A stretch of DNA of 64,000 bases from Bacteroidetes bacterium HGW-Bacteroidetes-4 (lineage in GTDB: Bacteria > Bacteroidota > Bacteroidia > Bacteroidales > SZUA-534): positions 1 through 64,000 of the forward strand of contig PHDD01000009.1 in NCBI GenBank assembly GCA_002840905.1, given 5' to 3'. Shown piece by piece: positions 1-64,000 of this stretch; within the stretch, counting starts at the first letter, position 1; each line of letters begins with the position of its first letter. The notes under the pieces were generated by a model that saw only the letters and a list, made by a program, of their open reading frames with translations, had not been told where the DNA came from and searched no databases. A program made the position numbers and the translations under genes.

Positions 1-125
1 CATGTTCGACCGCCTTTTAGTAGCCTGTGTAAGTGAAAATTACAAAATTAATATTAATGATTCCCGATAGTCATAATTTTTTATTATAAACAAGGTATAA
101 AATTTTCAATCTTACATATAATTTT

Positions 126-133
126 TATCTTTG
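126..133 (+). promoter_or_regulatory. Bacteroidota -7 promoter element (TATCTTTG)
   Basis: The sequence TATCTTTG matches the Bacteroidota -7 consensus TAnnTTTG and lies 57 bases before the ATG of the TPR gene. I see no clear TTTG at the -33 spacing, so this rests on the -7 match and position only. Confidence 0.45.
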
Positions 134-190
134 CGCACTCAAAATTAGAGGGTTAAGAATTCTGAAGAAGCATATTGAGAGAAATACACG

Positions 191-1786
191 ATGAGAAGGG
201 TTTTACTTACAACAGTTTATTTATTACTGATTTTTGCACTAAGTGCACAAAATGCAAAAAAACAATTTCGGACGGCAAAAAAATTAATTGAATCAGGTCA
301 ATATCAGGCGGGTATTAACAGATTAAACCAGGCTATTGAATTAAACAAAACATTTAAAGAGGCTTATATTTTGCGGGCTGATGCATTTGAATTGCTTGGA
401 AACTTTGAACAGGCAGCAGCCGATTATGAAAAAGTTGCTTCGTTAAATTCCGATCAGGCAGCCTTTTTTTTTCAAACCGGAAGGCTATATTATCTATCCG
501 AAAATAATCAACGGGCTATTATTTTTCTGAATCACGCTTCAACTCTTGATGCTAAGTACCCTGAGCTTCTGCTTTTTAAAGCAAAAGCTTATCTGGCAAA
601 CAAAGAATTTGCCAAAGCACTAATTGCAATTGAAACCGCTTTGCGCAACGAAGTATCGTATGAGCATTATTATGTTCGTGCGCTGACTTACGACAGTCTG
701 AAAAAATATCCGCAAGCCATTGAGAGTTACCGACAGGCTCTTGATTTAAATTCGGGCCAAGCAAGTATTTATTACGACTTGATACGCTCGTTGCTTAAAA
801 ACAAGCAGTTAGACGAGGCCCTGATTTTTGCTCAACAGGCTACTCAACTTTTTCCCTACGAAGCCGAAGCCTATAAAATTCGTAGTTTGGTTTACTACCA
901 GCGCAGGGAATTGTTTCAGGCCATTAACGATTTGTCGAAACTGGAAACCCAGACCAACGATTTGGTTCTCATTTTATGTACCCGCGGAAAATACTATTTT
1001 GAGTTTGAGCAGTTTCAAAATGCTAAATCTGATTTTAGCCAAATACTGCACAAAAACCCCGAACACAGCAGTGCTTTGTATTGGCGGGGTCGTTCCAACG
1101 AGGAATTGATGGAACTGGATTTGGCACGTGCTGATTATGAGCAGTTCTTAAACACCGGTTCGTCAAGTAAAAATGTCTGGTATTACGATGCACAAGAACG
1201 GCTTTTTGTATTGAACCGTGAAACCGAGGCTCCTCAGATTTCCATTGAATATCCGCTTATTATTGATGGAAACAAACTGGCACTGGAGAACTTTACCGAT
1301 AGTATTGAGTTACGCGGTCAATTGGCTGATAAAAGTGGTTTAAAGCAGCTTTTTATAAACAAGCAGCAGGTTAAGCTACTGTCAGGCTCTCAGTTTGTTT
1401 GTAAGCTTTCACCAAAAGAACTTTCAAAAATCGAATTTATTGCTGAAGATGTCTACAACAATCGAACAGAGCTTAGTTACGATTTAATTTTAATGGAAAA
1501 AGACACACCCAAAGTTAAAATCCGTTATCCTGAAATAGATGCCCGGGGAATTTTCCACGTGGACAATCAGGCCAATGAACTAAAAATTGAAGGATGGATA
1601 ATTGATTCGAGTCGAATAAAAGAAATTTGGATAAATGATCGTAGTGTAGCTTTTAATAAATCGGTCTTAAACCCCGGGTTTTCTATCCAGCTTACCGGTT
1701 TACCCATCGACAGCATTACGGTTAAAGCCGTCGATGTTTTTGACAACGAAACCATCCTTTACCTCACCCGGCATCACGAAAACTAA
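191..1786 (+). CDS. Secreted tetratricopeptide-repeat protein with two C-terminal beta modules
   Basis: A 531-residue protein of unknown specific role. Residues 1-20 form a signal peptide (basic MRR, then a hydrophobic stretch ending at LSAQNA), so it is probably periplasmic or envelope-attached. From about residue 22 to 330 there are roughly eight to nine TPR-like helical hairpins, recognisable by repeated A-x-x-x-Y/F-x-x-A-I patterns (AGINRLNQAIELN, AAADYEKVASLN, AIESYRQALDLN). TPRs usually mediate protein-protein contacts. Residues about 342-430 and 435-531 are two related beta-rich segments, each beginning P-x-(I/V)-x-I-x-YP and containing an (L/I)KxxxIN motif, so this half looks like an internal duplication. 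No catalytic motif is visible. It is followed by an independent thioredoxin-like gene. The family assignment (TPR) is firm; the function is not. Confidence 0.85.
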   Translation: MRRVLLTTVYLLLIFALSAQNAKKQFRTAKKLIESGQYQAGINRLNQAIELNKTFKEAYILRADAFELLGNFEQAAADYEKVASLNSDQAAFFFQTGRLYYLSENNQRAIIFLNHASTLDAKYPELLLFKAKAYLANKEFAKALIAIETALRNEVSYEHYYVRALTYDSLKKYPQAIESYRQALDLNSGQASIYYDLIRSLLKNKQLDEALIFAQQATQLFPYEAEAYKIRSLVYYQRRELFQAINDLSKLETQTNDLVLILCTRGKYYFEFEQFQNAKSDFSQILHKNPEHSSALYWRGRSNEELMELDLARADYEQFLNTGSSSKNVWYYDAQERLFVLNRETEAPQISIEYPLIIDGNKLALENFTDSIELRGQLADKSGLKQLFINKQQVKLLSGSQFVCKLSPKELSKIEFIAEDVYNNRTELSYDLILMEKDTPKVKIRYPEIDARGIFHVDNQANELKIEGWIIDSSRIKEIWINDRSVAFNKSVLNPGFSIQLTGLPIDSITVKAVDVFDNETILYLTRHHEN

Positions 1787-1961
1787 CACCATTACCGAAA
1801 ATAATAACTTTTCAATTGCTTCCCGAATAAAACGTTGAACAACATTTGAGCTGCTTCAATCGTTTTGTTGTTGTTTTGTGTCGGTGTAAAAGGCAACTTT
1901 ATGCCTGATGTTGACATCTGACAGATAATTACAACAGAACTAATCGATAAACAAATTTATC

Positions 1962-3428
1962 ATGATAAAGCAAATTGCCCGGCTAATTTCCAGCGTAGCA
2001 TTGATAGCCTTGTTAGTTATTACTATTCAGGCCTGCCAAAACGCAACAAAGAAACAAGAAAATGCTTACGCAGATTCGGAAAACGAAGACTCCAGGAAAC
2101 CTTTTGTTGAAACCCGGCTAAAGGGAACCTTGTTCAATTCCACCGATCCAATGGTTGTTGTTTCTGCTCCGGGTATTTCAGACACCGTGGAAGCCAACAG
2201 TAAAAATCAGTTTGAATTTGTGTTAAGCCTTAACCGGGGTGGTTATTTTGTAATTCACAACAGCGGTAAAAACCTGCGCGTATATTTAAGCCCGGGCAAT
2301 AAGCTTGAACTTACCTTCGATGCAGGCGATGTTTATGAATCGTTAACCCTTGAGGGAGCCGGAAGCCTTGAAAACACCTTCCTGAAGAAAAAATACCAAC
2401 TCCTTTTGGAGCACACTTTTAGTGGGTCGCACGCCTATGAAATTCAACCCAAAGCATTTCGTTATTTGGTTGATTCGCTTTACGTGGTGGAAAAACTTTA
2501 TTTAGCCGGTTTTGTTGAGCAAAATCCTGGTATATGTCCCGATTTTGTTGAGCGGGAACAAGCTGCCCTTTTATACGATTGGGCCAGTAAACTCATGGAA
2601 TATCCCCGCTTAAACCAGGTAAATGCTACCATCGACAAAGATCAATATTTTAAATTTTTGAACAAAATATCGGTAAACGAGCCCCGCTATCTCGACATTT
2701 ACGAATACCGCATGTTTTTAAATGCCTACATTGCGCATTATACCCATCAGCAAATGCAGGCTGCCGGAAAATGGAACCTCGAAACCCACGAAGTTTCGCT
2801 CATCCGGATGCAGCAGATTAACCGACTGATTACAGACTCCAGGGTTAAAGATTACCTGCTGGCATCGGTAATAAAGGAACAGGTGAATTATTTTGGCTAT
2901 AAAAATACGGAGAACCTGTTTAAAATTTTTGAAATGAATTGCAGCGACGAACTGCTAAAACAGGAAGTATTGGCACCTTACCAAAATTACCTGGCTTTAA
3001 AGCAACATGCCGACGCTCCCGATGTAAAACTTATTAACTCGCAGGGCAAACAATATACATTGGCCGATTTTGCCGGTAGTTATATTTACATCGATGTTTG
3101 GGCTACCTGGTGCCTGCCTTGTAAAAAAGAAGCGCCCTATTTTGAAGACTTACGACAAAAATACGTGCACAAAAACATCACATTTATTGCCATCTCAGTC
3201 GATGAAAAACAAGACGACTGGCGAGAATATTTAACGGTACGTCCCACCAAACTTCCGCAATTTTGGGCGGTAGATGCAAAACAGTTTTTAAGTGATTATG
3301 TGATTAAAACCATTCCGCATTTTATAATTATTGGTCCCGATGGGAAAATAGTAAACCCCAATGCATTCAGGCCTTCGGAGCCCGATTTATCGTGGTTCGA
3401 AAGTTTGCCGGGAAAAAGAGCGGTGTAA
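1962..3428 (+). CDS. TlpA-family thioredoxin-like lipoprotein (thiol-disulfide oxidoreductase)
   Basis: A 488-residue lipoprotein with a C-terminal thioredoxin fold. The N-terminus is a lipoprotein signal ending in the lipobox IQAC (Cys25), which would anchor it in the envelope. Residues about 45-150 resemble the beta-rich DUF4369-like domain often found ahead of TlpA domains in Bacteroidota, followed by a long helical linker. The thioredoxin domain runs from about residue 350 to the end and carries the redox pair Cys384-Leu-Pro-Cys387 in WATWCLPCKK, plus a cis-proline region (KTIPHFIII). By family knowledge it would reduce or exchange disulfides in periplasmic proteins. The start was chosen because it gives a complete lipoprotein signal. 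No dedicated cytochrome-biogenesis partner is adjacent, so the substrate is unknown. Confidence 0.88.
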   Translation: MIKQIARLISSVALIALLVITIQACQNATKKQENAYADSENEDSRKPFVETRLKGTLFNSTDPMVVVSAPGISDTVEANSKNQFEFVLSLNRGGYFVIHNSGKNLRVYLSPGNKLELTFDAGDVYESLTLEGAGSLENTFLKKKYQLLLEHTFSGSHAYEIQPKAFRYLVDSLYVVEKLYLAGFVEQNPGICPDFVEREQAALLYDWASKLMEYPRLNQVNATIDKDQYFKFLNKISVNEPRYLDIYEYRMFLNAYIAHYTHQQMQAAGKWNLETHEVSLIRMQQINRLITDSRVKDYLLASVIKEQVNYFGYKNTENLFKIFEMNCSDELLKQEVLAPYQNYLALKQHADAPDVKLINSQGKQYTLADFAGSYIYIDVWATWCLPCKKEAPYFEDLRQKYVHKNITFIAISVDEKQDDWREYLTVRPTKLPQFWAVDAKQFLSDYVIKTIPHFIIIGPDGKIVNPNAFRPSEPDLSWFESLPGKRAV

Positions 3429-3480
3429 ACAGAAGCTTGCTGTTGTTCATTTCTTAAAATCATCCGTTGTTTTTTCCTTT

Positions 3481-3774
3481 TCAAACTATATTATTTCAAC
3501 GGGATACCCTATTATTTCAAATTCAACGTGTATTATTTGAAAGTTAAGGTTTGTTTTTAGAAAGTCATACCATTTTTTTCAATGTTCGAACCTTATTCTG
3601 GAGGTATCAGACCTTTTTTTGGAACCGTCGAACCTCATTCCGGAGGCATCGTACCTCTTTCTGTGAACCGCGAATCTCTTTTCGCAAAGGTCGGACCTTG
3701 TTTCGCGAACATCGGACCTTATTATTTCATCTGCTGACCTCATTCTTTCACCTTCCGACCTCATTATTTGAAAG
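3481..3774. repeat. Array of 14 degenerate 21-bp tandem repeats between convergent genes
   Basis: From 3481 to 3774 the sequence breaks into fourteen consecutive units of exactly 21 bases with no indel. The nine units from 3586 on are clearest and share a core like TCGGACCTCATT followed by a T-rich stretch and often GAA; the first five units are more diverged but hold the phase, with the TTATTT core recurring at 21-base steps at about 3492, 3513 and 3534. Because 21 is seven codons, both strands stay open for about 60-75 codons, giving heptad-like peptides; I regard these as by-products of the repeat. The array fills the space between the stop codons of two convergent genes. Its function is unknown. 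Confidence 0.85.
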
Positions 3775-3781
3775 ATGAATG

Positions 3782-4726
3782 TTAAAAGGGCAGGTTTTTT
3801 AAATCAACATTTCCGCCCGAGAGAATTATAGCTACGGTTTTTCCGGTAAACTTTTCCCGATGTTCCAGCATCACAGCCAGCGGAACTGCCGACGAGGGTT
3901 CAATAACAATTTTCAGGTATTTATAAACCAGTTCCATGGCTTCTACAATAGCATTTTCAGAACAGGTAAGCAATTCGTCCAGATGGCTGTTAATAATTTC
4001 GAAAGTTAGTGGCGACAGCGATGTGCGCAAACCATCGGCAATGGTTTTGGGGTTGTTGGCCGGAATTAATTTATTGGCCTGAAACGACAAAAAGGCATCG
4101 TTGGCTTGTGCGGGTTCGGCACCAATAATTCGGGTCTTTTTCCAGCTGTTTTTTGCGGCAATACAAGTTCCGCTCATTAAACCACCGCCACCAATGGGTG
4201 CCATCACCACATCGGGTTCCGGAATTTGTGAAACCAGCTCAAGGCAAGCGGTCCCCTGGCCACAAATAACATTAAAATTATCGTACGGATGAACCAAAAC
4301 AGCCCGGGTAGCGTCCATAACTTTTTGCAGCGTGGTTTCGCGTGCATCCAGGGTTGGCTCACAAAAAGTAATCTGTCCGCCATACGCTTTTACGGCTTCA
4401 ATTTTCACCCCGGGAGCGTTTACGGGCATTACAATATGCGCTTTAATTCCATTCATGGTTGCTGCTTTGGCCAGTGCAGCTGCATGATTCCCCGAAGAAT
4501 GTGTGGCAACACCCCGTTTTTTTTCTTCAGCGCTAAGCTGCAATACCGCGTGGCTTGCACCGCGGAATTTGAAAGCGCCTACCTTCTGAAAATTCTCGCA
4601 TTTGAATAGCAGCTGGCAGCCCATTTTAAGGTTTAGCAGTTCAGAATGCATCACGGGAGTTTCGTGAATAAACGGTTTAATTAAAGCGTGTGCCGTTTTT
4701 ATGTTTTGTAGGCTGGGTAGTTGCAT
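3782..4726 (-). CDS. PLP-dependent serine/threonine dehydratase (threonine ammonia-lyase family)
   Basis: A 314-residue fold-type II PLP enzyme, the length of short, catabolic-type threonine dehydratases without a C-terminal ACT domain. The PLP-binding lysine is Lys53 in GAFKFRGA; the substrate loop is SGNHAAALA; the phosphate-binding glycine loop is GGGGLMSG; and the C-terminus has SGGNVD, where PLP N1 is contacted. Family knowledge: the enzyme deaminates threonine to 2-oxobutanoate and/or serine to pyruvate; serine racemases share the same motifs, so specificity cannot be settled from sequence alone. It lacks the regulatory ACT domain of biosynthetic IlvA, so isoleucine feedback is not expected. 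It stands alone, convergent with the thioredoxin-like gene and separated from it by the 21-bp repeat array. Confidence 0.88.
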   Translation of the reverse strand: MQLPSLQNIKTAHALIKPFIHETPVMHSELLNLKMGCQLLFKCENFQKVGAFKFRGASHAVLQLSAEEKKRGVATHSSGNHAAALAKAATMNGIKAHIVMPVNAPGVKIEAVKAYGGQITFCEPTLDARETTLQKVMDATRAVLVHPYDNFNVICGQGTACLELVSQIPEPDVVMAPIGGGGLMSGTCIAAKNSWKKTRIIGAEPAQANDAFLSFQANKLIPANNPKTIADGLRTSLSPLTFEIINSHLDELLTCSENAIVEAMELVYKYLKIVIEPSSAVPLAVMLEHREKFTGKTVAIILSGGNVDLKNLPF

Positions 4727-4891
4727 ACAGGATGTTTATGAAAGTTAGTTGTAAAAGTTGTGTTATATATCAGAACAAACTTAATTTATTTTGGCACGAA
4801 TTTTATAAGATTCCACTATTTTTATCGTTTGCTAGCAACAAGGCATTTTAAAGCGTAAATTGCAGCAATTTTTCTGACAAATAGGTAAATC

Positions 4892-5617
4892 ATGAAGTTA
4901 AGAACAGAGCATCTTATAAAAAAATACGGTTCACGTACGGTGGTTAAAGGCGTTTCATTCGAAGTTGAAAAAGGAGAAATTGTTGGTTTGCTTGGGCCTA
5001 ATGGTGCCGGGAAAACCACATCGTTTTATATGATAGTGGGATTAATTACTCCCAACGAAGGAAAAATATTTCTTGACGATTTGGATATCACCAGCGAACC
5101 CATTTACAAAAGGGCAAAGCGGGGAATTGGTTACCTTGCACAGGAAGCTTCCGTTTTCAGAAAACTGAGTGTTGAAGATAATATCAAAACGATTCTTGAA
5201 ATGACCCCCCTGACTAAACAAGAACAATCGGATAAGCTGGAATCACTTTTAAACGAATTTGGCTTGCAACACATCCGTAAAAGTCTGGGAATTCAACTCT
5301 CGGGAGGTGAACGACGCCGTACCGAAATTGCCCGTGCACTGGCCATTGATCCGAATTTTATTTTGCTCGATGAACCTTTTGCCGGTGTTGACCCTATTGC
5401 TGTTGAAGACATTCAGGGAATAGTTCGAAAACTAAAGGAAAAAAACATTGGTATTTTAATTACCGATCATAATGTGCACGAAACCCTTTCCATTACCGAC
5501 AGGGCTTACCTTTTGTTCGAAGGAAAAATTCTGAAGGCAGGTACTGCTCATGAATTATCTGAAGACGAGCAGGTAAGAAAAGTATATTTGGGCAAAAATT
5601 TTGAATTGCGCATTTGA
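4892..5617 (+). CDS. lptB: LPS export ABC transporter ATP-binding protein LptB
   Basis: A 241-residue cytoplasmic ATPase that powers extraction of lipopolysaccharide from the inner membrane with LptF/LptG. Walker A is GPNGAGKT (residues 35-42), the ABC signature is LSGGE (136-140), Walker B ends in LLLDEP-like ILLDEP with Asp160-Glu161, and the H-loop is in ITDHNVHE. The switch sequence EPFAGVDP and the overall length (about 240) are characteristic of LptB rather than of generic importer ATPases. LptF, LptG, LptC and LptA genes are not adjacent, which is normal in Bacteroidota. The ATG start gives a family-typical N-terminus ([15 protein letters not shown]). Confidence 0.93.
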
Positions 5618-5626
5618 ACTGTTTAT

Positions 5627-5634
5627 TATATTTG
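5627..5634 (+). promoter_or_regulatory. Putative Bacteroidota promoter (TTG / TATATTTG)
   Basis: TATATTTG matches the -7 consensus, and a TTG at 5606-5608 lies 18 bases upstream, close to the expected -33 spacing. It starts 10 bases after the lptB stop and would give a leader of about 170 bases for the DUF5686 gene. Confidence 0.35.
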
Positions 5635-5810
5635 CTTAACTGAAATTTAGTGGAGTTTACTAATGAAGTTATGTTTTACTTAAAGTCATGAACCACTTCT
5701 GCGTATTACTCTTCATCGTTTAATAGGCTTAAAAAAAATTGAAACCGGTTTGTCCGGTTTCATATAGATAATTTTTTAATATAGTGTTGGGTGTTCCATT
5801 CAATGAACCG

Positions 5811-8291
5811 ATGAAAAAACGTTCCGCGTACCAGAGTATTTTACTAATTGTTGGCTTAACCTTTGGATTGCAGGCAATGCTTAATGCACAGGTTACACGC
5901 ATACGGGGCAAAGTGCTCGACCAACAAACCAGTGAACCCTTGCCTTTTGTTAATATCAGCATCGAGGGAACGACCCTTGGAACCATTACCGATTTTAACG
6001 GCGATTTTTTTCTGGAAACCCGCTTACAACCCAATAGCATTGTTGCCTCATACATTGGCTACCACATGCAGCGTATTCCGGTTACTCCAGGTACTTTTCA
6101 GGAAATTGAAATCCGGCTCGAGGCAGAAAATATTGAACTCGACGAAATTGTGGTTACTCCGGGCGAGAATCCGGCACATCGCATATTAAGAAAGATAATC
6201 GATAACAAAAAACAAAACGACCCAGCCCGAATTGGAAGCTATCAATACGAAATTTACAATAAAATGGAACTCGACATAAACAACCTGACCGAGGAGTATA
6301 AAAACCAGCGGGTTTTCAGGCAGTTTCAGTTTATTTTCGATTACATAGACACTTCGGCCATAACCGGAAAAACCTTTTTGCCGGTTTTTATCGTGGAAAC
6401 ACTGAGTGATTATTACTATCAAAAAGATCCACCCAAAAAAAAGGAAGTAATTAAGGCAAATAATATCAGCGGAATCGATAGCGATAAGGTTTCGGAATTT
6501 ACCGGACAAATGTATCTCGACTTTAATATTTACGACAATTTTGTGCCCATTATGGGACTCGAAATGGTAAGTCCAATTGCCAATTTTGGTTTGATTTACT
6601 ATAAATACTATTTAATCGACAGCGCTTTCCGCGACAATCACTGGTGTTATCAGATTTCTTTCCGTCCTAAACGCAAGATGGAGCCTACCTTTAATGGTTA
6701 TTTCTGGGTGCAGGACACTACGTTTGCTATCCAGAATTATAAAATCAGGTTGGCCGACGATGTAAACATCAACTTTGTTGACGATTTTGTGGCAGAACAA
6801 ACTTACACACTGGTTGAAGATTCTGTTTGGTTCCCGATGAAACAGGAACTGTTTATCGATTTTGCGGTAACAAATAAGGATTACGGATTCTTCGGGCGTA
6901 AAACCACTTCGTTTCAAAATATTAAACTTTACCCCAGGCTCAATGAGAAGTTTTTCTCGAAACAATTGGCCGAGGAAACTATAATAAAGGAAAACGCACT
7001 TGATTACAATATTGAGCAATGGCAAAAGTTACGTCCGGAGGAGCTTTCGCAGCGGGAACAGGACATTTACCAGATGGTCGATTCCATTAAGGAAGTTCCC
7101 CTGTTTAATTCCATTATCGATGTTATTAATACCGTTATTACAGGCTATTGGGTGAAAGGCCCCATTGAGATTGGCCCGTATTATACACTTTACAGTTTTA
7201 ACCCCATCGAGGGGCAACGGTTTAAATTCGGTTTCCGAACCAGTAATAGTTTTAGCACCAAAGTAATGTACAATGGCCACCTGGCCTACGGAACCCGCGA
7301 TAACAAATTAAAATACGGAGCCGGCGTACTTTACGACTTTAATAAAAACCCGCGCCGACGGGTAGGTTTGCAATACAAGCTCGACTACGAGCAATTGGGC
7401 GTAACAGAAAACGCCTTTTTAAGCGATAATTTTTTAGCTTCAATATTTAGCCGCGAAATTAACGACAAGCTAACCGAAGTAAACGATATATCAACCTACT
7501 ATGAACACGAGTGGTTTCAAGGCTTTTCAAACACTATAACCCTGCGAAACAAACGGATATTTTCGTCTGTTAATGTGCCTTTTATGCATGTGAATGAACT
7601 GAATGACACCCTCTCGTTCAATAGTTTAGTTACCAGCGAAATTAAATTAAATGCCCGGCTGGCTTTTAACGAAAAGTTTGTTTACGGCGAGTTTGAACGC
7701 ATGAGCCTGGGAACACGCTACCCCATTTTAAACCTGAATTTTACTGCTGGTGTGCAGGGAATCTTTGAGAGCGATTACGAATATTACAAGCTAAATTTTA
7801 GCATTGAGCACAAATTTCCCATCAGCCCTTTTGGCGATTTTAAATACGTAATTGATGCAGGAAAAATATTTGGCAGTGCACCCTATCCCTTTCTGCAACT
7901 TCACGAAGGCAACCAAACCTACGCTTACGACGATTATGCTTTTAACCTGATGAATTATTACGAATTTGTAAGTAATCAGTACTTGAGCCTTATGTTAGAA
8001 CACCATTTTAACGGGTTTTTTCTGAATCGCGTTCCCTTGTTCCGCCGTTTAAAACTACGCGAGGTAACCGGATTAAAAATATTGGGAGGCGATTTGTCGG
8101 AACGTATTCCTGGTTCCATTATGTTTCCCGAAAACCTCGATGTTTTAAGCAAACCTTATATGGAAGCCAGTGCCGGAATCGAAAACCTGTTTAAATTTAT
8201 CCGAATTGATGCCGTTTGGCGTCTAACCTACAAAGACAAAACTGACATAAAGAACTTTGGTATTTTCGGCAAATTGCAAATCATGTTTTAA
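5811..8291 (+). CDS. DUF5686 outer-membrane protein with carboxypeptidase-regulatory-like domain
   Basis: An 826-residue envelope protein. I start it at the ATG at 5811 because this yields a clean signal peptide (MKKRSAYQSILLIVGL, cleavage near LNAQ), whereas the in-frame GTG at 5784 only adds a non-signal extension. Residues about 25-110 are a CarboxypepD_reg-like beta domain (RGKVLDQQTSEPLPFVNISI, then TDFNGDF), a module shared with TonB-dependent receptors. Residues about 115 to the end match the DUF5686 architecture: a periplasmic part and then a beta-rich region ending in a terminal strand with C-terminal Phe (FGKLQIMF), which suggests an outer-membrane barrel. Function is not established for the family. 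Its last 11 bases overlap the end of the convergent EamA gene. Confidence 0.85.
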   Translation: MKKRSAYQSILLIVGLTFGLQAMLNAQVTRIRGKVLDQQTSEPLPFVNISIEGTTLGTITDFNGDFFLETRLQPNSIVASYIGYHMQRIPVTPGTFQEIEIRLEAENIELDEIVVTPGENPAHRILRKIIDNKKQNDPARIGSYQYEIYNKMELDINNLTEEYKNQRVFRQFQFIFDYIDTSAITGKTFLPVFIVETLSDYYYQKDPPKKKEVIKANNISGIDSDKVSEFTGQMYLDFNIYDNFVPIMGLEMVSPIANFGLIYYKYYLIDSAFRDNHWCYQISFRPKRKMEPTFNGYFWVQDTTFAIQNYKIRLADDVNINFVDDFVAEQTYTLVEDSVWFPMKQELFIDFAVTNKDYGFFGRKTTSFQNIKLYPRLNEKFFSKQLAEETIIKENALDYNIEQWQKLRPEELSQREQDIYQMVDSIKEVPLFNSIIDVINTVITGYWVKGPIEIGPYYTLYSFNPIEGQRFKFGFRTSNSFSTKVMYNGHLAYGTRDNKLKYGAGVLYDFNKNPRRRVGLQYKLDYEQLGVTENAFLSDNFLASIFSREINDKLTEVNDISTYYEHEWFQGFSNTITLRNKRIFSSVNVPFMHVNELNDTLSFNSLVTSEIKLNARLAFNEKFVYGEFERMSLGTRYPILNLNFTAGVQGIFESDYEYYKLNFSIEHKFPISPFGDFKYVIDAGKIFGSAPYPFLQLHEGNQTYAYDDYAFNLMNYYEFVSNQYLSLMLEHHFNGFFLNRVPLFRRLKLREVTGLKILGGDLSERIPGSIMFPENLDVLSKPYMEASAGIENLFKFIRIDAVWRLTYKDKTDIKNFGIFGKLQIMF

Positions 8292-9180
8292 GCTTTTTCT
8301 TTTTATTTACCAGCCATACACCAACCAATGCCAGGCAAATGCTGCCAAACTGGAGCCAGGTAATGGTTTCTCCATCAAATATTCCCCAAAGAATAGCAAA
8401 GAATGGAATTATATAGGTTACTGAAGTAGCAAAAAGTGCCGAAGTATAATGAACCAGACTATTAAAAAAGAACAATGAAAGAACCGAACCAAATAATGAC
8501 AAAATAAAAATAAATCCCAGATTCAGCGCCCATTGCTCGGTTGCAAAAGCAGGACTTAAATCAGAAAAGAGCAGGTAAATTCCAGCTGGTGGGCCCACAA
8601 ACAAAAAAGCCAGCGAGGTAATTTCAACACCCGATAAATCTTTCAGTTTAAAGCGTATTTCATTGGCATTAATACCATATCCAATGGTGGCAATTACCAC
8701 ATAAAGCGCATAGCCGTTTATGTTTTGTATCGTTTCAAGCATATTTCCCTGGCTTATTAGGCCCACAGCTCCTACAAGCCCCAAAAGAATTCCCATGATT
8801 TGCCAACGTCCGGGGCGGTTTTTATAGATAAGTATTCCGGTAATCAAAGCAAAAAATGGAGCCAAGCTGTTTATCATGCCTGCAAGTGAACTATTAATCT
8901 GGGTTTGTGCCTTGGTAAATAAAAAAGCCGGGAAAAAGATTCCGGCATATCCCGTAATTAAAATGTGAATCCAGTTGGTTCGGGTAATCTTTTTGTAGAA
9001 CCTGAAAAAAGTTGGAGCCAGAATCATAAACCCGAAAAAAATCCGAAAAGCTGCAACCTGCATGTAATCGAACGAGCGGAGTCCCTTTTTCATTAAAATA
9101 AATGAGGAACCCCATATTAGTGCTAGGGTCAGCAGGGTTACCCACTGCCAGCTTTTTTTCGACAAATCGTAAACAGTCAT
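8281..9180 (-). CDS. EamA/DMT-family membrane transporter
   Basis: A 299-residue integral membrane protein with about ten hydrophobic helices arranged as two EamA repeats (roughly residues 12-145 and 155-292). Typical family marks are ALIWGSSFILMKKGLRSF near the N-terminus, NSLAPFFALITG in repeat one and TSVTYIIPFFAILWG in repeat two. Drug/metabolite superfamily members usually export amino acids, nucleotide-like compounds or other small metabolites; the substrate cannot be read from the sequence. It ends in KKKKLKT, a cytoplasmic basic tail. It overlaps the convergent DUF5686 gene by 11 bases and has no operon partner. Confidence 0.9.
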   Translation of the reverse strand: MTVYDLSKKSWQWVTLLTLALIWGSSFILMKKGLRSFDYMQVAAFRIFFGFMILAPTFFRFYKKITRTNWIHILITGYAGIFFPAFLFTKAQTQINSSLAGMINSLAPFFALITGILIYKNRPGRWQIMGILLGLVGAVGLISQGNMLETIQNINGYALYVVIATIGYGINANEIRFKLKDLSGVEITSLAFLFVGPPAGIYLLFSDLSPAFATEQWALNLGFIFILSLFGSVLSLFFFNSLVHYTSALFATSVTYIIPFFAILWGIFDGETITWLQFGSICLALVGVWLVNKKKKLKT

Positions 9181-9380
9181 TGGTATCTAATTTTTAGGGC
9201 GTAAAGATAGCATTAACATACACACCCCGATAAGGGTTGTAAAAATATTAATTTTTGAAATTTTCAATCTTTCTATATGTTGATTAATATGCAATAAATC
9301 AGAAAGTTGAAATATGTTATTTTGTGTGGCTTATTAACAGGCTGTTGATAAATCGTATTTAATTCGCAGGTTCAAATAAC

Positions 9381-9388
9381 TATATTTG
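9381..9388 (+). promoter_or_regulatory. Putative -7 promoter element for parE (TATATTTG)
   Basis: TATATTTG lies 15 bases before the parE ATG, so a transcript would have only a very short leader. No convincing TTG at the -33 spacing was found. Confidence 0.4.
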
Positions 9389-9403
9389 TCCAAAATTTAG
9401 GAT

Positions 9404-11233
9404 ATGTCTGCTATTTATTCAGAAGACGCGATAAAAACGCTCGATTGGAAAGAACACATCCGGCGCCGTCCGGGTATGTACATTGGTAAGCTGGGCGATG
9501 GTTCGTCGCGCGACGATGGTATTTATATTTTGTTGAAAGAGGTGCTCGATAACTCCATCGACGAATTTATGATGGGGAATGGAAGGCAAATTGAAATTAC
9601 CATTAACGAAAACGAAGTCTCGGTTCGCGACCACGGACGTGGAATTCCTTTGGGAAAACTGGTAGATGTAGCTTCAAAAATGAACACGGGAGCCAAATAC
9701 GATTCCAAAGTCTTTAAAAAGTCGGTAGGTTTAAATGGTGTGGGTATTAAAGCCGTAAACGCTCTTTCGAGTCGCTTCAACATTAAATCGTTTCGTGATG
9801 GTCAGGTTAAGGCCGTTGATTTTTCTCGGGGAGAAATTATCACCGATTTTCCCATTGAACCAACCACCGAGCCCAACGGAGTTTTAACCACCTTTTATCC
9901 CGACGAGGAATTGTTTGGTAACTACCGCTATATTGCCGAGTACGTAATTACACTCCTGCGTAATTATACCTTTCTGAATTCGGGACTAACCATTACCCTG
10001 AATGGCGAAAAATACATTTCCCGCAATGGCCTCGTCGACTTACTCGATGAGTACATGAGCGCTCCGGGGCTGTACCCGATAATTCATTTAAAAGATGAAG
10101 ATATTGAACTGGCCGTGACCCACGGACGCCAGTATGGCGAAGAATATTATTCGTTTGTGAATGGGCAGCACACTACCCAGGGAGGAACCCATCTGGTAGC
10201 TTTTCGCGAAGCCTATGTTAAAACCATTCGCGAGTTTTATAAAAAAGATTTCGATCCTTCCGACATTCGTTCCGCTATTTCAGCGGCTATAAGCATAAAG
10301 GTTGAGGAACCGGTTTTTGAATCACAAACCAAAACCAAGCTGGGTTCAAAAGATATTGGCCCCAATGGCCCCTCGGTGCGTCAGTTTATTACCGATTTCC
10401 TGAAAAAACACCTCGACGATTACCTGCACAAAAACGCCGATGTTGCCGAGATTCTGTTACACCGTATTCAGGATTCAGAAAAAGAGCGTAAAGCCATATC
10501 AGGAATTCAGAAGTTGGCCCGTGAACGGGCAAAAAAATCGAATTTGCACAATAAAAAATTGCGTGACTGCCGGATTCATTACAACTCGAGCCACGACCGC
10601 AAGCTGGAGACCTCCATTTTTATTACCGAGGGCGACTCGGCCAGTGGTTCCATTACAAAAAGCCGCGACGTGGACACTCAGGCTGTTTTTAGCCTAAAGG
10701 GAAAACCACTGAATTGCTACGGCTTGACCAAAAAAATTGTTTACGAGAACGAGGAGTTTAACTTACTGCAGGCGGCGCTTAACATTGAAGAAGACATGGA
10801 AGAATTGCGTTACAACAACGTAATTATTGCTACCGATGCTGACGTGGATGGAATGCACATTCGCCTGCTGATAATTACTTTCTTTCTGCAGTTTTTCCCC
10901 GATTTAATTAAAAACAAACACCTTTATATTCTCCAAACCCCACTTTTCAGAGTGCGAAATAAAAAGAAAACCATTTATTGCTATTCCGAAGAGGAACGCG
11001 AAGCGGCCATGAAAGAACTGGGAACAAATCCTGAAATTACCCGATTTAAAGGTTTGGGAGAAATATCGCCCGATGAGTTTGTTCATTTTATCGGGAAAGA
11101 TATCCGCCTCGATCCGGTAAACATTAAAAAGGGGGACTCTATTAATGAACTGTTGGAGTTTTATATGGGAAAAAACACTCCCGACAGGCAGCAGTTTATT
11201 ATTGAAAACCTGCGTATTGAAGAGGAACTTTAA
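9404..11233 (+). CDS. parE: DNA topoisomerase IV subunit B
   Basis: A 609-residue ATPase subunit of the type IIA topoisomerase that unlinks daughter chromosomes. The GHKL ATPase has the N-box EVLDNSIDE with catalytic Glu46 and Asn50, and Asp76 in VRDHGRGIP. The TOPRIM domain carries Glu409 in [10 protein letters not shown] and the metal-binding triad region Asp478-x-Asp480-x-Asp482 in [10 protein letters not shown]; the C-terminal [13 protein letters not shown] is typical. I call ParE rather than GyrB because of the shorter length, the divergent [13 protein letters not shown] start, and the immediately following parC gene 57 bases downstream. The two genes probably form an operon. Confidence 0.93.
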
Positions 11234-11290
11234 AAACGGAATTACCAATATTCTGTAACTCAAAAAAAGAACGAAGTTAGAAATACAAAT

Positions 11291-13948
11291 ATGTCCGAAG
11301 AATTAGAACAACAAGGAGCAAAGCCGGGAAACGGGCAATCGCATTCGCCTGAAGATGTTAAAACCGATAACCTGCAACACATTTCGCACATAAGCGGCAT
11401 GTATCAAAGCTGGTTTCTCGATTATGCATCGTACGTTATACTGGAGCGTGCTGTGCCACACATTAACGACGGTTTAAAACCCGTGCAACGCCGTATTTTA
11501 CACTCCATGAAACGACTCGATGATGGGCGGTACAACAAGGTGGCCAACATCATTGGAAACACCATGCAGTTTCATCCTCATGGTGATGCTTCCATTGGCG
11601 ACGCTTTGGTTCAGCTCGGACAAAAAGACATGCTCATCGATTGTCAGGGAAACTGGGGAAATATTCATACCGGCGATGGAGCCGCGGCTCCACGTTATAT
11701 TGAGGCTCGCCTGACAAAATTTGCCCTCGATGTGGTGTTTAGCCCTAAAATTACCGAATGGAAATCGTCGTACGACGGAAGAAATCAGGAACCAGTAACT
11801 TTGCCCGTTAAATTTCCTCTATTGTTGGCTCAGGGTGTTGAGGGGATTGCCGTTGGACTGGCATCAAAAATTCTTCCGCATAATTTCAATGAGCTGATTG
11901 ACGCCTGTATTGCTCATTTGCAAGGCAAAACCTTCGAACTTTTGCCTGATTTCCCAACCGGCGGCCTGGCCGACTGCTCAAAATACAACGACGGCTTGCG
12001 CGGAGGAAATGTGCGGATACGTTCACGCATCGAAAAACTCGACAAAAAAACCCTGGTAATTAAAGACATTCCCTTTGGAAAAAACAGTGGAACCCTAATC
12101 GAATCTATCTTAAAAGCCAATGAAAAGGGAAAAATAAAAATCAAAAAAATTGACGATAATACCGCAGCAAACGTCGAAATTTTGGTGCATCTAACACCCG
12201 GCGTATCGCCCGACAAAACCATTGATGCCCTTTATGCTTTTACCGATTGCGAATTATCCATATCACCCAATAGTTGTGTAATTGAATATGATAAACCCTG
12301 CTTTATCGGAGTTAGCGAAATTCTGCGACACAATGCTGATTCTACCAAAGAGTTTCTGCGACAGGAATTACTGATTCGTCTGGGCGAACTCGAAGAACAG
12401 TGGCACATGGCCTCGCTCGAAAAACTCTTTATTGAAGAGCGTATTTACAAAGATAAAGCATACGAAGACGGCACCGACTACGAATCGGTTATTGCTCACA
12501 TTCACAAACGTTTTGAGCCCTTTAAAAAACAATTTGTACGAGAAATCACCGACGAGGATGTGAAAAAACTTTTCGAGATAAAAATGCGCCGCATCCTGAA
12601 ATTCTCGACCAAAGAAGCCGAAGATTTATTGCTCCGTCTCGAAGAGGAAATGACTGAGGTTAAAAACCACCTTAATAATATAGTGGAATATGCCATCAAC
12701 TATTTCCGCCAGATAAAGAAAAAATATGGTAAGGGTCGTGAACGTAAAACCGAACTGCGTAGTTTCGAAAATATTGAAGCTGCCAAAGTAGTGGTTGCCA
12801 ACGAAAAACTGTATTGCAACTACCAGGAAGGTTTTATTGGAATTGGTGCTTCCATGCGTAAAGAAGAATACGTGTGTGAATGCTCCGACATCGACGATAT
12901 TATTGTTTTCCGTAAAGATGGAAAATACATCATTACAAAAGCATCCGATAAGGTGTTTGTGGGCAAAGACATACAATACGTCGGTGTGTTTAAACGCAAC
13001 GACGATCGCACCATTTACAATGTGATTTATCGCGACGGAAAATACGGCCAGACATACATGAAGCGTTTTCCGGTTAAAGGAATTACCCGCGACAAAGAAT
13101 ACGATGTAACCAAAGGTACCGAAGGATCGCGCATGCTGTATTTTAGCGCCAATCCCAACGGTGAGGCCGAAACCATTAAAATTTACCTGAAACCCAGGCC
13201 CAAGCTTAAAAAATTAATCTTTGAACTTAATTTTAGCGATCTGGCCATAAAAGGACGCCAAAGTATGGGGAACATACTGACACGTCATCAGGTGCACCGC
13301 ATTGTACTTAAAGAATCGGGAGTATCAACCTTAGGCGGGTTAAAAATATGGTTCGACGATGTGGTTTTCCGGTTAAACACCGACGAACGCGGCCAATACC
13401 TGGGCGAGTTTAAAGGAAACGATAAAATTTTGGTGGTTACCAAAGACGGCCAGTACCACATGACCAATTTCGATATCAGCAACCATTACCCCGATGATAT
13501 TTTGCGCATCGAAAAATACAAAGGCGGTAAAGTATTTTCAGCCGTATTTTACGATGGGGAACAAGGGTTTTATTACCTGAAACGCTTTGATTTTGAAGAC
13601 ACCAACAAATACACTTCGTTTATTGGTGAGCATAAAGATTCAAAACTGGTATTACTTACCGACGAGCGTTGGCCGCAGGTTCGTTTAACTTATGGAGGTA
13701 AAAACGAAGGCCGCCCCGAAGATGTAATTGATGTGGATGATTTTATTGCTGTTAAAAGCTATAAAGCCCGCGGTAAGAGGCTTTCGACTTACGAGATTAA
13801 GAAAGTGGTTGAAATTGAACCCTTGCAAAAAGAAGCTCTGGAACCGGAACCTGAGATTGAGGATGCCGGAGTTGAGGATATGTCTGACGAAATAGATTCT
13901 GAATTGCCCGAAGGCGATGGAGAACAAATGTCGTTGGGTTTCGATTAA
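11291..13948 (+). CDS. parC: DNA topoisomerase IV subunit A
   Basis: An 885-residue cleavage/religation subunit, partner of the ParE just upstream. The winged-helix region has the conserved GLKPVQRRIL and QFHPHGDASIGDA, and the catalytic tyrosine that attacks DNA is Tyr136 in AAPRYIEARL. A long coiled-coil/tower region follows, then a C-terminal beta-pinwheel-like region from about residue 520 (repeats such as GKYIITKASDKVFVGKD and GQYHMTNFDISNHYP) without an obvious canonical GyrA-box, which favours ParC over GyrA. The last 40 residues are strongly acidic. Length is at the long end for the family but normal for Bacteroidota. Confidence 0.93.
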   Translation: MSEELEQQGAKPGNGQSHSPEDVKTDNLQHISHISGMYQSWFLDYASYVILERAVPHINDGLKPVQRRILHSMKRLDDGRYNKVANIIGNTMQFHPHGDASIGDALVQLGQKDMLIDCQGNWGNIHTGDGAAAPRYIEARLTKFALDVVFSPKITEWKSSYDGRNQEPVTLPVKFPLLLAQGVEGIAVGLASKILPHNFNELIDACIAHLQGKTFELLPDFPTGGLADCSKYNDGLRGGNVRIRSRIEKLDKKTLVIKDIPFGKNSGTLIESILKANEKGKIKIKKIDDNTAANVEILVHLTPGVSPDKTIDALYAFTDCELSISPNSCVIEYDKPCFIGVSEILRHNADSTKEFLRQELLIRLGELEEQWHMASLEKLFIEERIYKDKAYEDGTDYESVIAHIHKRFEPFKKQFVREITDEDVKKLFEIKMRRILKFSTKEAEDLLLRLEEEMTEVKNHLNNIVEYAINYFRQIKKKYGKGRERKTELRSFENIEAAKVVVANEKLYCNYQEGFIGIGASMRKEEYVCECSDIDDIIVFRKDGKYIITKASDKVFVGKDIQYVGVFKRNDDRTIYNVIYRDGKYGQTYMKRFPVKGITRDKEYDVTKGTEGSRMLYFSANPNGEAETIKIYLKPRPKLKKLIFELNFSDLAIKGRQSMGNILTRHQVHRIVLKESGVSTLGGLKIWFDDVVFRLNTDERGQYLGEFKGNDKILVVTKDGQYHMTNFDISNHYPDDILRIEKYKGGKVFSAVFYDGEQGFYYLKRFDFEDTNKYTSFIGEHKDSKLVLLTDERWPQVRLTYGGKNEGRPEDVIDVDDFIAVKSYKARGKRLSTYEIKKVVEIEPLQKEALEPEPEIEDAGVEDMSDEIDSELPEGDGEQMSLGFD

Positions 13949-14001
13949 TTAAAGGAATACGGCAAATCTGTCTTTGAGAGCGGAATTAAAAAAGAAAGCA
14001 A

Positions 14002-14505
14002 ATGCGTATTTATCTGCTGGGATATATGGGGTGTGGAAAGTCGACCATTGGAAAAAAACTGGCCAAAACCTTGGGCATTCCTTTTGTTGACCTTGATGAT
14101 CAAATTGAACAGCAGTCCGGAAAAACAATTGTTGATATTTTTGAACAGGATGGTGAAGCCATTTTCAGAAAAATTGAGCAGCAAGCCTTACACCTCACCT
14201 TTAAGCTTGAAGATGCCGTAATTGCAACAGGTGGTGGAACTGCTTGTTATGCCGACAATATGGATAAAATGCGGGCCAACGGGGTAACGGTGTATATAGA
14301 ACTTCCGGCGAAGGTTTTAGCCGATCGGCTAAAAAATGCTGCAACAAAGCGCCCTTTACTTAAAGACAAGAGCGAAGCAGAACAAATGGCTTTTATCGAA
14401 GAAGCCCTGCTGGTGCGCGAACCCTATTATCGCAGAGCCTGTGTTATTGTAAACGGCATCGACTTAAATGTAAAAACACTGCTGACCTCATTAACACTGC
14501 CTTAG
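14002..14505 (+). CDS. aroK: Shikimate kinase
   Basis: A 167-residue cytoplasmic kinase that phosphorylates shikimate at the 3-hydroxyl in the chorismate pathway. The P-loop is GYMGCGKST (residues 7-15); the shikimate-binding acidic motif is FVDLDDQIE (Asp32/Asp33); the arginine of FRKIE (Arg56) and the GGGTA loop at about 77-81 are the other expected substrate contacts; the lid contains RPLL. Length is normal. It starts 53 bases after parC and could be read through from it. No other aro gene is adjacent. Confidence 0.92.
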   Translation: MRIYLLGYMGCGKSTIGKKLAKTLGIPFVDLDDQIEQQSGKTIVDIFEQDGEAIFRKIEQQALHLTFKLEDAVIATGGGTACYADNMDKMRANGVTVYIELPAKVLADRLKNAATKRPLLKDKSEAEQMAFIEEALLVREPYYRRACVIVNGIDLNVKTLLTSLTLP

Positions 14506-14659
14506 AAAATTTCGCGGCCTCCTTCTTTAATGTTTCCTGACAAATAGCCGGCAACGTAGGAATTTAGAAACCGGACTTTATCAGTGCTTTTTTATTAAAC
14601 CATAAACCCCTATGTGGGTTTATTTGTATAACTTAGCGTGAATTTTAAAAACTTTTACC

Positions 14660-15229
14660 ATGAAACGATTAGTCGCCTATTTTTTGCAGGGCCTGGTTTA
14701 TATTGCCCCCATTGCTGTTACCATTTACATAGTTTACCGGGTTTTTAATGTGGTCGACGGCAGCATTCAACAGTTCCTCGAAGCGTTTATGGGCATCCGG
14801 ATTCCCGGCCTGGGTATCGTTGTGCTCTTTATTTTATTAACCTTTTTAGGTTACATTGGGCAAACCATTATAGCCCGCCCCATAAAAAACCTTTTTAAAC
14901 AATTACTCGAAAGAGTTCCCATTTTAAAGGTTATTTATTCGGCTTTTAACGATTTGTTTTCGGCCTTTGCCGGAAAAGAGAAGAAATTTAACCGTCCGGT
15001 ATTGGTTAAGGTAAACCATATTTCGGAGCTCCACAAGCTGGGTTTTGTTACCGAAACCGATATGTCGCGACTGGGTCTTACCGATTTTGTAACCGTATAT
15101 TTTCCACATTCCTATAATTTTTCGGGCGAGATGTTTATAGTGCCTTCCAATCAGGTTACGCCCGTTGACATACCTGCTGCCGATGTTATGAAGTTTACTG
15201 TTTCGGGCGGTGTTGCCGGATGGGATTAA
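14660..15229 (+). CDS. DUF502 family inner-membrane protein
   Basis: A 189-residue membrane protein. Two hydrophobic helices are evident (residues about 4-27 and 50-72), followed by the family hallmark of a soluble C-terminal domain with FKQLLERVPILKVIYSAFND and the motifs GFVTET and TVYFPHSYNF. The DUF502 family is widespread but functionally uncharacterised. It stands alone; the preceding 150 bases hold no recognisable gene and the following 200 bases are noncoding. Confidence 0.87.
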   Translation: MKRLVAYFLQGLVYIAPIAVTIYIVYRVFNVVDGSIQQFLEAFMGIRIPGLGIVVLFILLTFLGYIGQTIIARPIKNLFKQLLERVPILKVIYSAFNDLFSAFAGKEKKFNRPVLVKVNHISELHKLGFVTETDMSRLGLTDFVTVYFPHSYNFSGEMFIVPSNQVTPVDIPAADVMKFTVSGGVAGWD

Positions 15230-15438
15230 GGCTTTTTTACCACAAAGTTGTAGTTGTTGAAAATCAGACTGGTGGCTGGAAATTGAAATTTTGACATTAG
15301 AGCTTAGAAACCAGACCTGCGACTGAAAGAAAAGGATTTTAGCCAATTTAAAAACGCAAATAACCGTCAATAACATTTTTTACGGGTTATTTCACCGCAT
15401 ATAGTTGTTTTTAAATACAATCATAATAAATTTTATTA

Positions 15439-15446
15439 TATTTTTG
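15439..15446 (+). promoter_or_regulatory. Putative -7 promoter element (TATTTTTG)
   Basis: TATTTTTG matches TAnnTTTG. It lies 28 bases before a short ORF and about 240 bases before the broken DUF4249 gene, so it may be the surviving promoter of this decayed locus. Confidence 0.35.
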
Positions 15447-15474
15447 GTATTGAAAACGATCTAACCAAATCACT

Positions 15475-15597
15475 ATGTATATGAGTAAAAGTACTGGCGA
15501 TGGGTTAAACCGACTAACAAATCCGTTATCAGGCCCTACAAGTATTGAAAGGAAAAAGCTAAATCAATCAATTCGGCTCATTACCCAAATACTTTAG
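15475..15597 (+). CDS. Possible 40-residue small ORF ahead of the DUF4249 locus
   Basis: An ATG-to-TAG reading frame of 40 codons beginning MYMSKSTGDGLNRL and rich in Lys, Ser and Thr. It has no signal peptide, membrane segment or motif I recognise. Its only support is the TAnnTTTG element 28 bases upstream and its orientation with the downstream genes. It could be a genuine small gene, the remnant of a longer gene, or chance. The remaining sequence from 15230 to 15683 shows nothing else coding. Confidence 0.2.
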   Translation: MYMSKSTGDGLNRLTNPLSGPTSIERKKLNQSIRLITQIL

Positions 15598-15683
15598 AGG
15601 GGATTCAATTGTAAACGGAAAATTTGTTCAAAAAAACAACTTGCATTCTTTAAATTAAACAGCCTCATTTAAAAATATATAAG

Positions 15684-16661
15684 TTGAATAAATTTTTATC
15701 CTTATCAGCAATTGTGTTGACTTTATCATACGGTTGCTAACCCAAAGAGCCGTTTCTTGATGCCACTTCTGAAAAAATTGTATTGAACGGATTAATTACC
15801 ACCGACAGTTTATTTGGGGTAACCATAACTCAGAGCACGCTTGTAACTGACCCGGAACACGGAAACGAGTTTCTGCAAAATGCTTCGGGCACCATTTATC
15901 AAAACAACCGGACTCTCGATACCCTGACAAATAGGAGTGATAAGGAAATGAGTGAGCGTAGTTATTATTATTATAACGCAAAAAACTATTTTGCAATGCA
16001 TATTGTTCCTGAAGCCGGAAAAGAATATGAAATAGAGATAAAATACCCCGGCATGAAAACGGTTTATGCTAAAACCACCATCCCTGATAAAGTAACCATT
16101 GAAAAGCTGGATACCACCCGGATTAAGTTACCATTTGTTAATGAATATGTAAGTGATGAAGGGTTTTTATGCCAAATTTCGTTTACCGACCCACCCGATG
16201 AGGAAAATTATTATCTGATAGGTATTATAAAATCAAGATCGCATGATATGAATAGCGATGGAATATGGCATGGAGATTACATGCTTTTTACTTGTGACGA
16301 TGCTATTGTTGAGGAAGAGTTAAAAAGTGGTTCTGGTATATATAGTGTGGCCTTTTCCGATAAAAGTATCAATGGAATGGCTTACAAACTTACATTGAGC
16401 TTGAAATTTCAGGAAATTGGGATTCCTTTATTACCATGGGAACCTGCCCCTTATGACACCATTCGTCGAACTGTGCTGCATTTTAGATTATATTCCATTA
16501 ATAAAGAGTATTTTACCTATATACAGGAACTCAATCTCTTTTATAAAAACTACCGCAACCCGCTGGCAGAACCCACGCAAGTACGATCAAATGTAGCAGG
16601 CGGGTATGGTTTTTTTTCCGGAGCAGCGGTTTCAAGCGATTCGTTGGTGTTCAAATATTAA
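15684..16661 (+). pseudogene. DUF4249 lipoprotein gene interrupted by an in-frame stop after the lipobox cysteine
   Basis: DUF4249 proteins are envelope lipoproteins encoded beside TonB-dependent receptors; their role is not settled. Here the open frame from about 15783 encodes a DUF4249-like body (NGLITTDSLFGVTI, then TYAKTTIPDKV-like and FRLYSINKEYF segments). The same frame extends upstream to 15684 as a textbook lipoprotein signal, LNKFLSLSAIVLTLSYGC, but the codon right after the lipobox cysteine (TGC at 15735) is TAA at 15738-15740. The first codon is also TTG where ATG would be expected. Either a product restarts at a poor internal TTG without export signal, or the gene is dead; I favour dead. 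The neighbouring receptor gene is broken too. Confidence 0.75.
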
Positions 16662-16676
16662 TTTCTAAGGTTTTAT

Positions 16677-19041
16677 ATGCTAAAGTTTCACCTATTTTCA
16701 ATTATACTTTTTACAGCTATTCATTTACAAGCTCAAACCTATTCAATAACTGGATATGTTACCGATTCAGCTTCGGGCGAACGCATTATTGGTGCCAATG
16801 TGGTCGATTTAATCACCAATACGGGAGCCTCTACCAACAGTTATGGTTTCTTTGATTTAAAAATTTCAGGACCAAAGGTTAAAATTGTAGTGTCGTATGT
16901 AGGTTCATTATCACCTTTGTTTGAATTCATAGTAAAACACGATACGCTTGTGATGCTATCGATACATACAACCAGGGAGCTTACCGAAGTGATTGTTGAA
17001 ACCAAATCGAACGCTTATAAGCGATGGATGCCCCTGGGAATGACAGTAATTCCTGTAAAAAGCTTAACGCTGACTCCATCATTGGGCGAACCTGATGTGT
17101 TAAAATCGATTCAGAGCCAACCCGGGGTAAAAGGAGGTTTGGAAGGTTCGGCAGGTATTTTTGTACGCGGTGGGGGTAATGGCGAAAACCTTTTTTTGCT
17201 CGACGATGTCCCTATTTATAACGTGAGCCATTTATACGGGTTCTTTAGCGCATTTAACAGTCAGGCAGTTAAAGATTTAAAGGTTGTAAAAGGTTGTTTT
17301 CCTGCCCGATATGGAGGACGTGCCTCGTCGGTAATTGATGTACGAAGCATCGATGGGAATAATAAGCAACTAAAAGGATCAGTATCCATTGGATTAATCT
17401 CGTCGCAAATTACCTTACACGGACCTTTATTAAGTGAAAAAACAACGTTTATGGTAGCAGCCAGGCGTTCATATTTCGATTTGCTGGCTAAACCCTTAAA
17501 AGATGCTGGTGCTTTGAATAAAAATTTTCCCGATTATTTTTTTTACGATATGAATGTAAAGCTGGCACACGCCTTTTCATCGAAAGATAAGCTTTACTTT
17601 AACTTTTATTCGGGCAAAGACCATATGAAAAATGAGGATGAATTCACTGAGCTTAGTGGGAGCATTTCAAATTATACCGAAAGTAACGTACAAACCTCAG
17701 GTTGGGGAAATACCATTGCATCGGGTCGCTGGAACCATTTATTCGGGAGTTCGCTTTTTGTAAATACTACGCTGGCTTATAGCACCTATAATTATTTTAC
17801 ACAAACCAATTTTAATGCTGCAAACCTTTTAATTTCTGAGCAAGAAACTACCATAAGAAGTTATTTTGCAAATTACAAATCAAATATTGATGACCTGATT
17901 GCCAAAGTTGATTTTGATTATGCCCTGTCGAATAACCATACCCTGAAGTTTGGATTTGGTAATACCTATCATAAATTTAATCCGGGGAACAACCATTACC
18001 GGGTGTCTGATGAGGAATTGAAAAGCTTTAGCGACACGGCATACGCCAACAAAATACTGTATGGCAATGAGTTTTATATTTATTTCGAAGGCCATCTTAA
18101 GTTGAACCAAAAGCTGCTCTCAGAAATGGGGGTTAGGTTTTCAGGAATGCAATCGGGCGAACCTGCCATATGGAATGCAGAACCCAGGGTGAGTATCAAC
18201 TACCTGTTAACACCCGATTTGGTAATAAAAACAGGTTATTCACGCATGAACCAGTACATGCATTTGTTAAGTTCATCGGGGGTTTCAATGCCAACTGATA
18301 TATGGGTGCCTGCGCTTAAAGGTATAAAGCCATTGCAATCGGACCAGGTTAATATTGGGCTTACTTATAATTGGAACGAAAAAGCATTTTTTTTCGTTTG
18401 AAATTTATCAAAAATGGATGCACCATACTACCGATCTGGCTAATGGTTCATCCATAGCATCTGATATGACTCCCTGGTTTGATAAAGTTGTTCAGGGAAC
18501 AGGTTCATCAAAAGGGATTGAGTTGTTGGTTGAAAAACAATTTGGTGACTTGAAAGGGATGATTTCCTACACTTTATCGAAATCTACCCGTCAATACGAT
18601 TCGTTAAATTATGGGAACCCGTTTCGCTTTAGATACGATCGGTTGCACGACCTATCTGTTTCACTGAAATATCAAATTTCGAAACATTGGGATGTTTCTG
18701 CCCTTTGGGTTTTAGGTTCGGGTTATCCGGTAACATTGCCTGTTTCAAAATATTCAGCAGGTATAATAATTCATAACAACGATTCAGATATGGGTGGAGT
18801 GGTTTATGATTATTCCTCAAAAAACAATTATACCTTACCCGTTTATCACCGGCTCGATTTGGGGGTGCATTATAACAATACCAATCGTTGGTGGCAATAT
18901 ACCTGGAGTATTGATATTTTTAATGTTTATAATCGAAAGAATCCGGTTTATCTGTATTACAGTAATAATTATCCAAAGTCATTTAAATATGGAAGCTTTT
19001 TACCTATGATACCTACCATATCCTATTTACTTAAGTTTTAG
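16677..19041 (+). pseudogene. TonB-dependent outer-membrane receptor, frameshifted in a T8 tract
   Basis: Two overlapping frames (16677-18401 and the frame ending at 19041) together make one receptor of about 788 residues. The first part has a signal peptide ending LQAQ, a CarboxypepD_reg-like domain (SITGYVTDSASGERIIGANV), and the plug (GGLEGSAGIFVRGGGNGENLFLLDDVPIYN); the second part holds the last barrel strands ending in YLLKF. The frame is lost at the run of eight T at 18387-18394: removing one T joins AFF to SFEIYQKW and restores the whole protein. TonB receptors import siderophores, oligosaccharides or peptides; the substrate is unknown. Possible explanations are decay, reversible slippage in the homopolymer, or an assembly error. 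The adjacent DUF4249 gene has an independent stop, which favours decay. Confidence 0.85.
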
Positions 19042-19806
19042 TAATATTAATCACTCATCTTTCCTTTATGAGTTCTTTTTGTGCTTTCGATAATTTGCAA
19101 AAGACAAAAAAAATCTCCCCCAACAGCTACACCCCGGCATTTTTAAACGACCAAACAGCACAAGAAACCTTGTTGAATCAGCCTAAAAAAAACAAACACA
19201 TATAGCGCTGAAATAAGGCTACTTCTGGAGTTTTTAGGGTTTTATCCGCCGGAAAAGTGTATTCATTCCCGAAAATAAAGACTTCACAACCGGCAAGTAT
19301 CGACTTTTTCGCGAGCACAAAGGCTTACTGACCTGGAGCAAGGGGTATATTTTCCAGAATCGACCACTTTTACCAACGAATAAGGGTCAATTCTGTAGAT
19401 TTACCCCATCATGCCTCGGAATAAGTGGCCTTTTTCAAGAAAAAGGTCATACTTGCGGGTTGTGATCCCCTTTGGCTGGAGTCTGAAAAGCTACTTTTTT
19501 GGCAAAATTAGGCGTATAAAGTACCGTGCAAAATATGATTTTCAACATCATTAGTCATCACCGAATTATATTTATATCCCTTGTTTCATGGGTTAAAAAC
19601 CCGTGGCTATTGTTATTAAAACCCTCAGGTTTTGCCGTTGATTGAGGCTGTAGTGAGTTAATTTTTTCTTGTTCAATGTTATTTGCCAATTGTAGACTGG
19701 AAACTGCCGGCTGTAATCTACTGGTTACTTATTACTCATTGTTGATTGTACATTGTCAATTGTTAATTGCCCCTTTGTTCACTCACTGTTCATTGTAATT
19801 TACTGC
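19042..19806. other. 765-base noncoding stretch with degraded and low-complexity sequence
   Basis: No reading frame of useful length, RNA gene or clear terminator is visible. The section 19120-19500 has the mixed base composition of former coding DNA but I could not assign it. The section from about 19650 to 19805 is a run of imprecise ATTGTTCATTG / CAATTGTTAATTG-like words, the kind of degenerate intergenic repeat common in Bacteroidota. It separates the broken receptor from gltD. Confidence 0.5.
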
Positions 19807-21264
19807 TTACTTCCCAATAATACTTATCAGTGAATGGTTTTTCGATTCAAGTACCGAGGAGCCGGTCAGGTAAGTGTCAATGGCATAGGCAGCCTCCCGG
19901 CCTTCGCTTATGGCATGTACCACCAGCGATTGTCCGCGTCGCATATCGCCGGCAGCAAATACGCCCGGTACCGAGGTTTGGAATTTTTGGGTGGCAACAT
20001 TTCCCCGGGCATCGAGTTCTACCTGTATATCTTTCAGCATGCCATATGGTTCAGGATGCATAAAACCAATAGCCAGTAAGGCCAGTTCGCAGGGAATTAT
20101 CCGTTCGGTTTCGGGCAATTCCTTAAAACTGCCGTTGGTCCATTGTACATCCACCAGTTGTACTCCTTTGAGCCGGCCTTTGCTGTCGCCAACAAATGCT
20201 TTGGTATTCACACTCCAGTGGCGTACACAACCTTCTTCCTGCGATGAGCTGGTTTTAAGTACAGCCGGAACCTGAGGCCATGGAGTTTTGACGTTTTTCG
20301 ATGCAGGGGGTTTTGGCAGCAGTTCTATCTGGGTTACCGTTTTGGCTCCCTGTCGGATACTGGTTCCCACACAATCCGATCCGGTATCGCCACCGCCAAT
20401 TACCAATACATTTTTTGCGGTAGCCAGCAATTCTTCCGCTTTATCAATGGGGTCGCCGGCAAGGCGCTTGTTTTGTTGGGTAAGAAAATCCATGGCAAAA
20501 TGCACGCCTTTAAGTTCCCTTCCGTTAAGCGATAAATCGCGTGGAACGGTGGAACCACCGCTAAGCAGGATGGCATCAAAATCGTTTTGTAGTTCTTTTA
20601 CCGATATATTTTTACCAATATGAGCGTTGGTTTTAAACTGAATTCCTTCGGCCTCCATAACCGCCAGACGGCGGTCGATAAGCGACTTTTCCAGTTTAAA
20701 ATCAGGAATGCCATAACGCAGCAGGCCGCCCAGCCGATTGGCCCGTTCAAAAACAGTAACCCAGTGACCGGCTGAATTTAGTTGTGCTGCTGCCGCTAAC
20801 CCCGCCGGGCCGCTTCCCACCACAGCCACTTTTTTGTTGGTGCGCAGCAGGGGCAGGTTGGCTTGCACCCAGCCTTCCTTAAAAGCCCGTTCAATAATGT
20901 TTTTTTCAATCAACTCAATGGCGGTTGGCTCCTTATTTATCGACAACACACAAGCTGCTTCACAGGGTGCCGGACAAATACGGCCGGTAAATTCAGGGAA
21001 GTTATTTGTCGAAATCAATATTTTATAGGCAGCCTTCCAATTGTCCTTGTAAACCATGTCGTTAAAATCGGGAATATTGTTTCCCAGGGGGCACCCACTA
21101 TGACAAAAGGGTACTCCGCAATCCATACATCGGGCGGCTTGCTTTTCAACGTTTATTTTGCTGAACGGCAACACAAACTCCCGGTAATCCTTTACCCTTT
21201 CGTTTACCGCTTTATTGGGGGGTAATTCTCTGTTATATTCTAAAAATCCGGTTGGCTTTCCCAT
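19807..21264 (-). CDS. gltD: Glutamate synthase small (beta) subunit
   Basis: A 485-residue flavoprotein that takes electrons from NADPH and passes them to the large subunit. The N-terminal cysteine motifs for two 4Fe-4S clusters are present: Cys46, Cys49, Cys54, Cys58 and Cys97, Cys101, Cys105. The FAD-binding Rossmann loop is VVGSGPAGLAAAAQL at about 148-162, the NADPH loop is VIGGGDTGSDC, and the C-terminal GDMRRGQSLVVHAISEGREAA closes the flavin site. Length is standard. It starts 63 bases after the gltB stop on the same strand, so the two are almost certainly one operon with gltB first. Confidence 0.95.
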   Translation of the reverse strand: MGKPTGFLEYNRELPPNKAVNERVKDYREFVLPFSKINVEKQAARCMDCGVPFCHSGCPLGNNIPDFNDMVYKDNWKAAYKILISTNNFPEFTGRICPAPCEAACVLSINKEPTAIELIEKNIIERAFKEGWVQANLPLLRTNKKVAVVGSGPAGLAAAAQLNSAGHWVTVFERANRLGGLLRYGIPDFKLEKSLIDRRLAVMEAEGIQFKTNAHIGKNISVKELQNDFDAILLSGGSTVPRDLSLNGRELKGVHFAMDFLTQQNKRLAGDPIDKAEELLATAKNVLVIGGGDTGSDCVGTSIRQGAKTVTQIELLPKPPASKNVKTPWPQVPAVLKTSSSQEEGCVRHWSVNTKAFVGDSKGRLKGVQLVDVQWTNGSFKELPETERIIPCELALLAIGFMHPEPYGMLKDIQVELDARGNVATQKFQTSVPGVFAAGDMRRGQSLVVHAISEGREAAYAIDTYLTGSSVLESKNHSLISIIGK

Positions 21265-21327
21265 GATTCAATTTCTTTGTAGTTAAATTAATTTGGTATG
21301 CTTCGCTAAGACGTGCCTGCTTTTTAT

Positions 21328-24300
21328 TTAAACCACTTCTTTTATCCGCTCATCGGGTTTCTTTTCGATGGTTTTTTCACCCGAGGCCTTTGAAAGTTCC
21401 ACGTTTTTCAGTGCTTCCCGGTATTCTTGGGGAAAAATTTTAATGAATTTTAAGAGAGCATTGTCCCAGTTGTCAAGAATTTCTTTGGCCCGTGTACTTT
21501 GGGTGTAACGATAATGGTTTTCAATGTATTTACGTAAGGTGGACTCATCGTCGTATTCCAGTTCCATATAGTCGGTAAGTTCGTAGTTACGGTATTTTTC
21601 AAAAGTGCTGTCCATATCATAAACGTAGGCAATTCCTCCCGACATTCCAGCACCAAAGTTCGATCCTACACTACCTAAAATAATGGCCGTTCCTCCGGTC
21701 ATGTACTCGCAGCCATGCCGGCCCACACCTTCAACCACAGCGGTTACTCCGGAATTACGCACGCAAAAACGTTCGCCGGCAATACCCCGGATATAGGCTT
21801 CGCCCGAGGTAGCTCCGTAAAAGGCTACGTTACCGATAATCACATTTTCTTCGGCTTTAAAAGTCGATTTCCTGTCGGGATAAACAATCAGCTTACTGCC
21901 TGAGAGGCCTTTGCCAAAATAGTCGTTGGCTTCGCCTTCCAGTTCAAAACGAATGCCTTTGGCGGCAAAAGCGCCAAAACTCTGGCCTGCCGATCCCCTG
22001 AATTTTAGGCTTATGGTATCGTCGGGCAAACCGATGCCCTTGTGTTTTTTTGATATTTCGTTCGACAGCAGGGTACCAATGGAACGATCGGTGTTTACAA
22101 CAGTAAAGTTACCACTTACCTGTTTCCCTTTTTCAAGGGCTGGTTTTGCCAGTTCCATCAGCTTCCAGTCGTAAAACTGGTCAATGCCATGGTCTTGTTC
22201 CACCTGTTTGAATAAGCCAACCGAAGCATCGGCCTGTACTTTTGCCAGGATGGGTGATAAGTCGAGGGTTTTTATTTTCCAGTGATCAATGGTGTCGCGA
22301 ACACGCAGCGTATCTACCTGTCCAACCATTTCGTTTACCGTTCGGTAACCCAGCTGAGCCATAACCCGGCGTAAATCTTCGGCTAAAAAAGTAAAGTAAT
22401 TGACCACGTGTTGCGGGTCGCCGGTGAATAGTTTGCGCAATTCTTTATTTTGCGTGGCTACTCCTACTGGACAGGTGTTCGAATGGCATTTGCGCATCAT
22501 GATGCATCCGGTAGCAACCAGAGCAGCCGTGGCAACGCCCCATTCCTCGGCACCTAAAAGTGTGGCAATAGCCAAATCACGACCAGTACGCATCTGTCCG
22601 TCAACCTGCAAAGTGATGCGGTTCCTGAGGTTGTTTTTTACCAGGGTTTGGTGCGTTTCCGATAAGCCCAACTCCCAGGGAGTGCCTGCATGATGAACAG
22701 AACTTACCGGCGAGGCTCCGGTTCCGCCATCAAAACCCGAGATTAGTACCACATCGGCATGAGCTTTTGCCACTCCGGCAGCAATAGTTCCCACTCCGGC
22801 TTTCGACACCAGTTTTACATTAATGCGGGCATGACGGTTGGCATTTTTTAAATCGTAAATTAACTGGGCCAAATCTTCAATACTGTAAATATCGTGATGC
22901 GGTGGGGGCGAAATTAGCCCTACACCGGGAGTTGCGTGGCGTACGCGCCCAATCCAGTCATCTACTTTATGTCCGGGTAGTTGGCCTCCTTCGCCGGGCT
23001 TGGCTCCCTGCGCCATTTTAATTTGTAGTTCGTCGGCCTGACTTAAATAGTAGCTGGTTACACCAAATCGGCCCGAAGCCACCTGTTTTATGGCCGAGCG
23101 CATGCTATCGCCATTGAGAAGCAGTTCATAACGCATTTCGTCTTCACCTCCTTCGCCGCTATTGCTTTTTCCTCCAATACGGTTCATGGCGATGGCCAGG
23201 GTGGAGTGTGCCTCGTGCGAGATAGAACCAAACGACATGGCTCCGGTGGCAAAGCGTTTAAAAATAGCCGATGCGGGTTCCACTTCGTCGAGAGGAACAG
23301 GCTTTCGTTTTTTGAAATCCAACAAACTCCGAATGGTAACTGCTTTTTCAGTTTGACTGTTAATTTCGCGGGCATATTCCTGATAAGCCTTTGCGTCGTT
23401 TTGTCGTGCCGCCTGTTGCAAAAGGGTAATGGTTTTGGGATTGAACAAATGGTGTTCGCCTTTTTGTTTCCATTGGTAAATTCCACCTTCGTCGAGACGT
23501 GGTTTTAAGCCGGCTTGTTGAGGGAAAGCCAGGCGATGACGCACACAGACTTCCCGTGCAATTCCATCGAAATCAATTCCCCCTAATCGCGAAACGGTTC
23601 CCTTAAAACACTTTTCAACTACCCTGTCAGAAAGGCCAATGGCTTCAAAAATCTGCGCTCCGTGGTACGATTGAATGGTTGAAATACCCATTTTCGAAAA
23701 TATTTTCAACAAACCCCCGCCGATTGCCTTTACATAATTATCAAAAGCTTTTGGATTATCAATACCTTTAGGGGATAACTTATTGGCTTCAAGTGAAACA
23801 ATGGTTTCAAAAGCCATGTAGGGATTTACTGCATTGGCACCATAACCAATAAGAGTGGCAAAATGGTGGGTTTCGCGCACATCGCCTGCTTCAACAATGA
23901 TACCGGTACGCACGCGCAACCCGTTTTCAATCAGGTGGTGGTGAATGGCACCGGTAGCCAGCAGAGAGGGAATGGGCGCCCAATTTTTATCAATTTTTCT
24001 ATCAGATATCAGAATAACATTGTAGCCATCTTCCATTATTGCAGCATCGGCTTCCGAACACATAACATCGAGGGCTTTCTCAAGTTCGCCGGGTTTTCCC
24101 GTAGCCGGATATATGGCATCGAGGGTTTTGATACGGAAATTGGTATCGTGATAATTCCGTAGTTTTTCTAATTGTTCGTTGGTTAATACCGGCTGATCAA
24201 ACGTAATTTGTTTGCAATGCAACGGGGTTTCCGATAACAGGTTGTAAAGTTTTCCGACCGCTGTACGTAACGACATCACTATTTTTTCACGAATGGGATC

Positions 24301-25917
24301 GATGGGCGGATTACTTACCTGGGCAAATTGTTGTTTAAAATAGTTGCTTAAGTGCCGGCTTTGGTTCGAAAGTATGGCTAAAGGCACGTCGCTACCCATG
24401 GAACCTAGCGGTTCTTTGCCTGATTCGGCCATGGTAGTAACGATAAAATTCACATCTTCCTGACTAAAACCAAAAGCCTGTTGGCGGGTAAGTAAATCGT
24501 CGGTATCGTAAGGAAAAGAAGGACTTACTTCCGGAATCTCGTCGATATGAAGCTGGTTCATCTCGAGCCATTTCCGATAAGGAGCCCTTTTGGCGATTTC
24601 ACTTTTTATTTCTTTATCGTATAAAATGCGTCCCTGCGACAAGTCGGCATAAATCATTTTACCGGGTTGCACGCGCCATTTTTTTACAATTTTTTCGGCG
24701 GGCACTGGCAGGGCGCCTACTTCCGACGAAACAATCAGGCGGTCGTCGTTTGTAATCAGCATACGCGAGGGGCGAAGGCCATTCCTGTCGAGTGTGGCTC
24801 CTACAATAGTTCCATCGGTAAAGCAAATAGATGCCGGACCATCCCAGGGCTCCATGATGGATGCGTGGTATTGGTAAAATGCCTTTTTTTCGTCGTTCAT
24901 TTTGTGGGTTTCCTGCCAGGCTTCGGGTACCAGCATCATTAAGGCGTGAGGTAGTGAACGACCACCCATAACGAGCATTTCAATCATGGAATCGAGATTA
25001 CCGGAGTCGGAATTGGTTTCGTCCATCACCGGACGCAGTTTCAGCATTTCGTCGGGGGTGAATTTGGTGCATTCCAAAAATTTCTCGTTCGAACTCATCC
25101 AGTTCATGTTCCCGCGAATGGTATTAATTTCGCCGTTATGGGCAATGTATCGAAAAGGCTGAGCCAGTCGCCACTTGGGAAAAGTATTGGTCGAAAACCG
25201 AGAGTGTATTAGAGCAATTGCCGACTCAAAGTTGGGGTCGTTTAAATCGGTATAGTATTTTCGGGTTTGATGGGTCCGAAATTGTCCTTTATAAACCATG
25301 GTTTTGTGTGAAAACGAAGTGAAATAAAACTCATGGCTGTTGTTCAGTAGTTGCTTGTTAATGGTATTGGAGCTGTACTGACGCAAAACAAAAAGTTTGC
25401 GTTCCAAATCCATTTCAGTAATGCCAGATTTGTGTTTCACAAAAAGCTGTTCGGTTTTGGGTTCACTCTGTCTGGCGGTATCACCCACATGGAACGATAG
25501 GTTGGGAACATCGCGGTAGCCAATTAATTCAAAACCTAACTCCGCCACATGAATATTTAGCATTTTGCGACACTCCTCACGAAGCTTTACATTGGCCGGA
25601 AAATAAACCATACCAACACCATATTTTCCATATTCAGGAAGTGTAAGTCCAATTTTTTTAAGTTCAATCCGAAGGAATTTGTCGGGCATTTGAGTTAGTA
25701 TGCCAGCGCCATCTCCGGTTTCAGGGTCGCTTCCTATGGCTCCGCGATGCTCCATATTTTCGAGCATGGTAAGGGCATCCATCACCAGTTGATGCGATTT
25801 AATGCCTTTAATTTGTGCAATAAACCCGATTCCGCAAGCATCGGATTCATATTGCGGGGTGTACATATTTTTCTGAGCTTGCTGCTTAGATTTCTTTTTT
25901 TCTTGTTTTGTTTTCAT
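21328..25917 (-). CDS. gltB: Glutamate synthase large (alpha) subunit
   Basis: A 1529-residue amidotransferase/synthase that converts 2-oxoglutarate and glutamine into two glutamates, the nitrogen-assimilation step after glutamine synthetase. The N-terminal nucleophile is Cys28 in YESDACGIGF; the 27 residues before it are a basic propeptide expected to be cleaved (an internal Met18 is an alternative start). The class II glutamine amidotransferase domain is followed by the central domain, the FMN domain (GAKPGEGGQLPGHKV, SGFDGGTGASP) with 3Fe-4S cysteines 1138, 1144 and 1149, and the C-terminal beta-helix (GVTAVVEGVGRHGCEYMTGG). It is full length. The upstream region is the shared 417-base spacer with a divergent histidine kinase. 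Confidence 0.95.
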   Translation of the reverse strand: MKTKQEKKKSKQQAQKNMYTPQYESDACGIGFIAQIKGIKSHQLVMDALTMLENMEHRGAIGSDPETGDGAGILTQMPDKFLRIELKKIGLTLPEYGKYGVGMVYFPANVKLREECRKMLNIHVAELGFELIGYRDVPNLSFHVGDTARQSEPKTEQLFVKHKSGITEMDLERKLFVLRQYSSNTINKQLLNNSHEFYFTSFSHKTMVYKGQFRTHQTRKYYTDLNDPNFESAIALIHSRFSTNTFPKWRLAQPFRYIAHNGEINTIRGNMNWMSSNEKFLECTKFTPDEMLKLRPVMDETNSDSGNLDSMIEMLVMGGRSLPHALMMLVPEAWQETHKMNDEKKAFYQYHASIMEPWDGPASICFTDGTIVGATLDRNGLRPSRMLITNDDRLIVSSEVGALPVPAEKIVKKWRVQPGKMIYADLSQGRILYDKEIKSEIAKRAPYRKWLEMNQLHIDEIPEVSPSFPYDTDDLLTRQQAFGFSQEDVNFIVTTMAESGKEPLGSMGSDVPLAILSNQSRHLSNYFKQQFAQVSNPPIDPIREKIVMSLRTAVGKLYNLLSETPLHCKQITFDQPVLTNEQLEKLRNYHDTNFRIKTLDAIYPATGKPGELEKALDVMCSEADAAIMEDGYNVILISDRKIDKNWAPIPSLLATGAIHHHLIENGLRVRTGIIVEAGDVRETHHFATLIGYGANAVNPYMAFETIVSLEANKLSPKGIDNPKAFDNYVKAIGGGLLKIFSKMGISTIQSYHGAQIFEAIGLSDRVVEKCFKGTVSRLGGIDFDGIAREVCVRHRLAFPQQAGLKPRLDEGGIYQWKQKGEHHLFNPKTITLLQQAARQNDAKAYQEYAREINSQTEKAVTIRSLLDFKKRKPVPLDEVEPASAIFKRFATGAMSFGSISHEAHSTLAIAMNRIGGKSNSGEGGEDEMRYELLLNGDSMRSAIKQVASGRFGVTSYYLSQADELQIKMAQGAKPGEGGQLPGHKVDDWIGRVRHATPGVGLISPPPHHDIYSIEDLAQLIYDLKNANRHARINVKLVSKAGVGTIAAGVAKAHADVVLISGFDGGTGASPVSSVHHAGTPWELGLSETHQTLVKNNLRNRITLQVDGQMRTGRDLAIATLLGAEEWGVATAALVATGCIMMRKCHSNTCPVGVATQNKELRKLFTGDPQHVVNYFTFLAEDLRRVMAQLGYRTVNEMVGQVDTLRVRDTIDHWKIKTLDLSPILAKVQADASVGLFKQVEQDHGIDQFYDWKLMELAKPALEKGKQVSGNFTVVNTDRSIGTLLSNEISKKHKGIGLPDDTISLKFRGSAGQSFGAFAAKGIRFELEGEANDYFGKGLSGSKLIVYPDRKSTFKAEENVIIGNVAFYGATSGEAYIRGIAGERFCVRNSGVTAVVEGVGRHGCEYMTGGTAIILGSVGSNFGAGMSGGIAYVYDMDSTFEKYRNYELTDYMELEYDDESTLRKYIENHYRYTQSTRAKEILDNWDNALLKFIKIFPQEYREALKNVELSKASGEKTIEKKPDERIKEVV

Positions 25918-26334
25918 AGCCTAATATTATTTTATTTGGCAAGTCCTTCTATCGATAGTGGGTTCTATTCCCTGACTGTATCAATTGAATTTTGGCAAAG
26001 AGTTTAACCCTATGTTAAAGTATCGCAAAAAATGCCTTGTACACACAAAATAAAAATAAAAACACGATATATAATAATAAAATGAAAGTATTTAGAATTA
26101 AAACAAATAAAAATGATACTTGTAATTAATTTAATTACTTGTTATTTGCAGCCTGAAGGTATTAGCAAACGTTTGAGCAAAAAACTGACATTTATCATAT
26201 AAAATCCAATCGGAGTATTGGAATGCATAGCCGTTTTTAAACTTATTTTATAGTTACTTGAAGACTGAAATATTGGGCATCGGTAACTTTCGAATGGGTT
26301 TTTAAGTAAACATATCTAATATGATTCAAAAATT
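25918..26334. other. Divergent intergenic region between gltB and the histidine kinase
   Basis: A 417-base AT-rich spacer that must hold the promoters of both flanking genes. I found no exact TAnnTTTG element at a convincing position, no RNA gene and no ORF beyond a dozen codons. Confidence 0.4.
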
Positions 26335-27672
26335 ATGGCAGAAAAACGCAAAAAGTGGCCTGGTTTATCATTAAAAGAAAAGGGATTGACCGTTAAAGAA
26401 CGTAAACTTTTTTATGCGGAACTTGACAGGAAGAATCTGACCAACTTTAGAATTGTAACCATTGCAACGTTCACAATGGCCGTTTTTTTTATTTTTTTTG
26501 ACGCTTACCTGAATTTTGATAAAAACACACAAAATGCGGTTAATATAGTGAGGTTTGTTTTTGTAGGCGGCATCCTGCTTCCTTTTATAATTTATTCCTT
26601 TTCTAAAAAAACCAAAGTTATTTCCCAATTAATTCTAATTGTAAATATTTTGGCTTATGGCGTGTTTTTGTTTGTACTTTCACTATTATCTAGTGGTTAC
26701 CCACAAGCGGTAGCACACTATATTGTTGCTTTCTATTTAATAAATATTGCACTTTACCTCTTGTTTGGCATCAGGCAACTCTTTGCCTATTTTATTTCAA
26801 CCGTGTTTTTAATTGCAATTAATTACATTTATCAGATGATAGGGTTTGCAGAAGATGTGGCTGTAAATCAAACCGATTTAAACGTTTGGTTTGTTCTGGT
26901 AACCATAGTTGGTGCCTTAGCAGGCAAACACAACGAAAATCTTTTGGAGCAATCATTTATAGCGAAATTGGAAATCAAGAGGGTAAATGAATCCAAGTAT
27001 CGCTTGTTTAGTATGGTTTCGCACGATTTAAAAAACATGATATCGGTGCAGTACACCATTTCCGATTGTTTAAGGGAACAAACAAGCCAAACCCAATCTG
27101 TTGAAATCATAAGGATGATAGATTTGCTTTATCGTTCAGCCAATGATGTGGTAGACGTTTTCGAAGATTTGATGACCTGGATAAAAACGCAAATGAATGC
27201 CATTACGCCAAAATTCACCCTGGTAAATCTGCCCTGTTTTACAGAGACAATTTTAACCCAAATGCAACCTTTTGCTCAGTCGAAGTTAGTGAAATTGAAA
27301 AGTGAACAAATGGCAGAAGAAAGTAGGGAAACAGATGCGAATATACTCGGATTGTTATTGCGGAATATTATTGGAAACGCCATAAAGTTTTCAAATCCAA
27401 AAGGAGAAGTGATTATACGCTGTAGGGTAAGTAAAACCCATTTGGAATATGAAGTGAATGACACCGGGCAGGGAATGACTGAAGAAAAAGTTGCCGGTTT
27501 ATTCCAAATGGAAAATTTTCAATCGAGTAAAGGAACATCAGGTGAAAGAGGAACCGGATTGGGTTTATTGCTAAGCAAAGAGCTTTTATCGTTTATCGAT
27601 GGAAATATTCAGGTATTCAGCGAATTTGGTAAAGGAACCCGGGTGGTTATTTCCATTCCACTCAGGCATTAA
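26335..27672 (+). CDS. Membrane sensor histidine kinase (orphan)
   Basis: A 445-residue sensor kinase. Residues about 40-205 contain roughly six hydrophobic helices with very short loops, so sensing is probably within the membrane rather than by a large periplasmic domain. The dimerisation/phosphoacceptor H-box is FSMVSHDLKN with His230. The ATPase domain has the N-box LRNIIGNAIKFSNP, the G1 box NDTGQGM and the G2 box GERGTGLGL. By family it autophosphorylates and passes phosphate to a response regulator, but none is encoded nearby. It lies between gltB (divergent) and the SusC operon (about 400 bases downstream, same strand), so it may or may not be functionally tied to either. Confidence 0.88.
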   Translation: MAEKRKKWPGLSLKEKGLTVKERKLFYAELDRKNLTNFRIVTIATFTMAVFFIFFDAYLNFDKNTQNAVNIVRFVFVGGILLPFIIYSFSKKTKVISQLILIVNILAYGVFLFVLSLLSSGYPQAVAHYIVAFYLINIALYLLFGIRQLFAYFISTVFLIAINYIYQMIGFAEDVAVNQTDLNVWFVLVTIVGALAGKHNENLLEQSFIAKLEIKRVNESKYRLFSMVSHDLKNMISVQYTISDCLREQTSQTQSVEIIRMIDLLYRSANDVVDVFEDLMTWIKTQMNAITPKFTLVNLPCFTETILTQMQPFAQSKLVKLKSEQMAEESRETDANILGLLLRNIIGNAIKFSNPKGEVIIRCRVSKTHLEYEVNDTGQGMTEEKVAGLFQMENFQSSKGTSGERGTGLGLLLSKELLSFIDGNIQVFSEFGKGTRVVISIPLRH

Positions 27673-28079
27673 TCCACAGTACATATGATCTGTACCAATT
27701 AGCTTTATTGTTCCTAAAATTTCTTCAAAACGCCAAAACATATTCTGGGTATTGACGTTTTTCTGGGAAATGATACAGCAATATAGTATAATTATTAAAG
27801 AAAATGAATTTTTGTTTTTTAGTGCTAAATGAAGTTATAATATAAAAACAGTATCTTCCTTTTTCTGTTGAATTAAGCTAAGGTGCTTTAAATGAATTAT
27901 TAGTATGAATAGGGTAATTAACTTAATATAGGCATTGTTTTTTAGCAAAAGTCATCTATTAATATCCTGCATAACATGATTTAGCTCACAAAAAAGTTTG
28001 TTTTATTACGTTTTTATTCACATTTTTGCTAGGCATAACAACACTTAACAGATATTTATTAATTTAAATTTGTTTATTT
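27673..28079. other. Intergenic region upstream of the SusC operon
   Basis: A 407-base AT-rich region. It contains a short inverted repeat GTACA/TGTAC at 27679-27695 and, at 28065-28072, a TAAATTTG that fits the -7 consensus but is so close to the SusC ATG (28080) that it would give a leaderless message. The operon promoter therefore probably lies elsewhere in the region. No gene is seen. Confidence 0.35.
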
Positions 28080-31000
28080 ATGAAGAAATTTACCATGCTA
28101 TTTGTATTACTGGCATTGCTGGGTATACAATTAGTTAGTGCGCAACCAAGGACCATAACAGGTACGGTAACCTCCGCTGAGGATGGTGTTTCATTACCTG
28201 GTGTGTCCGTTTCAGTAAAGGGTACTACCATTGGTACCATTACGAATATAGATGGGAATTTTTCTCTGGGAGTATCAGCAGAAGCAAAATCTTTGGTTTT
28301 TTCTTTTGTGGGAATGAAAACTCAGGAGGTAGAAATTGGATCCCAGAGTGTGATAAATGTGTCGTTAACACCGGATGTTATTGGTGTTGATGAGGTAATA
28401 ATTGTAGCCTATGGAACTTCTACTAAGGGATCTTTTACCGGTTCTGCAGCAACTGTGAAATCAGAAAAACTTGAAAAACGTCAGGTTTCTAACGTTACCC
28501 AAGCCTTATCTGGAGCTGTAGCCGGTGTACAGGTATTGAGTGATAATGGACAACCGGGTTCATCTGCAACAGTTCGTGTTCGTGGAGTTGGTTCAATTAA
28601 CGCTGGTACCAATCCGCTGTATGTAGTTGACGGTGTACCTTTTGATGGAGACATGTCGTCGATTAGCAGTTCTGACATTGAAACCATGACTGTATTGAAG
28701 GACGCTGCATCAACAGCGTTATATGGTGCCCGTGGAGCCAATGGTATTATCATGATTACCACAAAGAAGGGTAAAACCGGAGAAGCAAGGATTAACTTTG
28801 ATGCAAAAGTTGGAACCAATTCACGTGCAGTAGAAAATTATGAGGTATTAACCAGTCCTCAGAATTATACAGAAACAGAATATCAGGCTATTTATAATGC
28901 TGGGATATATAATTTGGGATATAATCCCTTTGAAGCAAATGCTTATGCAAATCAAAGGATTGTTACCAACACCGAGGGTGGAACCGGCTACACGATTTAT
29001 ACGGTTCCTGATGGTGAATCATTAATTGGCCTGAATGGTAAGTTAAATCCGAATGCGACCTTAGGGTATAGTGATGGTACTTATTATTATACTCCTGATA
29101 ATTGGGCGGATGAAACTTTTGTCAACAACCAAAGACAGGATTATAACCTATCAATTTCAGGTGGAAATGAAAAGCAAAATTACTTTATGTCGTTTGGTTA
29201 TATGGATGATCGGGGTATTATTACCGGATCTGGTTTTAATCGTCTTTCCGGACGTTTTAAAGGAGAAAATGAAGTTAAAAAATGGTTAAAAGTTGGAGCT
29301 AACGTAAGTTATAATAAAATGAAAGTTGACTATCCCGGAGAGCAAGTCACTACAAATTCAAGTGGAAACGCTTTCTTTATTGCCAACTATATAGCTCCTG
29401 TTTATCCTATTTTCGTTCGCGATGCAGAAACAAAAGCGATAATGCTAAATAATGGACGTAAGATGTATGATTATGGCGATGGTAATAGTACCAACTTTTC
29501 ACGTTCGTTTATGCAAATTGCAAACCCTGCGGGTGATTTAGAGTATAACAAGACAAATTATATTATGGATATTATGAACAGTTCATGGTTTGCTGAAATT
29601 TCGCCACTTCAAGGGCTTAAAATTACGGCCAGATACGGTTTAAATGTCGATAATACCCGCTATAACGATTTGGGTAATGCTTACATGGGACAAAGTGCTT
29701 CCTACGGAGGAACAGCCTATCAGGAACAAACACGTACACTTGGCTTAAACCAACAATATGTAGCAAATTACCAGTATGCATTACAGGATATTCATCAATT
29801 TGATTTTACTGCAGGTTACGATGGCTATTCGTATGAAACAGAATATGTTTATGCGGCTGGTCAGAATCTTTATCATCCTGAAAGTTACTATGTAAACAAT
29901 GCCATTGATAACAAAAGAGGTGGTGGAGCTTTGGATACTTACGCAACCAAAGGATACTTTGGTCGTATCAATTATTCGCTGAACGATACTTATTTTGGTA
30001 ATGTTTCGTACAGACGTGATGCTTCTTCTCGTTTTCATCCGGACAATCGCTGGGGTGATTTCTGGTCGGCAAGTGCTGCGTGGATGATTAGTAAAGAAGA
30101 CTTTTTAGCCAATTTGACCTGGGTTAATATGTTGAAGTTGAAGGCATCGTATGGTCAACAAGGAAACGATAATATTGGAAACTACTATGCCTGGATGGAC
30201 CAATATAAGATTACTGGTGCGGATGGTGTATTTTCAGATGGAACTTTAGTGTATAAAGGTAATCCTGATTTAACCTGGGAGACTTCGACTTCCTATAACA
30301 TTGGTACCGATTTTGGTTTATTTAACAACCAATTGAGCGGAACAATCGAGTACTTTGGGCGTAACTCAACAGATATGCTTTATTACAAGCCTGTTGCTGG
30401 TAGTTCAGGATATACTGAAATTCCTATGAATGTTGGATCGTTGACCAATACAGGTCTTGAGATTGATGTGGCATACAATATTATTAACACAAACGATTTT
30501 ACCTGGAATATTAATGCGAATGCTACCATGGTAAAAAATAAAATTAAAGAATTGCACCCCGATTTGAATGGTCAGTTAATTGATGGTACACGCATTTTTG
30601 AAGAAGGTGAATCGATGTACCGAATGTATTTGGTAGATTATGCCGGCGTTGATCCAACGAGTGGTCTGGCTCTTTACTGGTCGCAGGATGAAGAAGGCAA
30701 TCCAATAAAAACTGAAGACTATGTGAAAGCCCAATCTTATAAAGTTGCAACGGACGACTTGTTGCCAAAAGTATACGGTGGTTTTGGAACTACTGTTGAA
30801 GCATTTGGTTTTGATGCTTCAGTACAGTTTTCTTATCAGATGGGTGGTAAAATATATGATTCTGGATACTCAAGACTTATGCATGGTGGTATGGGAAGTT
30901 TTGCAGGAAACAACTGGCATAAGGATATATACAATGCATGGACACCTGAAAACCCCAATACCGATGTTCCCCGTTTGAATGCCAACGATAAATACGCCAA

Positions 31001-31253
31001 CTCTACTTCAACCCGTTTTATTGTCAGCTCTAATTACCTGAGTCTAAATAATATTAGCGTAGGTTATTCCTTGCCATCTAAGTTGATTAATAAGATGAAG
31101 ATTGAAAAAGTACGTATATATTTGGCAGCTGATAATGTGGCCTTATGGACTGCCCGTAAAGGATTGGATCCTCGCCAAAGCTTTACAGCTGCTACTACTG
31201 CTCGTTATACTCCGATCCGGACAGTTTCAGGTGGTATTAATTTAACATTTTAA
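28080..31253 (+). CDS. SusC/RagA-type TonB-linked outer-membrane transporter
   Basis: A 1057-residue outer-membrane beta-barrel that forms the channel of a SusCD uptake pair. It has a signal peptide (residues 1-21, ending VSAQ), a CarboxypepD_reg-like domain (about 24-105), a TonB-box-like VDEVIIVAYGT, and the plug with QALSGAVAGVQVL, VRVRGVGSINAG and the family signature STALYGARGANGIIMITTKKG. The barrel fills the rest and ends in an aromatic residue (GGINLTF). There is no N-terminal FecR-interacting extension, so it is not a canonical ECF/anti-sigma-regulated receptor. SusD follows after 10 bases. The imported substrate may be a glycan or a peptide; no degradative enzyme in the operon says which. 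Confidence 0.95.
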   Translation: MKKFTMLFVLLALLGIQLVSAQPRTITGTVTSAEDGVSLPGVSVSVKGTTIGTITNIDGNFSLGVSAEAKSLVFSFVGMKTQEVEIGSQSVINVSLTPDVIGVDEVIIVAYGTSTKGSFTGSAATVKSEKLEKRQVSNVTQALSGAVAGVQVLSDNGQPGSSATVRVRGVGSINAGTNPLYVVDGVPFDGDMSSISSSDIETMTVLKDAASTALYGARGANGIIMITTKKGKTGEARINFDAKVGTNSRAVENYEVLTSPQNYTETEYQAIYNAGIYNLGYNPFEANAYANQRIVTNTEGGTGYTIYTVPDGESLIGLNGKLNPNATLGYSDGTYYYTPDNWADETFVNNQRQDYNLSISGGNEKQNYFMSFGYMDDRGIITGSGFNRLSGRFKGENEVKKWLKVGANVSYNKMKVDYPGEQVTTNSSGNAFFIANYIAPVYPIFVRDAETKAIMLNNGRKMYDYGDGNSTNFSRSFMQIANPAGDLEYNKTNYIMDIMNSSWFAEISPLQGLKITARYGLNVDNTRYNDLGNAYMGQSASYGGTAYQEQTRTLGLNQQYVANYQYALQDIHQFDFTAGYDGYSYETEYVYAAGQNLYHPESYYVNNAIDNKRGGGALDTYATKGYFGRINYSLNDTYFGNVSYRRDASSRFHPDNRWGDFWSASAAWMISKEDFLANLTWVNMLKLKASYGQQGNDNIGNYYAWMDQYKITGADGVFSDGTLVYKGNPDLTWETSTSYNIGTDFGLFNNQLSGTIEYFGRNSTDMLYYKPVAGSSGYTEIPMNVGSLTNTGLEIDVAYNIINTNDFTWNINANATMVKNKIKELHPDLNGQLIDGTRIFEEGESMYRMYLVDYAGVDPTSGLALYWSQDEEGNPIKTEDYVKAQSYKVATDDLLPKVYGGFGTTVEAFGFDASVQFSYQMGGKIYDSGYSRLMHGGMGSFAGNNWHKDIYNAWTPENPNTDVPRLNANDKYANSTSTRFIVSSNYLSLNNISVGYSLPSKLINKMKIEKVRIYLAADNVALWTARKGLDPRQSFTAATTARYTPIRTVSGGINLTF

Positions 31254-31263
31254 CGATTAAAAA

Positions 31264-32877
31264 ATGATTCGTATGAAAAGAGAATATTTATATATATTAT
31301 TAGCGTTACCTTTCTTTGCTTTCTTTGCCTGCGAAGATTTGGATACGCTACCTGAAGGAGATGAGGTTACCACTTCTCAAAAAGAAGAAGCTGTGGCTTT
31401 AGACCCAAAGAAAGCAGAAGCTGGAGTAAATGCTATATTTGCCCAGTTTAATCAGTACATGCCTAATGCAACAGCCTTGGGAGCTTCTCGTCACAACGAT
31501 TTTGGATACCCTTCTATAATGTTGTTTACCGATGCCAATGGATACGATGTGGTATCTGAAGATAATGGCTACAACTGGACAGGTAATAACCTGGAATTTT
31601 CTGACCGCGTATATACTTCGAATGAAAGTCAGATTTTGTGGAACGATATGTATGCCATTATTAATACAACCAACAGGGTGATTGGCGCCATTGCTGAAGA
31701 TACGGATGATCCAACAACCATGTTTTATCTTGCCCAAGGATTGGCAACCCGTGCTTTCAGTTATTTTACCTTAGCACAGTTGTATCAATTTAACTATGTT
31801 GGCAATGAATCAGCTCCTTGTGTACCTATTATTACACCTGAAAATGCAAATGAAGCTGCCATTGATGGCGTGTCTCGCTCTACGGTTCAGGAAGTATATG
31901 ATTTAATAACTTCTGACATCGATAAAGCCATTACCTTGTTAACAACAGCCGATGAAAATGGTATAACTCGTGCCGACAAACGTTATATCGATTTAGCTGT
32001 GGCTTATGGATTACGTGCACGGATTAACCTGACCATGCAAAAATGGACAGAGGCTGCTGCCGATGCTACCAAAGCTATTGAAGTTTCCAGTGCAGTTCCG
32101 GCAGGTATTACCGATGTTAACAAGCCGGCTTTTTCAAGCGTTACAGAAAAAAACTGGATGTGGGGTATTATTATTGCTGAAACCGACCGTGTTGTAACAT
32201 CAGGAATTGTTAACTGGATATCGCATATGGGTTCACTGAATTATGGTTATGCTAATTTTTCAGGTGGAAAGCAAATTAACAAAGCGCTATTCGAATCAAT
32301 TCCTGTTAGTGATGTTCGAAAAGGATGGTGGATTGATGAGAACCTTTCGTCACCAAACTTAACTACCGAACAGGCCGCTGCTATGGCTGGTTACGGATAT
32401 GTAGCCTATACACATGTTAAATTTGGGCCTTATAATAATGTTGTAAAAACAGCAACAAATGCAAACGACCTCCCGTTAATGCGAATCGAAGAAATGTATT
32501 TGATAAAAGCTGAAGCTGAAGCAATGTCCGGAGGTGATGGAAAAACAACCCTTGAAGATTTTATCAAAACCTATCGCAATCCAAATTATACTTGTTTGGC
32601 AACTACTCCAGCCGGTGTTCAGGAGGAGGTTTATTTTCACCGTCGCATTGAGTTGTGGGGTGAAGGTTTGAACTGGTACGATGTAATGCGTTTGAAAAAA
32701 GGTGTTGATCGCCGCGGTGGTGGATATCCAAATGCTACAATGATATTTAATATTCCTCCTGATGCTGACATTTTATTATGGCGTATACCAGAAGCTGAGA
32801 TTCAGGCCAATCCTATGTTGAGCGAGGCAGATAATAATCCTGCAGCGTCAGCTCCGTCTCCAGTTCCTGATTTATAA
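31264..32877 (+). CDS. SusD/RagB-type surface substrate-binding lipoprotein
   Basis: A 537-residue lipoprotein that forms the lid over the SusC barrel and captures substrate at the cell surface. The lipobox is FFAC (Cys24 when counted from the ATG at 31264; a second ATG at 31273 is equally possible), followed by acidic residues EDLD, which fits surface export in Bacteroidota. The TPR-containing core shows SusD marks: the early ILWNDMYAIINTTNRVIGAI helix, the YFTLAQLYQF helix, and the C-terminal RRIELWGEGLNWYDVMRLKKG followed by WRIPEAEIQANP. It lies 10 bases after SusC and 25 before a small lipoprotein gene. Confidence 0.94.
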   Translation: MIRMKREYLYILLALPFFAFFACEDLDTLPEGDEVTTSQKEEAVALDPKKAEAGVNAIFAQFNQYMPNATALGASRHNDFGYPSIMLFTDANGYDVVSEDNGYNWTGNNLEFSDRVYTSNESQILWNDMYAIINTTNRVIGAIAEDTDDPTTMFYLAQGLATRAFSYFTLAQLYQFNYVGNESAPCVPIITPENANEAAIDGVSRSTVQEVYDLITSDIDKAITLLTTADENGITRADKRYIDLAVAYGLRARINLTMQKWTEAAADATKAIEVSSAVPAGITDVNKPAFSSVTEKNWMWGIIIAETDRVVTSGIVNWISHMGSLNYGYANFSGGKQINKALFESIPVSDVRKGWWIDENLSSPNLTTEQAAAMAGYGYVAYTHVKFGPYNNVVKTATNANDLPLMRIEEMYLIKAEAEAMSGGDGKTTLEDFIKTYRNPNYTCLATTPAGVQEEVYFHRRIELWGEGLNWYDVMRLKKGVDRRGGGYPNATMIFNIPPDADILLWRIPEAEIQANPMLSEADNNPAASAPSPVPDL

Positions 32878-32902
32878 TGTTTAACATTTTATTATTTAGA
32901 TT

Positions 32903-33712
32903 ATGAAAATAAGTAAATTTTATATAGCATTTTTTGTTCTGCTAACAGCTATAATGGTAGCTTGTAGCGAATACGAAGATACGGTGGAACCCAGTCCAAC
33001 GGTTTCAGCTGATAATGCAGCTGTAAGGTTTGTTGCGGCGAATCAGACTATCTTTGAATTGGAAGTTACTGATTTGTCATTCGATATTGAACTTATCCGC
33101 GATAATCCCAGTGCAGCCCTTGAAATCCCGCTTACTGTAACCGATACGGGTGGTGTTTTCACAGTTCCTTCTACGGTTTCATTTCCTGCAGGTGTCGATA
33201 CGGTTACTATAACCATAACTATGGATGAAACTGCACCAAAAGGTGAAACCTTTGGGTTGGGAATAAGTGTAGATGAATCTTTTGTAAATATTTACAAAAG
33301 TGAGTTTGGTACTTATTTTGGTGAAGCAGCTATCTTAAACTGGGTTAAATTTTCTGATGGAACCTATGAAAGTGGATTGTTTGAAGCCAGTTGGCCACAA
33401 GAACTCTATAGAGCTGAGGGAACCAATAAATATCGTTTCTTTGATCTGTATGCTGAAGGATACCCTCTTACCTTTGTTTGGACAGGAGGAAAACAATTGG
33501 TACCTGTTACAGGTAAAGATGCTGATGGATATTATTTATGGGTATCGGGCTATATAGACGCAACATATGGTATGTTTTCAGCCCATATTGATGCTTCATC
33601 AGATTGGACGTATTATAATGAAGCTACCAATTCGTTTACTATTAACGCTAAATGGACTGTTGATGCCGGTTCATTTGGATGGTTAGATGATTTTTATACG
33701 ATTGCAAAATAA
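32903..33712 (+). CDS. SusCD-associated small surface lipoprotein
   Basis: A 269-residue lipoprotein: signal peptide and lipobox MVAC (Cys21) followed by SEYED. Residues about 40-120 form a beta-rich Calx-beta/Ig-like segment (IPLTVTDTGGVFTVPSTVSFPAGVDTV in pieces, ending FGLGISVDESF). The C-terminal half (about 145-269) is rich in Tyr and Trp, as in surface binding proteins, but matches no family I can name. Its place as third gene of the SusC-SusD operon suggests an accessory substrate-binding role, like SusE/F-position lipoproteins. A hairpin follows 24 bases after the stop. Confidence 0.75.
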   Translation: MKISKFYIAFFVLLTAIMVACSEYEDTVEPSPTVSADNAAVRFVAANQTIFELEVTDLSFDIELIRDNPSAALEIPLTVTDTGGVFTVPSTVSFPAGVDTVTITITMDETAPKGETFGLGISVDESFVNIYKSEFGTYFGEAAILNWVKFSDGTYESGLFEASWPQELYRAEGTNKYRFFDLYAEGYPLTFVWTGGKQLVPVTGKDADGYYLWVSGYIDATYGMFSAHIDASSDWTYYNEATNSFTINAKWTVDAGSFGWLDDFYTIAK

Positions 33713-33736
33713 ATTTAAGTTAGATTTTATAGAATT

Positions 33737-33764
33737 AAGAGGCTGTCCTTATGGGCAGCTTCTT
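33737..33764 (+). terminator. Hairpin after the SusCD operon
   Basis: A 12-bp stem with two G-T pairs (AAGAGGCTGTCC pairing with GGGCAGCTTCTT) and a 4-base loop lies 24 bases after the lipoprotein stop. The T content after it is moderate, so it is a plausible but not ideal intrinsic terminator. Confidence 0.6.
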
Positions 33765-34222
33765 CTTTATGATATAATCATTTGTGAATTCATGGCATCA
33801 TTGTCTTTAATTATAACGAAGTTTTGACCAAGCTATTTTATTATAGTTTGGGGATAGAGATACTTATCGGCAGGATTAAACAACCCGATATGTGAGCAAA
33901 AGGGATATAACCGACCGTATCAATCTCACTTAATATTTTGTCTGATAAAAAGACTTATAGAATTATCCATAGAAGCTCATTTCTTATAGAATAGAGCCAA
34001 AACATTAACTGATGAAATAAATACAGTTTACTTTGCGTGGTTCAGAGTAAAGTTGAGTCTGTCTGCTTTATCAAGAAACTGAGTATGGAAACCTTGTGAT
34101 ATTATTATCAGGTATTACAGGGAAATCCCGTTAAACAATAGAAGAATATAATTGTAAGAATAACAATCGAAAGTTTTTACAACCTGATAACAAATTGTTT
34201 TGAGAAAGAGATAGTCAAAAAA
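33765..34222. other. Noncoding spacer between SusCD operon and M16 protease
   Basis: About 460 AT-rich bases between two convergent transcription units. I see no ORF, RNA gene or repeat. Confidence 0.4.
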
Positions 34223-34253
34223 AAGGGCTGCCCTAAAATTTAAGGCAGCCCTT
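34217..34253 (-). terminator. Intrinsic terminator of the M16 protease gene
   Basis: On the minus strand, GGGCTGCC and GGCAGCCC form a stem (34225-34232 with 34244-34251, extended by two A-T pairs) followed by eight T (A-run at 34217-34224 on the plus strand), four bases after the stop codon. Confidence 0.85.
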
Positions 34254-34257
34254 GTTA

Positions 34258-37146
34258 TTAATTCTTAAAAATTTTGCTGGTATTTATGGTTGTTACTTTT
34301 GCAACAGACTCTAATTTAGTCATATCAATTTCCTTTTTGTTTCCTACAATTGCAATCGATATGGGTCGTCCGGCAATTTCTTTTTTGTAAAAAGCAACAA
34401 TGTCTTCAAAACTTAAATTTTCATAGTTTTCGATGAACAGTTTGTTTGGATCATCGGTATATCCTTTTAACTCCCAACTTTCAATTACTTGGCTTAAGTT
34501 TTTAAAGTTTGGTTTACTGGCTTGTGATGAAAGCACCAGATATTGCCTTATGTTTTCCATGCGTTCTGGTTTTTCAGGCATTTCTTTAATTAATTTTACA
34601 AACTCAACAACAGCATCCGCAGTTTTATCCGATTGAGTTCCAATTACGCCATAAAAAAATGTTTTTTTATTGGGAATAGGCGGCGTTTGATAAGCAGCAC
34701 CGGCCGAATAGGCAAACGAACGTTTTTCCCTTAATTCCTGCAAAACTATTCCATTAAATCCTCCGCTGAAGTATTCGTTAAATGCATTTATCATTGGTTG
34801 ATTTTCAGTGCCATAGTTTGAACCATTAATAAATAAATAAACCTGGCTTTGGCGGGCTTCCGGATTATTTAGAAAATAAATTGTTTCAGTATTAGAGTTG
34901 ACAACAGGCCTGATATAGGGTGATTCAGAAGGCTTAAGATTAGAAGGTAAAAACAAATTGGCTTTTAAAACTTCTTTTGCTTTTTCAAAAGGTAATTTTC
35001 CAACAAAATGTACACTTGCTTGGTATTGGGTAGCCGAAATAAATGCACCTGTTAAATCAGATATTGAAAGTGCCTGAATTTCAGCGTTCGACATACGGGT
35101 TAATTCCGGAGAATTGCTTCCATAAACCATGTAATCAAATAAAGCCTCAGCCTGAATGTCTTTTTCTTTCTTCTCCACCCGACGTGAACCAATAACGCTA
35201 CCAATGGCATTATTCATTTGCTTCTCGTCTAATTGCGGCAGCAAAAATGTTTTTGAAAGTAGTTTACAAGCTTCGCCTAAGTTCTTTTCATCTCCTTTAA
35301 GATATATATACAAATAACTTTCGCTTACTGAGAAATTGACAGAGCAACCCAGTTTGCTGTATTCATTTTTTAATTCTTGCGGTTGGAATTGAGCCATTAC
35401 ACCCGCTGAGTTCATTAATTGTGTTGCTAAGGCCAGTCCGGGAATTTTACCGGTTCCAACTCCAAATTTTAAAGTTAGATAGAAAATATTATTTTTTGGA
35501 TTCTCAGTATAAAACAACTTTACTTTATCGGCTAATTGTCCTCGTTTTATATCTTTATCCAAATCTACAAAATCACTTTTAACCTCTGAAAATGGAACCG
35601 TTTCTAAATAAGCGGCAAAAGTCGATTTTGTGCCCGGTGTTGGATCTATTGGATCATAGCTGGGTTTTTTAAGATTGTCTTTTGTAGGACTGCCTATATC
35701 AGATAAATAAGTTATTCGATTTTTGGTAAAATATTTATTGGCAACACGAATTATATCTTCTTTAGTAATTTTCTGTATTTCATTTTTGTAATTAGAGAAA
35801 TCTTCAAAACTTGTTTCATACACAAAGTTTTGCATTAAAGTTATTCCCATGTTGACAGATGATTCTGAAAACTCATCAAATTCCCTTGCCAGTTCATTCT
35901 TTATTGCATCAATTAACCAATCTTCGAAGGCTCCTTTTTGCAGACTTTCAACCTCTTTGTTAATCATTTTTTCAACGGTCGATAATGAAACATATTTCAT
36001 TTGATTAACATCGAAAGTTGGAATGGCTTGAATTAAGGCGAGCCCTGAGTATTTATGCTGAATGTAAGCTGCCTGAGCCGTTAAAAGATCGCCCTCAAGA
36101 ACAAGTTTATCTAATAAACCCGTACGATTGCTGTTTGATAATAAACGGATGCATAATTCATATACCTTTTCATCCGAGTCATTTACAGGAACAGCGGGAA
36201 ACCCTAGAAACACCATGGGATAAGGTGTAAGTTTTTCTTTATATTTTATAGCTTCAGTATATTGAATGTTTGAAGGTTTTTTATGCTTGCCTGTTGCTTC
36301 TCTTTTTTCCCATTTGCCAAATGTTTCTTCAATAATGGGTTTTATTTCATCGGGGTTAATATCTCCCGAAAGAACTAAAGCCATATTTGAAGGCACATAA
36401 AATGCATTGTAAAATTCAATAATTCTTTTAATTGATGGATTTCTTAAGTGCTCAGTTTTACCAATTATCAGACGGCCATAAGGATTTTCCTCACCAAAAG
36501 CTTTAAGTAAAAAATCATTCTGTACGGAACGAAAAGGATTGTCAGAGTACATGTTTTTTTCTTCATAAACCGTCTCAAGTTCAGATTGGAAACCCCGATA
36601 TACCGGATTCGCAAATCGGTGGGCATAAAGGTGTAACCACCTACTGATTTGGAATGGAGGAAATGAATTGTGATAAAATGTTAAATCATAACTTGTTCCT
36701 GCATTTAAGCCAGTACCTCCCATAGCCTGAATTAGGTTGGAGAATTCGTTAGGGATAGCATACTTTCCGGCAAGCAACGATTCTTCATTAATTTTTTTAT
36801 TTATTTCCTTTTTCTTTTCCTCATCTTCAGTGCTTCTTAATTCTTCGTAAAGATTAATAATGTTTTCATAATGAGGCTTTTCTGCTTCCCAATCGGAGGT
36901 TCCCATTTCATCAGTTCCTTTAAACATGACATGTTCCATGTAGTGAGCCAGGCCTGTTGCGTCGTCAGGATCGTCTTTTGAACCGGCACGGACAACAACA
37001 CTTCCAAAAACGGTTGGCTGGGAATGATCTTCATTTAGAATAACAGTCAATCCATTATCTAATTGATATTGTGTTACATTACTCTTTTGAGCAAATGCAA
37101 TAAACGGTAATAGAACAATAAGGTAACCAAAAACAAATCTTTTCAT
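34258..37146 (-). CDS. M16 family zinc metalloprotease (periplasmic, pitrilysin-like, two-domain)
   Basis: A 962-residue secreted peptidase. The signal peptide ends at IAFAQ (residue 20). The zinc motif HxxEH is His68-Tyr-Met-Glu71-His72 in GLAHYMEHVMFKG, and the distal glutamate ligand falls in ELETVYEEKNMY. A second, catalytically silent M16 half follows (from about residue 520), with LQELREKRSFAYSAGAAY as the recognisable substrate-binding helix. By family it degrades peptides inside a clam-shell chamber in the periplasm. It is transcribed towards the SusCD operon with its own terminator, so co-regulation is not implied by position. Confidence 0.92.
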   Translation of the reverse strand: MKRFVFGYLIVLLPFIAFAQKSNVTQYQLDNGLTVILNEDHSQPTVFGSVVVRAGSKDDPDDATGLAHYMEHVMFKGTDEMGTSDWEAEKPHYENIINLYEELRSTEDEEKKKEINKKINEESLLAGKYAIPNEFSNLIQAMGGTGLNAGTSYDLTFYHNSFPPFQISRWLHLYAHRFANPVYRGFQSELETVYEEKNMYSDNPFRSVQNDFLLKAFGEENPYGRLIIGKTEHLRNPSIKRIIEFYNAFYVPSNMALVLSGDINPDEIKPIIEETFGKWEKREATGKHKKPSNIQYTEAIKYKEKLTPYPMVFLGFPAVPVNDSDEKVYELCIRLLSNSNRTGLLDKLVLEGDLLTAQAAYIQHKYSGLALIQAIPTFDVNQMKYVSLSTVEKMINKEVESLQKGAFEDWLIDAIKNELAREFDEFSESSVNMGITLMQNFVYETSFEDFSNYKNEIQKITKEDIIRVANKYFTKNRITYLSDIGSPTKDNLKKPSYDPIDPTPGTKSTFAAYLETVPFSEVKSDFVDLDKDIKRGQLADKVKLFYTENPKNNIFYLTLKFGVGTGKIPGLALATQLMNSAGVMAQFQPQELKNEYSKLGCSVNFSVSESYLYIYLKGDEKNLGEACKLLSKTFLLPQLDEKQMNNAIGSVIGSRRVEKKEKDIQAEALFDYMVYGSNSPELTRMSNAEIQALSISDLTGAFISATQYQASVHFVGKLPFEKAKEVLKANLFLPSNLKPSESPYIRPVVNSNTETIYFLNNPEARQSQVYLFINGSNYGTENQPMINAFNEYFSGGFNGIVLQELREKRSFAYSAGAAYQTPPIPNKKTFFYGVIGTQSDKTADAVVEFVKLIKEMPEKPERMENIRQYLVLSSQASKPNFKNLSQVIESWELKGYTDDPNKLFIENYENLSFEDIVAFYKKEIAGRPISIAIVGNKKEIDMTKLESVAKVTTINTSKIFKN

Positions 37147-37382
37147 GTTAATTAATTTAGAGTTAATTTCAAAAAGCTAAATTTAAGCTATTTGCTTAAA
37201 CCGGGATATGATTTTTTATGTTTTTTTAAAATCTGGTTGTTTTTTATTATCTCAATTTTAGTAATTATTATTTGGTTGATTGTAATTCTGGTTTGTTAGT
37301 TTTTTGTCAGGGTTTAATGAATGGTTTTGCTTTTCGAAAATGATGTTCTTAGTCTTCAGTTTGAATCATCTTGAAAATAATT

Positions 37383-37390
37383 TACTTTTG
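37383..37390 (+). promoter_or_regulatory. -7 promoter element left in front of the transporter remnant (TACTTTTG)
   Basis: TACTTTTG fits TAnnTTTG and is 16 bases before the ATG at 37407, so the promoter of the former SLAC1/TehA-like gene appears to survive. Confidence 0.4.
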
Positions 37391-37406
37391 CCACAAAACA
37401 GGACAA

Positions 37407-37600
37407 ATGGAATTTAAAGATAAGATAAAGCATTTCCCGATAACCTTGTATTCAGTGGTTATGGGTTTGTCGGGATTAACTATTGCCTTAAGTAAATTCG
37501 ATGTTTTAGATTGGTTACCATCCGTTTTTTACACTCTTATGTTTTGGGTGGTTGCAGCTCTTTTTGTTTTTATTACTTTAAACTATCTGGCTAAAGTTTT
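37407..37600 (+). pseudogene. N-terminal remnant of a SLAC1/TehA-type (TDT) transporter
   Basis: From the ATG at 37407 about 65 residues resemble the start of TDT-family anion/tellurite transporters: KIKHFPITLYSVVMGLSGLT, a helix, then FWVVAALFVFITLNYLAKVLWF. The normal protein has about ten membrane helices and more than 300 residues; here the homology stops after about two helices near 37600 and the following bases belong, in a different frame, to another membrane protein. This is best read as one edge of a deletion. The original function would be anion or dicarboxylate movement across the inner membrane. Confidence 0.65.
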
Positions 37601-38119
37601 GTGGTTTTTATCAACACGCAGGGAATTGCTATATCGTTCCTCCCTTTTGTTGTGTTGTATGCCAAACAGAATTTTCAGGTACAAAGTGATCAGATAGGGA
37701 ATTTTTTACTTTTTAAAGTCATTGGAATTGTGCTGGTCAGCTTACTGGTTGTCCTTGGAGTTAAAAAACTGAAATATAATTACATGCTTTATGCAAACGT
37801 AGGTCTTTCCGTGCTGCTGGCATTAATGGCTTTTTTAATTAACGATGGCGCCATGCTAAAATATTTGTTTGTTATCGGCGGGTTGGTGTATTCGCTTTAT
37901 TCCATTACCATGAATGGTTTATTGCTCGAAGTTTCGGGTCAGGAAAATCGCGCCATTTATGCAGGTTTTGCCGGAGCCGGGAACCTTGTGCCCGCAATTT
38001 TTCCGTTGGTTGGCGGTGTTGTTATCGCAAAATTGGGATTTACCTTCTTTTTCGCACTTTACGCTTTAATCATTTTAATGGCTTTATATTTTATTCGTAA
38101 AATTGATTGTAAAAAATAA
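37601..38119 (+). pseudogene. C-terminal half of an MFS transporter, 5' part deleted
   Basis: An open frame of 172 codons with about five to six membrane helices, beginning GIAISFLPFVVLYAKQNF and continuing SDQIGNFLLFKVIGIVL, then NRAIYAGFAGAGNLVPAIFP and a terminal helix ending RKIDCKK. This resembles the second half of a 12-helix major-facilitator protein. The first half is missing and is replaced by the SLAC1/TehA fragment in another frame. The GTG at 37601 is only a formal start. It could be a short membrane protein in its own right, but a helix count near six and the abrupt junction favour a truncated remnant. Confidence 0.65.
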
Positions 38120-38221
38120 GTAGTTTCAAAAAATTATGTTTGTGAGTGGTAAAGATGGAATTTAGCGCTAAAATGCTTATTATCGTGAGGCGTAACATAA
38201 ATTTTCGAAACAAAAAGTTTA

Positions 38222-39700
38222 ATGATAATGCAGAAATACTTCCTTATAATTATCCTTATTTACTCGCGCCTGCTGGCTGCGCAGGAGTTAAGCATCACTA
38301 TAAAAGAGACGGAGCCATATTACGTAGCGGAAACCATTACCATCGAAATTTATTTAATGAATACCACCGATACTTTACTTACTGTTTTTGATTCGCGAGG
38401 CCCCTCGTGGGAATCGTTTAACGAAGGCTGGGATTTGAGTGTAAACCTGCGTTACGAAGAGTTGCTCTCATTAAACACCGCTTTCGAAGGCCGATTTTCC
38501 GACACCATGATTCGTACACTTAATCCGGGCGACACCATACTAATTCGCTATAAAGAATTGAATTTAAAAGATTATGGCGATTATAGGGTAACTTATTGGC
38601 AGGAACAAAAACCAGATTTGATAAAAAAACAACTGGCTGATTTTCCATTACCTGATTCGGTGATACAGAAAATAGCATCCTTTTATTTGACCGATCATTT
38701 CGAATTTAAAGTACATAAACCTTACGATACTACAATTACCGAATTAGTAGAAATGACATGGGAAGCGTGGAAAGATTACCGCCATGTGCAGGTTTATACC
38801 CGCGATCATTTTTACGATAATATTTACGCAGCACTCAAAAACCCGCAGGAGGTTTATGCGCTCGATCTCTATTGCAATGGCCTTACCCTGGATGAAATTA
38901 AACGCCTGAGTCGGCTAAAAAACCTAAAATTATTGCGTTTGTATAATTACGAACCCGATACGTTTCCCGAAGAACTTACCCGGCTGAATTTATACGAGTT
39001 AACACTTCTCCCCAAAGAAGATAAACCCATCGCTTTTCCCTGGGGTTTTTCAGCAAACCAAACCCTGCGCGAGATGAGGGTGAAGCTGTTTGGAACATTT
39101 CCATCAACAATTCTTGAGCAACACAATTTGATTCAACTCGATATGAGTGATTCCTCAATAGAAGGACTTCCAAATTTGAGCTCATTAAAAAACCTGGAAC
39201 TTTTAAACGCCAGTGATTGTGGTTTAAAGTCGCTGGAAAATATGGGTTTGGAAGAATTACCCCGACTAATTGATTTGAATTTTAGCGGAAACCGCGAAAT
39301 TAACGATATTACCCCGATTTTGAATTGCACCTGTCTTGAATTTCTGGTGCTCAACCGCAACCGTATAACTACCCTTCCCGACGAAATTAAAAACCTGTCG
39401 AAACTTAAAAAGTTAAGTATTTCAAACAGTCTTACCTTTATTTCCGATAGTATTGGCACTCTACAAGAATTGAGATTACTGAGTTTGGGAGGAAATACCC
39501 GACTTACGGAGCTGCCTCAAACCATAATAAACCTAAAAAACCTATTGAGCCTGAATTTAAACCGAACGGCTATAGAGATACTGCCCGAAGGTTTTTCAGT
39601 ATTGCCATTGGAAGAATTATCCATTCAGCAAACCTCATGTAAAGTAACCAAAGACTATAAAGAATTAAGAAAGCGTTTAAAAGAAAATTTTAAAGAATAG
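38222..39700 (+). CDS. Secreted leucine-rich-repeat protein
   Basis: A 492-residue exported protein. The signal peptide is residues 1-20 (MIMQKYFLIIILIYSRLLAAQ; the ATG two codons later is an equally good start). Residues about 22-160 form a beta-rich domain without recognised family. From about residue 215 to 485 there are roughly ten leucine-rich repeats (LKNLKLLRLYN, LIQLDMSDSSIEGLPNL, LEFLVLNRNRITTLPDEI, LKKLSISNSLTFI), which normally form a curved protein-binding surface. No lipobox, cell-wall or T9SS C-terminal signal is obvious. It ends 30 bases before a bidirectional terminator. Function unknown. Confidence 0.8.
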   Translation: MIMQKYFLIIILIYSRLLAAQELSITIKETEPYYVAETITIEIYLMNTTDTLLTVFDSRGPSWESFNEGWDLSVNLRYEELLSLNTAFEGRFSDTMIRTLNPGDTILIRYKELNLKDYGDYRVTYWQEQKPDLIKKQLADFPLPDSVIQKIASFYLTDHFEFKVHKPYDTTITELVEMTWEAWKDYRHVQVYTRDHFYDNIYAALKNPQEVYALDLYCNGLTLDEIKRLSRLKNLKLLRLYNYEPDTFPEELTRLNLYELTLLPKEDKPIAFPWGFSANQTLREMRVKLFGTFPSTILEQHNLIQLDMSDSSIEGLPNLSSLKNLELLNASDCGLKSLENMGLEELPRLIDLNFSGNREINDITPILNCTCLEFLVLNRNRITTLPDEIKNLSKLKKLSISNSLTFISDSIGTLQELRLLSLGGNTRLTELPQTIINLKNLLSLNLNRTAIEILPEGFSVLPLEELSIQQTSCKVTKDYKELRKRLKENFKE

Positions 39701-39730
39701 CTTTACCAAGATTTGAAACATTGAAAAATA

Positions 39731-39765
39731 AAAAACCCCCAATAACTTGCTTGTTGGGGGTTTTT
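39731..39765. terminator. Bidirectional intrinsic terminator between convergent genes
   Basis: AAAAACCCCCAATAA (39731-39745) pairs with TTGTTGGGGGTTTTT (39751-39765) around a 5-base loop. The A-run and T-run on opposite sides allow termination of both the LRR gene (plus) and the S9 peptidase gene (minus). Confidence 0.9.
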
Positions 39766-39781
39766 GGAGTTTACTACTTTT

Positions 39782-41884
39782 TTATTTCAGGTATTTATCG
39801 AGCCACTCAAAAAACTCACGTTGCCAAAGAATGGCATTCTGTGGTTGAGTAACAAAATGGGTTTCCTCAGGGAAGTACAACAATCTGCTTGGAATTCCTT
39901 GTAACTGAGCAGCATTAAATGCCTGCAGCGATTCGGTATAAGGAATCCTGAAATCTTTACCACCGGTAATAATCATAATCGGGGTATCCCAGTTTTGCGC
40001 AAACCGGTGGGGTGAGTTGGCGTATGCTTTCATGGCAATTTTATTGTCGGTTTCCCAGGGTAAGCCACCCAAATCGTGATTTGGGAAGAAGGTTTCTTCG
40101 GTTGCTGCAGCAAAACTTTCCAGGTTGTACATACCGCAATGAGAGATAAATGTTTTAAATCGTTTTTGGTGATGCCCGGCCAAATAAAATACCGAGTAGC
40201 CTCCATAACTCGCTCCCACGCATCCCAAGCGGTTTTCATCAACAAAAGGTTCGGTTTTAATGGCATCAATTGCTGATATATAATCGTCGATATTTTGTCC
40301 GTAATAATCGGTCGATATCTGGGCATTCCATTCCTCACCAAACGAGGGCAACCCGCGGCGATTGGGAGCTACCACAATATAATCGTTGGCTGCCATCATG
40401 CTAAAGTTCCAGCGATACGAGAAAAACTGACTTACTGCCGATTGGGGGCCTCCCTGGCAATACAATAAAGCCGGATATTTTTTATTGGGATCAAAATCGG
40501 GAGGATAAATTACCCAAACCAATTCCTGTTTTCCATCGGTGGTTTTTACCCAACGCTTTTCAGAATGCCCCAGTTTAATGTTATCGTAAATGTTTTTGTT
40601 TTCAAAAGTCAACTGTGTTTCATTTCCGTTAGTGGCATCAACCAAAAATAGTTCGGCTGCCATTTGATGGGTGGTTTTTGTTCCCACCAGGCTATTTCCG
40701 GCTAAGGTAAAGCTGTTATAGTCGTGATCACCATGAGTAATTTGAGTGAATTGCTTGCCGGTAAGGTCCACTTTATAAACCTGGTGAGTAGCATGGTAAC
40801 CGCTGATAAAGAAAATCTCAGTCCCCTCAGCGTTCCAAACATATTGATGTGCATTTTGGTCCCACGAATCGTTAATTATTTCACGGGTTCTGCTGGCCAA
40901 ATCATAAACAATCAAACGCTCTTTGTCCGATTCGTATCCCGGAGTTTTCATGCTCAGGTAAGCAATTTTACTTCCATCGGGCGAATAAACCGGATATTTG
41001 TCGTAACCCTTGTTGGCCTCTGTAATGTTGGTAGTGGTAGCGTTTTCGATCTCATAAAGATAAATATCGGAGTTGGTACTAACGGCGGCTTCGCGTCCGT
41101 AAAGTTTTTTGCAGGTGTATGCAATGGTTTTACTGTCGGGGCTCCAGGTTATTTCTGAATCATCAAAGTAAGGAGCCAGCGGGGCATCAAACATTTGACC
41201 TTCCATTATATCGGAGCCTTTGGTAACGATGCCTTTACCAATATTTGCCACAAAAATATGCGAATAGCTGTAATCGCTCCAGTCGTTCCAGTGGCGATAC
41301 ATTAAATCGTCCATTACTTTGGCGTTTGCTTTGGGCAAATCGGTATGTTTTTCAAGCACCGTAGTTTCCATTTTTACATCCTGGGTGTAAACAATTTTGG
41401 TGCCGTCGGGCGAAACTTTAAAAGCATTGATTCCACCATCGATGTTACTGATTGGTTCGCGGGCTGAGCCGTCGCTATTCATTTTCCAAACCTGGAAGTT
41501 ACCGTAGCGATTCGATAAAAAAAGAATTTGATTTCCATCGGCTGTCCAGGTGGGTGCTGCATCGATAAAGCGATCTTCAGTAAGTTTTAGGGGTTCTCCG
41601 CCGGTTGATGAAATCACAAAAATATTTGAAGTGCGTTTAAGGGTTTGGGCATCGTAGCGGGTTACGGTATAAACCACCCATTTTCCGTCGGGCGATATTT
41701 CACTGTTGCCGATACGCCCGAATTTCCATAAGATTTCAGGAGTTAACCTGCCTCCATCTATTTCGGCCTGGGTTAGTGTTCCGCTGAAATCAGAAGTGGG
41801 TTCAGTTACTTTTGAGTCAGGATTCATTTGGCAGCCTACTATCAGCGTTCCGGCCAATAATCCCCATAAAAATAGTTTTTTCAT
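39782..41884 (-). CDS. S9 family prolyl-oligopeptidase-type lipoprotein peptidase
   Basis: A 700-residue serine peptidase. I start it at the ATG at 41884 because it gives a clean lipoprotein signal (MKKLFLWGLLAGTLIVGC, lipobox Cys18); a TTG 30 bases upstream is in frame but unlikely. Residues about 45-430 are a beta-propeller (repeated SPDGKWVVYT, TADGNQILFLSN, SPDSKTIAYT, SPDGSKIAYLS), and the rest an alpha/beta hydrolase with the nucleophile Ser559 in GASYGGY, an Asp in TGGKDFRIPYTES and a His in PEETHFV. By family it cleaves oligopeptides in the periplasm, often as a dipeptidyl or acylaminoacyl peptidase; the exact specificity is not readable. A bidirectional terminator ends it. Confidence 0.9.
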   Translation of the reverse strand: MKKLFLWGLLAGTLIVGCQMNPDSKVTEPTSDFSGTLTQAEIDGGRLTPEILWKFGRIGNSEISPDGKWVVYTVTRYDAQTLKRTSNIFVISSTGGEPLKLTEDRFIDAAPTWTADGNQILFLSNRYGNFQVWKMNSDGSAREPISNIDGGINAFKVSPDGTKIVYTQDVKMETTVLEKHTDLPKANAKVMDDLMYRHWNDWSDYSYSHIFVANIGKGIVTKGSDIMEGQMFDAPLAPYFDDSEITWSPDSKTIAYTCKKLYGREAAVSTNSDIYLYEIENATTTNITEANKGYDKYPVYSPDGSKIAYLSMKTPGYESDKERLIVYDLASRTREIINDSWDQNAHQYVWNAEGTEIFFISGYHATHQVYKVDLTGKQFTQITHGDHDYNSFTLAGNSLVGTKTTHQMAAELFLVDATNGNETQLTFENKNIYDNIKLGHSEKRWVKTTDGKQELVWVIYPPDFDPNKKYPALLYCQGGPQSAVSQFFSYRWNFSMMAANDYIVVAPNRRGLPSFGEEWNAQISTDYYGQNIDDYISAIDAIKTEPFVDENRLGCVGASYGGYSVFYLAGHHQKRFKTFISHCGMYNLESFAAATEETFFPNHDLGGLPWETDNKIAMKAYANSPHRFAQNWDTPIMIITGGKDFRIPYTESLQAFNAAQLQGIPSRLLYFPEETHFVTQPQNAILWQREFFEWLDKYLK

Positions 41885-41950
41885 AGTTGAAAATTTAATT
41901 AGCTTTTTATTCAAGTTCAGTTGTGCAAATTAGTAAGCACCTAACAAGTT

Positions 41951-41958
41951 CAAATATA
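41951..41958 (-). promoter_or_regulatory. Putative -7 promoter element for the S9 peptidase (TATATTTG, minus strand)
   Basis: On the minus strand TATATTTG lies about 65 bases before the ATG at 41884, consistent with a normal leader. A -33 TTG at ideal spacing was not found. Confidence 0.35.
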
Positions 41959-42004
41959 AGCAACTTGCTTTGTACAAGCCACCGGAATAGTAGGTTTTAT
42001 AGCA

Positions 42005-42038
42005 GAAAAAAGCTCCGTAACCTTTGGGTTACGGAGCT
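42005..42038 (-). terminator. Intrinsic terminator of recA
   Basis: A perfect 12-bp stem, AGCTCCGTAACC (42011-42022) with GGTTACGGAGCT (42027-42038), followed on the minus strand by a run of T (42005-42010). It lies 9 bases after the recA stop. Confidence 0.9.
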
Positions 42039-42047
42039 TGGTGTTTT

Positions 42048-43067
42048 TTATTTTGCAGGAACAACTGCCAAACTTTCAATAATTTTCTTTTCAAGTTCGG
42101 CTGCCAGTTCCGGATTGTCCATTAATAATTGTCGAACAGCTTCGCGGCCTTGTCCAAGACGGGTTTCGCCATAGCTAAACCACGATCCGGCCTTTTTAAT
42201 TACGTTTTGTTCTACGCCTAAATCAATTATTTCGCCGGTTTTTGAAATGCCTTCGCCATAAATAATATCAAATTCAGCCTTACGGAACGGTGGTGCCATT
42301 TTGTTTTTCACTATTTTTACCCGAACGCGATTCCCAGTAATGTCTTCACTGTCTTTTATCTGCCCCACTTTACGAATATCGACCCGTACCGAGGCGTAAA
42401 ATTTGAGTGCATTACCGCCAGTAGTGGTTTCCGGGTTGCCAAACATTACACCAATTTTCTCGCGCAACTGGTTGATGAAAATGCAACAGGTTTTTGTTTT
42501 ACTGATATTTGAAGTTAATTTCCGTAGTGCCTGCGACATTAAACGCGCCTGCAAGCCCATCCGTGAATCGCCCATTTCGCCTTCTATTTCAGCTTTTGGT
42601 GTAAGAGCAGCAACAGAGTCAATTACAACAATGTCGATAGCTCCCGAACGGATTAAATGATCAACTATTTCAAGGGCCTGCTCCCCATTATCGGGTTGCG
42701 AAACCAAAAGATTTTCAATATCAACACCAAGTTTTTCGGCATAAAATCGGTCAAAAGCGTGTTCTGCATCAATAAAAGCAGCAATACCTCCTGCTTTTTG
42801 AGCTTCGGCTATGGCATGAATGGCCAGGGTGGTTTTACCCGAAGATTCAGGTCCGTAAATTTCAATTACCCTTCCTTTGGGGAAACCACCAACGCCTAAG
42901 GCTAAATCAACCCCTAATGAACCGGAACTAATTGCCGGAACATCTTCAATGGCATTGGCACCCATTTTCATGATGGCTCCTTTGCCAAAATTCTTCTCTA
43001 TTTTATCGATAGTCAGCTGTAATGCTTTTAGTTTTTCTTTTTGAATGTCCGTTTGTTCTTTACTCAT
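42048..43067 (-). CDS. recA: Recombinase A
   Basis: A 339-residue ATP-dependent strand-exchange protein central to homologous recombination and SOS induction. Walker A is GPESSGKT (residues 72-79); the Walker B region is [12 protein letters not shown]; the L1/L2 DNA-binding loops are around [11 protein letters not shown]-type [14 protein letters not shown] and [22 protein letters not shown]; the C-terminal domain is complete. Length is standard. It is monocistronic with its own terminator; bcp lies 205 bases upstream on the same strand. No SOS-box-like element could be confirmed by eye. Confidence 0.97.
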
Positions 43068-43271
43068 ATTATCAGGTAGTTAAGCTATTTTAAAATTGGT
43101 ATTTGCAAAGGGTAAAGATAACCTTTTATGGGCAATAATTTACGAATCAACCAAATTGTTTGTTTTAATTTGTGCTTTGTTTTTTGAGGAGAGCGGGCAA
43201 GCGTTAGTTGTTTGCATATAACTATAAACCCAGAAAGAAGTTTTATCAAAAAGATCCTTTCCGGGTTGTAT

Positions 43272-43739
43272 TTAGTTCTTTTCTAAAGCACTTAAAATTT
43301 GTTTTACGTGTGCTTTGGTATCAACTTTAGTAACTATTTTTTCGATAGTGCCTTTTTCGTCAATAATAAAAGTAGTTCGCAGTACACCTTCATATTCTTT
43401 ACCATACATTTTTTTAAGCCCCCAGGCGCCATAGGCCTTCATAATTGTTTTATCGGTATCTGCAATCAAATCAAAGGGCAGGCTGTACTTTTCAATAAAG
43501 TTCTGATGCGATTTTTCATTGTCCGGGCTAACTCCTACAACTTCGAAACCTTTTCCAAGCAATTCCTCATATCCGTCACGTAAATCGCAGGCTTCAGCAG
43601 TACATCCGGGAGTATTGTCCTTGGGATAAAAATATAAAATCAACTTTTTCCCCTTGAACTGTTCTAAACTAATAATTTCACCAATTTGATTTTTACCTGA
43701 AAAGGCGGGTGCTTTCGTTCCTTCTTTTATGTTTGTCAT
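43272..43739 (-). CDS. bcp: Thioredoxin-dependent peroxiredoxin, Bcp/PrxQ type
   Basis: A 155-residue cytoplasmic peroxidase that reduces H2O2 and organic peroxides. The peroxidatic cysteine is Cys46 in PKDNTPGCTAEACDL and the resolving cysteine is Cys51, the spacing typical of the atypical two-Cys PrxQ/Bcp subfamily. Asp/Pro/Thr residues that shape the active site are all present. Length is normal. An imperfect hairpin (AACCC-GAAAG arms) sits in the 30 bases after the stop, but the following T-run is poor. It is a single-gene unit. Confidence 0.93.
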   Translation of the reverse strand: MTNIKEGTKAPAFSGKNQIGEIISLEQFKGKKLILYFYPKDNTPGCTAEACDLRDGYEELLGKGFEVVGVSPDNEKSHQNFIEKYSLPFDLIADTDKTIMKAYGAWGLKKMYGKEYEGVLRTTFIIDEKGTIEKIVTKVDTKAHVKQILSALEKN

Positions 43740-43862
43740 AATATTTTTTTTATTGGTTTTGTAGCAAAACGCTTCAGTTTTTCTTTTGTTTTAGATACAA
43801 AGACGCTTTTTTTGAAAGTCAAGTATTTATCGCAAAAAAGGAGCACAAATAAAAAAAAACAA

Positions 43863-43870
43863 TATCTTTG
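43863..43870 (+). promoter_or_regulatory. Putative -7 promoter element for the clpS-nfeD-floA operon (TATCTTTG)
   Basis: TATCTTTG fits TAnnTTTG and lies 37 bases before the clpS ATG. Upstream sequence is A/T-rich and I did not find a clean -33 TTG. Confidence 0.45.
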
Positions 43871-43907
43871 AAAAGTTCATGTCAATAGAGTAAAAAGATG
43901 AGTACAA

Positions 43908-44189
43908 ATGGGTAATCAAGAAAAACTGAAACCGGCAAATGATGAATTTAGCAGTCCGGACGAACTTCAAGGATTGAATTTGGTTTTGCATAACGACGAG
44001 GTGAACACTTTTGATCATGTTATTGAAAGTTTAATTGAAATTTGTAAACACGAGGTGGAACAAGCCGAACAATGTGCCTTTATAACTCATTATAAAGGTA
44101 AATGTGATGTGAAAACCGGTTTGTTCGAAGAGCTATCTTTTATGAAAAAGCAGCTCGATAGTAAAGGACTTACTGTAACTATAGAATAA
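43908..44189 (+). CDS. clpS: ATP-dependent Clp protease adaptor ClpS
   Basis: A 93-residue adaptor that hands N-degron substrates to ClpA/ClpC-type unfoldases. The core LVLHNDEVNTFDHVI is the family signature (with the N-end-rule pocket residues Asn and Asp), followed by CKHEVEQAEQCAFITHYKGKC in shorter motif blocks and the closing SKGLTVTIE strand. The stop codon is one base before the nfeD ATG, so translation is probably coupled. No ClpA homologue is adjacent. Confidence 0.92.
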   Translation: MGNQEKLKPANDEFSSPDELQGLNLVLHNDEVNTFDHVIESLIEICKHEVEQAEQCAFITHYKGKCDVKTGLFEELSFMKKQLDSKGLTVTIE

Positions 44190-44190
44190 A

Positions 44191-44658
44191 ATGAGCCTGA
44201 CAGCAGTTATTATTTTGATTATCGTTGGGTTGTTGTTGGTTTTGGTTGAGTTTTTTATTTTACCAGGTACCAATGTGGCTGGAATTATCGGGATAATCCT
44301 GATAATTGGTGCGGTTTATTTCAGCTATCGCGATTTAGGAACTCCGCTAGCGCATTATATTTTAGCTGGTTCTATTTTGCTAATGGTGGGAAGTGTTGCA
44401 GGAGCGCTGCGTTCAAACACCTGGAGCAAGCTTTCGCTAACATCAACTATCGATGGCAAAATGGTTAATGTTGAGCCGGATCAGGTTATGCCCGGCGACA
44501 AAGGATTAACCCTTACCCGTTTAAACCCGATGGGCAAAATAATGGTAAATAATTTAGTTTTCGAAGGAAAATCGGGCCACCATTTTATCGACCAAAATAA
44601 ACCCATCGAGGTAGTTAAAGTTTCAGGAAATCAAATTGTTGTTAAACCAATAGAATAA
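44191..44658 (+). CDS. Short NfeD family membrane protein
   Basis: A 155-residue NfeD-like protein: three to four hydrophobic helices (residues about 3-25, 28-47, 53-75) and a C-terminal OB-fold-like beta domain (GDKGLTLTRLNPMGKIMV, VVKVSGNQIVVK). It is the short NfeD1b type without the ClpP-like protease domain. Short NfeD proteins typically accompany a flotillin-like partner, and floA follows 6 bases downstream, which strongly supports the pairing. It would sit in the inner membrane. Confidence 0.88.
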   Translation: MSLTAVIILIIVGLLLVLVEFFILPGTNVAGIIGIILIIGAVYFSYRDLGTPLAHYILAGSILLMVGSVAGALRSNTWSKLSLTSTIDGKMVNVEPDQVMPGDKGLTLTRLNPMGKIMVNNLVFEGKSGHHFIDQNKPIEVVKVSGNQIVVKPIE

Positions 44659-44664
44659 AATATT

Positions 44665-45675
44665 ATGGATGGAGTAGGAATCAATGTAGTAGTTATTATT
44701 GCCATTATTGTTGGTATTTGGTTTATTTTGTACGTTATCCCCATTAAGTTGTGGTTTACCGCACAAATTTCAGGAGTTAAAATATCGCTGTTGCAGTTAA
44801 TTCTGATGCGCTGGCGTACAGTTCCGCCAAACAGAATTGTAAAAGCCATGATTGAGGCACATAAGGCCGGGTTACAGGGAATTAAACGCGATGATTTAGA
44901 AGCGCATTTTTTAGCAGGTGGTCATGTTGAAGCGGTGGTACACGCCCTGGTTTCAGCCGAAAAAGCCAATATCGATTTAACATTCAAAATGGCAACAGCC
45001 ATTGATCTTGCCGGACGCGATGTGCTGGAGGCTGTAAAAATGTCGGTTAACCCAAAAGTTATTGACACACCTCCTGTTACAGCCGTTGCAAAAGATGGAA
45101 TTCAGTTAATTTGTAAAGCAAGGGTAACGGTTCGTGCCAGTATAAAACAATTGGTTGGAGGTGCCGGCGAAGATACCGTACTTGCCCGTGTAGGTGAGGG
45201 GATTGTATCATCTATTGGTTCATCACAATCGCATAAATCAGTTTTAGAGAATCCCGACAGCATTTCACGCGTTGTTCTTGAAAAAGGGTTAGACGCAGGA
45301 ACCGCATTTGAGATTTTATCAATTGATATTGCGGATATTGATATCGGTAAAAATATTGGAGCCGTATTACAAATGGATCAGGCCGAAGCCGATAAAAACA
45401 TTGCTCAGGCAAAAGCTGAAGAACGCCGGGCTATGGCCGTGGCTTTAGAGCAGGAAAATAAAGCGCTGACTCAGGAAATGAGAGCAAAAGTTATTGAAGC
45501 CGAAGCCGAGGTTCCTCGTGCTATGGCCGAAGCCTTCCGCTCAGGAAACATGGGAATTATGGACTATTATAAAATGAAGAACATTGAAGCCGATACCAAC
45601 ATGCGTGACAGCATAGCAACACCGCCAGCGTCGCCAACACCGCCGGTTTCGAAAAAAGATAAAGACAAAAAATAA
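44665..45675 (+). CDS. floA: Flotillin-like protein FloA
   Basis: A 336-residue membrane-associated SPFH-like scaffold of bacterial functional membrane microdomains. One N-terminal hydrophobic helix (residues about 6-27) is followed by the UPF0365 core: [63 protein letters not shown], then the charged coiled coil rich in [13 protein letters not shown]. The tail is a Pro-rich KKDKDKK end. It is the third gene of the clpS-nfeD-floA unit and is closed by a strong terminator. Confidence 0.93.
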
Positions 45676-45681
45676 ACAAAA

Positions 45682-45706
45682 GTCCCGGTTTTGCCGGGAT
45701 TTTTTA
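45682..45706 (+). terminator. Intrinsic terminator after floA
   Basis: TCCCGG (45683-45688) pairs with CCGGGA (45694-45699) around a 5-base loop and is followed by a run of six T. Confidence 0.85.
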
Positions 45707-45773
45707 ATTTCCAATTGTTGAAAACTAATGGTGAGAATTATCCTCAAAAGTTTAGACCCAAGAATCAAAAAGT

Positions 45774-45781
45774 TATTTTTG
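45774..45781 (+). promoter_or_regulatory. Putative -7 promoter element for the DUF3127 gene (TATTTTTG)
   Basis: TATTTTTG fits the consensus and is 16 bases before the ATG at 45798. Confidence 0.4.
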
Positions 45782-45797
45782 CAACAAAATAAAATAA

Positions 45798-46154
45798 ATG
45801 GATATAGCAGGAAAGATAATTCAGATACTGCCCGAGGTTGGAGGGCAATCAGCAAAAGGACCCTGGAAAAAGCAGGAGTTTATTATTGAGACACAGGAAC
45901 AGTTTCCAAAAAAAGTTTGTTTATCGAACTGGAACGATAAGGTAGTTTTAACACAGGCCATGATAGGAAGCGATGTACAGGCCTCCATTAATTTGGAAAG
46001 TCGTGAATACAACGGGCGTTGGTACACCGAAATCAGGGTTTGGAAAATGGAAAGTATGGCGAGTGGTAGTTCCAGCAGCCAGCAAATGCCTCCGCCACCT
46101 ACCGACATTCCTCCTTTATCAGAGGAAACGGATTTAGACGACATGCCTTTTTAA
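45798..46154 (+). CDS. DUF3127 protein (small OB-fold-like, possibly single-strand nucleic-acid binding)
   Basis: A 118-residue cytoplasmic protein. Residues about 1-90 form a beta-barrel-like domain with the DUF3127 pattern: AGKIIQILPEVGGQSAKGPW, KKQEFIIETQEQFPKKVCL, then SREYNGRWYTEIRVWKM. The tail is a flexible segment rich in Ser, Gln and Pro ending in acidic-hydrophobic LDDMPF, which closely resembles the C-terminal protein-interaction tip of bacterial SSB (DDDIPF). From that I infer a possible ssDNA-associated role; the family itself is uncharacterised. It stands alone, upstream of the tRNA-Ser region. Confidence 0.85.
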   Translation: MDIAGKIIQILPEVGGQSAKGPWKKQEFIIETQEQFPKKVCLSNWNDKVVLTQAMIGSDVQASINLESREYNGRWYTEIRVWKMESMASGSSSSQQMPPPPTDIPPLSEETDLDDMPF

Positions 46155-46177
46155 GGAATAAAAAATTTAGGAATAAA

Positions 46178-46208
46178 TTTGCAATATATATTGAAATTTA
46201 TACTTTTG
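46178..46208 (+). promoter_or_regulatory. Promoter (TTTG-N19-TACTTTTG) upstream of the tRNA-Ser region
   Basis: TTTG at 46178-46181 and TACTTTTG at 46201-46208 are separated by 19 bases, matching the full Bacteroidota -33/-7 consensus. It points towards the partial tRNA at 46254 and the intact tRNA-Ser at 46357. Confidence 0.55.
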
Positions 46209-46253
46209 TGAACCTCAATTTTTGAGGGTGTTCTAAGAGATTTAGCACAACCA

Positions 46254-46300
46254 GGAGAGGTGAGTGAGTGGCTGATTCGCCAAGGCGGATGCTAAACTGA
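46254..46300 (+). pseudogene. 5' half of a tRNA-Ser(GCT)-like gene
   Basis: The sequence opens with GGAGAGGTG-GTGAGTGGCTGA, nearly identical to the first 22 bases of the intact tRNA-Ser 103 bases downstream, and has the same GCTAAACTGA around the anticodon. In between, the 5' anticodon stem is replaced by a self-pairing ATTCGCC-AAG-GGCGGAT segment, and there is no variable arm, T arm or acceptor 3' strand. It cannot fold as a tRNA. Confidence 0.65.
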
Positions 46301-46356
46301 CAAAAACTTGAAATTGTTTATTAAAAATAAATAGTAATTTAGAACTAAGAAATATT

Positions 46357-46445
46357 GGAGAGGTGGGTGAGTGGCTGAAACCACCAGTTTGCTAAACTGA
46401 CGTACGGGTTAAACTGTACCCCGGGTTCGAATCCCGGTCTCTCCG
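46357..46445 (+). tRNA. tRNA-Ser (anticodon GCT)
   Basis: The acceptor strands GGAGAGG and TCTCTCC pair (one G-T), the anticodon loop is TTGCTAA with anticodon GCT, a long variable arm (GTACGGGTTAAACTGTAC, itself a stem-loop) marks class II serine tRNA, and the T arm is CCGGG-TTCGAAT-CCCGG. Discriminator G at 46445; CCA is not encoded. A terminator hairpin follows at once. Confidence 0.93.
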
Positions 46446-46450
46446 CAATA

Positions 46451-46483
46451 AAAGGCTTACCATTAAATTGGTAGGCCTTTTTT
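46451..46483 (+). terminator. Intrinsic terminator of tRNA-Ser
   Basis: AAAGGCTTACCA (46451-46462) pairs with TGGTAGGCCTTT (46469-46480), one mismatched wobble, loop of six, followed by further T. Confidence 0.8.
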
Positions 46484-46574
46484 GTTTTTTAAAACCCTCT
46501 TCAAGATGAATTGAGGGGTGAGAACGGGGTTCGAACGGCGAAGACTTCATGAAGCGAAGCGGAATAATCCCCCT

Positions 46575-46593
46575 CTCTCCGCAACAAAAGGCG
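46575..46593 (+). repeat. Second copy of the tRNA-Ser 3' end and downstream sequence
   Basis: The 19 bases at 46575-46593 repeat 46438-46456 (acceptor 3' strand, discriminator and eleven bases beyond the tRNA) with one mismatch. About 40 bases before this copy is another GGGGTTCGAAC resembling a T loop, separated from the acceptor copy by a segment with the palindrome CTTCATGAAG. This is debris of a second tRNA-Ser 3' half, or the far end of a former insertion at the tRNA. Confidence 0.65.
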
Positions 46594-46773
46594 ATCGCAA
46601 TTTTAAAAACCTGCCTACAGTCACTAAAAAACATGATATACAAAAGGTAAATATTTGCATGTCGGTTTTAAAGCCCAGATAATTAAAGCAATATCTATTC
46701 AATCTGTTTATTTTACAATATTTCATCCAGTTTATTTAGAATAAAAAGAGCAAAAAATCCGAATAAATTAAAT

Positions 46774-46781
46774 TACCTTTG
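46774..46781 (+). promoter_or_regulatory. Putative -7 promoter element for the YceI-like gene (TACCTTTG)
   Basis: TACCTTTG fits TAnnTTTG and lies 65 bases before the chosen ATG at 46847. Confidence 0.45.
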
Positions 46782-46846
46782 TTTCAAAATTGACAAGTTG
46801 AGGTGTCAAAAAAACAATAAACATGCAATCTATAACATACAATAAT

Positions 46847-47416
46847 ATGAAAAAGAAAATCATCAATATTTGCCTATTATGGGTTTTGTTGTTTATGGGA
46901 ATAATAAACCTGAATGCACAAGTCCCATTAAAGCTTAGTGCAAAAAGTACCATGGTAGTAACAGGAACATCAACGCTCCACGATTGGGAGTCGAATATTA
47001 CCAATATTCAGTTGACGGGTACAGGGAAAAAAGAAAATGGAAAATTATCGGCCATTGAATCGTTAACGCTTACCATTCCGGTAAAAGCCATTAAAAGTGG
47101 TAAAGGGCTTATGGACGATAAAACCTACGATGCCCTTAAGTCGAAACAACATCCCAACATAAAGTTTGAACTGGTTTCGGCCGAGCTGGTTAATGGAAAA
47201 ATTAGGGGAGAGGGAAAACTGCAGATTGCCGGTAATTCATTATTGGTTCCGGTTAACGCGAGCTATTCTTTTCATGGAAATTCTGAACTCCTGGTTAAAG
47301 GTGTACATAAAATTGATATGACACGGTTTGGCATCAACCCGCCAACCGCTCTAATGGGTTCAGTAACTACCGGTAAGGATGTAACCATTCCTTACGAGAT
47401 TATAATTAATTATTAA
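46847..47416 (+). CDS. YceI family secreted protein
   Basis: A 189-residue exported protein. I prefer the ATG at 46847 to the one at 46823 because it places the basic KKK directly before the hydrophobic signal helix (cleavage near LNAQ). The rest is a YceI-like lipocalin-type beta barrel: STLHDWES, then LTIPVKAIKSGKGLMDDKTY and IKFELVSAELVNGKI, and the closing GKDVTIPYEI strand. YceI proteins bind polyisoprenoid or amphiphilic lipids in the periplasm; the ligand is not known here. An outer-membrane barrel gene follows after 23 bases, probably in the same operon. Confidence 0.85.
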   Translation: MKKKIINICLLWVLLFMGIINLNAQVPLKLSAKSTMVVTGTSTLHDWESNITNIQLTGTGKKENGKLSAIESLTLTIPVKAIKSGKGLMDDKTYDALKSKQHPNIKFELVSAELVNGKIRGEGKLQIAGNSLLVPVNASYSFHGNSELLVKGVHKIDMTRFGINPPTALMGSVTTGKDVTIPYEIIINY

Positions 47417-47439
47417 TCAATTAATAAAACTAAAAAAAA

Positions 47440-48711
47440 ATGAAAAATTCAACGAAACAAATTTTATTTGCCTTTATAGCGCTATTTCTTTTAGGTGGCC
47501 CGTTGATGGCTCAAAATTCATTGCAATACTGGAGACCAAACAATCAGGACGGTTTAAATGTATTTGAAGATTCAAAAAGCGACACCGTTAAATTCGATGG
47601 TTTTAAAGTACGTGTTGGCGGCGATTTTGCGCTGCAATTCCAAGGTTTAGATCACAGCACAGCAAGCACCGATACCTTGTACGAACTGGTATCGAACTTA
47701 AACCTGCCCACAGCTAATTTAAATCTCGATGTTCAATTGGCCGACGGGTTACGGATGCATTTGCGAACCTATTTGTCATCACGTCATCACACCGAGGCAT
47801 ATGTTAAAGGAGGTTATATTCAAATGGATAATCTGAACTTTTTACACGATGGATTATTGGAAGGTTTGATGAATGTAACCAGCATTCGTATTGGTATGGA
47901 CGAATTTAATTACGGCGATGCCCATTATCGCAGAACCGATAATGCCCGCGCCATTTACAATCCTTTTGTAGGGAACTATATTATGGATGCTTTCTCAACC
48001 GAAGCCTTTGGTGAAGTTACGGTATTAACCAAGGGTTTTGTTGGTGTTATTGGTGTTACTAATGGTAAATTGAACCAGAATGTTACTGTAAATACCCGTT
48101 ACAATCACGATAACGCGCTTTCGTTTTACGGAAAATTAGGTTATGATAACCAGCTTAGTCACGATTTACGTTTGCGTTTAACTGGTTCATGGTACCTGAA
48201 CCAGGGGTTGTCAACCGGAACTTATTTGTACGGAGGCGATCGCAGTGGTGCGCGCTATTATTCAGTAATGGTGGTCGATGGCGAAGCCGATGCGTTTACC
48301 AGCGGTCGTTTTAATCCCGGATTTAAGCAAATTACAGCCATCCAGATAAACCCCTTCATTAAATTTAAAGGGCTCGAAGTTTTTGGTATTTATGAAATGG
48401 CCAAGGGTGGCGAAGCCGATGGCAACGGCAGCTTCACTCAACTGGCAGCCGAAGCCTTGTATCGTTTTGGAGGAAGTGAACAGTTTTATGTGGGAGGTCG
48501 CTATAATCAGGTAAGCGGTAAACAAACCGATGCAGCAGAAAGCCTTTCAATTAACCGTGTAAATGTTGGGGGCGGTTGGTTTTTAACAAAAAATATTGTT
48601 GCTAAAGCAGAATATGTTCAACAAAACTATTCGGGCGATGGCTATACCGGAACTACCTTTGAAGGAGGAAAATTTAACGGTGTCATGCTCGAAGCAGCAA
48701 TTAGCTTCTAA
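47440..48711 (+). CDS. Outer-membrane beta-barrel protein (porin-like), function unknown
   Basis: A 423-residue protein with a signal peptide (ending LMAQ at about residue 25) and a long series of alternating amphipathic strands (FKVRVGGDFALQFQG, LRMHLRTYLSSRHH, LRLRLTGSWYLNQ), ending in MLEAAISF with the C-terminal Phe typical of outer-membrane barrels. It resembles porins of the OprO/P-like kind in general layout but I cannot name a family. It sits 23 bases after the YceI-like gene and is followed by a large hairpin. Likely role: passive or selective channel; inference only. Confidence 0.7.
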   Translation: MKNSTKQILFAFIALFLLGGPLMAQNSLQYWRPNNQDGLNVFEDSKSDTVKFDGFKVRVGGDFALQFQGLDHSTASTDTLYELVSNLNLPTANLNLDVQLADGLRMHLRTYLSSRHHTEAYVKGGYIQMDNLNFLHDGLLEGLMNVTSIRIGMDEFNYGDAHYRRTDNARAIYNPFVGNYIMDAFSTEAFGEVTVLTKGFVGVIGVTNGKLNQNVTVNTRYNHDNALSFYGKLGYDNQLSHDLRLRLTGSWYLNQGLSTGTYLYGGDRSGARYYSVMVVDGEADAFTSGRFNPGFKQITAIQINPFIKFKGLEVFGIYEMAKGGEADGNGSFTQLAAEALYRFGGSEQFYVGGRYNQVSGKQTDAAESLSINRVNVGGGWFLTKNIVAKAEYVQQNYSGDGYTGTTFEGGKFNGVMLEAAISF

Positions 48712-48730
48712 CACCATAATAATATAAACT

Positions 48731-48792
48731 AAAGGCTGTTGGCGAAAACTAAGGTAAAACACACCTGTTAAGTTTTGCCAACAGCCTTTTTA
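48731..48792 (+). terminator. Long-stem intrinsic terminator after the porin-like gene
   Basis: Arms 48731-48750 and 48771-48790 pair over about 19 bp with a single bulged G, and the 3' arm ends in a T-run. It overlaps the region just before the second YceI-like gene. Confidence 0.8.
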
Positions 48793-48804
48793 AGTAAACA
48801 GGAT

Positions 48805-49440
48805 TTGAAGGCTTTTTGGAGATACATCTTGCTGATTTTTATAGTCTTTACAACGAGCAAAAGGCTTTGGGCGAATGATTTTGAGGGTGGCAGGGTTACG
48901 GTAGGTGTGCGCAGCAGCAGCTTTCTTATAATTAATGGTTTTACTAACGTCGGAAACTTCGATTGTTCATTCAATATGGGCATGTTCAATAACGGCTTCG
49001 AAGTGCTGGTTTCAGAGGATACAGATGGATGTTTAAATTTTGAGAATTTTGAACTGCTTTTGCCTGTTTCTTATTTCGATTGTGGTAACACGCAGATTAA
49101 TAATGATTTTCGCGATTTGCTTAAATACGAAGCATTTCCTCAGATATCGTGGAAGATACTTTGCCTCGATGTGACCTCTTTAGAAAACAACGAACCCAAT
49201 AAAGATATTTTGCCGGTAAACCTGCTCGTAAAAATTGCTGGTAAAGAACGAAATTGCTGGGCCAATGTGAAAGTAAGCAAAAACGGAAACCGCCTGTCGT
49301 TTTCAGGTGTACTTCCGGTTAACATCCGGGATTTTGATCTGGAGCCTCCGCAAAAATTCTTTGGTTTGGTCGAAGTGTATCCAACCATTCAAATAAATTT
49401 CTCGGTCGAAGTAATTATACACGCTGATTTCCAGCAATAA
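48805..49440 (+). CDS. Second YceI-like secreted protein
   Basis: A protein of about 211 residues if it starts at the TTG at 48805, which gives a signal peptide (KAFWRYILLIFIVF, cleavage near LWAN). No ATG is available, and the frame further upstream runs into the terminator stem, so the start is uncertain. The body has YceI-type organisation: FNNGFEVLVSEDTDGCLNFE, LLKYEAFPQISWKIL, and a late FSGVLPVNIRDFDLEPP. It differs strongly in sequence from the first YceI-like protein. Position downstream of the porin-like gene suggests a shared lipid-related or envelope role, but the terminator between them argues for separate or attenuated transcription. Confidence 0.6.
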   Translation: MKAFWRYILLIFIVFTTSKRLWANDFEGGRVTVGVRSSSFLIINGFTNVGNFDCSFNMGMFNNGFEVLVSEDTDGCLNFENFELLLPVSYFDCGNTQINNDFRDLLKYEAFPQISWKILCLDVTSLENNEPNKDILPVNLLVKIAGKERNCWANVKVSKNGNRLSFSGVLPVNIRDFDLEPPQKFFGLVEVYPTIQINFSVEVIIHADFQQ

Positions 49441-49463
49441 AAAAAGCCGCGTAAAACGGCTTT
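49439..49463 (-). terminator. Intrinsic terminator of the Bax-inhibitor-1-like gene
   Basis: AAAGCCG (49443-49449) pairs with CGGCTTT (49457-49463); the A-run 49439-49445 gives T on the minus strand. It may also serve the convergent YceI-like gene. Confidence 0.7.
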
Positions 49464-49484
49464 AATCAATATATTGCGATGAAC

Positions 49485-50243
49485 TTATTCCCTTCGGGCA
49501 AGTATCGACAAAAGCTTTAAAATCTCTAAATAGAGCCAGATTAAGGTTACCATAAGACCAAAAGCACCATACCACTCAAAGTATGCAGGCAATCCGGCTT
49601 CTGTTCCTTTTTCAATAAAATCGAAATCCAGAACCAGATTTAAGGCTGCTACTGCTACAATTACCAAGCTGATAATGATTCCAAAAGTACCTCCACCGTA
49701 CATAAAGTTCATGTTTAAACCAAACAGACCCAGCACAAAACTTACCAGGTAAGCAACGGCTATTCCTGCAGTTGCTGCAAACACGCCGGCACGGAATTTA
49801 TCGGTAACTTTTATTATTTGCGACTTGTAAGCAAAAAGCAGCGTAAAAAGTACGGCAAATGTTAACATTACAGCACGTAAAACCAGTCCGGGAAACATAG
49901 CTTCAAAATACGCTGAAATAGCTCCAAGAAAAAGTCCTTCGAAAACGGCATAGATGGGAGCAAAAATTCCGGCACGTTTTTTATTAAAAACGGTTATCAT
50001 GGCCAGAACAAAGCCGCCAATACCGCCTAACAGCATCCATCCCTGAACCGCCTTAGCTCCACCTTCCATACCACCAGCAGCAAAAAATTTACTCCAGGTG
50101 TAAGCAGCAGCTGCTACAGCCAGCAATAGCATAATTGCAATTTTATTGATGGTACCCTGAATGGTCATTACTCCGGCACCTTCTTTTTGAAAAGCAAACT
50201 CACGTATGAGTTTTTGGTTTAATGTTGGATTCGATGATTTCAT
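49485..50243 (-). CDS. Bax inhibitor-1/YccA family membrane protein
   Basis: A 252-residue inner-membrane protein with about seven hydrophobic helices. The ATG at 50243 (MKSSNPTLNQKL) is chosen over an in-frame start eight codons upstream. Family features are the first helix after FAFQKEGAGVMTIQGTINK, the segment ISAYFEAMFPGLVLRA, and the C-terminal LVLDFDFIEKGTEAGLPAYFEWYGAFGL, which matches the bacterial YetJ-like subgroup. Members are pH-sensitive calcium leak channels in the cases studied; whether this one is, is inference. It is a single-gene unit with its own terminator. Confidence 0.9.
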   Translation of the reverse strand: MKSSNPTLNQKLIREFAFQKEGAGVMTIQGTINKIAIMLLLAVAAAAYTWSKFFAAGGMEGGAKAVQGWMLLGGIGGFVLAMITVFNKKRAGIFAPIYAVFEGLFLGAISAYFEAMFPGLVLRAVMLTFAVLFTLLFAYKSQIIKVTDKFRAGVFAATAGIAVAYLVSFVLGLFGLNMNFMYGGGTFGIIISLVIVAVAALNLVLDFDFIEKGTEAGLPAYFEWYGAFGLMVTLIWLYLEILKLLSILARRE

Positions 50244-50403
50244 AGTTAGAAAAATTTTGCCAAACAATTCAAAAATCAGACCGAATCTAAATACAAATCA
50301 TTTATTTTCTTGTTTTGTGAAAATATTTTTTTTACGTTTTCCATCCACAATGGCAATACAAAATTAACAGAATGAAAACCAAACAATTACCAGCAGAATG
50401 TAA

Positions 50404-51081
50404 TCAAATGGCATTAAGCCAAAGAAATTCCTGACCCAGACGACGAACTGAATTATTTTCAGTATGCATCATTTTTTCTGCCAAATCTTTCATTTTTTGT
50501 TGGTAAGGGTCACTGGTTTGAAAAACCGTTTGCATAGCAAACAGAATTGCCTGGTTTAATTTAGGATTATCAGTTTCAGCCAAAGCCTGAATTTTTTTAA
50601 TTACCCAATTTACAATTGTATCTTTTTGAATATGGTTTTGCTTTATAGCCCAACTGGCAGTATAAAAAGCCAACGTAGAAGCTTCCAGGCTTTTTGACAG
50701 CCAGATGTCCAAAAATATAGCTAAGTTAGGAACATGCGATAGCATGTTTTTACTAAACTGTTCAATCAATTCCTGATTGTTAAGTTGAGAGGCAATTTCG
50801 AGAACCTGCCCATCGGTAAGTTTTTCCACTTCAAAAAGCATCGATGAAATAATTTTTGCTTCGCGGATATCTCTTTTCCAAAGTAGAAAAGCCAACTCGT
50901 TATCAGGTATATATTCGGAGCCTATCTGCCGCAAATGGGGTATCGATACGCCATAGTTTAAGCGGTAACTTAGACCCATTTTTTGTAAGAGTCTTGAAAC
51001 ATCACCGTTTTGCATGTGCGATACCTTATGCATTATCTTTTTGTAGTTTTCGAGAACCGCTGAGGGAATATTTGTTTTCAA
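50404..51081 (-). CDS. AlkD-like DNA alkylation repair (HEAT-repeat) protein
   Basis: A 225-residue all-helical protein with about six HEAT-like repeats (FLLWKRDIREAKIISSML, LEASTLAFYTASWAIKQN, DNPKLNQAILFAMQTVFQT). AlkD-family enzymes excise 3- and 7-alkylpurines by clamping DNA in a concave basic surface. The usual WxxS/W...R...D arrangement is only partly recognisable: LLWKRDIREAKIIS corresponds to the LW-x-x-x-x-x-E motif near the active site, so catalytic competence is uncertain. It is encoded alone, next to the tRNA-His/GIY-YIG region but in the same direction. Confidence 0.75.
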   Translation of the reverse strand: MKTNIPSAVLENYKKIMHKVSHMQNGDVSRLLQKMGLSYRLNYGVSIPHLRQIGSEYIPDNELAFLLWKRDIREAKIISSMLFEVEKLTDGQVLEIASQLNNQELIEQFSKNMLSHVPNLAIFLDIWLSKSLEASTLAFYTASWAIKQNHIQKDTIVNWVIKKIQALAETDNPKLNQAILFAMQTVFQTSDPYQQKMKDLAEKMMHTENNSVRRLGQEFLWLNAI

Positions 51082-51163
51082 AGTATTTTAAGTGTTCAGT
51101 GAAGTTCAAATATAACGGTTATTATATCACAAGCAAAGCTTTAAAATCAACAATAGCCATCTC

Positions 51164-51210
51164 ATCCAATAAAAAAAGCCCTGGGAAAACCCGGGGCTTT
51201 GGGTGGAAGA
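51164..51210. repeat. 47-bp direct repeat, distal copy (tRNA-His 3' end plus terminator)
   Basis: All 47 bases are identical to 51496-51542. On the minus strand the copy reads as the last bases of the tRNA-His acceptor arm (TCTTCCACCC) followed by the CCCCGGG-TTTT-CCCAGGG hairpin and T-run. It has no tRNA attached and lies beyond the GIY-YIG gene, so it is the far boundary of a 332-bp duplicated unit. Confidence 0.93.
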
Positions 51211-51230
51211 TCCCGATTCAGGAATCGGGA
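51211..51230. repeat. Palindrome at the distal edge of the GIY-YIG unit
   Basis: TCCCGATTC and GAATCGGGA form a 9-bp perfect inverted repeat with a 2-base centre, directly beside the distal tRNA-3'-end copy. The GIY-YIG stop codon lies inside it. Confidence 0.7.
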
Positions 51231-51490
51231 CGACCATTGGAGCCGCCATTTTTCAAGAGCCAATTCAGGGCAAATTCGCCATTTTTAAAATTTTTAAGTT
51301 TTTTTTCAAGCAGAACAGCTTGTGAACGAGTTTCACACTTAAAAAAAGCAGCAATGTTCCAGGGCCCCTTGTTTCGGGTATATTTGTTTTTACCGTCATT
51401 GTGTCTTTCAAGTCTATCGGACAGGTTATTAGTTTGGCCGATGTAAAAAGAGCCGGACTTTTCTGCGTAAAGAATGTAGGTATAAAACAT
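51218..51490 (-). CDS. GIY-YIG nuclease-domain protein
   Basis: A 90-residue single-domain protein. The GIY-YIG motifs are present as TYILY (residues 4-8) and FYIGQT (15-20), with the catalytic arginine region DRLERHN (Arg26/Arg29) and the metal-binding glutamate Glu62 in AVLLEKKLKNFK. Such UPF0213-like proteins are single-strand-nicking or homing-type nucleases by family, but most are uncharacterised. The gene starts only 5 bases after the tRNA-His terminator T-run and ends in a palindrome next to a second copy of the tRNA 3' end, so it is entirely enclosed by a 47-bp direct repeat. The last residues (NGGSNGRPDS) are encoded by that boundary sequence. Confidence 0.85.
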   Translation of the reverse strand: MFYTYILYAEKSGSFYIGQTNNLSDRLERHNDGKNKYTRNKGPWNIAAFFKCETRSQAVLLEKKLKNFKNGEFALNWLLKNGGSNGRPDS

Positions 51491-51495
51491 AGTTT

Positions 51496-51542
51496 ATCCA
51501 ATAAAAAAAGCCCTGGGAAAACCCGGGGCTTTGGGTGGAAGA
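51496..51542. repeat. 47-bp direct repeat, proximal copy at the intact tRNA-His
   Basis: Identical to 51164-51210. This copy is continuous with the intact tRNA-His gene: it holds the final bases of the acceptor arm and the intrinsic terminator (AAAGCCC...GGGCTTT arms at about 51507-51532), which on the minus strand ends in a run of seven T. Confidence 0.93.
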
Positions 51543-51608
51543 CCGGGCTCGAACCGGCGACCTCTGGAACCACAATCCAGCGCTCTAACCAACTGAACTA
51601 CATCCACC
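51534..51608 (-). tRNA. tRNA-His (anticodon GTG)
   Basis: On the minus strand the acceptor arm is GTGGATG with CTTCCAC (one T-T mismatch), with the extra 5' G(-1) opposite discriminator C that identifies histidine tRNA. The D arm is GTTC...GAGC, the anticodon stem-loop CTGGA-TTGTGGT-TCCAG carries GTG (51571-51573), and the T arm is GCCGG-TTCGAGC-CCGGT. CCA is not encoded. Confidence 0.95.
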
Positions 51609-51743
51609 ATTTTGAGTGCGCAAATATAATTAATTATAATTTATTTATGCAAAAGAACGATGAAAAATTATGGGATTTATTTTTCGTGATTTTCGAAATA
51701 AAACGCCATACCCGTATTAAGTATCAAAGAAAGTAAAAACTTA

Positions 51744-51751
51744 TATATTTG
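51744..51751 (+). promoter_or_regulatory. -7 promoter element for the YwqK-repeat gene (TATATTTG)
   Basis: TATATTTG fits the consensus. Because it overlaps the in-frame GTG at 51751, transcription should start after that codon, which rules out the longest reading and favours the ATG at 51772. Confidence 0.5.
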
Positions 51752-51771
51752 TGATTAAAATGAAATTTACC

Positions 51772-53484
51772 ATGCAGAAAAAACATACCATATTATTATC
51801 GGGCTTATTATTTTTGAGTGTATGGAGCTGGAGTCAGCAAACATTTCATAGAAACGGAACGCTTGCCAGCAAAGGAGCTTTAAACAGGGGAAAGGAACAG
51901 GGTTTATGGACTTATTACGATAGCCTTGGTGTAAAATTGCAGGAAACTGAATTTAATAATGGGATAGTTCAGGGTAAGTTGACCTATTTTTTTCGAAACG
52001 GGAATATTGAGAATCAAGGAACCTTTGATAACGGAATTCTAAACGGGTTTTATTTTGAAAACTATATAACCGGAAAATATAGGGTAACAGGGTATTATAA
52101 TCAGGGTCAAAAAGATAGTATCTGGACGTATTACACAGCACAGGGAAATAAAATAAGGCAGGAAAAATATAATGCCGATACGGTATTGCTTCTTAATTAT
52201 TGGGATAAAGACGGGAAACAACAGGTAGAAAACGGCTCGGGTATTTTTGTAAGCTATTATCAAAATGGTCAGATTGAAGAAACCGGGCCCTATACAAAAG
52301 GCCGCCCCAACGGATATTGGAAACGCTATTATATAAACGGACAAATGATATCGTCGGGTCATTACAAAGATGGAATTGAAACTGGGAAATGGCTCTCATA
52401 TTATCGTGATGGCAACTTGCTGAGTGAAATTAATTACGAAAACGGATACAACATCAGGTATTATCAGAATGGACAAAAGGAAATGGAAGGGATTCTTCGT
52501 AATGGAGAAAAAGACAGTATCTGGAATTATTGGTATCATGATGGAAAGCCCAAGTTGGAAGTGGGATACAAGCAGGGAATAAAATGGGGAAAACAAACCG
52601 ATTGGTATGCTTCGGGGCAGAAGGCCAGTGAAATATATTTTGAAAATGGTAAAAAGCAAGGTAAGGCCATTTGGTGGAACGAAAATTCCAAACCCGACAT
52701 GGAAGGCAATTTTATTGCCGATGCTCAGGAAGGTTTGTGGACCTATTACCGTACCGACGGGAATAAAGGCAATCAGGGACACTATAAAAACAATCAGATG
52801 CATGGTCAGTGGACTTATTGGTATGCCAACGGTGAAATCTGGAAACAGGGAAATTATAAAAATGGCTTACGCGATGGCCATTGGATAATTTATTACGAAA
52901 ACAAAAAGAAATTTCACGAAGGCGATTTTGTTGAAGGAAAGGAAGTAGGTTTTTGGCAGCGTTGGTATGAGAATGGAAAGCTGGAGCTGACCGGATACTT
53001 TGATGCCGGACAAATGGACAGTTTATGGCAAGCCTGGTTCGACGACGGAACCAAAAATTATCAGCTTACTTATCGGAAAAACCTGAAACATGGTACTGCG
53101 ACTTACTGGTACCGGAATGGAAATAAACGTCTAGAAGAGAACTATAAAGACGGATTGCTGCATGGCCCCTATGCCACCTGGCGATTCGATGGAACCAAAA
53201 TAATTGAAGGTTCCTATTTTGAGAATGAGAAAAACGGAACATGGCGTTATTATAATGAATACAATAAAATGCTACGCCTTGAAAATTATAAAAAAGGCAT
53301 TGAAGATGGATTGTGGCAAACCTGGTATAAAGAAGGGCCGCTTCAGAGTGAAATATCTTACAAAAAAGGCAAAAAACATGGCACAGTTAAGTATTTAAAA
53401 ATAAGAGGTGAGGTACTTTATGAGGGGGTTTATAAAAACGATGTAGAGGTTAAGGTAAAAACCGATAACCGTTTACCTCGTTAA
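51772..53484 (+). CDS. Secreted YwqK/MORN-like repeat protein
   Basis: A 570-residue exported protein (signal peptide MQKKHTILLSGLLFLSVWSWSQ in two parts; the ATG at 51760 is an alternative start). Almost the whole chain is about twenty-two copies of a roughly 23-residue beta-hairpin repeat with the pattern G-x-W-x-x-Y/W-Y-x-N/D-G followed by a Lys/Glu-rich turn and G-x-Y, as in MORN repeats and the Bacillus YwqK-type proteins (often labelled antitoxins). No toxin gene is adjacent, so the antitoxin label is not supported here. The repeats are likely to build an extended beta sheet on the cell envelope. It is followed by a strong bidirectional terminator. Confidence 0.8.
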   Translation: MQKKHTILLSGLLFLSVWSWSQQTFHRNGTLASKGALNRGKEQGLWTYYDSLGVKLQETEFNNGIVQGKLTYFFRNGNIENQGTFDNGILNGFYFENYITGKYRVTGYYNQGQKDSIWTYYTAQGNKIRQEKYNADTVLLLNYWDKDGKQQVENGSGIFVSYYQNGQIEETGPYTKGRPNGYWKRYYINGQMISSGHYKDGIETGKWLSYYRDGNLLSEINYENGYNIRYYQNGQKEMEGILRNGEKDSIWNYWYHDGKPKLEVGYKQGIKWGKQTDWYASGQKASEIYFENGKKQGKAIWWNENSKPDMEGNFIADAQEGLWTYYRTDGNKGNQGHYKNNQMHGQWTYWYANGEIWKQGNYKNGLRDGHWIIYYENKKKFHEGDFVEGKEVGFWQRWYENGKLELTGYFDAGQMDSLWQAWFDDGTKNYQLTYRKNLKHGTATYWYRNGNKRLEENYKDGLLHGPYATWRFDGTKIIEGSYFENEKNGTWRYYNEYNKMLRLENYKKGIEDGLWQTWYKEGPLQSEISYKKGKKHGTVKYLKIRGEVLYEGVYKNDVEVKVKTDNRLPR

Positions 53485-53502
53485 GCGGTATGGATGGAAA
53501 TA

Positions 53503-53530
53503 AAAAAAGCCGGAACAAACCGGCTTTTTT
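53503..53530. terminator. Bidirectional intrinsic terminator between the YwqK-repeat gene and fbaA
   Basis: AAAAAAGCCGG (53503-53513) pairs perfectly with CCGGCTTTTTT (53520-53530), loop of six, with A/T runs on both sides serving both convergent genes. Confidence 0.92.
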
Positions 53531-53549
53531 ATAGTAAAAAATAAGTACA

Positions 53550-54629
53550 TTAATTCCTGTTGATAGCATTCAAATCTTCAAATGCGGTTTTTAAGCGGGC
53601 AATCATGGTTTCTTCGCCAGCGCGTAACCAAACCCTTGGATCGTAGTATTTCTTGTTTGGTTTATCGTCACCTTCGGGGTTACCAATTTGTCCCTGAAGG
53701 TATCCTTCATTCTTTTTATAATAGTTCATTACACCTTCCCAGGTTGCCCATTGGGTATCGGTATCAATATTCATTTTAATTACCCCATAACCGATGGCTT
53801 CGCGAATTTCGGCCTGGCTTGAACCCGAACCTCCATGGAATACAAAGTTTACAGGTTTTTCACCGGTTTTATATTTTTCCTGAATGTATTTCTGCGAGTT
53901 GTCAAGAATTTTTGGTGTCAATACCACGTTACCGGGTTTATAAACACCGTGTACATTTCCAAACGATGCCGCAATGGTAAAGTTTGGCGAAATTTTATTC
54001 AGTTCTTCGTAAGCATAAGCTACGTCTTCAGGTTGGGTGTAAAGCTTGGCATTGTCAACATCAGAGTTGTCTACTCCATCTTCTTCACCACCGGTGATAC
54101 CTAACTCAATCTCGAGCGTCATTCCCATTTTGCTCATGCGTTTCAGGTAGGTTTTGCAAATCTCTATGTTTTCTTTCAGTGGTTCTTCTGAAAGGTCTAA
54201 CATGTGTGAACTAAACAACGATTTTCCGGTTTCGGCAAAATGTTTTTCACCGGCATCGAGCAAACCATCAATCCAGGGCAGTAATTTTTTTGCCGCGTGG
54301 TCGGTATGCAGGATTACAGGAACTCCATAAGCTTCGGACAACAGATGCACATGTTTGGCTCCCGCAATTGCACCCAGTATAGCGGCTTTTTGTCCTTCGA
54401 GTTTTAATCCTTTACCGGCATTAAATACGGCTCCGCCATTTGAGAATTGAATAATAATTGGCGAATTAACTACTTTGGCCGCCTCCATTACGGCGTTAAT
54501 TGAGTTGTTGCCAACTACATTAACTGCCGGTAGAGCAAAGCCGTTGGCTTTTGCAATGCGGAATACTTCTGACACATCGCTACCAGTAACAACTCCTGGT
54601 TTTACCTTGTCAAAAATTTTTTCACTCAT
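53550..54629 (-). CDS. fbaA: Class II fructose-bisphosphate aldolase
   Basis: A 359-residue zinc-dependent glycolytic/gluconeogenic aldolase that interconverts fructose 1,6-bisphosphate with dihydroxyacetone phosphate and glyceraldehyde 3-phosphate. The motif VILHTDHAAKK supplies catalytic Asp110 and zinc ligand His111; other family marks are LEIELGITGGEEDG, the phosphate/zinc loop NFVFHGGSGSS, and NIDTDTQWATWEG near the C-terminus. Its length and EEDG insertion place it in class IIA (Escherichia coli FbaA-like). It is a single-gene unit with a TATATTTG element upstream. Confidence 0.95.
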   Translation of the reverse strand: MSEKIFDKVKPGVVTGSDVSEVFRIAKANGFALPAVNVVGNNSINAVMEAAKVVNSPIIIQFSNGGAVFNAGKGLKLEGQKAAILGAIAGAKHVHLLSEAYGVPVILHTDHAAKKLLPWIDGLLDAGEKHFAETGKSLFSSHMLDLSEEPLKENIEICKTYLKRMSKMGMTLEIELGITGGEEDGVDNSDVDNAKLYTQPEDVAYAYEELNKISPNFTIAASFGNVHGVYKPGNVVLTPKILDNSQKYIQEKYKTGEKPVNFVFHGGSGSSQAEIREAIGYGVIKMNIDTDTQWATWEGVMNYYKKNEGYLQGQIGNPEGDDKPNKKYYDPRVWLRAGEETMIARLKTAFEDLNAINRN

Positions 54630-54676
54630 AATGTTGATTTATTAATTATAACTATTGTTTTATCTAAAATTCGAGG

Positions 54677-54684
54677 CAAATATA
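54677..54684 (-). promoter_or_regulatory. Putative -7 promoter element for fbaA (TATATTTG, minus strand)
   Basis: On the minus strand TATATTTG is about 50 bases before the fbaA ATG, and a TTTG lies 22 bases further upstream, slightly longer than the usual -33 spacing. Confidence 0.45.
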
Positions 54685-54710
54685 TTAATTTGAAAACAGT
54701 TTTTGGCAAA

Positions 54711-55238
54711 TTATTCAATACAAGTTAACGCTTCAATTAGCTTTGTTTGTTTTGATCCTTTTATTTCTTCCTCAACCCATCCCGAAACCAAATAGTATCG
54801 AAATTTTATCAGCGGACTGCTTTTTAAGGCCTGGTATTGATTGTCGGATAGTTTAAAAATAAGCAGTGCCAATCCGGTGTCAAAGGTATCCATTTTGGTT
54901 GAATCGCCTGGCATTGTTCTTGGAAAAAGAATGATTTCTTCGCCACTTTCGGTTACCAAAGCGATCTCTCTATCTTCCTGAATTACGTAGTTGCTGTATT
55001 TGTAGTATTGAAGCTTTAAGTACTTGTGTGGACCAATACATTGGGTTTTTATATAAACCGGTTGTCCATTAATCCGACAGAGTAATTCGGGGCGGGTTAT
55101 TTTAACCTGAAATTCGGTAATGGCATCTACCTCATTTTTTTCGTAGCTGCATTTTTGACTCATCAGTAGCGACGGAAATAGTATCAGCGCTACAAAAATC
55201 AGTTTTTGAATATTTTTTCTATATAATGTTGTAAACAT
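54711..55238 (-). CDS. Secreted protein of unknown function, paired with the cyclase-like gene
   Basis: A 175-residue exported protein with a signal peptide (basic YRKNIQK, hydrophobic core, cleavage near LLMSQ at about residue 28). The mature part is a compact mixed beta protein with three cysteines (CSYEKN, LLCRING, TQCIGPH) plus one near the end (ALTCIE), which may form disulfides. I recognise no family. It begins 5 bases after the stop of the PAS/cyclase-like gene on the same strand, so the two are almost certainly co-transcribed and may act in one pathway. Confidence 0.65.
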   Translation of the reverse strand: MFTTLYRKNIQKLIFVALILFPSLLMSQKCSYEKNEVDAITEFQVKITRPELLCRINGQPVYIKTQCIGPHKYLKLQYYKYSNYVIQEDREIALVTESGEEIILFPRTMPGDSTKMDTFDTGLALLIFKLSDNQYQALKSSPLIKFRYYLVSGWVEEEIKGSKQTKLIEALTCIE

Positions 55239-55243
55239 AAGGG

Positions 55244-56473
55244 TTATAACTTTGACAAAAGGTGCATGAATTTGGAGTTAGGGTGAATGCCCTTTGCATC
55301 TTTGGCATATTCGTCAACAATACCATTAAGTTCGTAGAGTTTTAGTTCATCATTAGCCCCCAACGATACGGCTCCTTTTTCAGTGCATTTAAAATAGTTT
55401 TCAATTTCCAGCAGGGTACTTTCTGAAAGGCAAATACTGCCTTGGTCACAGAGTCCTTCAATAGCGTGGGCAAGGGTAACGGTATCGCCCCAAACATCGT
55501 ACGACAATTTGTTTTTTCCCACCACGCCGGCAATTACTTTTCCGGTATGAATGCCTATGGCATATTCAAAGATGGGCAAGTTCAATTTAATGCGTCGGGT
55601 ATTAATTCTTTTTAATTTTTCATCAATTTCCAATGCTGCCAGCACCACATCAATGGGGTTGCTCTTATTACGCAGGGGAACGCCTCCGGCCCCAAGATAA
55701 ATACCACCAACCGTTTTAATTTTCTCAACAAAATGTTTTTCCAGAATGGTATCGAATTTTACCAGGCTTTCGTGCAGTTGGGTAACCAGTTCTTCGATGG
55801 GTATAAGTTCAGAGAGTTTAAAAAAATTCCGGATGTTGAGGTGTAGCAGTGTTACCTTTTTATAATGACGAGGAGCGGCATAGCCTTTCTTTTTTAATTG
55901 AATGGCAACCTCATAAGGAATTACCTTATTTAAAACTTCTTCGGAACGCTCTTTGGCAATTTCGAGTGCCTTTTTTTGTTCGTTAAGTGCTGCAATTTGT
56001 TCTTCAACATAATCTTTTACCGATTCCAGGTGTTCGGTTAACGTTTGTGTATTTTCCCAGCGTTGTTTCAGCTCTTCTTCAACTTCTTTTTGCTGGGTTA
56101 TGTCGAACTCTATAACAATAAACCGTTCTACATTGTCATTATGGTTTTTAACGGGTGTCAGGGTCGATTGGATCCACTTCTTTTGGCCGTTGGGTGTTGT
56201 AATAATCCGCAAAAAACAGAACGATGAATTCTTTTTAAAGAAATTACGGTCGGTGTCTCGTATTACTTTTATAAAGCTGCTACTGTCGTCCGATTTTTTT
56301 TTCTTGTACTCATCCATTGTATAACCATAAAGGTGACTAAAGCCTTTGTTAGCCCATTGTATGTCGCCGGTTTCCGATAAAATAAGAATGGAGTTGTCGG
56401 CCGAGCGGGCAATAGAAGCAAGTAGTTCTAGTTCCTGTAATTTATCATTGGCTATTTTGGTGGTGTCCTGCAT
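55244..56473 (-). CDS. PAS-domain protein with a degenerate class III adenylate/guanylate cyclase domain
   Basis: A 409-residue cytoplasmic protein when started at the ATG at 56473 (an in-frame extension to 56524 has no support). Residues 12-128 are a PAS domain (SILILSETGDIQWANKGFSH, then VIEFDITQQKEVEEEL), 129-185 a coiled coil, and about 200-365 a class III cyclase fold (VTLLHLNIRNFF, EKIKTVGGIYLGAGG, AIGIHTGKVIAGVVG, YDVWGDTVTLAHAIE). The two metal-binding aspartates are replaced by Asn213 and Gly257, and the transition-state Asn and Arg by Thr333 and Ala337, while Lys253 of the purine pocket remains. Catalysis is therefore doubtful; a nucleotide-binding or scaffolding role is more likely. 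A small secreted protein gene follows after 5 bases. Confidence 0.85.
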   Translation of the reverse strand: MQDTTKIANDKLQELELLASIARSADNSILILSETGDIQWANKGFSHLYGYTMDEYKKKKSDDSSSFIKVIRDTDRNFFKKNSSFCFLRIITTPNGQKKWIQSTLTPVKNHNDNVERFIVIEFDITQQKEVEEELKQRWENTQTLTEHLESVKDYVEEQIAALNEQKKALEIAKERSEEVLNKVIPYEVAIQLKKKGYAAPRHYKKVTLLHLNIRNFFKLSELIPIEELVTQLHESLVKFDTILEKHFVEKIKTVGGIYLGAGGVPLRNKSNPIDVVLAALEIDEKLKRINTRRIKLNLPIFEYAIGIHTGKVIAGVVGKNKLSYDVWGDTVTLAHAIEGLCDQGSICLSESTLLEIENYFKCTEKGAVSLGANDELKLYELNGIVDEYAKDAKGIHPNSKFMHLLSKL

Positions 56474-56672
56474 ATCTCTTTTTAAGGCATTTGTGGGAAA
56501 GGTTAAAAATACAAAATATTCCAATATTCTTTTAGTATTTTTGCAAAACCTTAATGTAAAGTCGGGTTTTTCTGAAACGAAACCGGGTTTACATTGTTCA
56601 CAAGTTATAGCTTTAAAATCAATTGGTTTTGAGGCTAATTGAAAATAGTTTAATCGTTTAATTTACAAAAGC

Positions 56673-57110
56673 ATGAAAAAAGCAGCCATTCATACGGCAA
56701 AAGGAGTTATGAACGTGGAGTTTTTTGAAAACGATGCGCCTAACACCGTTGATAATTTTATTACACTGGCTAAAAAAGGGTTTTACGATGGCCTTACCTT
56801 TCATCGGGTGATTCCTAATTTTGTAATTCAGGGAGGTTGTCCTAATGGCACAGGTTCTGGCGGGCCGGGATACAAGATTAAATGCGAGCTTACCGGAGGA
56901 AATCAATACCACGATCGTGGAGTTTTATCGATGGCACATGCCGGAAGAGATACCGGAGGTTCTCAGTTTTTTATCTGCCACAATCGTGAAAACACAGCAC
57001 ACCTCGACCGTAACCACACTTGTTTTGGCAAAGTTTATGAGGGACTCGACGTTATCGATGCCATACGTGCAGGTGATATTATTGAGAAAATTGATGTTTT
57101 CGAAGGATAA
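56673..57110 (+). CDS. Cyclophilin-type peptidyl-prolyl cis-trans isomerase
   Basis: A 145-residue cytoplasmic isomerase of the short, PpiB-like form without signal peptide. The active-site sequence is [15 protein letters not shown] (Phe43, Arg45, Phe50, Gln53), followed by [19 protein letters not shown] and the [11 protein letters not shown] strand with the conserved His/Phe region. By family it catalyses X-Pro bond rotation during protein folding. It is divergent from the PAS/cyclase-like gene and ends just before a terminator. Confidence 0.92.
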
Positions 57111-57128
57111 ATAAAGTAAACATAAAGT

Positions 57129-57153
57129 AAAAGTCGGAATATTTCCGGCTTTT
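57129..57153 (+). terminator. Intrinsic terminator after the cyclophilin gene
   Basis: AAAAGTCGGAA (57129-57139) pairs with TTCCGGCTTTT (57143-57153) with one wobble and a 3-base loop, followed by A/T-rich sequence with T-runs. Confidence 0.8.
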
Positions 57154-57212
57154 ATTTTTACCCCTTATGGCCTGGGTTCTGTTGTGTCTGTTTGAGCCCT
57201 AAAAAATATCTG

Positions 57213-57220
57213 TATATTTG
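57213..57220 (+). promoter_or_regulatory. -7 promoter element for the GT39-like gene (TATATTTG)
   Basis: TATATTTG fits the consensus and overlaps the formal long start of the downstream frame, so the true start must be further on; the ATG at 57245 is 25 bases away. Confidence 0.5.
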
Positions 57221-57244
57221 CCTTTTAAAAATGCATTTCAATCA

Positions 57245-58693
57245 ATGAAAAAAGCACTTCTTATAATTGTAGTTTTTAATCTGGTAAGGTTACTTTTTCT
57301 TCCCTTTATGGGGATGATGCCCCAGGATGCCTATTATTATTTTTATTCCGAACACCTTTCGCTTTCCTATTTCGACCATCCGCCCATGGTGGCTTACATG
57401 TTGTATTTGTTTAGTCTGGTTTTTGGTAAAAGTATAATAACCATAAAACTGGCCGATTTTGTTATTACTGTAGGCACGCAATGGGCTTTCTTTGCTTTTT
57501 CGTCAAAAATTCTGCGAAGCGAACGCAAATACATTAGTTGGTTACTGCTGGCATCAACCTTAATGATTTCAAGCCTTTCGATGGTTACTACTCCCGATGT
57601 GCCCCTTTTGTTGTTTTGGGTGTTGAGTTTAAACTCGCTGTATGTAGCTCTCTTCAGAAAGAATAACTGGCATTGGATATGGGCAGGTATTTTTATGGGC
57701 CTGGCTTTCGACAGCAAATACACCGCCCTGGCAATTCCTGCTGGTTTGTTTCTGTTTCTTATTTTTTCAGGCCGGTATCGTGGGTATTTACAAACCATCT
57801 GGCCATATTTGGCAGCAATTATTGTGGTACTCGTTTCATGGCCGGTTATTAAATGGAACATCGACAACGAATTTGCTTCGTTTGTATTCCAGTCGTCAGA
57901 GCGGGCTGACACCATTTCTGGAATTACCATCCATAATTTTTTCGGATTGATAGGAACGCAACTGTTTTTACTCTTACCTGTTGGTTTTGCCGGTTTATGG
58001 TGGGTTGCTTACAAGTATTTCCGGCGCATCTTTATTAAACCCAACCAGGTGAATCCTGAATTGTGGTTTTTATTGGCGTTCTTTTTGCCCATGTTTATGG
58101 GTTTTTACATGATATCGTTTTTTTATTGGGTAAAACTAAACTGGTTAATGCCTGCCTACATTTCAGGAATCATAATTCTGGCCCGCTACCTCGACAAGAA
58201 ATGGATAAAATGGCAATTGCTTTTTAGTGGTGTTTTTCATGTTCTGGTGATGATTGAGGTACTTTTTTATCTCTTCCCCATTAAAAGTGACGACACCTGG
58301 TTTGGGTGGAAAGATTTTGCAAACCAGACCGAAGCTTTGTGGAGCAAATACCCCGATGCTTTTGTGTTTTCTGAAGACAACTACAAAACTACGGCACAAC
58401 TGATGTTTTTTACCGACAAAAAAGTATATGGGCGCAATGTGATTGGTAAAAACGCCCTGCATTACGATTATATTGGCGACGATTTAAACCAATTGAAAGG
58501 AAAGAACGCATTATTTATTGATTCGCACCAGCGTTTTTCTGATGATAAAAAAGCAGGCGAAAACCTTCCGGCAATTAATCATTTTTTTGAGTCGTACCAA
58601 GAGCTTGACCCCATATTAATTAAACACCGGGGCAAAACCGTACGCAAATTTGCCGTATATTATTGCATTGATTATAAAGGAATCGAACCCTAA
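57245..58693 (+). CDS. GT39/ArnT-like membrane glycosyltransferase
   Basis: A 482-residue polytopic protein (about ten to eleven helices). The ATG at 57245 is chosen because the promoter element at 57213 excludes the upstream reading. The family signature is in the first loop: MMPQDAYYYFYSEHLSLSYF ending in FDHPPMVAYM, where the acidic residues are the catalytic/metal-binding positions of GT-C enzymes that use polyprenyl-phosphate sugars; helices follow, then a soluble C-terminal domain from about residue 365. By family it transfers a sugar from a lipid carrier to lipid A, protein or polysaccharide on the periplasmic side. The acceptor is not evident. It precedes efp but has its own promoter. 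Confidence 0.85.
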   Translation: MKKALLIIVVFNLVRLLFLPFMGMMPQDAYYYFYSEHLSLSYFDHPPMVAYMLYLFSLVFGKSIITIKLADFVITVGTQWAFFAFSSKILRSERKYISWLLLASTLMISSLSMVTTPDVPLLLFWVLSLNSLYVALFRKNNWHWIWAGIFMGLAFDSKYTALAIPAGLFLFLIFSGRYRGYLQTIWPYLAAIIVVLVSWPVIKWNIDNEFASFVFQSSERADTISGITIHNFFGLIGTQLFLLLPVGFAGLWWVAYKYFRRIFIKPNQVNPELWFLLAFFLPMFMGFYMISFFYWVKLNWLMPAYISGIIILARYLDKKWIKWQLLFSGVFHVLVMIEVLFYLFPIKSDDTWFGWKDFANQTEALWSKYPDAFVFSEDNYKTTAQLMFFTDKKVYGRNVIGKNALHYDYIGDDLNQLKGKNALFIDSHQRFSDDKKAGENLPAINHFFESYQELDPILIKHRGKTVRKFAVYYCIDYKGIEP

Positions 58694-58695
58694 AC

Positions 58696-58725
58696 TTGCG
58701 ATTTAAATCATTTGATTTATTTTTG
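58696..58725 (+). promoter_or_regulatory. efp promoter (TTG-N19-TATTTTTG)
   Basis: TTG at 58696-58698 and TATTTTTG at 58718-58725 have the 19-base spacing expected of the Bacteroidota housekeeping promoter, 35 bases before the efp ATG. Confidence 0.6.
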
Positions 58726-58759
58726 CAGCAAATTTTGTTAACAGAATTATTTTTATCAT

Positions 58760-59326
58760 ATGGCTGATACTTCAGATTTTAGAAACGGATTGTGTATTGA
58801 ATACAATGGAAAGTTGTTTACCATTGTTTCGTTTCAACACGTAAAACCAGGTAAAGGACCCGCGTTTGTCCGTACCAAATTAAAAAACCTGGAAACAGGA
58901 AAAGTAATCGATAACACTTTTACTTCAGGGGTGAAAATTACCACCGTTCGTATTGAGCGTCGTCCTTATCAATATCTTTATAAAGATGAGGCCGGATACA
59001 ATTTTATGAACAGCGAGAACTTTGAACAGGTATCGATACCTGAAAGTTTAATTGATGCTGCTGAATTATTGAAAGAAGGTCAGGAATGCGAGATTGTTTA
59101 CCATGCTGAAAAGGAGACTCCCCTGCAGGTTGATTTACCTCCATTTGTTGAAATGGAAGTTACCTATACCGAACCGGGAATAAAAGGCGATACCGCTACC
59201 AACACCTTAAAAGCGGCAACGGTTGAGACCGGAGCCACGGTAATGGTTCCCTTGTTTATAAATACCGGCGATTTAATAAAGGTCGATACACGCGATAAAT
59301 CCTACTCTGAGCGGGTTAAAAAATAA
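58760..59326 (+). CDS. efp: Translation elongation factor P
   Basis: A 188-residue ribosome-binding factor that relieves stalling at polyproline stretches. The three beta-barrel domains are complete. The tip loop reads [13 protein letters not shown] with the conserved lysine Lys32, the residue that is beta-lysylated in enterobacteria; no EpmA or EpmB gene is in the window. The C-terminal signature [22 protein letters not shown] is intact. It is a single-gene unit between its own promoter and a strong terminator. Confidence 0.96.
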
Positions 59327-59351
59327 ATTGTGATTCGCACAAAACTGAGTT

Positions 59352-59390
59352 AAAAAGGTTTCTCATTTGTTAGTGAGAAACCTTTTTTTT
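59352..59390 (+). terminator. Intrinsic terminator after efp
   Basis: AAAAAGGTTTCTCA (59352-59365) pairs perfectly with TGAGAAACCTTTTT (from 59374) around an 8-base loop, ending in a run of eight T. Confidence 0.92.
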
Positions 59391-59483
59391 GAAACTCAGC
59401 AGTATTTGTAACCATTTCAGTACCCAATCATTACTTTTTATTCAAATTTTTGTACATTCGGTATAATTTAACGACAAGCTATT

Positions 59484-60713
59484 ATGACTGGTAAAGCATC
59501 TCTTAAACGGTTACAGTTTAGCAACTACAAGCTCGATGCCCTGTTGCATACCACTCTTTTAATCAACGAGAATGTTTCCATTCAAACCCTGTTAAGGCAT
59601 TTTGAAACCATTTTGCACGATGAACTGAACATTGGAAAGATTCTTATTTACACCTACAACGAAAAATGGGAATGTGTACTTTCATCGGGCATTCACCGAA
59701 CCATTGCCGAAGGTATTAGAGTTGAAAGCGACCTGTTGTATTACAAACAGATAACCAATTTGTCGGTAGCCTTGAACCAAAATTTAGAGTTGTTCGATGT
59801 AATTATACCTGTCTACCATCACGAGGTACCTATAGCTTATGTGATTATTGGCGATATTGACGAAGAACGCGCCGGAATGAGCCCCACCATTAAACACCTG
59901 CATTTTATTCAAACACTGGCAAATATTATTGTGGTGGCCATCGAAAACAAACGCCTGTTCGACCAAAGCGTTCGTCAAGAGGCCATTAAAAAAGAGCTGG
60001 AGCTGGCTTCGCGCATGCAAACCATGTTAATTCCCAATCCAAGAACTTTGCCCAATAATGAAAATATTCATGTGTCGGCTTTTTACCTGCCTCACTTCGA
60101 AGTAGGCGGTGATTATTACGATTTTGTACGGCTGAATCATGAGGAATATGGTTTTTGTATTGCCGACGTTTCTGGTAAAGGTATTTCGGCGGCTTTGCTA
60201 ATGTCAAATTTTCAGGCCAACATCAGGGCACTCTTTTCGGCTAAGCTGCCGCTCGATCAAACCATACACAAACTTAACGACCGGGTGATGGAAAATGCCA
60301 ATGGTGAAAAATTTATTACCCTGTTTATAGGAACCTACAATACCACAACCCGTCTGTTAACATACATAAATGCCGGGCATAATCCACCGGTGATGTTTCA
60401 TAAGGAAAGCAATCAGATTGAATTACTTACCTCGGGATGCATGGGCGTAGGCATGTTCGACGAGATACCCCGGATTAAAGTGGGCCAATTTACCGTGAGT
60501 CGCGGAAGTAAGCTTATTTGTTATACTGATGGTATAGCCGAACTTGAAAACAATAAAAAGGAAATGTTTGGTACCGGATTGATGGAACAAAACATGCAAA
60601 AGGAGCAAAGCATAAATCTGGTTATTGATGAGATTATTGAGCTGCTAGACCGTTTCCGGGGCGACAACGATTATTTTGATGACATCTCAATTCTTGGTAT
60701 GGAGTTTCATTAA
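59484..60713 (+). CDS. SpoIIE/RsbU-type PP2C serine phosphatase with N-terminal GAF-like sensor
   Basis: A 409-residue cytoplasmic protein. Residues about 20-165 resemble a GAF domain (LLHTTLLINENVSIQTLL, ILIYTYNEKWECVLSSG); a linker helix with ELELASRMQTMLIPNP leads into the phosphatase. The PP2C metal motifs are FEVGGDYYDF and IADVSGKGISAALLM, then INAGHNPPVMF and the C-terminal ICYTDGIAE and DDISILGMEF. By family it dephosphorylates an anti-anti-sigma-type STAS protein in a partner-switching cascade. No STAS or RsbW-like kinase gene is nearby, so its target is elsewhere. It precedes the polysaccharide genes but with about 320 bases between. Confidence 0.88.
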   Translation: MTGKASLKRLQFSNYKLDALLHTTLLINENVSIQTLLRHFETILHDELNIGKILIYTYNEKWECVLSSGIHRTIAEGIRVESDLLYYKQITNLSVALNQNLELFDVIIPVYHHEVPIAYVIIGDIDEERAGMSPTIKHLHFIQTLANIIVVAIENKRLFDQSVRQEAIKKELELASRMQTMLIPNPRTLPNNENIHVSAFYLPHFEVGGDYYDFVRLNHEEYGFCIADVSGKGISAALLMSNFQANIRALFSAKLPLDQTIHKLNDRVMENANGEKFITLFIGTYNTTTRLLTYINAGHNPPVMFHKESNQIELLTSGCMGVGMFDEIPRIKVGQFTVSRGSKLICYTDGIAELENNKKEMFGTGLMEQNMQKEQSINLVIDEIIELLDRFRGDNDYFDDISILGMEFH

Positions 60714-61036
60714 GAAAGAGTTATTTTTCTGTTTATATTTATTTTCCAATAGTCAGATGGAACATTCCTAAAATAATCATGCTCGTGTGTGTTAAACTTG
60801 TTTATCATGGATGTTTCATGCCGGATTTTGTGATTTAGGTAATTTTCATCCAAAATTCAGCAGACAAAACAAAATAACTTCTGTTTTACTTCGTTTCGTC
60901 AAAGTATCGGTTTTGATTGGAACCAACCCAATACAAATCGGAATAGTTTTATTATTTTTGGCTTTTTAACAAAAAGCACAAATAAAATAATAGCTCAAAT
61001 AGGAGTAAATACAAGGTATTATAATAAGTTACAATT
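60714..61036. other. Noncoding region upstream of the polysaccharide locus
   Basis: A 323-base AT-rich region. It contains a TATTTTTG (-7 type) at 60953-60960 that could drive the Wzz-like gene with a leader of about 70 bases. Nothing else was recognised. Confidence 0.4.
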
Positions 61037-62065
61037 ATGGCAGAAACAAACAACGAATACCGTTTCGACTCGGTCGATTTAATTCTATACTTATGGGATC
61101 GCAAATGGCCCATTATGGGTATTACTACCGTGGCAGCTATCGTTTCGATAATAGTGGCCTTATTAATTCCTGTGAAATTCAAATCGGAAGTTATTTTATT
61201 TCCGGCGGCAGCCAGTTCCGTGTCGCACGATTTGTTGTCGAGCAATATTTCGAAAAAAGAAATTCTGAGGCTGGGTGAAGACGAAGAAGTGGAGCAGTTG
61301 CTTCAGGTATTGCAATCGGACGAGATTCGCGATCGCATTATTGAAAAATATGATCTGATGAACCATTACCAGATCGATCCCACATCGAAATACCCCATTA
61401 CTGCCTTGCATAAGGAGTTTTCTGAGAACATTTCGTTTACTCCGACCAAGTTTATGTCGGTTCGCATTACCGTTATGGATACCGATCCCAAAATGGCTGC
61501 CGGCATTGCCAACGATATATCGAACCTGGTAGATACCATTCGGAACAAAATGCAGACAGAACGGGCTTACGAAGCACTTCATCTGGTGGAGAAGGAGTAT
61601 TTTACCCAGCGCGATCAGATTCAGCAACTCGAAGATTCGCTCAATGTGCTTCGAAGTTTTGGAGTGGTCGATTACGAATCGCAGGCCGAGGTGCTAACCG
61701 ATGCCTATGGACAAGCCATTATTCAGGGTAAAAACGAAGCCGCCCGAAAACTGGAGGCCAAGCTCGATGTGCTGGCCAAATACGGTGGAGCGTATGTGTC
61801 GATTCGTGATTACCTGGAGTTTGAAAAAAAACAGTTGAGTAACCTGAAAGCCAAATATGCCGAAGCCCTGGTGGATGCTACCCAGAATTTGCCTACCAAG
61901 TTTGTGGTTAATAAAGCCGTTGAGGCCGAGAAAAAATCGTATCCCACCCGCTGGCTCATAGTGGTTCTTTCTACTTTTTCGGCTTTTATTTTAACCGTGT
62001 TGCTCCTGGTTGTTTCCGATACCGTGCTTAAACGCTTAAAAGAAATTAAAAAAGCCAAGGCATAA
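61037..62065 (+). CDS. Wzz-type polysaccharide chain-length determinant protein
   Basis: A 342-residue inner-membrane protein with the classic Wzz layout: a first helix at about residues 33-54 (PIMGITTVAAIVSIIVALL), a long periplasmic coiled-coil-rich domain (about 60-305, with EKYDLMNHYQIDPTSKYPI and NLKAKYAEALVDATQNLPTK), and a second helix at about 312-334, ending in a basic tail. There is no C-terminal tyrosine kinase domain. By family it oligomerises to control the length of O-antigen, capsule or exopolysaccharide. The next gene begins one base after its stop, so they are translationally coupled. Confidence 0.9.
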   Translation: MAETNNEYRFDSVDLILYLWDRKWPIMGITTVAAIVSIIVALLIPVKFKSEVILFPAAASSVSHDLLSSNISKKEILRLGEDEEVEQLLQVLQSDEIRDRIIEKYDLMNHYQIDPTSKYPITALHKEFSENISFTPTKFMSVRITVMDTDPKMAAGIANDISNLVDTIRNKMQTERAYEALHLVEKEYFTQRDQIQQLEDSLNVLRSFGVVDYESQAEVLTDAYGQAIIQGKNEAARKLEAKLDVLAKYGGAYVSIRDYLEFEKKQLSNLKAKYAEALVDATQNLPTKFVVNKAVEAEKKSYPTRWLIVVLSTFSAFILTVLLLVVSDTVLKRLKEIKKAKA

Positions 62066-62066
62066 G

Positions 62067-63509
62067 GTGAACGGACAAAAATACAGTGGGTGGGTTTATG
62101 CTGGGGCATTACTATTTGTGATACTAAACGGACTTTTTATTTATCACGAAATCTTTTGGTTCAGTGTGCTTCCGGTGGTTTTGCTTTTAGTGGTTGCCGC
62201 TTTCTTAAGTCTCGACAAACTATTACTGGCCCTGGTGTTTATGGTACCCTTATCCATTCCATTGAGTGAGCTGGTAAAAGATTTGCCCATCGACATGTTT
62301 TTGCCCACCGAGCCCTTGCTGGCTGGCATATTGCTAATTGTAGTCCTTAAGCTTTTCTTTAGTGGCAACTTCGATAAAAAAGTGTTGACCCATCCGGTAA
62401 CACTCACCCTGTACCTCTACCTGTTTTGGATGTTGGTGACCACCATTACCAGCACCATGCCTTTGGTTTCGGCTAAGTTTCTGGTTGCCAAACTCTGGTT
62501 TATTGCCGCTTTTTATCTGCTGGCCACGCAATTATTCCGCAGCAAATCCAACGCGCGCAAGTACATGACCTATTATGTGTTTGCCCTGGTAATAGTAGTT
62601 GGCTACGCCATGTTCCGGCACCTAAAATTTGGTATTTTCGATGAGAAAATTGCCCATTGGAGCGCCAACCCTTTTTATAAGGATCATACTTCGTACGGAG
62701 CCTTATTGGCTTTTTACATTCCTCCCATGGTGGGTATCAGCCTTTATAAAAAATATCCGGTCCGCAGCCGGTATCTTTTTGCTGTACTAACGTTAATTCT
62801 TTTCGTGGGATTGGTTTTTAGTTACTCCCGTGCAGCCTGGGTAAGCCTTATGGGTGCTTTTGGCGTGTGGGTGCTGATAAAGCTGCGAATAAAATTCTGG
62901 GTAGTATTCTCAGGGGTGCTGCTGGTGGGTATGGTAGTGCTGGTTTTTGGGAATAGCATCATGCGCAGCCTGGAGTCGAACAAGCAGGATTCCAGTACCG
63001 ATTTGGCCGAGCATGTGCAATCCATCTCCAATGTATCGACCGATGCCTCGAACCTGGAGCGGCTGAACCGCTGGAACTGTGCCTTGCGCATGTTTGCCGA
63101 AAAACCAGTGTTTGGCTGGGGCCCAGGTACCTATACTTTTCATTATGCACCTTTTCAACTTTCGTATGAGAAAACCATCATAAGCACCAATCAGGGCGAT
63201 ATGGGCAATGCCCACTCAGAATACCTGGGGCCGCTTTCGGAACAGGGTGTTATGGGCATGCTTAGTTTTGTACTGATTATTGTAACTACTTTAATTACCG
63301 GAATCCGCGCTATACGCCGGGCTGCCGACAACGAACTGGCCATGCTGGGGCTGGCTGCTATTGTTGGACTGGTAACTTATTACCTGCATGGCATTCTAAA
63401 TAATTTTCTCGATACCGACAAAGCTTCGGTTCCCTTTTGGGGATTCACCGCCCTAATCGTAGCTATTGATATTTACTACCGAAAATCAGACGCAAAGAAC
63501 CCGGGCTGA
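62067..63509 (+). CDS. O-antigen ligase/polymerase family (Wzy_C) membrane protein
   Basis: A 480-residue protein with about eleven to twelve hydrophobic helices, using a GTG start one base after the Wzz-like stop. The Wzy_C-type periplasmic loop carries NRWNCALRMFAEKPVFGWG and the signature GNAHSEYLGPLSEQGVMGM, where the conserved His and Glu/Arg region marks O-antigen ligases (WaaL) and polymerases (Wzy). Which of the two activities it has cannot be told from sequence. With the Wzz-like gene it points to the start of a surface-polysaccharide locus running towards the right edge of the window. Confidence 0.88.
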   Translation: MNGQKYSGWVYAGALLFVILNGLFIYHEIFWFSVLPVVLLLVVAAFLSLDKLLLALVFMVPLSIPLSELVKDLPIDMFLPTEPLLAGILLIVVLKLFFSGNFDKKVLTHPVTLTLYLYLFWMLVTTITSTMPLVSAKFLVAKLWFIAAFYLLATQLFRSKSNARKYMTYYVFALVIVVGYAMFRHLKFGIFDEKIAHWSANPFYKDHTSYGALLAFYIPPMVGISLYKKYPVRSRYLFAVLTLILFVGLVFSYSRAAWVSLMGAFGVWVLIKLRIKFWVVFSGVLLVGMVVLVFGNSIMRSLESNKQDSSTDLAEHVQSISNVSTDASNLERLNRWNCALRMFAEKPVFGWGPGTYTFHYAPFQLSYEKTIISTNQGDMGNAHSEYLGPLSEQGVMGMLSFVLIIVTTLITGIRAIRRAADNELAMLGLAAIVGLVTYYLHGILNNFLDTDKASVPFWGFTALIVAIDIYYRKSDAKNPG

Positions 63510-64000
63510 TTCCCCTGCTTACTGCAATTATAATTACCTTGCTGTATATCAATAACCGTCGGGTTTTCATGTATTTAGCCTAAAATAATTGGCCAAACGC
63601 ATGCGTTTTTCCAATAAATCGCCTTAACTTAGCACTGCAAAACAGTGTTCATTGGATGGGTTTTGGAAATTATCCGGGGATAAAAACACAGGAAGTAAGA
63701 TTTAAATACTTCACCAATGAAAACACAACAAGGCCGGAAAGGGCGGAAAGCTTCCCGCTACCGGCAAAACATACTGCACGAACAACCTCCCTAAGTAGCC
63801 ACTTAGCCTTGCTGCTTTTGTCATAAATGCAGGCCTTCTTGTTTGGTATTAATCTGTTTAATCCAATTCAACTATTGAATAAAAGCCCACAATTTGGTAT
63901 AATCAGAATAACCAAATTGATATTGGGGCTAAAACTTCATTATATAGGATATAGCTGGTTTGATGGTGTATTATATGGGTTTGAAACATTTAGTAGCAAC
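63510..64000. other. Noncoding end of the window
   Basis: A 491-base stretch with no supported gene. A short inverted repeat CACTG/CAGTG lies at about 63632-63646, and a 25-codon ATG frame near 63718 has no support. It may be the leader of the next gene of the polysaccharide locus, which is outside the window. Confidence 0.4.

Follow-up and report, generated by a model that had tools for sequence, protein, structure and literature searches.

Insertion of a classical homing endonuclease gene destroys the recognition site of the encoded enzyme. The system closest in action to the locus described here is SegB, a free-standing GIY-YIG homing endonuclease of T-even phages that, according to the published account, is found near tRNA genes of many isotypes and has been implicated in the cleavage of tRNA-containing DNA and in tandem amplification via homologous recombination, which makes it a precedent for the amplification of tRNA-linked GIY-YIG genes (PMC13096335). 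Dunin-Horkawicz et al. (2006) assigned the bacterial proteins of solved structure to the Slx1 family, and in the available text of this superfamily survey tRNA is mentioned for a fusion with a SPOUT methyltransferase and in the references, but not for a linkage to tRNA genes (PMC1564403). Integrase-borne islands at tRNA 3′ ends have a direct repeat of the tRNA 3′ end and keep a working tRNA, and in REP/RAYT systems a small nuclease-type gene is associated with palindromic hairpins, which occur scattered over the genome as well.

Here, we compare these systems with a tRNA-His locus of Bacteroidetes bacterium HGW-Bacteroidetes-4, situated in a stretch of 64,000 nucleotides (contig PHDD01000009.1, positions 1 to 64,000; hereafter the window), and with its relatives in other genomes. 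Like SegB, these loci consist of a GIY-YIG nuclease gene adjoining tRNA genes of many isotypes and undergo tandem amplification. SegB is phage-borne, whereas the genes described here are chromosomal and encode about 80–100 amino acids; in addition, they are flanked by a partial copy of the host tRNA, a dead tRNA that usually has a swapped arm, and no such feature is reported for SegB in the available portion of that account (PMC13096335). In contrast to integrase-borne islands, the element carries a single small gene and no integrase, the host-specific terminator is duplicated together with the tRNA end, a mirror form with the tRNA 5′ end exists, and the dead copy contains a hairpin. It differs from REP/RAYT in that the protein belongs to the GIY-YIG family and not to the relatives of Y1 transposases, and in that the hairpins replace tRNA arms. 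A group I intron with a homing endonuclease was rejected as well, as no Rfam intron match was obtained at the window locus and the tRNA is uninterrupted. Since the features that define integrase-borne islands, group I introns and RAYT systems are lacking and no description of such an element was found in the open-licence literature, we rate this class of elements as new and its mode of action as probably homing-like. The window locus is one member of a very large and apparently undescribed family.

Organization of the tRNA-His locus

An earlier note on this DNA, made from the sequence alone, had described most of the layout correctly: the two 47-bp copies are identical (47/47 bases, spacing 332), the GIY-YIG gene lies where it had been placed, a palindrome with 9-bp arms (TCCCGATTCAGGAATCGGGA) borders it, and the GIY-YIG ORF is the sole ORF between the repeats, where no gene for a tyrosine or serine integrase lies (Table 1). 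The note erred in taking the far copy for a plain duplicate of the target, as this copy is a dead tRNA 3′ end whose T-arm has been replaced by the hairpin. Read along the minus strand, tRNA-His and its terminator come first, followed by the nuclease gene, the hairpin, the second tRNA 3′ end and the second terminator. In the live tRNA-His, GGTCG is followed by the T-arm CCGGTTCGAGCCCGG and then by TCTTCCACCC; in the dead copy, GGTCG, which with 5 nt alone possibly matches by chance, precedes the hairpin in the T-arm place and again TCTTCCACCC. The predicted RNA fold of the hairpin has −13.8 kcal/mol (z −2.6), compared to −8.5 kcal/mol for the real T-arm in the same context. The nuclease gene starts 5 nt past the proximal repeat and its stop codon lies within the hairpin. 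The tRNA-His gene is single in the window genome, where the other query matches were the orphan copy (C9:51164-51210) and a different tRNA with 76% identity.

Read as a target duplication, the locus comprises a 285-bp insert between two copies of a 47-bp target and, as in tRNA-targeted integrative elements, the insert is flanked by direct repeats that include a tRNA end. This geometry is far beyond chance because it recurs at many other tRNA genes in other genomes.

Table 1. Features of the tRNA-His locus and the evidence for each (positions refer to the window).
Feature	Position	Strand	Evidence
Live tRNA-His(GTG)	51533..51607	-	ARAGORN; Rfam RF00005, 60 bits
Proximal 47-bp repeat copy: tRNA-His acceptor 3′ strand, intrinsic terminator and 7 nt	51496..51542	-	
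GIY-YIG nuclease gene, 90 aa	51218..51490	-	Pfam PF01541, E 1.3e-15
GGTCG ahead of hairpin, perhaps still part of the dead tRNA copy	51231..51235	-	Sequence match
Palindromic hairpin TCCCGATTCCTGAATCGGGA, occupying the T-arm place in the dead copy	51211..51230	-	Sequence; RNA fold
Distal 47-bp repeat copy: dead tRNA 3′ end and terminator	51164..51210	-	100% identical to 51496-51542
Gene and hairpin segment, read as insert between two target copies	51211..51495	-	Missing from syntenic empty sites L047, L051

The predicted nuclease

The catalytic domain of the encoded protein assigns it to the GIY-YIG nuclease superfamily (Table 1). In the alignment with 12 relatives Y5, Y16, G18, H30, E62 and K66 are invariant and R26 is nearly so; the Tyr, Tyr, Arg and Glu positions we take to be catalytic residues, by comparison with I-TevI and Slx1. 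UPF0213 and bacterial Slx1-like single-domain GIY-YIG proteins are its closest relatives of solved structure, the best matches being UPF0213 BH0048 (1zg2, E 6e-14) and EF2693 (1ywl), followed by the structure-specific nuclease SLX1. Purifying selection acts on the family, with a median dN/dS of 0.16 in the 66 close pairs that were usable.

Proteins linked to the same tRNA isotype cluster on a tree of 90 sequences, on which isotype changes 32 times, compared to 62 times after shuffling (0/200 shuffles as low); host relatedness is a partial confounder here, and the tree has many forks without resolution. Host relatedness alone is, however, argued against by one genome (G085) with Arg, Asp, His and Pro elements, which at least in the supported case of Pro (L127 with L198) group with elements of the same isotype from other genomes.

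Distribution and linkage to tRNA genes

With the window protein as query, matches were found in 23 of 60 related genomes, most of them adjoining tRNAs of varied isotypes, and a profile built from 12 sequences of tRNA-linked genes (A1) had matches in 134 of the 247 genomes of the order. The regions of 120 A1 loci were analyzed jointly with nine loci from the search with the window protein; among the 170 genes they contain, a tRNA 3′ end is situated within 60 nt of the start in 63 and within 150 nt in 81. Because A1 was derived from tRNA-linked genes, the unbiased test of linkage is a search of named genomes in which the window protein was the sole query. Here, 62 of 80 loci have a tRNA on the same strand within 150 nt, where 0.28 would be expected, and at none of these 80 loci was a tRNA on the opposite strand found within this distance.

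Among the Bacteroidota the hosts include strains of Flavobacterium, Algoriphagus, Pedobacter, and Phaeodactylibacter; other hosts belong to the Patescibacteria, Planctomycetota, Cloacimonadota, Marinimicrobia, Zixibacteria, Synergistota (Acetomicrobium), and Alphaproteobacteria (Micavibrio). The same geometry occurs in other genomes at genes for tRNA-Ala, Asn, Asp, Met, Val, Leu, Pro, Arg, Gln, and others. Some other GIY-YIG genes of the same genomes (L023, L027, L035) encode a different C-terminus and show no tRNA linkage. The elements are rare on phages and plasmids, with one weak match in each collection, and carriage by either was rejected on these grounds.

Two forms of target duplication

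In the arrangement seen in the window (form A) the live tRNA is followed by the gene and a partial 3′ copy. A check proposed in the earlier note was whether other tRNA-linked GIY-YIG genes have a far copy derived from the respective host tRNA, and this holds for 61 of 66 non-redundant tRNA-linked genes of the order whose tRNA lies no more than 90 nt upstream (58 of 60 under a different alignment rule). The duplicated stretch often extends as far as the start codon, and in many cases the reading frame terminates within the tRNA copy, so that the insert can be barely more than the ORF itself. In the mirror arrangement (form B) a partial 5′ copy is followed by the gene and the live tRNA; it was found at genes for tRNA-Arg (L143, L206, L124, L150, L188, L159, L194), Glu (L165), and Pro (L130). 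The Arg elements of both forms make up one clade, and judging from the tree it is the tRNA isotype and not the arrangement that tracks the protein.

The minimal element inserting at tRNA 3′ ends that the earlier note had proposed is well supported by these duplications and by the empty sites described below insofar as a working tRNA and its terminator are left behind. The tRNA 3′ end is nevertheless too narrow a description of the target, because the mirror form duplicates the 5′ end, and the far copy is usually disabled. One intact copy of the tRNA is always left, and the second copy alone is altered.

At three of the form B loci (L143, L206, L124) the live tRNA-Arg begins within the end of the nuclease ORF and has no obvious promoter of its own; this tRNA may therefore have to be cut from the nuclease messenger.

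Empty sites, relics, and arrays

Relatives lacking the gene and having a single tRNA-His 3′ end, which the earlier note had named as a check, were found among 20 genomes of the family searched with the tRNA-His segment, two of them with conserved gene order. Both the site in the same genus (L047 in G003) and that in the same family (L051 in G004) keep the genes of the window on either flank, with a MORN protein upstream and DNA-alkylation-like and BaxI proteins downstream; at a further site (L053) the downstream genes of the window locus are kept. In the window, the native flank (..TATTGTT..) comes after the distal repeat. Together with the empty syntenic sites, this indicates that the gene was either gained here or lost from the other genomes as one unit that the repeats delimit.

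The tRNA-Asn site of genus g5 is polymorphic for the insertion, being filled in four genomes (G012, G014, G015, G018), occupied by relics in two (G007, G019), and empty in four (G010, G011, G013, G016). Upstream of this site, the empty G013 and the filled G015 are 99% identical, and in G018 the sequence past the distal copy matches the flank of the empty G013. The distal terminator of G015 shows the variant of the empty G013 (gatgTGaatc), and the proximal terminator differs; in this one case it looks as if the proximal tRNA end had come with the element and displaced the native end. With the empty tRNA-His sites and the filled, relic, and empty tRNA-Asn sites, insertion is optional, as it is for homing endonuclease genes of the SegB type. 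Another relic is found at the tRNA-His locus of G008, where a dead copy is followed by a short stub that starts GIY-YIG-like.

Arrays with 2 to 6 units in tandem are frequent and also occur in the single-contig genomes G212 and G231. These arrays, and the presence of the arrangement in contigs of cultured strains (e.g., Algoriphagus vanfongensis DSM 17529 and Flavobacterium species), rule out an assembly artefact.

Proposed mode of spread

We propose, with moderate confidence, that these loci are minimal selfish elements in tRNA genes that do without an integrase and behave like a homing endonuclease gene. The sole product would be a small UPF0213/Slx1-like GIY-YIG nuclease which, to judge from the tree, is specific for one tRNA isotype and would break or nick its tRNA gene. 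Repair by recombination via the tRNA sequence carried by the element would then place the gene in the locus between the tRNA direct repeats that are observed there. Form A, with the live tRNA upstream of the gene, would result from a single exchange on the 3′ side of the swapped arm, and form B, with the live tRNA downstream, from one on its 5′ side; one complete tRNA would survive either way. The arm swap in the partial copy probably removes the nuclease target and/or abolishes the tRNA activity or tRNA fold of this copy, and the direct repeats would allow tandem amplification and loss, resulting in arrays, relics, and empty sites. The steps we infer are isotype-specific nicking or cutting and repair through the tRNA segment of the element. 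The support for the putative nicking of the target by the predicted nuclease consists of its intact catalytic core, the purifying selection, and the isotype clustering. As the live tRNA keeps the presumed site, the rule that insertion destroys the recognition site does not hold for the tRNA itself, and the site may be wider than the tRNA. The retained site speaks against the homing-like reading, as do the little room that proteins of about 80–100 amino acids offer for a separate DNA-binding domain, the rarity of the elements on phages and plasmids, and the partial confounding of the isotype clustering by host relatedness; moreover, a dN/dS this far below 1 is compatible with a host function too.

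Such a function is the core of the first alternative, a domesticated host gene whose nuclease would serve the cell in the repair or amplification of tRNA loci, or in an answer to tRNA-cutting toxins and defences, with host selection keeping it adjacent to the tRNA. Strong purifying selection and the very wide distribution agree with this, as does the reported usefulness of tRNA-gene amplification by SegB in phage T6 (PMC13096335). Yet the gene is patchy in close relatives, with empty and decayed sites within one genus, it is present in 134 of the 247 genomes of the order, and the duplicate is part of one tRNA only and disabled, so that the extra copy adds no dosage. We therefore consider domestication rather unlikely.

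If the homing-like reading is correct, many phyla harbor hidden, near-minimal mobile elements in essential tRNA genes, in units of ~300 bp with one gene and neither integrase nor transposase, and what would permit insertion into such genes is that the target ends up in two copies, of which one is disabled. It would then be testable how a protein of 80–100 amino acids selects one tRNA isotype, how a gene invades an essential locus without cost, and why a conserved hairpin takes the place of tRNA arms.

Hairpins in the disabled tRNA copy

The dead copy is usually marked, at least one tRNA arm being replaced or interrupted by a palindromic hairpin that often has the form TCC...GGA. A palindrome lies inside the tRNA part of 39 of 58 form A far copies, most commonly at the T-loop and also at the anticodon and D loops, and exchange of the whole arm is frequent. 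Most of 26 anticodon-arm segments extracted from far copies by motif read TCCCG...CGGG(A) with variable inner pairs. The same type of hairpin swaps an arm at loci of Gracilibacteria, Moranbacteria, Peregrinibacteria, Planctomycetota, Marinimicrobia, and Micavibrio, and 131 of 200 genes have a TCC...GGA hairpin no farther than about 200 nt away, compared to 7–9% of control windows. For the role of the hairpin, removal of the target, a block on misfolding or activity of the dead copy, and a recognition signal are candidates. A further-reaching version, which we regard as speculative and unlikely to hold, makes the arm-swapped copy itself a working part of the element: a tRNA-shaped DNA or RNA signal with the TCC...GGA hairpin would be read by the nuclease to separate element from target, amounting to guidance by tRNA-gene mimicry in a domain-wide class of tRNA parasites.

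TCCCGA...TCGGGA palindromes are also dispersed in Bacteroidota genomes, with a maximum of 127 copies in a single genome of the order, where the reversed pattern is mostly rare; examples lie in the window genome (L043, L036, L037, L042, L044 in G000), in G012, G160, and G231, and in others. A different palindrome, CCTGCCTGCCGGCAGGCAGG, was seen at L235 in an apparent other repeat. In the window genome itself (L337, G000:C7 ~249093-249289), two tRNA-Lys genes are followed by a dead third copy that has TCCGCCTCGGCGGA in place of the anticodon arm and an insert at the T-loop, with no nuclease gene; it is a relic or an independent case.

Palindromes far from the genes and this tRNA-Lys tandem agree with passive hitchhiking, in which ordinary unequal exchange duplicates tRNA loci, GIY-YIG genes merely come to lie between the copies, and palindromic repeats of independent origin gather as hairpins in the dead copy. 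This explanation is distinctly improbable, as the duplication is present at nearly all tRNA-linked genes and none is linked to a tRNA on the opposite strand, the protein clade follows the tRNA isotype, and TCC...GGA arm swaps near these genes recur in Patescibacteria, Planctomycetota, Marinimicrobia, and Alphaproteobacteria.

Alternatively, the hairpin could be the mobile unit, moved by the GIY-YIG protein into hairpin loops in the manner of REP/RAYT, with tRNA arms merely being good targets. The position of hairpins at loops of the dead tRNA, with the T-loop as the commonest, is compatible with this, and the number of hairpins per genome is correlated with that of the genes (rho 0.57, compared to 0.04 for the reversed pattern as control). 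Within families, however, the association (17:4 pairs) is lost once the hairpins of the element itself are subtracted (12:9), so that a dependence of the dispersed hairpins on the nuclease is unsupported and the idea that it multiplies them was dropped. Genomes devoid of the gene can moreover be rich in hairpins (36 in G007, 66 in G177), and the duplication of the tRNA is left unexplained; we thus give this model very little credence.

That the loci are remnants of ordinary integrase-borne islands with the tRNA as attachment site is hardly conceivable despite the classical att geometry of the tRNA 3′-end repeat, since the repeats enclose the GIY-YIG gene alone at a spacing of about 290–630 bp in all arrays and pairs measured, no integrase occurs in any inspected unit, many isotypes and phyla are involved, and the mirror form duplicates the tRNA 5′ end.

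Consequences for annotation and assembly

The homing-like reading, if true, would also explain some annotation noise, as arm-swapped copies would be called as unusual tRNAs whose anticodons are wrong, and the short contigs of draft genomes would often break at the arrays. At four loci (L191, L158, L177, L105) the tRNA finder assigned arm-swapped copies as Leu-taa, Cys-gca, SeC, and Phe-aaa beside Val or Asn tRNAs, and such copies are a likely source of wrong tRNA annotations. At a tRNA-His locus of the same genus as the window (L048, G001:C393) the contig stops 4 nt past the tRNA, and many other contigs start 80–150 nt ahead of a nuclease gene, as expected if repeat arrays break assemblies.
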